27,172 nt of DNA from a virus, in the IMG/VR virus record IMGVR_UViG_3300032087_004632, positions 1-27,172 of that record; one strand, given 5' to 3'. Position numbers and translations under genes: made by a program. Under the pieces are notes generated by a model. That model saw only the letters and a program-made list of their open reading frames with translations. It had not been told where the DNA came from and searched no databases. Shown here piece after piece: positions 1 through 27,172 of the stretch; position 1 is the stretch's first letter, and each line of letters starts with the position of its first letter.

Positions 1-724
1 CTTCTATAGCACTACGTACTGCTAGGTTTGTTGGTTCGTTTACACTATAACCATTTTCTATTTCTACACTGCGTGTTCCTAATTCAATAAACTTGAACAC
101 ATCTGCACTTTGTCTATAACTGGCTATTGACTTTTCTGCTGCTACACTCATCAACACTCTGCCAGTGCTGACACTTACTAGTCGCATTGATACTGTAACA
201 GTGTCTATTCTGTATTCTTGACTAGCACCAATGCCAAAGTATCTTGCACCTTGTCCGCCTGTTGTTGTATTGCTGTCATATCCAACTATGCCACCCTCTA
301 GTATTACACCGGCAAACTTTAACGGTTTCAAAGGTGTTGCGTTGTCTCTTTCATAGTTTTCTCTTGTGCTGCGAATAAGTTGACGTTCTTTTACAACATT
401 GTCCATACCCACACGTTCTACAACTTCAAACCATTTGCCGCCGCCTGCTTCTAGTAGAGCGTCAATTACCCAAACTTCTGCGCCCTGTGTAACTGCACTG
501 CTTAAATTTGCTCCTGTAACACTAGGTGCTCTTTGTCCTGTTTTGTCTGTAAAACTATATACGCCAATAGTCATTGCAGGTCCGTCTAATGCTGGAACAT
601 CTCTCAACTCATATGCCATTGGGTTTTCTTGCACACTTGGTGTGCTTTGGTATCTTTCTGGTGTGCTTTTCATTACTGCACTACACGCACTCAATAAAAA
701 TACTAAAGGTAAAATTTTCCACAT
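1..724 (-). CDS. csgG: CsgG-like curli secretion channel lipoprotein (3' end outside window)
   Basis: In curli systems CsgG is an outer-membrane lipoprotein that forms a nonameric secretion pore. The gene starts at ATG 724-722 and runs off the left edge, so 241 residues are visible against about 277 in E. coli. Residues 1-14 form a short lipoprotein signal with a lipobox LSAC (Cys14). The body follows E. coli CsgG closely: a GVYSFTDKTGQ segment (54-64), a WFEVVERVG segment, KERQLIR, a GGIVGYDSNT segment and GARYFGIGA. In the constriction loop (about 69-74) E. coli Tyr51, Asn55 and Phe56 correspond to Val69, Asn73 and Leu74. The start overlaps the csgF stop by one base (TAATG), so the two are translationally coupled. 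A T4-type late promoter lies upstream of csgF. No curli subunit gene is visible, although more could lie beyond the edge. The family call is firm; the role in a phage is unknown. Confidence 0.9.
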   Translation of the reverse strand, partial: MWKILPLVFLLSACSAVMKSTPERYQSTPSVQENPMAYELRDVPALDGPAMTIGVYSFTDKTGQRAPSVTGANLSSAVTQGAEVWVIDALLEAGGGKWFEVVERVGMDNVVKERQLIRSTRENYERDNATPLKPLKFAGVILEGGIVGYDSNTTTGGQGARYFGIGASQEYRIDTVTVSMRLVSVSTGRVLMSVAAEKSIASYRQSADVFKFIELGTRSVEIENGYSVNEPTNLAVRSAIE

Positions 725-1185
725 TAGAAAGTAAACTCCCCTGGGCCTGGTATGGTAATTTCTGTATATCCATCATCGCCATCTATTGTAAGAGTAATGC
801 TGCCAGTTTCGGTATCTTTAACCCAAGCAATGGCAGCACCTTCTACTGTGGTTGTACCACTGTTACTGCACGTAACACCTGTTTCATCACCACAGGCTGC
901 AAACATATTGTCTACCATTTGCTTTGAAAGTGTTGCGTAAATTCTGCTTTCTAGGTTTTTGATAAATTTGTTCAGTGTTGAATTTTCCAGTTCACGCTCT
1001 AAACGTTCTGCTTCTGCTTCACGTTCTTTGCGAATATCTTCACTACGGTTAAATTCCAGTTGCTCAAGACTCAATACATGAGCACTGTATCCTACGCCAC
1101 TAAAACTGGGATTTTTAAATTGGTGTACAAGATCTGCGCTTGCTATTGTTGGCAGTAATAAGAGTACTGCTAGTATACGTTTCAT
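724..1185 (-). CDS. csgF: CsgF-like curli assembly accessory protein
   Basis: CsgF is a secreted partner that binds the mouth of the CsgG pore and couples secretion to curli nucleation. This 153-aa protein has a Sec signal peptide (about 1-17, ending ASA) followed by a mature N-terminus reading QFKNPSFSG (22-30), which matches the QFRNPNFGG motif of E. coli CsgF that inserts into the CsgG barrel. A charged Arg/Glu-rich helix (about 48-70) follows, then a Ser/Thr/Gly-rich C-terminal half with two cysteines. The C-terminal part is longer than in E. coli. The start is supported by GGAGGG six bases upstream. A TATAAATA late promoter (1203-1210) precedes it and csgG follows with a one-base overlap. 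CsgF is only recognisable through the N-terminal motif plus linkage to csgG, but that combination is strong. Confidence 0.82.
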   Translation of the reverse strand: MKRILAVLLLLPTIASADLVHQFKNPSFSGVGYSAHVLSLEQLEFNRSEDIRKEREAEAERLERELENSTLNKFIKNLESRIYATLSKQMVDNMFAACGDETGVTCSNSGTTTVEGAAIAWVKDTETGSITLTIDGDDGYTEITIPGPGEFTF

Positions 1186-1202
1186 TGGTAGCCCTCCAAA
1201 CG

Positions 1203-1210
1203 TATTTATA
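1203..1210 (-). promoter_or_regulatory. T4-type late promoter TATAAATA for csgF-csgG
   Basis: An exact match to the T4 late-promoter box lies on the minus strand 17 bases upstream of the csgF start. The TAA inside the box is also the stop codon of the preceding 356-aa gene. In T4 transcription starts a few bases after the box, which would give csgF a very short leader. This suggests csgF-csgG is a late transcription unit. Confidence 0.75.
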
Positions 1211-2276
1211 TTTTTGCTTTATTCAGTGTAAGTTGAGCCCATTGCTCACGTCCTGCTCCTGCTTGTGTAGGAATAATACTAATTGACAATCCGCCTGCGT
1301 GTCCACCTTGTCTAAATGCTGCCAAATCATTTGCGTTGCGAAGCATTGCAGTCTTTTGATTGGGAATACTCATCAACAACAATGCATCAAAGGTGTCTCT
1401 GTTCTTGTACCATTCAAAGTTTTGTGCTAGATATGCAAGTTCTACTTGACCTACATCTTCTGTTGTTGCTATTTTGTCGGCAACTGGATCGGCATATCCT
1501 TCCATATCCATTTGTAATAAATCCAGCATCAATCCTTTTCTTACTTTTTGATTAGCAGGATCGTTCGTTGGTAGATCTTGATTTAGTGCTGCCATAAACG
1601 GACCTAAACCTAAACTACCACCTTTTTGTCCAATAGCACCAATTACAGTAGGAATTTTATTTTTGTACTTTTCTAATACAGCACGTTTTGCTTTTTGCGA
1701 TCCACCACCGTATCCTATGCGACCACCACTTGAACTCATTGCTGCTTTTAATTCTACTTTACCAATGCCATCTATTTCCAAGTCTCCTTCGCCAGCAGCA
1801 AGTCTAACTTTATTTGATAAACACGCTAACCCATATTCACCTGGGCCTTTTTGTTTTTTACCAACACCATAGGCTGCTAATTTTCTAAATGCTGCTGAAC
1901 CTGCTTCATCACCAAATACTGCACCAAACGTGTTCATTGGTTTTGATAGTTGTGCAACATCAACAATGCCTCCCTTCTCTAAACGCTTGAGAAGACTGTC
2001 CATTGTTTTGTAATCACTTTCTATAGTTGAAAATATTTTTGTCATATCTTGACGGACAATTAGTTTTTCTTTATCACCCATATTTTCATCTGATAGTGGA
2101 ATGCCGAATGCGTTGTCAATGTTAGTGCTAATTGTACCACTGTTGAGTATTTTCCAAATTCTATCAAGTAAGTTAGCTTCGTCCTGATTATCAGCACTCA
2201 AGCCAGATATAGTAGATATAATTTCTTGCTTTTCTTTGTTTAAATCTTCATATTCAACTAGGTCTTTATAACGCAT
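1206..2276 (-). CDS. Conserved phage protein with a PD-(D/E)XK-like nuclease motif
   Basis: A 356-aa soluble protein with no signal peptide. I do not recognise a characterised family. Residues 144-190 have the order GPGE (144-147), GD (164-165), VELK (174-177) and GGRIG (184-188). This resembles the PD-(D/E)XK core, in which an acidic residue is followed by a Glu-x-Lys strand, as in restriction-type nucleases. I recall GxGE...GD...ELK arrangements in uncharacterised proteins of marine T4-like phages. The N-terminal 100 residues are helical and the C-terminal part is Gln/Gly/Ala-rich. The start is supported by CAGGAG six bases upstream, and a CTAAATA late box overlaps the end of pcyX just before it, so it may be a late or virion-associated protein. 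The nuclease call is inference. Confidence 0.5.
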   Translation of the reverse strand: MRYKDLVEYEDLNKEKQEIISTISGLSADNQDEANLLDRIWKILNSGTISTNIDNAFGIPLSDENMGDKEKLIVRQDMTKIFSTIESDYKTMDSLLKRLEKGGIVDVAQLSKPMNTFGAVFGDEAGSAAFRKLAAYGVGKKQKGPGEYGLACLSNKVRLAAGEGDLEIDGIGKVELKAAMSSSGGRIGYGGGSQKAKRAVLEKYKNKIPTVIGAIGQKGGSLGLGPFMAALNQDLPTNDPANQKVRKGLMLDLLQMDMEGYADPVADKIATTEDVGQVELAYLAQNFEWYKNRDTFDALLLMSIPNQKTAMLRNANDLAAFRQGGHAGGLSISIIPTQAGAGREQWAQLTLNKAKI

Positions 2277-2294
2277 TATTCACTCCTGATATAG

Positions 2295-2301
2295 TATTTA
2301 G
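2295..2301 (-). promoter_or_regulatory. Late-type promoter CTAAATA
   Basis: CTAAATA on the minus strand, about 18 bases upstream of the 356-aa gene. Its TAA is the stop codon of pcyX. CTAAATA is a variant of the T4 late box that I recall from T4-like cyanophages. It would switch expression from the early pcyX operon to the downstream late gene. Confidence 0.55.
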
Positions 2302-2984
2302 TCGATATCCGGGAATAAACATTCTTGTACGAACACACGTACATCTTCCTCATCCAACCCTAAACTTGTCATTGTACGTGGTGTATGCGGATTTTGTTTT
2401 TGGAAATGTGCATAACGGTTTTGTGCTGCTTTACCTGCTTCTTCTTTTCCTACACCATTGTAGGCACCAATATATTCTAAATAGTTATCAATACTGTCAA
2501 AACTTAGTTCCACAAGTTGCTCTAGTTCTTCTGTGCTGTTTACATTGCCTGCTGCTACCATATGCTCAGTAAAAATAGCCTTAGCCCACTCTGGCAGTTC
2601 ACGTGGCTTGCGCCATTCTAGTTTTGCCACTTCATCTCCAAATGCATCAATCATTTCGTGATATTCTAAAGACGTTGGTGAGTAATCGTGGAAATAACCT
2701 GTGATTTTGTTTTTACCAGCAATAACATCTAGTCCAAAAATAGGACCATCATTATCCAAGTGAGGAAACACACAACAATGCATCATCCATAGTCCTTTTG
2801 TATCTCTTGCATCTACAACATCAACGTGTGCTCTGCGATAGTTTTCACTGTTCCAAACACGATTGATCCAACCCGGTTGATTGAATCTATCCATACCTGG
2901 CTCTTCAATTTCTGTGCCTGTTGCATCAAAACGTTCAATTAATCTGTCTTGAATTTTAATCAGTGTATCCCAAACTTCACTCAT
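2298..2984 (-). CDS. pcyX: Ferredoxin-dependent bilin reductase, PcyX type
   Basis: Reduces biliverdin IXalpha to a phycobilin with electrons from ferredoxin. The 228-aa protein has the FDBR core. MHCCVFPH carries the catalytic His (residue 69 from the ATG start) and FGLDVIAG carries the catalytic Asp (86). They correspond to His88 and Asp105 of PcyA. The position of PcyA Glu76 is Asp55 here (AHVDVVDA). From memory of published work on PcyX from uncultured oceanic phages, this Glu-to-Asp change and the conserved Asp-His pair define PcyX, which makes phycoerythrobilin by a four-electron reduction. I chose ATG 2984 rather than GTG 2987 because AGGAG then sits 7 bases upstream; it also gives the D55/D86 numbering I recall. 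The gene overlaps hemO by 8 bases, so substrate supply and use are coupled. The FDBR call is firm; the product is inferred. Confidence 0.88.
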   Translation of the reverse strand: MSEVWDTLIKIQDRLIERFDATGTEIEEPGMDRFNQPGWINRVWNSENYRRAHVDVVDARDTKGLWMMHCCVFPHLDNDGPIFGLDVIAGKNKITGYFHDYSPTSLEYHEMIDAFGDEVAKLEWRKPRELPEWAKAIFTEHMVAAGNVNSTEELEQLVELSFDSIDNYLEYIGAYNGVGKEEAGKAAQNRYAHFQKQNPHTPRTMTSLGLDEEDVRVFVQECLFPDID

Positions 2985-3516
2985 CACCTAACTCCTCAAA
3001 AAGTTCCATTGCAAATTCAAAACAACGATTTGCTTCATCTGCCATATCATCATGTAACATGGCTCTTACAGTAGTCTTTAATTCTTCTACGTTTTCGAAA
3101 ATATACATCACACCCGAACCAGGATTGCGCTTTGCAATCATTTGTCCGCCATACATATCTCCAAAATGTCTTACATATATGTGAGCAAGTAAATCATCTT
3201 TGTTATCTAATGCCATTACATGTCCTGTGTATCTAGCAACAACAGGACAAAGAAGATCTACATTACGCTGAATGTCATACTCTTTTTCTAGTTCTACCAT
3301 ATCCTGGCTAATAGCTTTAGCTCTACATATAGGTTCAATACCATCTAGTACGCCTAGTTCGATTGCTCTACTTTCTAATACAGCGTATTGCACATATTGA
3401 TTATAAATGTATCTATGGTATTCTTGTGGAGTCATGCCCTTTAATAGTTTACGGGCATGTTCCGTTCTTTCTGCTTTTTGGTGATTTTCCCAGGTAAGTT
3501 CTTTGAGTTTGCTCAT
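2977..3516 (-). CDS. hemO: Heme oxygenase (biliverdin-forming)
   Basis: Cleaves heme to biliverdin IXalpha, CO and ferrous iron using electrons from ferredoxin. The 179-aa protein begins with the heme-oxygenase proximal helix; His12 in WENHQKAE is the predicted heme ligand. The distal-helix signature FGDMYGGQMIAK is present, matching the GD-(L/M)-(S/Y)-GGQ motif of the HO-1 family. The length is that of compact bacterial or phage enzymes, without a membrane anchor. The start (ATG 3516) overlaps the clpS stop as ATGA and has GAGGA just upstream. The downstream pcyX overlaps it by 8 bases. The pair makes a two-step heme-to-bilin pathway like the ho1-pebS pair of cyanophages. Released iron could also supply the di-iron ribonucleotide reductase encoded in this genome, which is inference. 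Confidence 0.92.
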   Translation of the reverse strand: MSKLKELTWENHQKAERTEHARKLLKGMTPQEYHRYIYNQYVQYAVLESRAIELGVLDGIEPICRAKAISQDMVELEKEYDIQRNVDLLCPVVARYTGHVMALDNKDDLLAHIYVRHFGDMYGGQMIAKRNPGSGVMYIFENVEELKTTVRAMLHDDMADEANRCFEFAMELFEELGDE

Positions 3517-3815
3517 TCTTCCTCTAATTTTACTTGTAGTTGGAATCCATGATTCCTTGCAAGATTCACAGTTTCTCCTGCTTTCATTTCAGCAATTTCA
3601 TATGAATAAATTCCTGCAATGCCACTGCCTTCTTCGTGAATAGTCATTGTCAAGTTAGTAGCTGCTTCATAATTGTGTTTGTATATATTTTGCAAAACAT
3701 CAATCACAAAATCCATAGGAGTTGTATCATCATTCAATACTACAACTTTACATTTTTTCGGCTCTTTTAGATCTAAACTAATTTTTTCATCTAAAACTAT
3801 TTCTGTATCTGTCAT
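3513..3815 (-). CDS. clpS: ClpS, adaptor of the ClpAP protease
   Basis: ClpS binds ClpA, delivers N-degron substrates and inhibits degradation of ssrA-tagged proteins. This 100-aa protein has the family core: VVVLNDDTTPMDFV (24-37), in which Asn28 and Asp29 correspond to the N-degron pocket, His60 (TIHEEG), the GIAGIYSYEIAEMKA segment, and a C-terminal strand GFQLQVKLEEE. The N-terminal extension of about 20 residues fits the disordered tail that enters ClpA. AAGGAG lies five bases before the ATG. The gene lies third in an operon of rpsU, hsp20, clpS, hemO and pcyX. A hairpin (3833-3852) sits just upstream of its ribosome binding site. In a phage it could reset host protease choice; the linkage to the phage tmRNA in this window is notable. 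Confidence 0.93.
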   Translation of the reverse strand: MTDTEIVLDEKISLDLKEPKKCKVVVLNDDTTPMDFVIDVLQNIYKHNYEAATNLTMTIHEEGSGIAGIYSYEIAEMKAGETVNLARNHGFQLQVKLEEE

Positions 3816-3832
3816 ATTATCTCCTTTGTGGT

Positions 3833-3852
3833 GGGGGGATGTTACTCCCCCC
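3833..3852 (-). other. GC-rich hairpin between hsp20 and clpS
   Basis: A 7-bp perfect stem (GGGGGGA paired with TCCCCCC, 6-base loop) lies in the gap between the hsp20 stop and the clpS ribosome binding site. It has no U-tract on the minus strand, so it is a poor Rho-independent terminator. It may protect upstream mRNA ends, act as a processing site or tune clpS translation. Confidence 0.55.
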
Positions 3853-3859
3853 TAGACTG

Positions 3860-4306
3860 TTAGCCTTCGATTGCGTCAAATTGTTTAATTGCAATCTTCT
3901 TTGGTTTCTGTGCTTCTGGCACATTGCGTACCAAATGAATGTTTAGCATACCTAGTTCAAGACCTGCTTGTTCTACTTCAATATGCTCGGCTAATGTAAA
4001 CTGTCTACGGAAGTTGCGTCCGCCAATTCCTTTGTGTAGATAGTTCACTTCCTCATCTCCTTTTGGAGCAGTACCTTCAACTGTCAACACATTCTTTTCC
4101 AATGTGATGTCCAAGTTGTCCATACCAAAGCCTGCAACTGCAAGACTGATCATGTATTCGTCTTCGTTGATTTGTGCAATGTTGTATGGTGGGTACCCAC
4201 TTGATTTTGTATTTTCAAATGCTCTATCCATCTCTTGGAAGATTCTATCAAATCCAATTGTTGAACGGGTAAAGTGTGGGAAGTCTAGAGTTTGTAATCT
4301 TGTCAT
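3860..4306 (-). CDS. hsp20: Small heat-shock protein Hsp20 (IbpA-like)
   Basis: ATP-independent holdase of the alpha-crystallin family. From ATG 4306 the protein has 148 aa. The N-terminus (FTRSTIGFDRIFQEMD) matches IbpA/B-type sequences (SAIGFDRLF). The alpha-crystallin domain spans about 40-130, with a GMLNIHL strand equivalent to the family GxLxIxL motif. A C-terminal IAI motif (KKIAIK) would bind neighbouring subunits. I chose ATG 4306 because AAGGAG lies seven bases upstream and because homologues begin here; the frame is open for 18 more codons upstream without a good ribosome site. Hsp20 is nearly universal in T4-like marine phages. It lies between rpsU and clpS in a protein-quality operon, with hairpins flanking it on both sides. 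Confidence 0.93.
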   Translation of the reverse strand: MTRLQTLDFPHFTRSTIGFDRIFQEMDRAFENTKSSGYPPYNIAQINEDEYMISLAVAGFGMDNLDITLEKNVLTVEGTAPKGDEEVNYLHKGIGGRNFRRQFTLAEHIEVEQAGLELGMLNIHLVRNVPEAQKPKKIAIKQFDAIEG

Positions 4307-4337
4307 TTCATTTCTCCTTATATAAGCAAGATATAAT

Positions 4338-4361
4338 AGTGGACCCATTGTGGCGTCCACT
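4338..4361 (-). other. Hairpin between rpsU and hsp20
   Basis: AGTGGAC pairs with GTCCACT around a 10-base loop that itself contains CCA/TGG, so the stem can extend to about 10 bp with a bulge. It lies just after the rpsU stop. There is no U-run on the minus strand, so it is more likely an mRNA-stability or processing element or weak attenuator than a true terminator. Confidence 0.5.
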
Positions 4362-4366
4362 GTTAT

Positions 4367-4606
4367 TTACCAATTGTCTTGTTCTTTAAGACGCTTTTTT
4401 TTGTATCTACGGATTGCTGCTTGTTTTTCCAAACGGCGTTTTGTACCCTTAGATTCAAAATATTCACGCTTACGCAAGTCCTGTAAGATTCCATCTTCGG
4501 CAACCTTTTTCTTAAACTTACGCATCGCTTTATTCACATCATTGTTGCGAACTTCTACATAAAGTCCACTAACAGGTTGTTCTTTGCTGTGTTTACTTCG
4601 GGGCAT
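4367..4606 (-). CDS. rpsU: Ribosomal protein bS21
   Basis: bS21 is a small basic 30S protein near the anti-Shine-Dalgarno end of 16S rRNA and helps choose which mRNAs are initiated. The 79-aa product has the bS21 core: YVEVRNNDVNKAMRKFKKK, then ILQDLRKREYFESK, then a Lys/Arg-rich helix ending RRYKKKRLK. It carries about 15 extra N-terminal residues compared with E. coli. GAGG lies five bases before the ATG, which immediately follows the stop of the upstream gene. A strong sigma70-like promoter inside that upstream gene (4670-4699) would make rpsU the first gene of the rpsU-hsp20-clpS-hemO-pcyX transcript. Phage-encoded bS21 is known from several marine phages and is thought to be swapped into host ribosomes; that role here is inference. 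Confidence 0.93.
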   Translation of the reverse strand: MPRSKHSKEQPVSGLYVEVRNNDVNKAMRKFKKKVAEDGILQDLRKREYFESKGTKRRLEKQAAIRRYKKKRLKEQDNW

Positions 4607-4993
4607 TTATTCCTCTTTAAGTTTATCGTGTAGCCAGTCTAAATCATATATTCTGTTTACACTAATTATATTATACGGTGTATATTCGTCATTTGTCAAG
4701 TAAAAACTATTAGGCAAACTAATCAAATAACTAGCAAGATTTTTTTCAATATGACTCATGTTATCTAAATCAATTATATTATAATCAACTATACGACTTA
4801 TATTCAACAACCAGTCATAATTTCTTTCCGTATTTGTTTGCGGATCATACAAGTATACATTACACGGTTTATTAAAAGTTTCTAGCAATTTTTGAAACTG
4901 CTGCCTAATCTGTGTAGTAGGTTGTACAAGTAGAAAACTTGCTGCTTGGTTATGTAACACGTCTGGTGGTGTAATAACATTTATATTAGTCAT
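4607..4993 (-). CDS. Conserved hypothetical protein
   Basis: A 128-aa soluble protein rich in Asn, Asp, Ile and Tyr; no family recognised. The N-terminal part (ITPPDVLHNQAASFLLVQP) is followed by an alternation of hydrophobic strands and helices. Its first eight bases overlap the end of the large membrane-protein gene, and its TAA abuts the rpsU ATG. The coding region contains the promoter predicted for the rpsU operon (4670-4699). It is clearly coding because of its tight fit between neighbours. Confidence 0.75.
   Translation of the reverse strand: MTNINVITPPDVLHNQAASFLLVQPTTQIRQQFQKLLETFNKPCNVYLYDPQTNTERNYDWLLNISRIVDYNIIDLDNMSHIEKNLASYLISLPNSFYLTNDEYTPYNIISVNRIYDLDWLHDKLKEE
4670..4699 (-). 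promoter_or_regulatory. Sigma70-type promoter for the rpsU-hsp20-clpS-hemO-pcyX operon
   Basis: TTGACA (4694-4699), an 18-bp spacer and TATAAT (4670-4675) on the minus strand. Both boxes are perfect consensus. It lies inside the 128-aa gene, roughly 60 bases before the rpsU start. It suggests early, host-polymerase transcription of the operon. Confidence 0.72.
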
Positions 4994-6809
4994 TTGTATC
5001 CCATGGTAGTTTATCTATTTGACCAAATATATATCTTTCTTTTTGTCGCTTGAGTGTGTCATTTGGATTTGCTTCTTTCCAAATTTGTTTTGCACGTCTA
5101 TATTCTTCATCTAACTCTTTTGCTTCTAGGTCAAGTCGTCTCGCTTCTTGCTGGGGTTCCAAAACTCGTCTGGACAATATTCCTCCGCTATCTGCGGTTC
5201 CACCTGTGTAATACAATTTGGCAAGGGTGTTGATGTCTTCTGCGGTTCCGGTTCCGGTATCTCTGTTTTCACTAGATCCTCGGTCTTCACCTCTGGGTTG
5301 TGCATATTCATCATGCCGATGATCATTGCTTTCATTGTCATTGAATTTCTCCTCGGAGCCTAGCCGAAGACGCTCCCGTCTGCGCATCTCGAATGTGGCC
5401 TGGCTCGCAATTAGCAGAAGGACTGCCAGTGGATCGAATACAAATATGATTACCATTATTACCCATCGTACTGCTTCCTCTAATATATCTTTGTCTGCTT
5501 CATCATAGATGAATTCTGCTAGATATTTTACTGGTCCTACTTCTGCTTCTAGTTTTCTATACTCTGCTTGAAGAGTATACTTGTCTTGTGTTAGTTTGTC
5601 AATAGAATTGTTTGCTTCTATAATGTTCTGTGTCTGTTCTTCTATTACTGCTTCAACTTGTGGATCTTTACCCACTGTTAAACTTTCACGTAATTGTTGA
5701 ATTAAATTGTTGCTGGCTGCTATTTGTTGATCAGCACTGGCCCTAATACGTGTGATTTCATCTCTAGCACGTATAACTATTGGAGACTCTGCTGCTCGCA
5801 CATCTTCAATCTTGGCCAGCATTTCAACTTCACGTTGCTTTAATGCTGGTATTTGATTGTTGCGTATATCACTTACAATAGCACTTAGTCTGCTTCTTTC
5901 TGTGTCTACTGTGTCAATTGCCTGCTGTTGTAGCTGTGCAATTTTTTCATTTAAATCTTGTATTTGAGCACGTTGATTTTCTATCCAAGCATTTGCTGCT
6001 CGTCTGGTATTTGGACCTGCTGCTCCGTCTGCGTTTGCACCTATGGTTGTTTGTGCTTGTCTAATCTGCTCACGCTCTCCGCTGGCTATTTGTCCTTCAA
6101 CTTTGCTAATTTGGTCTTGAATGGTTGCTATTTGTGCTGCTATTGGTTCTACTGCACTGGTATCTGTTTTTAATCCTGCAATAGTATTTTCATAATCTCT
6201 AGCACTGCTTTCTAGTCGTACAACTTCGTTTTGTATGCTTACCAGTTGTTCTTCAAAAGGCTTTGTTCTGTCCTTGTCGTTGTCTCTTGCACTTTGTATA
6301 ATAGCATTTTGTTCATCAATAGCAGGCTGTATTCTATCGTATGCTGTATCAATACGTTCCTGCTCTTTGTCTATTTGTGCTTGTATTGCAGCGTTGCCTT
6401 TGCCTACACTGGCCTCTGCTTCTACAATACGTTCTTCAGCACGTTGTATAACAAAGTCAAGTCTACCTAGCTCGTCGTCGATTCTAGCAATCTGGGCTAT
6501 GCCTTCTTCTGCTGCTGCTGTTTGTTCAATATGTGCTTTTGATAGGAAACCAAAGATACCCATACTTGTAATAAACATCAGTACTAACACTGCTATACTT
6601 AGATAGGTTTTTAACCACCATGCTGCTTTACGCCAGTACCAGTGTAACCAAACTGCTGTTACAAGTTTGCCTATCTCTAATACACTACCCATAATGATAA
6701 TGGGAATAGCGGCAGCCGCAAAGATAGCAACTAATCCGCTTACGCTATAGTAGATAGCAACGGCGCTGATCGACAGCGCCGTAATCATTACTAGTATTCC
6801 TAATATCAT
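4986..6809 (-). CDS. Large membrane-anchored coiled-coil protein
   Basis: A 607-aa protein with about three membrane segments in the first 92 residues (about 1-24, 26-45 and 69-91). A long Gln/Glu/Ala/Ile-rich region (about 95-440) with coiled-coil character follows, then a fourth hydrophobic segment (about 450-473) ending in a basic patch RRRERLRLG. The last 120 residues are polar and charged, with a low-complexity Asp/Glu/Arg/Ser part and a terminal helix. I recall similar proteins in T4-like marine phages but no function. It directly follows the SleB-type hydrolase, so a role in lysis or in remodelling the inner membrane is possible. A DUF4407-like architecture is another possibility. The start ATG 6809 is the first available after the hydrolase stop. 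Confidence 0.75.
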   Translation of the reverse strand: MILGILVMITALSISAVAIYYSVSGLVAIFAAAAIPIIIMGSVLEIGKLVTAVWLHWYWRKAAWWLKTYLSIAVLVLMFITSMGIFGFLSKAHIEQTAAAEEGIAQIARIDDELGRLDFVIQRAEERIVEAEASVGKGNAAIQAQIDKEQERIDTAYDRIQPAIDEQNAIIQSARDNDKDRTKPFEEQLVSIQNEVVRLESSARDYENTIAGLKTDTSAVEPIAAQIATIQDQISKVEGQIASGEREQIRQAQTTIGANADGAAGPNTRRAANAWIENQRAQIQDLNEKIAQLQQQAIDTVDTERSRLSAIVSDIRNNQIPALKQREVEMLAKIEDVRAAESPIVIRARDEITRIRASADQQIAASNNLIQQLRESLTVGKDPQVEAVIEEQTQNIIEANNSIDKLTQDKYTLQAEYRKLEAEVGPVKYLAEFIYDEADKDILEEAVRWVIMVIIFVFDPLAVLLLIASQATFEMRRRERLRLGSEEKFNDNESNDHRHDEYAQPRGEDRGSSENRDTGTGTAEDINTLAKLYYTGGTADSGGILSRRVLEPQQEARRLDLEAKELDEEYRRAKQIWKEANPNDTLKRQKERYIFGQIDKLPWDTND

Positions 6810-6824
6810 CGTATACTATTTAAC

Positions 6825-7322
6825 CTATTCCCATCGGTAGAATATATGCGCACCTATTCTTCCTACCAATTGTAAGTCTTTTGCCCATCTTGGACTCACA
6901 TATGTTGCATGATAGTGTGTTGCGCCTTCTGTAATACCGCGATACTTTTCATACTCCAACATACTCCAAGCAATCATTTGTGCTTCAAACCAACGATCTT
7001 CATCCTGTGGATTATCACTCTTTCCATCACAGTACCAACTGAACTGACAAGCATTGCGTACCATTTGTCCATTTGGGTGTTGTTTGCCTTGTTTTACAAC
7101 TTCACAAATTGTGTTTGGATATCGTGTATCTTCAACACGATTTAATACAACATCTGATACTGCTGCTTTGTCTGCAAGGTTACTGCCTCTTGCTTCATAG
7201 TAAATGTTCAATGCCATACAATAGTGCTCAGGATGCTTGTCCTCTGTAATCAATTCTTCTTGTGCCTGTGTTGCGCTTGAACACACTGTCCATACGGCTA
7301 GAAGTGCCAATAGTTTTTTCAT
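6825..7322 (-). CDS. Exported SleB-type cell-wall hydrolase (probable endolysin)
   Basis: A 165-aa member of the Hydrolase_2/SleB family, which cleaves peptidoglycan glycan strands. Residues 1-21 form a Sec signal peptide (MKKLLALLAVW..., ending ATQA/Q). The family motif NIYYEARG places the predicted catalytic Glu at 43. Later motifs are CQFSWYCDG, THYHATYVSPRWA and a C-terminal IGAHIFYRW. The signal peptide suggests export without a holin, as in secreted endolysins. It is followed after 15 bases by the large membrane coiled-coil protein. I recall the same family as the usual wall hydrolase of T4-like cyanophages and pelagiphages. The start is supported by GAGG about nine bases upstream. Confidence 0.87.
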   Translation of the reverse strand: MKKLLALLAVWTVCSSATQAQEELITEDKHPEHYCMALNIYYEARGSNLADKAAVSDVVLNRVEDTRYPNTICEVVKQGKQHPNGQMVRNACQFSWYCDGKSDNPQDEDRWFEAQMIAWSMLEYEKYRGITEGATHYHATYVSPRWAKDLQLVGRIGAHIFYRWE

Positions 7323-7342
7323 AACTGCCTCAATTGTTTTGA

Positions 7343-7699
7343 TTAATTTCTGCGCATTGCGGCGATGTCTTTTGCATCTTCTTTCTTGTCCGCAAATACT
7401 GGTACCATGTTTGACTTGTGCATTGTCGCAATGCCAAGTAGTTGTCGCTCGCCTGAATATACCATAGACTCTTTTTTTGGTCCATGTCCTGCAATATTGT
7501 TGCCGAGCTTGGCTGTTTCTCTAGTTTTGTAGTTGGGTATTTCATTTGTGTGTTGTGTTTTGCTTTTACCAACACCCATTGATTCTAGCCATGCTTCGTG
7601 TTCTGCTTGCTTGGCTGCCAAACGCTTGTTTTTGCTTGGCTTCTGTTTACGATTATACTTTGTAGTGGTCATGTAAGGACCAATCAAGTGCATCGACAT
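7343..7699 (-). CDS. Conserved phage hypothetical protein under hairpin control
   Basis: A 118-aa soluble, basic protein. The N-terminal half is Lys/Gln-rich (MTTTKYNRKQKPSKNKRLAA) and the C-terminal half has a compact block ERQLLGIATMHKSNMVPVFA followed by DAKDIAAMRR. I recall this last block from uncharacterised proteins of marine T4-like phages; no function is known to me. AGGAG lies six bases before the ATG and is buried in the right arm of a 14-bp inverted repeat (7700-7749). A sigma70-like promoter starts transcription inside that repeat (see the separate entries). The gene thus appears to be under two-transcript translational control. Confidence 0.82.
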   Translation of the reverse strand: MSMHLIGPYMTTTKYNRKQKPSKNKRLAAKQAEHEAWLESMGVGKSKTQHTNEIPNYKTRETAKLGNNIAGHGPKKESMVYSGERQLLGIATMHKSNMVPVFADKKEDAKDIAAMRRN

Positions 7700-7749
7700 A
7701 ATAAACTCCTGCTGTTGTTATTACCTAATCAGTATAGCAGGAGTTTATT
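7700..7749 (-). repeat. 14-bp perfect inverted repeat hiding a ribosome binding site
   Basis: Arms 7736-7749 and 7700-7713 are exact complements over 14 bases, with a 22-base loop. On the minus-strand RNA the first arm contains the stop codon of the 78-aa gene and the second arm contains AGGAG of the 118-aa gene. A read-through transcript could fold and block this site. There is no U-tract after the stem, so it is not a good terminator. Confidence 0.8.
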
Positions 7750-7758
7750 GTTTGTCAA
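7731..7758 (-). promoter_or_regulatory. Sigma70-type promoter inside the inverted repeat
   Basis: TTGACA (7753-7758), a 16-bp spacer and TATACT (7731-7736). The -35 box is followed by AAC, as in three other promoters in this window. Predicted start is near 7724, in the loop, so this transcript lacks the first arm of the hairpin and leaves the ribosome site of the 118-aa gene free. Confidence 0.65.
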
Positions 7759-7981
7759 GTTTTTTCTTCCACTGATCACGTTTCGATTCAGGTAACTTTT
7801 TACCAATTATACTATTCCTAGCATCAATAAACTTTTGTAAATATTCAACTCTGCCTTCAAGATATTCATATTCTGGAGTACCTTTAGGTGTACGTTTCAT
7901 TTCATCTAATACATTAGTAAGTCGTCCACTTACCCATCCATTGATTTCGTTTATTGTACTAGGTTTAGTATTAAAAGCCAT
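7745..7981 (-). CDS. Small hypothetical protein
   Basis: A 78-aa soluble, charged, helical protein (MAFNTKPSTINEINGW..., then a Glu/Arg/Lys-rich helix). No family recognised. Its ATG overlaps the TAA of the upstream nuclease gene by one base (TAATG), so it is translationally coupled to it. Its own stop codon lies in one arm of the 14-bp inverted repeat, and its last codons carry the -35 box of the next promoter. Confidence 0.75.
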   Translation of the reverse strand: MAFNTKPSTINEINGWVSGRLTNVLDEMKRTPKGTPEYEYLEGRVEYLQKFIDARNSIIGKKLPESKRDQWKKKLDKQ

Positions 7982-8469
7982 TACTTTCCTTCCATCAGTG
8001 CGACAGCTTCGTCGTATTCTTCTTTACTTACCACACCTTCACGCAACAACTTCTCTCTATTGGCCATGTGCTTCATTTGGATTTCTTCTTTTGATCCCCC
8101 GAAGTATGCTACACAATGTCCTTCTTCGATTAAGATGTCTGTAACCTTTTCACGTTGTCCTTCATAACGCTCAACATAGAAGTCACCTAAAATACGTCCA
8201 AATTTACCCTTCATGTCTTCGCCATGTTTGTTTTCTGTAGTAATCAATTTGCCGCCTTCTTCTAGCAGTTCTTTCAATCTATTTTTTGCTGCTAAACCAA
8301 ATACTTTTTCAACCTTATCTCTTGTGCGTGACTCTGGTGTGTCAATACCCATGATTCTAACACGCTCGTCTTTTAACCATACGCCAAAGCCTAGATCGAT
8401 ATCTACATCAACTGTGTCTCCGTCTACACATTTAAGTAGAACTACATCATATTCATTTTGTGTTGTCAT
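7981..8469 (-). CDS. Staphylococcal nuclease (thermonuclease) homologue
   Basis: A 162-aa calcium-dependent nuclease of the SNase family (OB-fold). The catalytic layout is intact: VDGDT (15-19) with metal-ligand Asp18; RIMGIDTPES with Arg38, Asp43 and Glu46, matching Arg35, Asp40 and Glu43 of S. aureus nuclease with identical spacing; and GRILGD with Arg92, matching Arg87. There is no signal peptide, so it should act in the cytoplasm, for example on host DNA or RNA. GAGG lies about seven bases before the ATG. A palindrome carrying two CTAAATA boxes (8482-8507) sits in the leader. The gene is followed without a gap by a 78-aa unknown gene. Confidence 0.9.
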   Translation of the reverse strand: MTTQNEYDVVLLKCVDGDTVDVDIDLGFGVWLKDERVRIMGIDTPESRTRDKVEKVFGLAAKNRLKELLEEGGKLITTENKHGEDMKGKFGRILGDFYVERYEGQREKVTDILIEEGHCVAYFGGSKEEIQMKHMANREKLLREGVVSKEEYDEAVALMEGK

Positions 8470-8481
8470 TATTTGCCCTCT

Positions 8482-8507
8482 CTAAATAATATGCCCGTAT
8501 TATTTAG
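8482..8507. promoter_or_regulatory. Palindrome of two CTAAATA boxes before the SNase gene
   Basis: CTAAATAATA and its exact complement form two 10-base arms around a 6-base centre. On the minus strand the distal arm is a late-type CTAAATA box about 30 bases before the SNase ATG; the other arm reads the same on the plus strand. It could be a symmetric late promoter, an operator or an RNA hairpin. Confidence 0.55.
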
Positions 8508-8511
8508 CCAC

Positions 8512-8538
8512 AAAAAAAGAGCCCTATGGGCTCTTTTT
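8512..8538 (-). terminator. Rho-independent terminator after the outer-membrane protein gene
   Basis: An 11-bp stem (AAAAAGAGCCC paired with GGGCTCTTTTT, 3-base loop) is followed on the minus strand by further T residues. It lies about 30 bases after the stop of the beta-barrel gene and before the SNase leader. It is a textbook intrinsic terminator; the symmetric A/T flanks could let it act in both directions. Confidence 0.9.
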
Positions 8539-8565
8539 AAGCGAACGGCGTAAAGCCTGTCCCGT

Positions 8566-9357
8566 TTAGAATGCGAAGCTGATGCCTGCTGTTGGAGCAA
8601 AATCTTCTGTATCGATGTTGTAGTTAGCACCTGCTGTCAATGCTGCACCGCCAATGTTGTATGTGTACTCGCCACCTACGTTTTGGAATGCGTCATCTTG
8701 GTCACCGTTTGCATATGCTGTGATACCCATTACGTTTGCAACACCTTCAAATGCAAACTTTTCACCGTCTACATCATATGTTACAACACCTGTTAGGTCA
8801 ACGCCTTGGATGTCTCTACCTACACTACCACCTAGCACAGTGTTTTCTGTGTCTAAGTTATAGTCGCCGCTTGCTGTTACTGCAAAACCTGCTACGTCAC
8901 CGATTGTGTAAGCACCTTGAATGTTGCTTACGTCTGTGATGTCTGCTGTCCAGTCTGTGAAGCCTACTGCTACTGCTGCATCGCCTACAGTTACTTTAAC
9001 TGACTCTGTCATTGCTGGTGATGCTAGTGTTTGCTCACCTTCTGCGCCAACAAATACGCCATTGTCGTCACCCATTGCAACGCCAACACCACCTACTTCT
9101 GTGCCAACTGTCCAGTTATCAAGTGTAACTGCACCGCCGTCTACTGCACTAAAGTCTAGGTCAACACTTGCCAAACCTGCTGCATCAATGCCTAAGTCTA
9201 GACCCATTGTTCCGCCCCATTTGTCATTTGCTGTTTCAGCAAAATCTAATGAAACTTCACCTGATAGTACCGGAGTTGGTACAACAGGATTTTCTGTTTC
9301 AGCAACTGCCGCACCTGCGAACAGTGTTGCTGCTAAAATGGTAAATACCTTGCGCAT
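8566..9357 (-). CDS. Phage-encoded outer-membrane beta-barrel (porin-like) protein
   Basis: The 263-aa product has a Sec signal peptide (1-19, MRKVFTILAATLFAGAAVA). After it come alternating strands rich in Gly, Ala, Val, Asp and aromatic residues (for example TGVVTYDVDGEKFAFEG), and the C-terminus is AGISFAF. A final Phe on an amphipathic last strand is the outer-membrane insertion signal recognised by BamA. The pattern fits a porin-like barrel of about 12-16 strands. I start at ATG 9357 because AAGGA lies upstream and the signal peptide begins here; the frame is open 23 codons further without a signal. It is a stand-alone unit: late promoter 9430-9437, a 10-bp stem at the predicted 5' end, and a strong terminator. 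A role in altering host permeability or excluding other phages is possible but unproven. Confidence 0.78.
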   Translation of the reverse strand: MRKVFTILAATLFAGAAVAETENPVVPTPVLSGEVSLDFAETANDKWGGTMGLDLGIDAAGLASVDLDFSAVDGGAVTLDNWTVGTEVGGVGVAMGDDNGVFVGAEGEQTLASPAMTESVKVTVGDAAVAVGFTDWTADITDVSNIQGAYTIGDVAGFAVTASGDYNLDTENTVLGGSVGRDIQGVDLTGVVTYDVDGEKFAFEGVANVMGITAYANGDQDDAFQNVGGEYTYNIGGAALTAGANYNIDTEDFAPTAGISFAF

Positions 9358-9394
9358 AATATTATTCCTTCTTTTATTATGTGTTTCATAAAGC

Positions 9395-9421
9395 AAAGGG
9401 CAAGTTAGTGGCTTGCCCTTT
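9395..9421 (-). other. 5'-terminal stem-loop in the beta-barrel gene leader
   Basis: AAAGGGCAAG pairs perfectly with CTTGCCCTTT (10 bp, 7-base loop). The late promoter box ends at 9430, so the transcript should begin only a few bases before this stem. Stem-loops at the extreme 5' end stabilise mRNA, as in E. coli ompA. It could instead be read as a terminator for pseudoazurin read-through, but the T-run after it is poor. Confidence 0.65.
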
Positions 9422-9429
9422 CGCATGTT

Positions 9430-9437
9430 TATTTATA
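9430..9437 (-). promoter_or_regulatory. T4-type late promoter TATAAATA for the beta-barrel gene
   Basis: An exact TATAAATA box on the minus strand in the gap after the pseudoazurin gene. The predicted transcript starts near 9424 and has a leader of about 67 bases with a strong stem-loop at its start. Confidence 0.75.
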
Positions 9438-9500
9438 ACCTATCTTGCTGCAAGTGCAAAAATATGTTACAAAATGAGCGAAAGTGTTGCTCAAATACAA

Positions 9501-9938
9501 CTATGGCAGTTCAGCCAACAGTGTTTTGAATTTCTTTTTTGATTTTCCTCTTACTTTCGCATCTCTTACTGCATCGATACCTTCCTGTGTTAGTTCACCT
9601 ACCACAACAATACCAATCATACCCATACTTGCGTGTGGAGTACAAACATAAACATAGACACCCGGTTCGTCAAATGTCAATGTAACATCTTTTGATAGTT
9701 TTGATTTCTTTGGCAAATCAACACCATCTGGGCCATCAATCATTTGTACATTGTGACCTTTGTCTGTTGCCAACCAAGTCACACTTTCGCCTGGTTCAAC
9801 GACAACAATCTCTTCTGAAAAGACCATTTTGCGTTTCTTATCGTCTGGGTCTTTGTTCCACATTTCAACTGTGGCTGATTCAGCAAAAGCACTTGTAGCC
9901 ATTGCCAGTAATAGTCCAATTGTAGTAATAATCCGCAT
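9501..9938 (-). CDS. Pseudoazurin (periplasmic blue-copper electron carrier)
   Basis: A 145-aa cupredoxin with a Sec signal peptide (1-19, ending SAFA). All four type-1 copper ligands are visible: His62 in TDKGHNV, and Cys99, His102 and Met107 in VCTPHASMGM. The CxxHxxxxM spacing and the TDKGHNV and GVYVYVCTPH contexts match pseudoazurin rather than plastocyanin or azurin. The C-terminal helical extension (EGIDAVRDAK...) is also typical of pseudoazurin. In alphaproteobacteria pseudoazurin carries electrons from the cytochrome bc1 branch to copper or cd1 reductases in the periplasm. Cyanophages carry plastocyanin; this could be the heterotroph counterpart, keeping electron flow going during infection. 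It is the last gene of a five-gene operon and lies two bases after the preceding stop. Confidence 0.9.
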   Translation of the reverse strand: MRIITTIGLLLAMATSAFAESATVEMWNKDPDDKKRKMVFSEEIVVVEPGESVTWLATDKGHNVQMIDGPDGVDLPKKSKLSKDVTLTFDEPGVYVYVCTPHASMGMIGIVVVGELTQEGIDAVRDAKVRGKSKKKFKTLLAELP

Positions 9939-9940
9939 CT

Positions 9941-10123
9941 TTATCCTCCTACGTAGATTGCGTTTTCTGGTCGATACCAGTTCTTTTGATGATGTATTTT
10001 GGCAAGAAGTTGTTGTATTTCTCGCTTGCCTGCTTGATCTTCTTTTATCTGTGCATTAAAGAGAGCATTCTCAATAATCTCTATGTCTTGCACACTGAGT
10101 TTAAATTCTGTGTTAGGCTTCAT
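9941..10123 (-). CDS. Small conserved phage protein
   Basis: A 60-aa soluble protein starting MKPNTEFKLSVQDIEIIENAL and ending KIHHQKNWYRPENAIYVGG. I recall proteins with the motif KIHxQKxWYRP in marine T4-like phages; their function is unknown to me. ATG 10123 was chosen over upstream TTG/ATG because it overlaps the TGA of the 52-aa gene as ATGA, the coupling used throughout this cluster. It is followed by pseudoazurin after two bases. Confidence 0.72.
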   Translation of the reverse strand: MKPNTEFKLSVQDIEIIENALFNAQIKEDQAGKREIQQLLAKIHHQKNWYRPENAIYVGG

Positions 10124-10278
10124 TCTGTGTTTGCCCATGGGAAGCAAGGTAAAATAATACTTTGCTTACAATACTTTTGATCAGCAAGCAAAATAGGACC
10201 GCCTACCATAAAGAACGCAATAATAAGAAATGCCCAACCTAAGCCTTTTGTTGTACAATAGTTCGTTTTATCACTCAT
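10120..10278 (-). CDS. 52-aa single-pass membrane protein
   Basis: A short gene with one strong hydrophobic segment (about 14-33, GWAFLIIAFFMVGGPILLA), an N-terminal MSDKTNYCTTKG and a Cys-containing tail ending in PWANTE. Three facts support it: AGGA seven bases before the ATG, an ATGA overlap with the 44-aa gene upstream, and an ATGA overlap with the 60-aa gene downstream. No family recognised. Confidence 0.72.
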   Translation of the reverse strand: MSDKTNYCTTKGLGWAFLIIAFFMVGGPILLADQKYCKQSIILPCFPWANTE

Positions 10279-10409
10279 ACTTTTTTCCTATCATTATACC
10301 TTATCATAATAGTCCAAGTTGGTTGGCTATCAACCAGTTCTATTGCTTCGCCTAAACTATCATATATATCTATAATAGTTCCAGTCTTTAGATTCATTAC
10401 GTAATACAT
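10275..10409 (-). CDS. 44-aa hypothetical protein
   Basis: A short soluble protein (MYYVMNLKTGTIIDIYDSLG at the N-terminus, ending IRYNDRKKV). Its ATG shares one base with the TAA of the 120-aa membrane protein upstream (TAATG) and its TGA overlaps the ATG of the 52-aa gene (ATGA). These overlaps on both sides are the main evidence that it is translated. Its beta-strand, turn, helix, strand pattern suggests a small folded domain. No family recognised. Confidence 0.68.
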   Translation of the reverse strand: MYYVMNLKTGTIIDIYDSLGEAIELVDSQPTWTIMIRYNDRKKV

Positions 10410-10771
10410 TATACGTGTTCACCGTCTGCTGCACGGCCATTGTATTTCTTGCCGCTCTTGAGCAGTTTGTTGATAGATTCTGGATTGTTTTCTGCTTGAC
10501 GGAACACTGTTGCTGTAAGTGTAATACCTGTAATCAAACAAATATGAAAGGCTGCACTAACACCAAACGCATAATAACTGCCTACCATTACAGCAAACAA
10601 GCCGCTCCAAATAAAGAATAGGCATTGGAAGATCATATGACCTACCATTGGGTCTAAGTTGCGTAGTGGTGATTTTTCTACCGTCATTACACTGTCCCAC
10701 ATTTCTCGTGGTAGTTTTATTAAAGACGAAATAGTTGTAGCCCAACCAATGGGCTTTGGTGTTTTGTTCAT
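10409..10771 (-). CDS. Two-TM membrane protein, first gene of the pseudoazurin operon
   Basis: A 120-aa protein with a polar N-terminus (MNKTPKPIGWATTISSLIKLP), two hydrophobic segments (about 46-69 and 70-90) and a basic tail (KSGKKYNGRAADGEHV). No family recognised. It opens an operon of five overlapping genes ending in pseudoazurin. A sigma70-like promoter (10802-10830) lies 30-60 bases upstream. Small phage inner-membrane proteins of this type can act in superinfection exclusion or lysis control, but nothing in the sequence decides this. Confidence 0.78.
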   Translation of the reverse strand: MNKTPKPIGWATTISSLIKLPREMWDSVMTVEKSPLRNLDPMVGHMIFQCLFFIWSGLFAVMVGSYYAFGVSAAFHICLITGITLTATVFRQAENNPESINKLLKSGKKYNGRAADGEHV

Positions 10772-10801
10772 ATGAACTCCTGTGTGTTTTAGTGTGTATT
10801 A

Positions 10802-10830
10802 TATATAGCATAAAAAAACACAGAAGTCAA
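10802..10830 (-). promoter_or_regulatory. Sigma70-type promoter for the pseudoazurin operon
   Basis: TTGACT (10825-10830), a 17-bp spacer and TATATA (10802-10807) on the minus strand, upstream of the 120-aa gene. One mismatch in the -35 box and two in the -10 box. It overlaps the T-run of the possible ssrA terminator. Confidence 0.5.
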
Positions 10831-10846
10831 CCATATGAGATGTGTT
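10812..10846 (-). terminator. Possible terminator after ssrA
   Basis: AACACA (10841-10846 on the minus strand) can pair with TGTGTT (10817-10822) across an 18-base loop, followed by a run of seven T residues. The T-run is convincing; the stem is weak. Confidence 0.35.
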
Positions 10847-10901
10847 AAATTGTAGCAGGCCCGTTCTGTTGCTAGGTGGAACCCATACCCCGCATACCTA
10901 A

Positions 10902-10943
10902 TTAGGCTGCAATTGCCATTGCTGGCGCACGATTGTCATTTGC
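10902..10943 (-). other. tmRNA tag reading frame (ANDNRAPAMAIAA)
   Basis: Reading from GCA at 10943 gives 13 codons, ANDNRAPAMAIAA, and a TAA stop. With the alanine carried by tmRNA the full tag starts AANDN. AANDN is the usual alphaproteobacterial tag beginning, and a small hydrophobic residue followed by Ala-Ala at the end is what ClpXP and related proteases read. Confidence 0.92.
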
Positions 10944-11023
10944 AATTGTGAATTTTGACCAATAACGCAGTCATCCGGTTAACTCCACTTCACTTTCACA
11001 CCTGTCGATCCTATTTCTGCCCC

Positions 11024-11098
11024 ATCATAACTACACTGCTTTCTACCTCTACAGTGGCCACTGCTTACGCTGGTATAACGTCCCACAGTGTAGTTATG
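11024..11098 (-). other. Intervening segment of pre-tmRNA with 13-bp closing helix
   Basis: CATAACTACACTG next to the acceptor end (11086-11098) is perfectly complementary to CAGTGTAGTTATG next to the coding piece (11026-11038). This helix continues the acceptor stem and holds the permuted precursor together before processing frees the CCA end and the 5' end. It includes the last bases of the encoded CCA end. Confidence 0.8.
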
Positions 11099-11162
11099 GT
11101 GGAGCTGCGCGGTACTGCCCCGCGGTCCAGTATGTGTCCACGTTGCTTCAACGCTAACAGTT

Positions 11163-11170
11163 TATTTATA
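11163..11170 (-). promoter_or_regulatory. T4-type late promoter TATAAATA before ssrA
   Basis: An exact late box directly upstream of the acceptor piece. The predicted start (about 11157) coincides with the expected beginning of the tmRNA precursor. Its first six bases also serve as the -10 box of the overlapping sigma70 promoter. Confidence 0.7.
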
Positions 11171-11194
11171 ACATAAATGATTAAAGTTTGTCAA
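11165..11194 (-). promoter_or_regulatory. Sigma70-type promoter overlapping the ssrA late box
   Basis: TTGACA (11189-11194), an 18-bp spacer and TATAAA (11165-11170) on the minus strand. The -35 box is followed by AAC, as in three other promoters in the window. Together with the late box it could give ssrA transcription through the whole infection. Confidence 0.6.
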
Positions 11195-11202
11195 CCAGTA
11201 TT

Positions 11203-11421
11203 TTACCACTTTTCTGATGTGCGTTTTTTGAAATCTTGTTGAGCACGGACAGCATTCATAAGACGAAGTATTCTGCTTTTCTTTTCACCTGGGCGATCAT
11301 ATTTGTTCTTTTGTTCCCATGTTTTGTCTCTTTCAAGTTCTTTGGCAAACTGCTCGCCTAATAGTTTTTCCAAGTACGACAAGTCGTCGTTACTAAGTTC
11401 TTGTATCTTCCGTGAAACCAT
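11203..11421 (-). CDS. Small hypothetical protein
   Basis: A 72-aa soluble, highly charged helical protein (MVSRKIQELSNDDLSYLEKL at the N-terminus, Lys/Arg-rich towards the end). No family recognised. I chose ATG 11421 because GGAGAG lies about nine bases upstream; the frame is open 23 codons further but without a ribosome site. Its start overlaps the end of the preceding 72-aa gene by 29 bases. The ssrA promoter begins just after its stop region. Confidence 0.62.
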   Translation of the reverse strand: MVSRKIQELSNDDLSYLEKLLGEQFAKELERDKTWEQKNKYDRPGEKKSRILRLMNAVRAQQDFKKRTSEKW

Positions 11422-11611
11422 TCTGTCTGTCTCTCCATGCTTGTTCGAACTGTTCTTCATAGTCGTACAAAGGTGCGCCGTTACTTCCATCGATCCATAG
11501 TCGACGAAAGTATCCGTTGTAACTTTCTATTACTGTTTGAGGTGATGCGTCGAGATGGCCTTTAACCATATAGAATATTCTGTATTCTTCTTTAAGGTCG
11601 TTTCTCAACAT
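11393..11611 (-). CDS. Small hypothetical protein
   Basis: A 72-aa soluble acidic protein with many aromatic residues (EEYRIFYMVKGHLDASPQTV, then YNGYFRRLWIDGS). No family recognised. There is no clear ribosome site before ATG 11611; a GTAAATA late-like box lies immediately upstream, so the message may be nearly leaderless. Its end overlaps the next gene. Confidence 0.62.
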   Translation of the reverse strand: MLRNDLKEEYRIFYMVKGHLDASPQTVIESYNGYFRRLWIDGSNGAPLYDYEEQFEQAWRDRQNGFTEDTRT

Positions 11612-11653
11612 ACTGTATTTACAAAGATTAAAAATGCAGGCGCTAACATCGGT

Positions 11654-11851
11654 TCAAAACGCCTCGTTATAACCTTCAAAAATACATTGCTTATAAATTT
11701 TATTTGCTTGTTTTACAGGACACTCTAATTGATACAAAAACTCTGCATCATCATAATAATCAATATAGGCAATGTCACGTTTGCGTCTTACTTCAAACGC
11801 AATGCTCTTAGTGCCGCTTTTTAGTATCATGTTTTTTGCTTCTATCTTCAT
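11654..11851 (-). CDS. Small hypothetical protein
   Basis: A 65-aa basic protein (MKIEAKNMILKSGTKSIAFE, then YIDYYDDAEFLYQLE). No family recognised. Its ATG overlaps the TGA of the upstream 79-aa gene (ATGA). It ends a chain of five overlapping genes that starts with the HAD phosphatase. Confidence 0.7.
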   Translation of the reverse strand: MKIEAKNMILKSGTKSIAFEVRRKRDIAYIDYYDDAEFLYQLECPVKQANKIYKQCIFEGYNEAF

Positions 11852-12087
11852 GAAAATTTTCCTATATACAAATCGATATCCTGCAATGATACAATTTCGC
11901 CTGCTGTATAATATTTTAATTTTTCTGCTGCTGTTTGCGATCCTGCAATATGTGTTACTACATAATTCATAGAATCCACAAATTCTGCAACCTGATGCAC
12001 ATTATCTTCCATTATGTTTTTTACTGCACAATTAGCAGTATCTTCGCAAATGAAAACTCTAGACATTCCTATAGGTGTAACAATCAT
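11848..12087 (-). CDS. Small hypothetical protein
   Basis: A 79-aa acidic soluble protein (MIVTPIGMSRVFICEDTANC at the N-terminus, ending DLYIGKFS). No family recognised. It overlaps both neighbours as ATGA, which is good evidence of translation. An internal start at MSRVF is possible but the overlapping ATG is preferred. Confidence 0.7.
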   Translation of the reverse strand: MIVTPIGMSRVFICEDTANCAVKNIMEDNVHQVAEFVDSMNYVVTHIAGSQTAAEKLKYYTAGEIVSLQDIDLYIGKFS

Positions 12088-12389
12088 ACCACTGACGCCT
12101 CTAATACCTGTTGTAAATTCATATCTATCATATCATCATCTAATTGTATTAGTCTTGTATCTGGAATAGTGATATCTTGATTATCACCTAGATATATCAT
12201 AAGATCAGACATTGTGATATCATGTCCTAATTGATGTGCAATCCAAATTTGACTCATTATCAAAGCATTTTGTATTCTGTTTTTATCTTTTATCTGTTTT
12301 TCTACAAGCCATTTGATTGCTTCTTCTTTTGCATCATTGTATAACACAACACGTTCACCTATTGATTTTAGATAATTTTTTTCACTCAT
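12084..12389 (-). CDS. Hypothetical protein
   Basis: A 101-aa protein, helical in the first 60 residues (EEAIKWLVEKQIKDKNRIQN, IWIAHQLGHDITMSDLM) and acidic at the end. No family recognised. Its start overlaps the TGA of the H1-like gene (ATGA), and its own TGA overlaps the next start. Confidence 0.72.
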   Translation of the reverse strand: MSEKNYLKSIGERVVLYNDAKEEAIKWLVEKQIKDKNRIQNALIMSQIWIAHQLGHDITMSDLMIYLGDNQDITIPDTRLIQLDDDMIDMNLQQVLEASVV

Positions 12390-12565
12390 GTCCGATCTTT
12401 TTGCTCTTGTATTTCTTTTCTGCGTTCTACGATCAACTGTTTCATGTCATTGAGAGCTTGTCGAGCACGAACAGCACTGACTTTTACACCCTCTTGTTCA
12501 AACTTTTCGCTCTCTTTAACATATGTTGCAAAGGCAACTTTAAGTTGATCGTGTATTTCACTCAT
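12386..12565 (-). CDS. Histone H1-like (Hc1-type) small protein
   Basis: A 59-aa protein from ATG 12565. After an acidic helix (VAFATYVKESEKFEQEG) comes VSAVRARQALNDMKQLIVER followed by RKEIQE. This is the core of the bacterial histone H1-like Hc1 family (RARKALxELKKLxxExRKEIQE). Such short Hc1-like proteins occur in T4-like marine phages and may bind nucleic acid or a host protein; the role is not established. It overlaps the HAD gene by eight bases and the next gene as ATGA. An upstream TTG start (12571) would add two residues and is less likely. Confidence 0.68.
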   Translation of the reverse strand: MSEIHDQLKVAFATYVKESEKFEQEGVKVSAVRARQALNDMKQLIVERRKEIQEQKDRT

Positions 12566-13151
12566 TATCAATAATGTGCTCGTATATTTCTTTCCACTTT
12601 ACAACTTTTTTCATACCAACTGGAACACTATCGTTCATATTCCAACCATGTTCAATAAGTATCGGATTGAGTCCTACATTTAGTCCTGCAATAGCATTGG
12701 ACATCTTATCTTCAATCCAATAGTAACCAGTATCAGCATAATGTTCATCTAAGAACTCGTCTTTGTCAGCACCTGTATCCAAACACTCAAGTACTGTAAA
12801 TGCTGTAGGACCAAACATCTTCTCTAGATTCATTTGACGTAATTTTTTAGCACTTGGATCGAGGCTAAGACTTGTAATACAATGGAACTCGTAACCATGT
12901 TCTTCATGCAGACGTTTAACATAATACATAGCATCACGCAAACTAGGTAAAAATCCAATAGCTGCACTTTCGTTAAAGATGCGGCATAAACGTGTGCCTT
13001 CTTCTTTATCAATATTAAAACGTTTTGAGATATCATACTCTTGGTTACCATCTTTAATTTGTGTGTAACCGTGTTGCTCCATCCAAATGCAGAATGCATA
13101 TTCCCAATTTAGTAATACACCATCGCAGTCAGTCAATATAATCTTGTTCAT
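12558..13151 (-). CDS. HAD-superfamily phosphatase, 5'(3')-deoxyribonucleotidase-like
   Basis: A 197-aa hydrolase. Motif I is LTDCDGVLLNW with nucleophile Asp8 and acid/base Asp10; motif II is the Thr/Ser in CITSLS; a Lys follows near KKLRQ; motif IV is WIEDKMSN, carrying the magnesium-binding acidic residues. The layout with a small helical cap after motif I resembles 5'(3')-deoxyribonucleotidases and phage HAD proteins. It could trim or balance nucleotide pools alongside the ribonucleotide reductase genes just upstream. AAAGG lies about eight bases before the ATG, and a sigma70-like promoter (13180-13208) lies in the gap before it. The HAD fold is firm; the substrate is not known. Confidence 0.82.
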   Translation of the reverse strand: MNKIILTDCDGVLLNWEYAFCIWMEQHGYTQIKDGNQEYDISKRFNIDKEEGTRLCRIFNESAAIGFLPSLRDAMYYVKRLHEEHGYEFHCITSLSLDPSAKKLRQMNLEKMFGPTAFTVLECLDTGADKDEFLDEHYADTGYYWIEDKMSNAIAGLNVGLNPILIEHGWNMNDSVPVGMKKVVKWKEIYEHIIDNE

Positions 13152-13179
13152 AGTTTGCCTTTCTTATTGCCTATGTCTT

Positions 13180-13208
13180 ATATTAGTATAATTTTATTAG
13201 TTTGTCAA
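13180..13208 (-). promoter_or_regulatory. Sigma70-type promoter for the HAD gene cluster
   Basis: TTGACA (13203-13208), a 17-bp spacer and TAATAT (13180-13185) on the minus strand, in the gap between the PAAR and HAD genes. It shares the TTGACAAAC start with the promoters at 7753, 11189 and 15283. Confidence 0.6.
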
Positions 13209-13209
13209 C

Positions 13210-13557
13210 CTAGTCGTTGGCAAAAACTGTGCTTTGTGTAACTACCGTAATTTGCGCACTACAAGCGTAGGTATCGTCTTTTCTGCCAATATTTAGATTG
13301 TTTGCAAAAACATTAGGACTGTAAGTTGCTAAACCTGTTTGATGAGTAGCACAACCTGGAAATGTGTGTGCTACTTCGTTGTCGCCTTTGCGTACTACAC
13401 CTACGTTTTCGGCAAAAACGTCTCCACTGCCTTCTAATGTTGCAATATTTTGAGGATTTGCATCACAAGCAATACCGTCTAAAGGATCAGCATCACCAAC
13501 ACTAACATGAATAGTGTTTACTGTGTCTACTTGATCTTTCCTTGCAACTAACGGCAT
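13210..13557 (-). CDS. PAAR-repeat baseplate spike-tip protein
   Basis: A 115-aa protein with the PAAR layout: MPLVARKDQVDT at the N-terminus, then two repeats of the type SPNVFANNLNIGRKDD preceded by a Cys/His segment (FPGCATHQTGLATY) and followed by YACSAQITVVTQSTVFAND. PAAR proteins form a sharp cone on the tip of the central spike (T4 gp5.4), bind a metal through His and Cys residues and pierce the outer membrane during injection. The length is close to T4 gp5.4. AGGA lies eight bases before the ATG. It lies downstream of nrdB and glutaredoxin, so structural and nucleotide-metabolism genes are mixed here. Confidence 0.82.
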   Translation of the reverse strand: MPLVARKDQVDTVNTIHVSVGDADPLDGIACDANPQNIATLEGSGDVFAENVGVVRKGDNEVAHTFPGCATHQTGLATYSPNVFANNLNIGRKDDTYACSAQITVVTQSTVFAND

Positions 13558-13561
13558 TGTT

Positions 13562-13855
13562 TTATCCTGGTATTGCGAGTCCTGTGGTAGCTTGTGTATA
13601 TTGACTTGCCATATCAGACTGTGTCTTTACAACAAACTGGACTACAGTTTTATTTACCGCAATATTCTGTGCAGGATCTGCTGTAAGCAACCAAGGACCT
13701 AATCCAAAGCCGCCGTTTTGTGCCATTAGCGCCATAGGCTTTGTTACTGTGAGAGTTTTGTCATTTTCTTCTACAAAACGAGCAACAACTTCTTCTCCTG
13801 CACTTGTACGGAAAGTAATTGTGTCGTTCTTTTTATATGGTGCTTCAATCAACAT
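13562..13855 (-). CDS. Small conserved phage protein, possibly Sm-like fold
   Basis: A 97-aa protein with a strand-rich first half (DTITFRTSAGEEVVARFVEE, TLTVTKPMALM) that resembles a small Sm-like or SH3-like barrel. A Gly-rich loop (GGFGLGPWLLTA) and a strand plus tail follow. I recall proteins of the same pattern in marine T4-like phages, always small and uncharacterised. Its ATG shares one base with the glutaredoxin TAA (TAATG), and the PAAR gene follows after four bases. The fold is a guess from the strand pattern. Confidence 0.68.
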   Translation of the reverse strand: MLIEAPYKKNDTITFRTSAGEEVVARFVEENDKTLTVTKPMALMAQNGGFGLGPWLLTADPAQNIAVNKTVVQFVVKTQSDMASQYTQATTGLAIPG

Positions 13856-14106
13856 TATAACGAGTGTCCTGTTCCTGTATAGTTTGTGTCTTCGATGTAT
13901 TTTACAAATTGTTCAAAGCCGCCAACTTTTTGTCCGCCAACTACAATCTGTGGAAATGTACGAGCTTCTGGAAACTCTGCAAGAACTGCTTCTCTTTGAA
14001 AATCCTTGCCTAGTTCTAAATATTCATATTGATAGCCACGCTGTTCGCATAGTGCTTTTGCTTTTGTGCAACTTGGACAAGCCGGTTTACCCCAAATGTG
14101 TATCAT
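13855..14106 (-). CDS. Glutaredoxin (NrdC-like)
   Basis: An 83-aa glutaredoxin. The active site is CPSC (Cys10 and Cys13) after the first strand IHIWGKPA, followed by a cis-Pro loop TFPQIVVGG (50-58) and the glutathione-binding GGFEQF. It should reduce the C-terminal cysteine pair of NrdA after each catalytic cycle, as T4 NrdC does. Its ATG overlaps the nrdB TGA (ATGA), so electron donor and enzyme subunit are made together. Confidence 0.92.
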   Translation of the reverse strand: MIHIWGKPACPSCTKAKALCEQRGYQYEYLELGKDFQREAVLAEFPEARTFPQIVVGGQKVGGFEQFVKYIEDTNYTGTGHSL

Positions 14107-15233
14107 AGTGAGAATCCTTTAAATGTGTCTGTGCTCACATCCTGCTTTGTACCACCTGATACATATGATGTGATTTCTGTTTCTTGTGGAGCAACTTGTA
14201 CATCAGCACCTGAGATCCACTTCTGTGTCCACGGCAACGGATTGTTGCGTGTGTTTGTGTATGGACCTTTTAGATCCACATTTTGCATACGCTTGGCTGC
14301 AATGTATTCCACATACTCTCCGAGCAACTGCGAATTCAATCCAATCATTGAACCGTCTTTGAACAAATAATCTGCCCAAGCCTTTTCTTGATCCACAGCA
14401 TCTACAAACATTTGAATACAATCTTGTTCAGTTTCCTGTGCAATCTTGGTGTAGTCCGGATCATCTTTCTTTAGCAACTTTAACAACATTTGTGTGCTTG
14501 CTAGGTGTAAGTTTTCATCTCGTGCAATCAGTTTGATAATCTTAGCATTGCCTTCCATTTTCTTCAATTCAGCAAATGCCCAACTACAAGCAAAGCTCAC
14601 ATAAAAACGCACACCTTCCAAGATATTCACACTCATTAGAGTAAGCCAAATGTTTTTCTTTAGTTCATATAAATCAACTTTTACTTTTTTGCCATTCACA
14701 GTATGTGTGCCTTCGCCAAGCAAATTGTAATAGCCTGCTTGCTCAATCAAGTCATCGTAATACTTTGAGATGTCGCCTGCACAATCTACAATCTCCTCAA
14801 TGTCCAACATTTCATCAAAGATTTTGCTCGGATTGCTGTACACGTTGCGAATAATGTGTGTGTAACTGCGACTGTGAATGGTTTCACTGAACGTCCAAGT
14901 TTGAATCCAGTTTTCCAGTTCCGGCAATGATACCACAGGACCAAATGCCTCTACCGGTGCCCTACCTTGTACACTGTCTAGCAAGATTTGACGCTTCAAG
15001 TTTGATGTAAAGATATGCTGTTCATGTTCAGTTAGACCTTTAAAGTCCTTTGCATCTTTATAGATATCAACTTCCTCTGGACGCCAAAAGAATCCTAATT
15101 GTTTGTCTGTTAAACTGTCAAAACTTTTATACTTTAGCGTATCATAACGCTGGATTGTAGGACCACCTGTTGGATCCAAAAACGCCAATACCTCTGTATG
15201 GTTGGCACGATTTTCTACGTCAAAAACGCTCAT
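14103..15233 (-). CDS. nrdB: Class Ia ribonucleotide reductase beta subunit
   Basis: The 376-aa small subunit houses the di-iron centre and tyrosyl radical. Visible ligands are Asp86 (LLDS), Glu117 and His120 in FSETIHSRSYTHIIRN, with radical Tyr124 in the same segment, matching Asp84, Glu115, His118 and Tyr122 of E. coli. Later Glu/His ligands fall in the IARDENLHLA segment. The C-terminal tail TFKGFSL would dock on NrdA. AGAGG precedes ATG 15233, and a perfect sigma70 promoter (15260-15288) lies in the gap after nrdA. The gene overlaps the glutaredoxin gene as ATGA. It supplies dNTPs for phage replication and needs iron, which the heme oxygenase in this window could release. Confidence 0.97.
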   Translation of the reverse strand: MSVFDVENRANHTEVLAFLDPTGGPTIQRYDTLKYKSFDSLTDKQLGFFWRPEEVDIYKDAKDFKGLTEHEQHIFTSNLKRQILLDSVQGRAPVEAFGPVVSLPELENWIQTWTFSETIHSRSYTHIIRNVYSNPSKIFDEMLDIEEIVDCAGDISKYYDDLIEQAGYYNLLGEGTHTVNGKKVKVDLYELKKNIWLTLMSVNILEGVRFYVSFACSWAFAELKKMEGNAKIIKLIARDENLHLASTQMLLKLLKKDDPDYTKIAQETEQDCIQMFVDAVDQEKAWADYLFKDGSMIGLNSQLLGEYVEYIAAKRMQNVDLKGPYTNTRNNPLPWTQKWISGADVQVAPQETEITSYVSGGTKQDVSTDTFKGFSL

Positions 15234-15259
15234 AGTATACCTCTCTCTGTATGTCTTAA

Positions 15260-15288
15260 ATTATAATTGGATCTGGCCCGTTTGTCAA
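15260..15288 (-). promoter_or_regulatory. Consensus sigma70 promoter for nrdB
   Basis: TTGACA (15283-15288), a 17-bp spacer and TATAAT (15260-15265) on the minus strand. Both hexamers and the spacing are perfect. The predicted start is about 20 bases before the nrdB ATG. Confidence 0.82.
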
Positions 15289-15290
15289 TC

Positions 15291-17603
15291 TTAAATTACG
15301 CAACTTTCACACGCCTCGTCATCTTCAATGTGATAGCCATTTGTTTGTGGCTCTTCTGCTTCACCGACAAGTTTACTTACATCAATTTCGCCTTGTCCGT
15401 CGTGCGTGTTAAAGTAGTATAACTGCTTGCCACCGTATTTATAGAACATCAACATATGCTGTAACATCAAGCTCATTGGAATTTTTTCGTCCTCATAAAA
15501 CACAGGATTATAACTTGTGTTGACGCTGATACCTTGGTCAATGTACTTTTGTAACACCGCCATAATTTTGATATAACCCTCTGGGCTACGCTGATCCCAA
15601 AGCAAATCGTATTTGTTCTTTAGACGCTTGTATTCTGGAACAACTTGTTTTAGCACACCGTGCTTTGACTGCTTTACACTGATAAGGCTACGTGGTGGTT
15701 CAATACCGTTTGTAGCATTTGCAATCTGCGCACTTGTTTCTGCTGGCATAAGTGCCATCAATGTACTGTTACGGATGCCTGTTTCCTGTAACTGTGCTCG
15801 TAGTGCATCCCAGTCCATGCGCTCTTGATGTGGTACCAGTTCATCCAAATCTTTTTTGTATGTTTGGTTTGGTGTAATGCCGTGTCCGTATTTGGTTTCC
15901 ATAATGCCTGGAATAGCACCTTGTTCTGCTGCTAGGTCTGCACTTGCTTTGATTAGATAGTAACTCCACGCTTCTGCATATTGGTCAACAAGAGCAAGAC
16001 CATCAGCATCAATGCCTTGGTAGGTTAGATCGTGTTTTGCCATCCAGTATGCAAAGTTTATAATACCAACACCGATAGGACGGCGTTTTTCTGTAGATAA
16101 TCTCGCAGCAAGGATTGGATAGTTTTGATATGATAACAATGCATCTAATCCACGCACTGCAAGAGTGCAAGCCTTTTCAAAGTCTTCTGGCGATCTAACA
16201 TTGCCCCAATTGATAGCACTGAGTGTGCATAGGCTGATTTCACCATCAGGATCATTTAGATCATTCAGTGGCTTGGTTGGCAAGTCAATTTCTGCACAAA
16301 GGTTACTTTGTCTAATAGGTGCAACTTCTGGTAGGAATGCACCATGGTCGTTAGCATTGTCTACGTTCTGTAGATAGATACGTCCGGTGTTTTTACGTTC
16401 TTCCATAAACGCACCAAACAATTGTGCTGCTGGAATAGTCTTTTTGCGTAATTTTGTATTGCGTTCTGCTGTTTCGTACAATTCACGAAAACGGTCTTGA
16501 TCGGCAAAGAAAGCATCGTATAATCCTGGCACGTCACTTGGCGAGAACAGTGTAATATCACCGCCTGTGATAAGACGCTCATACATCAGCTTGTTAAACT
16601 GCACACCGTAGTCCATGTGACGCACACGATTTTCTTCTGTGCCTTTGTTGTTCTTTAACACCAGCATTTCTTCTGCTTCTAAATGCCAAATAGGATAATA
16701 AATTGTAGCTGCTCCACCACGTACACCACCTTGGCTGCATGACTTTGTTGCTGCTTGGAACATCTTATAGAAAGGAATAATGCCTGTATGATACGCATCA
16801 CCTTTGCGTATTGGAGATCCAATAGCACGGATTGAACCGCCGCCAATACCGATACCTGCTTTTTGACTTACGTATTTAACAACACTTGCGCTAGTAGCAT
16901 TGATACTATCAAGGCTATCGTCAGTTTCAATAAGAACACAACTGCTGAACTGTCTCTGCGGAGTTCTGACGCCGGCCATAACAGGAGTGGGTAGACTAAT
17001 ATCATGTAAACTAATAGCGTCATAATAATCTTTTACCCATTTTAATCTTGTCTCCTTTGGATAACCTTGGAACAGTGTTGCGGCAATTAGAACATAACAC
17101 ATCTGTGGTGTTTCAAAGATTTCACCGCTTACTCTGTTCTGACACAAGTACTTACCACGCAACTGCTCCATAGCAACATAGGTTAAATTCTCATCACGCT
17201 CGTGCTTTACAAAACTGTTGATCCTTTCCCACTCGTCGTCATCATAGTATGTGATTAGTTCTGGATCATAAAATCCACGTTCTGTATTGCGCTCTACTAA
17301 CTCTTTTACCGTGCATGGTTCGTAGCCCCCGTAAACTTCTTTGCGTAAGGCATAGTTGATAAGTCTACCGCCTACAAACTGGTAATTTGGTGTTTCTTCG
17401 CTAATTAAATCTGCTGCTGCTTTGATCAGTGTTTCTTGAATTTCACTTGTCTTCATACCGTTAAAAAATTGGATCTGACTCTTTATTTCTACCTCGCTCG
17501 GACTAACGCCTGTAATATCTTCTGTAGCATAAAAAACAACTTTGTGTAATTTTTCGATATCTAACGGCTCGCGGCGTCCGTCACGCTTGGTAACTTGAAT
17601 CAT
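15291..17603 (-). CDS. nrdA: Class Ia ribonucleotide reductase alpha subunit
   Basis: The 770-aa large subunit reduces ribonucleoside diphosphates. An ATP-cone covers about 1-95 (starting VTKRDGRREPLDIEK). Catalytic residues are intact: Cys222 (FSSCVL), Asn434, Cys436 and Glu438 (SNLCAEI), and Cys459 (SLCTL). The spacing is identical to Cys225, Cys439 and Cys462 of E. coli. Radical-transfer tyrosines lie near the end (KQLYYFNTHDG). The C-terminal pair in CESCVI is the site recharged by glutaredoxin. It closely resembles E. coli NrdA throughout. A perfect sigma70 promoter lies 115-143 bases upstream, inside the preceding gene, and a late-type box sits nearer. It is separated from nrdB by only 57 bases, which hold nrdB's own promoter. 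Confidence 0.97.
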   Translation of the reverse strand: MIQVTKRDGRREPLDIEKLHKVVFYATEDITGVSPSEVEIKSQIQFFNGMKTSEIQETLIKAAADLISEETPNYQFVGGRLINYALRKEVYGGYEPCTVKELVERNTERGFYDPELITYYDDDEWERINSFVKHERDENLTYVAMEQLRGKYLCQNRVSGEIFETPQMCYVLIAATLFQGYPKETRLKWVKDYYDAISLHDISLPTPVMAGVRTPQRQFSSCVLIETDDSLDSINATSASVVKYVSQKAGIGIGGGSIRAIGSPIRKGDAYHTGIIPFYKMFQAATKSCSQGGVRGGAATIYYPIWHLEAEEMLVLKNNKGTEENRVRHMDYGVQFNKLMYERLITGGDITLFSPSDVPGLYDAFFADQDRFRELYETAERNTKLRKKTIPAAQLFGAFMEERKNTGRIYLQNVDNANDHGAFLPEVAPIRQSNLCAEIDLPTKPLNDLNDPDGEISLCTLSAINWGNVRSPEDFEKACTLAVRGLDALLSYQNYPILAARLSTEKRRPIGVGIINFAYWMAKHDLTYQGIDADGLALVDQYAEAWSYYLIKASADLAAEQGAIPGIMETKYGHGITPNQTYKKDLDELVPHQERMDWDALRAQLQETGIRNSTLMALMPAETSAQIANATNGIEPPRSLISVKQSKHGVLKQVVPEYKRLKNKYDLLWDQRSPEGYIKIMAVLQKYIDQGISVNTSYNPVFYEDEKIPMSLMLQHMLMFYKYGGKQLYYFNTHDGQGEIDVSKLVGEAEEPQTNGYHIEDDEACESCVI

Positions 17604-17636
17604 ATTTCTATCCTTTTTTATTTTTTAGTTATCAGG

Positions 17637-17644
17637 TATTTATT
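17637..17644 (-). promoter_or_regulatory. Late-type box AATAAATA before nrdA
   Basis: AATAAATA on the minus strand, 34 bases upstream of nrdA and overlapping the stop of the 140-aa gene by two bases. It has one mismatch to the T4 late consensus. Together with the sigma70 promoter further up it would allow both early and late nrdA transcription. Confidence 0.42.
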
Positions 17645-18065
17645 AGTAAGTAGGCAATGTATCGTACCGCATTTGACATTCCATAGTAGGTAATTCAGTT
17701 GCGTCAATACTCCTATCATTATAATACCCTATTGTTTGATTGTCAACAAAAAGTAGGTACTTGATTGCACTTTCTTTTTTGTCTAGTACAATATGTATCT
17801 CAAAACAGGCCTGAGAAAAACGCTTAGTTAAATGTAGTGTGTAGTAAATTGCCAATATTTTTGTAAATTCACAATAGGTGTTTTCTTTGAGCAACTCCCA
17901 AGGACTTGGCCATGTAGCACTATCGTAAGGATCTGCTGCTATATTGCTCACAGGTACATTGTTCCAAAACGAAATAGCATCTGTCACAGGACAATCACTA
18001 TCTTCTAAATTTAAACGTAGATTTCGCCAGAGTTTTATTCTGCCTACATAATCTTTTTCAACCAT
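17643..18065 (-). CDS. Conserved hypothetical protein
   Basis: A 140-aa soluble protein with a Trp-rich first half (KLWRNLRLN, FWNNVPVSN, WPSPWELLKE), a central helix with Cys and Tyr (EFTKILAIYYTLHLTKRF) and a strand-rich end (IKYLLFVDNQTIGYYND). I recall proteins with the PWELLKE...YYTLxLT pattern in marine T4-like phages, without known function. Its start overlaps the tail-spike stop as TAATG. Its coding region contains a perfect sigma70 promoter for nrdA. Confidence 0.75.
   Translation of the reverse strand: MVEKDYVGRIKLWRNLRLNLEDSDCPVTDAISFWNNVPVSNIAADPYDSATWPSPWELLKENTYCEFTKILAIYYTLHLTKRFSQACFEIHIVLDKKESAIKYLLFVDNQTIGYYNDRSIDATELPTMECQMRYDTLPTY
17718..17746 (-). promoter_or_regulatory. 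Consensus sigma70 promoter for nrdA
   Basis: TTGACA (17741-17746), a 17-bp spacer and TATAAT (17718-17723) on the minus strand, all perfect consensus. It lies inside the 140-aa gene. The predicted start is near 17711, giving nrdA a leader of about 110 bases. Confidence 0.75.
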
Positions 18066-19795
18066 TATACTATATATTTGATAGTGAATTCAAGTTCGTC
18101 ATCTACTGGAGACAGTGCATCAATAACAGTATTGAATACATTTAAATGTATTTCACTGCTACTGTTTTGCAAAGCATTACCTCTAATACCAAATACTAAT
18201 AGATTAGCTTTACTAGGATTACCAGTATAGATATAATCATTATTAAATGTTATATCGCCGCCTGCATATAATTTATTGTAAAGAATATGTATAACACCTT
18301 CTTGGTAACAAGGCCCTGGTGCAATATCTGCTCTATACATGTAATGTAATTCAATCGAACCACGTTGTGCATCTGCAGGCAATCTAATGATAGTTTCACC
18401 ATCTACTTCTACAGATCCTGTATCTAACACTGGACCAATTGCACGTTTAACAGGAAAACTCAGTTCTGTTCTTTTTGAACCGTGAACTTCAGGCAAATAA
18501 TCTTGTGTAAAATACAAAGGATCAACAGTCAATTCTTCTGTACGTTGGAAGTAATCATTTACACTACTGTTGCTGTCCATATCTCTGTAGTCAGCATCGC
18601 TTAAACCACTTGCAGAATTGTTTCTATAAAATTCAATTACAGGAGTAACGACAACACTGCTACTATTATCTCTACCTACGTTTAAGAATGTGTTACTTTC
18701 ACTTCTATTAAAATTACCAGTGCGTACATAGATACCTTGTTTATCAACTGCATCAAACACAAAGTCTTTTACCAATGTATGCTGCGAACCTATCTGTTTG
18801 CCTACTGGTAAAACTGTAAGTGGATCGCCACCTAAAACGAAACCAAGGCCACAAGCATTGATTTTACCATGTATAAATTTGTTGTAATTTATATCGTAGT
18901 CGCTCCAAACTGCTGCGGTCATATCTGATACATGTATATTGTTGAAGATATTGTTATCAGTTGTTGCTGTAGCTACACTACCGTTTGATAAAAATATTCC
19001 TACCCAGTTACTTGCAGGATCGCCATCATCGCTGATAGCCATTCCGTTACCAAACGTGCCTTGTATTTTGATATTTTCAAATAAGCTATCTTTACAGTTT
19101 TCTAAAAGCAATGCGCCACCATAACTAGTATGATTCAACGTCATACCTTCGATTCTAATATTTCTAGCCATATTTAAACTGTCAGTGGTGCTTGGATCAG
19201 CATAGGTACCAGGAACACTAGTTTCATTTACAGTTCTAAAAATATGAGCAGGTGGGTTAGTAGCACTGCTTATAATTTTTGTTTTATCAATTCCGTCGCC
19301 TATCAAGGTAGCATATGGAGGAACTCTTAAACCGTCGCCACTTACTACATATTCTCCTGCTGGAAAATACAATTTTATTCTACTTTTAGCTAATCCTTTA
19401 CTGGCTGGATTTAAAAACAACTGATCTAAAGCACGTTGAATTTTTACAGTATTATCTTCGGTACCGCTTTCAACACCAAAGTCTCTAACATTTACAATAT
19501 CATCTAGTTTTTCTTGTAAAGTTCTTTCTGTCGGAGAACTAATTGCTTCGCCAGTTTGTATCTCGCCACGTTTGTAAGCATAATCACCTGCTGTGGTTAG
19601 TAAGTCATCTGCTTCTGTAAGAATCTTTGTGTTACCAACTGTAGGTGCACCTTCGCTGGTTGCACCATTACCGATGTATAATTCTTGGGTATCTATTGCC
19701 CAACCTATTTCACCGGATGCAAGTTGTGGTAAACCTGTTCCTTGATTTTTTCTACCACGTCTGTGTTGAATACGAGATATCTGTACAACGGCCAT
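18065..19795 (-). CDS. Tail spike/fibre with a beta-helix (pectate-lyase-like) domain
   Basis: A 576-aa virion protein. The N-terminal 45 residues (IQHRRGRK, then LPQLASGEIGWAIDTQELYI) are the adaptor repeat seen at the start of many tail-fibre and tropism proteins. Residues 101-127 (VNVRDFGVESGTEDNTVKIQ and on) open a right-handed beta-helix of the pectate-lyase/tailspike superfamily: an Asp-Asn-rich entry followed by rungs with repeated NI, GI and NN turns to about 400. The C-terminal 130 residues are strand-rich and may form the trimer tip. No catalytic residues can be assigned. It probably binds or degrades a host surface polysaccharide. TAGGAG lies six bases before ATG 19795, and a CTAAATA late box is embedded in the upstream stop. 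Confidence 0.85.
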   Translation of the reverse strand: MAVVQISRIQHRRGRKNQGTGLPQLASGEIGWAIDTQELYIGNGATSEGAPTVGNTKILTEADDLLTTAGDYAYKRGEIQTGEAISSPTERTLQEKLDDIVNVRDFGVESGTEDNTVKIQRALDQLFLNPASKGLAKSRIKLYFPAGEYVVSGDGLRVPPYATLIGDGIDKTKIISSATNPPAHIFRTVNETSVPGTYADPSTTDSLNMARNIRIEGMTLNHTSYGGALLLENCKDSLFENIKIQGTFGNGMAISDDGDPASNWVGIFLSNGSVATATTDNNIFNNIHVSDMTAAVWSDYDINYNKFIHGKINACGLGFVLGGDPLTVLPVGKQIGSQHTLVKDFVFDAVDKQGIYVRTGNFNRSESNTFLNVGRDNSSSVVVTPVIEFYRNNSASGLSDADYRDMDSNSSVNDYFQRTEELTVDPLYFTQDYLPEVHGSKRTELSFPVKRAIGPVLDTGSVEVDGETIIRLPADAQRGSIELHYMYRADIAPGPCYQEGVIHILYNKLYAGGDITFNNDYIYTGNPSKANLLVFGIRGNALQNSSSEIHLNVFNTVIDALSPVDDELEFTIKYIV

Positions 19796-19820
19796 GTGTT
19801 ACTCCTAGTAATGCTAGTAG

Positions 19821-19827
19821 TATTTAG
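19821..19827 (-). promoter_or_regulatory. Late-type promoter CTAAATA for the tail spike
   Basis: CTAAATA on the minus strand about 25 bases before the tail-spike ATG. Its TAA is the stop codon of the exonuclease gene. Confidence 0.6.
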
Positions 19828-20504
19828 CCATTCTTTTCGTAATACTGGCGGCACCTACTCCACCACTCTTGTTCCCATTCTGCAAACTCGTCTGGCCACA
19901 AATCAAACTGCTGATATTCACCTGCACGACTGCACATAAAGATATGTCCTTCACGTATGTCTGTGCCATGTACTTCATTATGTGCTATTGCATATGCCGT
20001 AAGTTGTAAAAAATAGTCCTCAACCCACTCAAGTTTTTTGGGTTTGTTGGTTTGCTTAAAATCCATAATGCAAGGATTACCTTTATACTGTCCTACAAGG
20101 TCAGTTGTGCCCGCATATATACCAGGTACGTAAAGAGGAACTTCACTTCCCCATATTTCGTCTACATCATCCATTGCATGTACTTTAATAGTAGTAGCCA
20201 TCATGTGTGCTTGCTGCGCATAGGGATTACTGCCAGGTTGCGGCCATTCTCCAAACTCGATATAATCTTCTAAATACTTGTGCATACGTGTACCAACGCC
20301 ACTTGCTTCAGTAACAATCTCTTGTGCTTTTTGTTCGCCTACTCTTTTCTTCCATGCAATAAGATGACTCATATCTTTAGTGCCACTTAGAATAGTAGTA
20401 ACACTAGCAACTGGTGCTCCACCTGGGACTGCGTAACGGCGCTTACCATCTACTTCTACACGTTTTAATTTTTCGTAAGTATACTTTGGTTTAATCAATG
20501 TCAT
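19824..20504 (-). CDS. PD-(D/E)XK exonuclease (RecB/MGME1-like)
   Basis: A 226-aa nuclease. The order of motifs is typical of RecB/Cas4/MGME1-type exonucleases: SVTTILS (34-40), GTRMHKYLED with His75, SEVPLY with Glu121, AGTTDLVG with metal-binding Asp135, CIMDFKQTNKP with Asp148 and Lys150, and YFLQLTAYA with Gln167 and Tyr171. No Cys cluster is seen, so there is no iron-sulfur domain. Such enzymes process single-stranded DNA ends in recombination or genome maturation. I recall this protein as conserved in T4-like cyanophages. There is no strong ribosome site before ATG 20504. A sigma70-like promoter (20510-20538) and an AAATAA box lie upstream. Confidence 0.82.
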   Translation of the reverse strand: MTLIKPKYTYEKLKRVEVDGKRRYAVPGGAPVASVTTILSGTKDMSHLIAWKKRVGEQKAQEIVTEASGVGTRMHKYLEDYIEFGEWPQPGSNPYAQQAHMMATTIKVHAMDDVDEIWGSEVPLYVPGIYAGTTDLVGQYKGNPCIMDFKQTNKPKKLEWVEDYFLQLTAYAIAHNEVHGTDIREGHIFMCSRAGEYQQFDLWPDEFAEWEQEWWSRCRQYYEKNG

Positions 20505-20509
20505 TATTT

Positions 20510-20538
20510 AAAATAACACATTATGCCATGTCTGTCAA
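20510..20538 (-). promoter_or_regulatory. Possible sigma70-type promoter for the exonuclease
   Basis: TTGACA (20533-20538), a 17-bp spacer and TATTTT (20510-20515) on the minus strand. The -35 box lies in the last codons of the preceding reading frame. The -10 box has two mismatches, and the start would fall almost on the ATG, so this is tentative. Confidence 0.4.
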
Positions 20539-20829
20539 GTCTGTTGCACGTTTTGCCATTTTACCTACAGTGTCTCCGCCGTCACCACCTTGTGGAATAC
20601 CATCTGTAGCATCTTGATTAAAATAGATTTCATTTTTGTTAAAGTTTTTAATCATTTTTTTCATGCGTGGATCTAAGTTATAACTTGCTGCAAAGGTGTC
20701 ATACGAAAATTGTTCAACACCCATCCCTGCAAGCATATCATTTAAGTCATTTACATTGATAGACTGAATACCGTCACTTTGTAACGATTTTAGAACTTGG
20801 ATAAGTTTAGGGTTTACACCCTCAATTAC
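20521..20829 (-). CDS. -1-frame continuation of the 340-aa protein, or separate small gene
   Basis: An open frame of 102 codons runs from the A-run at 20830-20838 to TGCCAT...TAA at 20521. The first part (VIEGVNPKLIQVLKSLQSDG) looks like real protein, yet there is no ATG, GTG or TTG in frame before MLAGMG at 20736 and no ribosome site there. It lies in the -1 frame of the upstream 340-aa gene, whose last codons are a run of nine A residues. Three explanations are possible: programmed -1 frameshifting giving a fusion of about 440 aa, an ATT start at 20826, or a homopolymer error splitting one gene. The product is acidic/Gly-rich at the end (GIPQGGDGGDTV, then MAKRATDLTDMA). No function is known. 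Confidence 0.6.
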   Translation of the reverse strand, partial: VIEGVNPKLIQVLKSLQSDGIQSINVNDLNDMLAGMGVEQFSYDTFAASYNLDPRMKKMIKNFNKNEIYFNQDATDGIPQGGDGGDTVGKMAKRATDLTDMA

Positions 20830-21848
20830 TTTTTTTTTGAAAGCGTCTTTGCTAGTTTACGTGGATCTACACTTTCACGTGTTTCACGTCCCAGTGGCTC
20901 TTCGCCACCTGCTGCTGCTGGTGCAACATCGCCTTCGGCTGGAAGTGGTTCTTCCATATCCACAGTTGGCTCCATGCCTGGCTCTTCCATTGGTACTTCT
21001 TCTGCACCCATTGTTGGAGCAGGAGCACCTTCACCTGTCAACAAACCAACGCCGCTGCTCAATGCTTCTCGAGCTTGTTCCATTGCACTATACAAACCTT
21101 CTAGTGCTGGCTTTACGCTTTGTACAAATTGTGTACTTTGATCTACACCCATTTCATCACGGATAGCGTCAGCGAGTTCTAGCATACTTTCTGTTTGCAT
21201 TTCTGCTGTGTCTTCCATCCAACCAGTAACACGATCAACCATGTCTTTTGCAGCCATAATAATTTCGGCATTATCTTCTGCACCTTCACGTACAATGGAT
21301 TCGTTGTTAAATTGGTCTTGACTCACTCCTCTTGGAGCCTTTGGCATACACATTCTGGTTTTTCTATCTAATACAAACCCTGGCTTACAACCTTTATCGG
21401 CACCTAACTTATATGGTTCTAGTGGTGGCGCAGTTTTTTTCATCGCTTCGTCTGTTTGCTCTTCTTCGTCATCAGCATCACCTTTTTTACCTTTAGCAAG
21501 ATCGTTTGGACCTTTGCCATCTTCCGCATAATCTGGAATGCCATTCTTATTTGCGTCTGGCTTTTTCTTTTCTTCTAGTGCTTCTTCTTCAATATCACCA
21601 CGCTCTGAAATTTCAGCATTCAGCACATCCAAGAACAGTTTTGACTTTTGATAGTCATCACTTTCAACAACTGTGTTAAAACTTTCACTCATTTCAATCT
21701 GAGACAATTTAGTACGCATTTTATTACGTGCATCTTGCAATTGTGCAAGTGTAAAATTCTCTAATGCAATTTTTTGGCCAAAGCGTCTTGCTAGGCTTTC
21801 GTTTAAGCTCTTTGCTGTTACTGGTTTTCCGAATTCACTAATAATCAT
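20826..21848 (-). CDS. Acidic conserved phage protein, possible frameshift parent
   Basis: A 340-aa protein, strongly acidic with Pro/Glu/Ala-rich stretches near the C-terminus (GAEEVPMEEPGMEPTVDMEE). The N-terminal domain (1-85, SEFGKPVTAKSLNESLARRF...LFLDVLNAEI) is helical; I recall the same start in uncharacterised proteins of T4-like cyanophages. Residues 97-113 contain PDANKNGIPDYAEDG, which resembles a thrombospondin type 3 or EF-hand-like calcium loop (DxNxNGIPDxxED). A Cys-containing block (GCKPGFVLDRKTRMCMPK) follows. It ends LSKKK at a nine-A run where the next frame opens at -1. A GATAAATA late-type box lies about 30 bases before the ATG. A virion or prohead role is plausible, not shown. 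Confidence 0.78.
   Translation of the reverse strand: MIISEFGKPVTAKSLNESLARRFGQKIALENFTLAQLQDARNKMRTKLSQIEMSESFNTVVESDDYQKSKLFLDVLNAEISERGDIEEEALEEKKKPDANKNGIPDYAEDGKGPNDLAKGKKGDADDEEEQTDEAMKKTAPPLEPYKLGADKGCKPGFVLDRKTRMCMPKAPRGVSQDQFNNESIVREGAEDNAEIIMAAKDMVDRVTGWMEDTAEMQTESMLELADAIRDEMGVDQSTQFVQSVKPALEGLYSAMEQAREALSSGVGLLTGEGAPAPTMGAEEVPMEEPGMEPTVDMEEPLPAEGDVAPAAAGGEEPLGRETRESVDPRKLAKTLSKKK
20829..20839 (-). other. Nine-A run, candidate -1 slippery site
   Basis: Nine A residues on the minus strand end the 340-aa gene as AAA AAA AAG TAA. A -1 slip on this run avoids the TAA and enters a frame open for a further 102 codons. Poly-A runs of this length slip readily in bacteria, and they are also common sites of indel errors. 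Confidence 0.55.
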
Positions 21849-21878
21849 GTTTATGGTTCCTGAATGGTTTGTTATAGT

Positions 21879-21886
21879 TATTTATC
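21879..21886 (-). promoter_or_regulatory. Late-type box GATAAATA
   Basis: One mismatch to the T4 late box, on the minus strand about 30 bases before the 340-aa gene, just after the stop of the 138-aa gene. Confidence 0.5.
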
Positions 21887-21887
21887 A

Positions 21888-22304
21888 TCAATCGAAGATG
21901 ATTGCTTCTAGTTTTTGATATGCATTTTCTTTCATTGCTTGGCTAACACCTAATCTCACTGCCGCTAAATCTTTTCTAAAGGCATCTGTTGTAACTTTTT
22001 GTGTGTGCTCATAAAAAATACAATCACTATCATGTTTTGAATAATCTTTATCGTAAATTTTACATTTATCAATAGGTTTATCGCTATTGTATTGTTTTGC
22101 TATTGCAAGAGCACCCGGTTTGCTATGTGCTATGTAAAACTGTTCATTGAGTAAACAATCAAACAAAATATAGCCTTTTGTTTGACTATAGCGTATCACA
22201 ACTTTACCTATACGTATACTGTTACCTTTAACCATGGGCAAAGGATTACGCTGTGTGCCGTTGCTTATCAACTGCTCTAATCTTTTAGAAAGGTTTTTTT
22301 CCAT
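21888..22304 (-). CDS. Conserved hypothetical protein
   Basis: A 138-aa basic protein with an N-terminal helix (LSKRLEQLISNGTQ), a strand-rich middle (SIRIGKVVIRYSQTKGYILF), an Asp/Lys-rich stretch around two Cys, and a helical end (FRKDLAAVRLGVSQAMKENA). No family recognised. It overlaps the end of the preceding 70-aa gene by 20 bases, and is the last in a chain of overlapping small genes beginning at 23047. Confidence 0.73.
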   Translation of the reverse strand: MEKNLSKRLEQLISNGTQRNPLPMVKGNSIRIGKVVIRYSQTKGYILFDCLLNEQFYIAHSKPGALAIAKQYNSDKPIDKCKIYDKDYSKHDSDCIFYEHTQKVTTDAFRKDLAAVRLGVSQAMKENAYQKLEAIIFD

Positions 22305-22497
22305 TCTTCACCAGATACATTTTTCCATTTTCTACGACTTTAGTTATTAAACTCTTTCTTACTAAGTTTTCTATTACTGTTTGTTCACGTTCTGTAAATT
22401 GTTCTGGTATCATCACATCTTGCAATTTTTCCAACAACTCATTCTCCTCATTGGTTGTTTGGATTTCAAAATGTGATATTAAATCGTTTAGCTTCAT
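22285..22497 (-). CDS. Small hypothetical protein, winged-helix-like pattern
   Basis: A 70-aa protein: acidic helix (NEENELLEKLQDVM), then EQFTEREQTVIENLVRKSLI and KVVENGKMYLVKNGKKPF. The helix, turn, helix and two-strand wing pattern of the last 45 residues resembles a small winged-helix DNA-binding domain, but this is only a secondary-structure impression. Its ATG overlaps the TGA of the upstream gene (ATGA). Confidence 0.68.
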   Translation of the reverse strand: MKLNDLISHFEIQTTNEENELLEKLQDVMIPEQFTEREQTVIENLVRKSLITKVVENGKMYLVKNGKKPF

Positions 22498-22781
22498 GAT
22501 GGCTGTACTGGTGTTGCTTGAATTGTTGTATTCATTGCTGGAGCAGTCGTACCACCTTGTGGCTGTTGCTGGGTACCTTGTGTACCTTGTGTTGCTTGCT
22601 GTGCTTTTTGCTGTTGCACTGCTGCTTGTGCTTGTGGCTTGCTTTGTTTTAAATCTGCAATTTCTTTTTGTAGTGCTTGCATCTGTTCAGTTTTTTGTTT
22701 AATGGCATCGTCAATAGCTTTAACAGGATCGTCTCCCATTGGCATTCCAGTCATTGCTTGAGCTAATTCTGTTATTTTCAT
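22494..22781 (-). CDS. Gln-rich small protein with coiled coil
   Basis: A 95-aa protein. The first 50 residues form an acidic helix with coiled-coil character (KAIDDAIKQKTEQMQALQKE). The rest is low-complexity Gln/Ala/Thr/Gly, including tandem GTQ units encoded by a 9-base direct repeat near 22572-22590. No family recognised. It overlaps both neighbours as ATGA, so it is clearly part of the operon. Confidence 0.7.
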   Translation of the reverse strand: MKITELAQAMTGMPMGDDPVKAIDDAIKQKTEQMQALQKEIADLKQSKPQAQAAVQQQKAQQATQGTQGTQQQPQGGTTAPAMNTTIQATPVQPS

Positions 22782-23047
22782 CTATTTAATGCCTTTACTC
22801 TTTTACTCGCTGCATTTACACGTTTTGTTTTCTTTGCTTTACGTGTCATTTTAGCACCTAAACGTGCCTTTGTCAACTTTAATCTTGTACGTTTTTTAAC
22901 ATCTACTGGTGCAAAGCACTGTCCAATATCTGCAACAGTACGTCCTGCACGTGGCCCAGCACTGCAACGGAATTTACGTACAACTTTGTTACCACGTTTG
23001 GCCCAGGCCATCTTTTCATTTAAATCAAATAATTCTCTAAGTAACAT
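22778..23047 (-). CDS. Small highly basic conserved phage protein
   Basis: An 89-aa protein starting MLLRELFDLNEKMAWAKRGN. It continues NKVVRKFRCSAGPRAGRTVA, a block with two Cys and a CFAPVDVKKR segment, and ends in a very Lys/Arg-rich helix (RLGAKMTRKAKKTKRVNAAS). I recall close relatives in T4-like cyanophages, uncharacterised. The charge suggests nucleic-acid binding, perhaps a packaged internal protein. I chose ATG 23047 because homologues begin MLLR; the frame is open for nine more codons overlapping the upstream gene. Confidence 0.73.
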   Translation of the reverse strand: MLLRELFDLNEKMAWAKRGNKVVRKFRCSAGPRAGRTVADIGQCFAPVDVKKRTRLKLTKARLGAKMTRKAKKTKRVNAASKRVKALNR

Positions 23048-23048
23048 T

Positions 23049-23279
23049 TTATAATTGCAGGATGATAACAACAATAGTAGATAATAAACCTGCTACGATT
23101 GTGCCTGCTGCTCCTATAATAACTTTTGTAAGACTACTCTGTCCTGCTGCCATTTGGTCTGCAATACCATCTAGTTTTGTTTCAACATTAGTTAGACGCT
23201 TATCAAACTGCTCATAACGCAGTGCGCACAAATCAACGTGTGCTTCTAAACTTTCTTTTTCTAATGCAGATGTCGACAT
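23049..23279 (-). CDS. Small membrane protein with N-terminal amphipathic helix, possible holin-like
   Basis: A 76-aa protein. Residues 5-45 form an acidic amphipathic helix (LEAHVDLCALRYEQFDKRLT, VETKLDGIADQM) and residues 53-76 form one membrane segment (VIIGAAGTIVAGLLSTIVVI), ending at the membrane (LQL). The layout resembles XhlA-type lysis accessory proteins and similar short proteins in T4-like phages. GGAGAG lies before ATG 23279. A GATAAATA late box about 80 bases upstream would make it a late gene. A lysis role is inference; it is far from the SleB hydrolase. Confidence 0.7.
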   Translation of the reverse strand: MSTSALEKESLEAHVDLCALRYEQFDKRLTNVETKLDGIADQMAAGQSSLTKVIIGAAGTIVAGLLSTIVVIILQL

Positions 23280-23355
23280 TTATCTCTCCAATTGTTTACG
23301 ACAGGAAATAGCCTTTTCGTTACCTAATAAATGCCTAAGTGTTTTACCACTAACA

Positions 23356-23736
23356 TTATTTATCTAATTTCTTGAAAACAATATTTTTTGTTCTACTGTT
23401 TTTTGTTTCAAACATTGCTATTTTAAATTCACAGTCTTCGTTTAAATCATTTATAAATGGAACCATAGAAAAATCCTCACACAACATATCAACACTGTGT
23501 GCACCGTATTCTATATCAAATACAAATCTCCAAGCATGTCTTGCATCTTTGTAATTAGTTCCAAATTTTGGAAAGGTATCAACTAATTTAGGTGATGAAA
23601 TTATAGTTGGATTACTGCGAAGTCCTATTGTATTTAAAAGGGTAAGATAATTTTGTTGTTGGCTAAATTTAAATGGATCTTCTCCACGCCTAGCTTTAGT
23701 TTCAGTAATATCTACTAGTGTGTGTACTTCAAACAT
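23356..23736 (-). CDS. Conserved hypothetical protein
   Basis: A 126-aa protein (MFEVHTLVDITETKARRGED at the start, then QQQNYLTLLNTIGLRSNP, HAWRFVFDIE and a C-terminal strand NIVFKKL). I recall this pattern (V-D-I-T-E-T...QQxN...L...IGLR) from uncharacterised T4-like cyanophage proteins. It is translationally coupled to the sulfotransferase (TAATG). Its TAA stop lies inside a GATAAATA late box. Confidence 0.75.
   Translation of the reverse strand: MFEVHTLVDITETKARRGEDPFKFSQQQNYLTLLNTIGLRSNPTIISSPKLVDTFPKFGTNYKDARHAWRFVFDIEYGAHSVDMLCEDFSMVPFINDLNEDCEFKIAMFETKNSRTKNIVFKKLDK
23357..23364 (-). promoter_or_regulatory. Late-type box GATAAATA for the 76-aa membrane protein
   Basis: GATAAATA on the minus strand; its TAA is the stop codon of the 126-aa gene. 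The 76-base gap that follows contains no other gene. Confidence 0.5.
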
Positions 23737-24302
23737 TAAAATTTATATCCGTATCTTATCACATCTTTGGCATAAACATCTTTAACCAATTCTGCTGTTT
23801 CTATTGTATACATATCTTTGTAATTTGTCAAGTTGCTTGTGTTTAAAATAGGCAATGGTTTATCACAATCTAGTATTCTCTGTATTTCTTTAAAGTCATC
23901 TTCTAACGATTCAAATTTAAGTGTATAATTTACACTGTTGCCTAACCAATCTGCTTGCGGTGTGCCTAAGTTGTACCATTGTCTACTCCAACTTACCTGC
24001 GGCTTAAATGTCATTCCAATGCTAGGAATATCATTGTGTCCGTACATAAGTCTCAATGTAAGCCATTCTGTAAAGTCGCCGTCGCCTGCAAATTTATACC
24101 AACTTGCTAACCTATCCCAAGGATTGCGTACAACACCAAAAGTGAAAATGCTATTAGGAAAAAACTCCTGTGCTTCTTTCCAACTACCATGCTTGCGTCC
24201 TTCTACAGTATCAAAGTTATCATCTAACCATTGACTGATACTAGTGCCGGCTGTTTTCGGATTGTGTATAAATGTAATTTTATGCTCGGGCAAATAACGC
24301 AT
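23736..24302 (-). CDS. Sulfotransferase-family protein
   Basis: A 188-aa PAPS-dependent sulfotransferase fold. The 5'-phosphosulfate loop is FIHNPKTAGTSI (11-22), and the 3'-phosphate site is VVRNPWDRLASWY, with Arg59 and Ser67 in the usual places. FKPQVSWSRQWY and FESLEDDF are the later family landmarks of carbohydrate sulfotransferase-like proteins. It is shorter than host enzymes (about 250-300 aa) but has both cofactor motifs. It may modify a surface sugar or lipid during infection; related genes occur in cyanophages. It is preceded by the terminator of the 97-aa gene and a GTAAATA late-like box, and overlaps the next gene as TAATG. Confidence 0.85.
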   Translation of the reverse strand: MRYLPEHKITFIHNPKTAGTSISQWLDDNFDTVEGRKHGSWKEAQEFFPNSIFTFGVVRNPWDRLASWYKFAGDGDFTEWLTLRLMYGHNDIPSIGMTFKPQVSWSRQWYNLGTPQADWLGNSVNYTLKFESLEDDFKEIQRILDCDKPLPILNTSNLTNYKDMYTIETAELVKDVYAKDVIRYGYKF

Positions 24303-24317
24303 GTGTTATTTACAGTC

Positions 24318-24350
24318 ATAAAAAAAGCGCCACTGTAAAAGTGACGCTTT
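24318..24350 (-). terminator. Rho-independent terminator after the 97-aa gene
   Basis: AAAGCGTCACT pairs with AGTGGCGCTTT on minus-strand RNA (11 bp including one G-U pair) around a 5-base loop, followed by a long T-run. The G-U pair becomes a mismatch on the plus strand, so the terminator is built for the minus strand. Confidence 0.9.
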
Positions 24351-24370
24351 GTTTTTTGTTATGCTTTAAC

Positions 24371-24664
24371 TTACATACCAACTAGTGTTGTTGGTTGTGC
24401 GCAAGTTGTTGAAGCAATGATTTCACTTGCACGAGCCGCAATGCTAGCTGTTGTTGCATTGTGACCGTCCATTACCATGATGATTTTTGTACCGTCTGCT
24501 TCCATGATCATTGGGTTGAACTCTTGTGCGATTGCTTCTAGTGTTCCGCCAATGCCTGTTGTTGGTGTTGAACCAGCTGTTAGTACAAATGTTGTTACTT
24601 GTGCTGTTTCGTACTTAGTGCCATCTGCGTGACCTAAGCCGTTTGTTCTTGTAAATTCTGCCAT
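24371..24664 (-). CDS. Small protein in its own transcription unit, possibly virion-associated
   Basis: A 97-aa protein of small residues (Thr, Ala, Gly, Met), with MAEFTRTNGLGHADGTKYET at the start and a C-terminal ARASEIIASTTCAQPTTLVG. No family recognised. The predicted pattern is beta strands in the first half, then a helix. It forms its own transcription unit: GTAAATA late-like box (24720-24726), a 6-bp stem near the 5' end (24691-24708), a strong ribosome site (AGGAG seven bases before the ATG) and a strong terminator. That points to high-level late expression, as for a decoration or other abundant virion protein; this is inference. Confidence 0.75.
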   Translation of the reverse strand: MAEFTRTNGLGHADGTKYETAQVTTFVLTAGSTPTTGIGGTLEAIAQEFNPMIMEADGTKIIMVMDGHNATTASIAARASEIIASTTCAQPTTLVGM

Positions 24665-24690
24665 TTTAATCTCCTAATTCTCTAATGACT

Positions 24691-24708
24691 ACCCATTACT
24701 CTATGGGT
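24691..24708 (-). other. Stem-loop near the 5' end of the 97-aa gene message
   Basis: ACCCAT pairs with ATGGGT around a 6-base loop, about six bases after the predicted late start. It may stabilise the message, as proposed for the beta-barrel gene leader. Confidence 0.45.
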
Positions 24709-24719
24709 TTCTTATATTG

Positions 24720-24726
24720 TATTTAC
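24720..24726 (-). promoter_or_regulatory. Late-like box GTAAATA for the 97-aa gene
   Basis: GTAAATA on the minus strand, about 55 bases before ATG 24664. It matches the right-hand part of the T4 late box. The 80-base gap contains nothing else but the stem-loop. Confidence 0.42.
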
Positions 24727-24745
24727 CATTTGAGATTAAAAACCG

Positions 24746-25621
24746 TTATTTACGGGCTTTTTTTGCTCTTTCATGCAATTGTTGCAATTGTTTTACATAT
24801 GCAGGCCCTGCTTTTACTATATCATCTATCATAACAATAATAGGAGCATATGATTGTACAAAATTTGCAATAATAGATCTACCTGCTCGTGCATTTTCTA
24901 TAAACTTTGCAATGTAAGGAAGTCTTGTAACTGGAACAAGAAATCTATAGTTCATTACATCTGAGGTTGTAACTCCGTCTGGCGCACTAATGTCTACTTC
25001 TGGATCTGTTCTATTCAAATCTTCTAAATTTTTATCAAGAGCAAGTTTACTAAATTGGTGTAGAAAATCACTATCACTTAGTTTGCTTCTGCCTGCAAAC
25101 AATAAACGTGTTACAGTAGTTTCACGTTCTTTTTGTGTATCAGTACCATATGTACTAATACGTCTACGTAATGTTTTATAGTCGCTGTTAGCAATAGACA
25201 ATTCTCTTTCCAGTTGAAAAAGATCATTATCGTCAACTTTAGACGGCTTGTCCAAACGTTTCATACGTCTTAAATAGCCATTCAAGTTCCCAACACCTAG
25301 CAACGTTTTTCTACGTTCTATACTAGCACTACCAGGATCCTTTAATTTACCTAAAGCCATTTCGTCTCCAGTGACAAAATAAAATAAATTATACAAATCA
25401 CTGCCGTCTACTCTTAGTCTATCATAGTCTCTGTACATCACAGTCTTATGTGCATAATGCCCTACAATATCTCTATAGGATCTATAATGGCGCATTACCT
25501 GCATCATCAATATAATCAAGTATGCACGTTCTTTACAATCAGTATAGGTAAGCATACGCTGGTTATTACTGTTGCGTGTCATACGTGCTTCAGTTAAATC
25601 GTTTAGAAATTCAAACGCCAT
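24746..25621 (-). CDS. Conserved hypothetical protein
   Basis: A 291-aa basic, mostly helical soluble protein. The start MAFEFLNDLTEARMTRN is followed by a Met/Tyr-rich helix (YLIILMMQVMRHYRSYRDIV), a central Lys/Arg-rich region, and a C-terminal helix (AYVKQLQQLHERAKKARK). No family recognised, though the N-terminal F-L-N/K-x-L-x-E-A-R start is one I recall from T4-like cyanophage virion proteins. Its ATG overlaps the TAA of the 82-aa gene (TAATG). It ends just before the 97-aa gene's promoter. Confidence 0.75.
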   Translation of the reverse strand: MAFEFLNDLTEARMTRNSNNQRMLTYTDCKERAYLIILMMQVMRHYRSYRDIVGHYAHKTVMYRDYDRLRVDGSDLYNLFYFVTGDEMALGKLKDPGSASIERRKTLLGVGNLNGYLRRMKRLDKPSKVDDNDLFQLERELSIANSDYKTLRRRISTYGTDTQKERETTVTRLLFAGRSKLSDSDFLHQFSKLALDKNLEDLNRTDPEVDISAPDGVTTSDVMNYRFLVPVTRLPYIAKFIENARAGRSIIANFVQSYAPIIVMIDDIVKAGPAYVKQLQQLHERAKKARK

Positions 25622-25869
25622 TATTTTTTACTTTCAATAATCTTGTCTACGCCTGTTTTAAACTTGCGGCTATTTCCAGCTCTAATGCTGTTGAGAAAAC
25701 GTCTTTCTAATTCGCCAGCAGTCTTTTCATCATAGGTTTCATAAAGTTTACTGATTAGGTTAATAGAACTTTCTATTAGATTAGTACCAGTGGTTTGAAT
25801 AAATTCGTCACCACGAGTCTGATGCAAATTGTTTAGTTCTTGTAAAATACTTCTTGTACGTTTTCTCAT
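25621..25869 (-). CDS. Small conserved hypothetical protein
   Basis: An 82-aa basic helical protein (MRKRTRSILQELNNLHQTRG; LIESSINLISKLYETYDEKT; LERRFLNSIRAGN). I recall similar sequences in T4-like cyanophages, with unknown function. GAGG lies before ATG 25869 and a CTAAATA late box (25888-25894) about 20 bases upstream. It is the first gene of its unit and overlaps the next by TAATG. Confidence 0.73.
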   Translation of the reverse strand: MRKRTRSILQELNNLHQTRGDEFIQTTGTNLIESSINLISKLYETYDEKTAGELERRFLNSIRAGNSRKFKTGVDKIIESKK

Positions 25870-25887
25870 TTACTTTACCTCTAGTAG

Positions 25888-25894
25888 TATTTAG
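25888..25894 (-). promoter_or_regulatory. Late-type promoter CTAAATA, leftward
   Basis: CTAAATA on the minus strand about 19 bases before the 82-aa gene. It lies 12 bases from a CTAAATA on the plus strand, forming a divergent pair. Confidence 0.58.
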
Positions 25895-25906
25895 CGTTTT
25901 ATAAAA

Positions 25907-25913
25907 CTAAATA
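25907..25913 (+). promoter_or_regulatory. Late-type promoter CTAAATA, rightward, for the lipase
   Basis: CTAAATA on the plus strand, 22 bases before the lipase ATG. It is the only plus-strand promoter recognised with a matching gene. Confidence 0.58.
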
Positions 25914-25935
25914 AGTTTATAATTGAGGGCTTACA

Positions 25936-26700
25936 ATGATAACAGAAATGACATTTATGGAGCGTAGTCTCCTATTTGCTAAACTAGCAAGTATAGCGTA
26001 TCAAGATGATACAAAAAAAGTTTTAAAACACGCAAAAAGATTAGGGTTTACTGAAATTGAATTCTACAACAGAGATGGTGCTCAAGCATATCGTTTTCAA
26101 AATTCAGATGATATTGTAATTGCTTGTCGTGGAACACAACCTAGTGAGTTCAACGACTTGAAAGCTGACTTGAAGGCTGCACCAGTAGTTGCAGAAACTG
26201 TGGGTAGAGTTCATCAAGGCTTTAAGGATGAAGTTGATGAACTTTGGCCATTGGTAAAAGAAGATTTAGAAGCTGTAGGCAAAACACGCAAGGCTTGGTT
26301 CTGCGGACACAGCCTAGGTGCTGCTATGACAACTATCATGGCTAGCCGTTGCGAAGATGACCCTGATATGCCAACTATTGAAGAAGTGTACACATATGGT
26401 TCGCCACGCACAGGATGGCGCAAGTTTGTAAAAAGTCTAAATTGCAAGCACCAGCGTTGGGTCAACAACAATGACATAGTCACTCGTGTGCCATTTGCTA
26501 TTATGGGATACAAACACGATGGTTGCGAACACTATCTTGACAGCAAAGGTATGTACCGTCCTAAGATTGGTATAGTTTCTAGAATTATAGATAGATGGAA
26601 AGGTATGCTAGGTGGATTGATAAAACTGAATATTGATAACTTCAGTGATCACAGCATGGTAAATTATATCGCATATTTGGAAAAAAATCAGGAGGGCTAA
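25936..26700 (+). CDS. Class 3 lipase (alpha/beta hydrolase)
   Basis: The only plus-strand gene. The 254-aa product belongs to the Lipase_3 family. The nucleophile elbow is CGHSLGAA with Ser126; Asp180 lies in NNNDIVTRVP and His239 in SDHSMVNY, completing a Ser-Asp-His triad. The oxyanion segment is IACRGTQPSEFNDLKADL, and YTYGSPRTG is the family strand after the elbow. No signal peptide is present, so it should act in the cytoplasm or be released at lysis. A role in breaking down host membrane lipid is possible. GAGGG lies before ATG 25936, and a CTAAATA late box precedes it. It faces the peroxiredoxin gene, whose terminator overlaps the lipase stop. I recall similar lipases in T4-like cyanophages. 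Confidence 0.88.
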   Translation: MITEMTFMERSLLFAKLASIAYQDDTKKVLKHAKRLGFTEIEFYNRDGAQAYRFQNSDDIVIACRGTQPSEFNDLKADLKAAPVVAETVGRVHQGFKDEVDELWPLVKEDLEAVGKTRKAWFCGHSLGAAMTTIMASRCEDDPDMPTIEEVYTYGSPRTGWRKFVKSLNCKHQRWVNNNDIVTRVPFAIMGYKHDGCEHYLDSKGMYRPKIGIVSRIIDRWKGMLGGLIKLNIDNFSDHSMVNYIAYLEKNQEG

Positions 26701-26712
26701 CCATGGCCCTCC
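26681..26712 (-). terminator. Terminator for the peroxiredoxin gene, overlapping the lipase stop
   Basis: GGAGGGC pairs with GCCCTCC (7 bp, 8-base loop containing the lipase stop codon). On the minus strand the stem is followed by TGA and seven T residues, so it should end transcription coming from the peroxiredoxin gene. On the plus strand no U-run follows, but the stem could still help to end the lipase message. Confidence 0.7.
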
Positions 26713-26752
26713 ACGTGTTCGTTACGGAACAACCCGCCTAGCACAATCTATA

Positions 26753-27172
26753 TTAGACGTTCTCTAGGTATTCACAACAATTTTCTGGTGTTGTTTCACC
26801 ATAGGGGTCGTTGTCATCTCCATCGTTGTTGATACCAGGCTCTTGCCACCATTTTTCTACAACTCCATTGTGCATTACACACATGTAGCGCCAACTACGG
26901 TTACCAAATCCTAAGTGGTTCTTACCAATCAACATACCCATGAAGCGAGTGAAGTTGCCCGATCCATCTGGAATAACTTTTACGTGTTGAATGTCTTGTT
27001 GTTTAGCCCAAGCGTTCATAACAAACGCATCATTTACACTGATACAATAAACTTCATCAATACCTGCGTTGCGGATACGATCATAGTTTTCTTCAAAGCC
27101 CGGCAACTGGTATGTGCTACATGTAGGAGTAAATGCTCCTGGCAATGAAAATAAAACTACACGTTTGTTTTT
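26753..27172 (-). CDS. Peroxiredoxin, Prx5-like (5' end outside window)
   Basis: A thiol peroxidase that removes hydrogen peroxide and alkyl peroxides. The frame is open to the right edge, and 139 residues are visible (full Prx5 proteins are about 160). The active site is LPGAFTPTCSTYQLPGFE, with the peroxidatic Cys in TPTCS, and the Prx5 landmarks FVMNAWAK, GFGNRSWRYMCVMHNGVVEK and ENCCEYLE follow. The Arg of the NRSWRY segment lies where the family places its active-site Arg. The in-frame TTG at 27145 falls inside the conserved region and is not the start. The enzyme could limit oxidative damage during infection, including that linked to heme breakdown and the di-iron ribonucleotide reductase. 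Confidence 0.88.
   Translation of the reverse strand, partial: KNKRVVLFSLPGAFTPTCSTYQLPGFEENYDRIRNAGIDEVYCISVNDAFVMNAWAKQQDIQHVKVIPDGSGNFTRFMGMLIGKNHLGFGNRSWRYMCVMHNGVVEKWWQEPGINNDGDDNDPYGETTPENCCEYLENV

Follow-up and report, generated by a model that had tools for sequence, protein, structure and literature searches.

The window analysed here, 27,172 bases of DNA, is the whole of an IMG/VR record. Its minus strand carries, at about 11158-10854, a complete circularly permuted two-piece tmRNA gene, identified by covariance models and by ARAGORN. The alpha_tmRNA model (RF01849) matches positions 11197-10854 with 119.5 bits (E 2.2e-32) over its full length (model positions 1-355), and the tmRNA_permuted model (RF04321) matches 11158-10902 with 112.4 bits (E 1.8e-21). 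Curated cut-offs are 50 and 47 bits, respectively, and the gene exceeds both over the full model. ARAGORN, which is independent of the Rfam models, also reports a permuted tmRNA, with the tag ANDNRAPAMAIAA. These scores together with the agreement of ARAGORN exclude a chance match. A sequence-only reading had placed a phage-encoded permuted two-piece tmRNA of alphaproteobacterial layout at 10850-11160, with no strand named, and had proposed a covariance-model search as a check. Its span proved right to within a few bases, its identification holds, and all the parts it listed (acceptor piece with CCA, intervening segment, GGGGCAG 5' end, GAAATAGGATCGAC and 13-codon tag) are found on the minus strand. 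Permuted two-piece tmRNAs are already known from phages, namely Melnitz, Mosig and DSS3_MAL1.

In the transcript, the acceptor piece with its encoded CCA comes first, the spacer second and the coding piece last, which is the permuted order. The acceptor piece (11097-11158, minus strand, as are all parts below) is the 3' half of the tRNA-like domain and was delimited by the RF01849 and RF04321 alignments, its exact 5' end being a predicted one. It contains the P2 strand CACATACTG (11136-11128) followed by GAC, the T-arm CGCGG GGCAGTA CCGCG (11124-11108), the acceptor 3' strand CAGCTCC (11107-11101) and the encoded ACCA (11100-11097). The intervening segment, or spacer, of 73 nt (11024-11096), structured by folding and covariation and predicted to be excised, includes two helix arms, TAACTACACTG (11096-11086) and CAGTGTAGTTA (11038-11028), and ends with TGAT (11027-11024), which faces ACCA. 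The coding piece (10854-11023; full-length RF01849 match, 3' end predicted) opens with the acceptor 5' strand GGGGCAG (11023-11017). Then follow GAAATAGGATCGAC, ending at 11004, the P2 strand CAGGTGTG (11004-10997), the pseudoknot region, the tag reading frame and the 3' motif ACCTAGCAACAGAA (10877-10864). The G3-U70 alanine identity pair and the discriminator A are both present in GGGGCAG/CAGCTCC-ACCA, with A6 and A67 unpaired. The tag frame (10902-10943, ARAGORN) has a resume codon GCA, a stop codon TAA at 10904-10902 and a peptide ending in AA; its codons are GCA AAT GAC AAT CGT GCG CCA GCA ATG GCA ATT GCA GCC TAA. The pattern AND/ANE/ANN...AA recurs in most of the phage tags compared.

Upstream of the acceptor piece lies a promoter-like element, composed of the -35-like hexamer TTGACA (11189-11194) and, 18 nt past it and just before the acceptor piece, the -10-like TATAAATA (11163-11170), which resembles a T4 late promoter. 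In the sister phage L127 this position is taken by TTGACA-N17-TATAAATA. A promoter-like score of at least 10 is reached by 67% of 97 phage tmRNAs, by 3% of shuffles and by 10% of bacterial genes, and TATAAATA itself stands upstream of 63/98 phage tmRNAs as against 1/63 bacterial ones. A strict sigma-70 scan of the window lists no promoter here, since it requires T at position 6 of the -10 hexamer and misses the element. For the T4 late promoter, the Melnitz paper (PMC9004378) names TATAAAT.

The two pieces are held together by covarying pairing in the acceptor stem and in P2. Among 98 phage genes, P2 between the pieces has on average 5.65 pairs, compared with 3.79 when halves are swapped between phages, and at the second and third acceptor pairs in the alignment both sides have changed in 10/46 and 25/46 sequences, respectively. 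The two pieces thus covary in related phages, a point on which the sequence-only reading had staked its claim. When the two mature pieces were cofolded in full, P2 did not come out reliably, as the method leaves pseudoknots aside. In the refined set of 99 phage genes the window alone has an imperfect acceptor stem, 6/7 pairs with the A6-A67 mismatch, the other 98 all having 7/7. The mismatch may stem from a sequence error, be a change that the RNA tolerates, or indicate weakening; as it is absent from the other phage genes compared, the window copy could be weakened or mis-sequenced.

The spacer is itself structured. The opening 11 bases of the spacer form a helix with an 11-base stretch that stops 4 nt short of the mature 5' end; these last 4 nt, as a rule TGAT, stand opposite ACCA, giving three pairs and a C-A mismatch. 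Together, acceptor stem and spacer amount to a single helix some 22 steps long (seven steps of the acceptor stem, ACCA/TGAT and 11 spacer pairs). The window spacer folds at -37.7 kcal/mol (z -3.92), a value reached by none of 200 shuffles. In 46 diverse phage sequences 96.4% of the cells of the spacer helix are paired, with a covariation score of 0.534 versus 0.157 in shuffled data and with both-side changes in 181 cells versus 49 in shuffles; shifting the register abolishes the covariation signal. Known RNA families were sought in the window spacer, and none but the tmRNA models was found. At least seven contiguous spacer pairs in any register occur in 87/99 phage and 20/65 bacterial genes. 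The phage register is nearly constant (85 at offsets 0/4 or 1/5) while bacterial registers vary, and the median spacer length is 94 nt in phages and 30 nt in bacteria; the 90 bacterial loci are not a random sample, because 60 were hand-chosen from weaker matches and 30 were top matches. The helix may guide or time processing.

The window derives from a T4-related myovirus, whose genome it covers in part. Among its genes are those of a class Ia ribonucleotide reductase (RNR), whose large subunit most resembles that of Stenotrophomonas phage DLP_6 (63%) and those of jumbo T4-related phages; a phage exonuclease, a structural protein of the virion and members of other phage families are encoded as well. 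A search for near-identical phages in the annotated phage collection returned only short RNR matches. Contig G001, 76.5% identical to the window over 9.6 kb, carries a permuted tmRNA among the same neighbouring genes, with the tag ANDNFAPSGFALAA (read by hand from the sequence). The genes flanking the window tmRNA (11203-11611 and/or 10409-10771) are common to L116, L114, L053, L033, L073 and the sister contig, and L114, L053, L033 and L073 share part of the neighbourhood. L116 is the nearest relative of the window tmRNA (90% identical over 260 columns), and the genes around it match those of the window (85% and 99% amino acid identity for the upstream gene pair, 88% for the downstream gene).

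Several other genes of the window deserve mention. Heme oxygenase, ClpS and a chaperone of the HSP20 type are encoded by neighbouring genes on the minus strand at 2977-4360, in an order kept in the sister contig L125. A plastocyanin/azurin-type copper protein with a signal-like N-terminus (PF00127, 3.6e-16) is encoded in this phage at 9501-9938, minus strand. Near the right edge lie a class 3 lipase (25936-26700, plus strand) and a peroxiredoxin-like protein (Redoxin; 26753-27172, minus strand) interrupted by the window end.

Among known systems, the ssrA of the Methylophilales phage Melnitz (MZ577095-98; PMC9004378) is similar: it is permuted and two-piece, has the same acceptor/spacer/coding order, belongs to a T4-type myovirus and has its spacer helix in an identical register, TGAT preceding GGGG. 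It differs in that identity is 74% and extends over 106 nt only, in that the flanking genes are different, and in that a glutamine riboswitch (RF01739) follows it (found in L128), while the window has none. The ssrA genes of DSS3_MAL1 and the roseophages MD18, V10 and RcXuper are likewise permuted, with the same signature and, where measured, the spacer helix, but these phages form a different group of about 150 kb with a tRNA-rich neighbourhood; several of the copies are unannotated in their records. With the alphaproteobacterial two-piece tmRNA (Caulobacter type, RF01849) the window gene shares layout, tRNA-like domain, the T-loop GGC(A/G)GTA and a tag starting with AND and ending in AA. The sampled alphaproteobacterial tmRNAs, however, have the shorter spacers given above, usually without a helix in fixed register, and hardly any of them has TATAAATA upstream. 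The Sinorhizobium jumbo phage Phosso, which has ClpS as well, also contains a permuted tmRNA that its record leaves unannotated (L130; PV764938.1, 349553-350242, minus strand); the spacer there is 410 nt long.

How common are such genes? Melnitz and Mosig phage tmRNAs were described in 2022, when tmRNA was reported in 402/18,146 isolate phage genomes and two-piece forms in 53/133 unique structures, 50 of them marine or aquatic (PMC9004378). The notion that tmRNA is rare in phages, put forward from the sequence alone, agrees with these isolate counts but fits IMG/VR badly, where at least 119 stretches match one strict 23-base signature, a count that may be inflated because some contigs there may hold host DNA wrongly assigned to viruses.

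A tree built from 158 genes has a branch (SH-aLRT 99) that parts 92 of the 93 phage rows from 65 alphaproteobacterial genes; the tree was made by a quick method on 283 columns, with alphaproteobacterial references only and with phage rows selected by a common signature. Betaproteobacterial references were sought in 200 genomes and none exceeded the cut-off, which leaves the tree with alphaproteobacterial and phage rows only. L054, on a long branch, lies outside the phage side, but the AU test does not reject a single phage clade (p-AU 0.945; the tree constrained to have one is the better of the two). The tmRNA of Melnitz, whose host is a gammaproteobacterium, falls inside the phage set. Since the phage lineage is separate and the Melnitz host is gammaproteobacterial, the permuted layout is poor evidence of host, and the earlier suggestion that it fits an alphaproteobacterial host finds no support here. 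Assigning a host by the nearest bacterial gene was tried and abandoned: an exact 19-base signature led to three unrelated MAGs, none of which (0/3) has an RF01849 match.

Comparison of the spacers revealed nested genes in relatives of the window. Of 43 non-redundant phage spacers at least 95 nt long, 22 are spanned by an open reading frame, where 3.6 would be expected and 300 shuffles gave no more than 10; the bacterial count is 0/4. Nested families recur, with amino-acid-changing versus silent differences per site of, for example, 0.078-0.121 versus 0.54-0.63. No report of nested proteins in tmRNA spacers was found in the literature examined, which is not proof of novelty.

The spacers of L036, L061, L094, L066, L075, L112, L085 and L091 encode a conserved hydrophobic protein of 38-44 amino acids (MKNPLVKKISV...), whose stop codon is the TGA of TGAT, whose silent changes are far above its amino acid changes, and which has no match in the phage collection. 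Two further nested families, MDFHWISW... and MDEVILWE..., occupy the spacers of L003, L012, L023 and L071 and of L013, L054 and L011, respectively, and have as stop codon the TAG of GAAATAG, which lies in the coding piece. The 352-nt spacer of L107 holds a nested membrane-like protein of 117 residues, 42% identical to the product of a free-standing gene of Pelagibacter phage HTVC010P. In L118 a tRNA-Arg(TCT) gene lies within the permuted tmRNA spacer; a tRNA in this position has one prior report, as unique (PMC11915505). In the window spacer, a GTG frame without a Shine-Dalgarno sequence was the only candidate and was rejected; the window is a member of the lineage without spacer cargo.

Nested proteins would be translated from a Shine-Dalgarno sequence in or near the helix and would stop in TGAT or GAAATAG; in one phage, tRNA-Arg takes their place. 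With such a spacer, one transcript could first be translated into the nested protein and, once processed, act as tmRNA.

Gene, tag, two-piece pairing, helix, promoter conservation and common phage context are all observed. On this sequence evidence, the window holds a complete phage-owned permuted ssrA, which most probably makes a working tmRNA in infection with host SmpB; its expression, processing, charging, activity and benefit to the phage are what we infer. Transcription from TTGACA-N18-TATAAATA, an early-type -35 joined to a T4-late-type -10, would yield a single precursor, in which the near-continuous helix of about 22 steps would hold the halves of the tRNA-like domain together until host RNase P and enzymes acting on 3' ends take the spacer out. 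Both pieces, the acceptor one of about 62 nt and the coding one of about 170 nt, would remain paired via acceptor stem and P2, be charged with alanine (G3-U70 being kept) and bind host SmpB. The host protein is presumed because no SmpB gene was found in the window and 19 other tmRNA-bearing phage records (20 in total, some fragmentary). The tmRNA would then rescue ribosomes stalled on broken messages in infection, adding ANDNRAPAMAIAA as a ClpXP-type degradation tag; ribosome recycling or retagging, the roles first suggested for it, are plausible.

Could the RNA instead be a decoy, soaking up host SmpB or charged tmRNA sites and so blocking host trans-translation? The tmRNA of phage DS6A, which has little beyond the tRNA-like domain, is discussed as an inhibitor (PMC4131195; PMC11915505), and the A6-A67 mismatch could impair function. 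A decoy, however, needs no tag, while the window copy, like diverse other phage copies, retains a tag ending in AA, and the match to the alpha model is full-length; we regard this explanation as very improbable. The same mismatch, unique among the phage genes compared, might also mark a decaying passenger, recently acquired from a host and no longer under selection. Yet all other helices and the tag are intact, L116 shares phage flanking genes on both sides, and phage copies form a separate lineage that is not near the sampled host genes, which makes decay very improbable. Finally, tmRNA genes are frequent prophage integration sites, known from genomic-island biology (PMC11915505), but it is extremely improbable that the locus is an integration-site remnant or host DNA in the contig, since the gene is complete, lies amid phage genes (RNR and structural genes surround it), keeps the same neighbours in related viral contigs, and no integrase was noticed among the window open reading frames, part of which were searched.

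A working phage tmRNA may have a partner in ClpS, encoded at 3513-3815 on the minus strand (PF02617, 2.3e-26). The protein keeps NDDxTPM and the binding-pocket H, and its best solved relative is 3dnj. ClpS is the N-degron adaptor of the host Clp protease and diverts ClpAP from SsrA-tagged proteins, which makes a link to tmRNA conceivable. It is present in 5/20 tmRNA-bearing records (the window, its sister, two other large contigs and phage Phosso), for which 3/18 is the fair count because the sister was found by ClpS; the whole phage collection has it in 18/50,697. A functional link in the phage is only suggested by these data, and a joint literature search for tmRNA, ClpS and phage found no paper whose title addresses one.

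Taken more broadly, we lean towards the view that phage permuted tmRNAs are an old virus-owned lineage, characterized by a composite early/late promoter, by a fixed-register helix joining CCA end and 5' leader, and by a spacer that may serve as a niche for nested genes. The findings suggest long viral ownership of the gene for a ribosome-rescue RNA rather than its recent acquisition from a host. Host assignment from tmRNA type is weakened accordingly, including the argument for a SAR11-to-OM43 host switch based on Melnitz. Small phage genes nested inside an RNA gene are missed by annotation pipelines, and the conserved precursor structure offers a concrete handle on how two-piece tmRNAs are processed.
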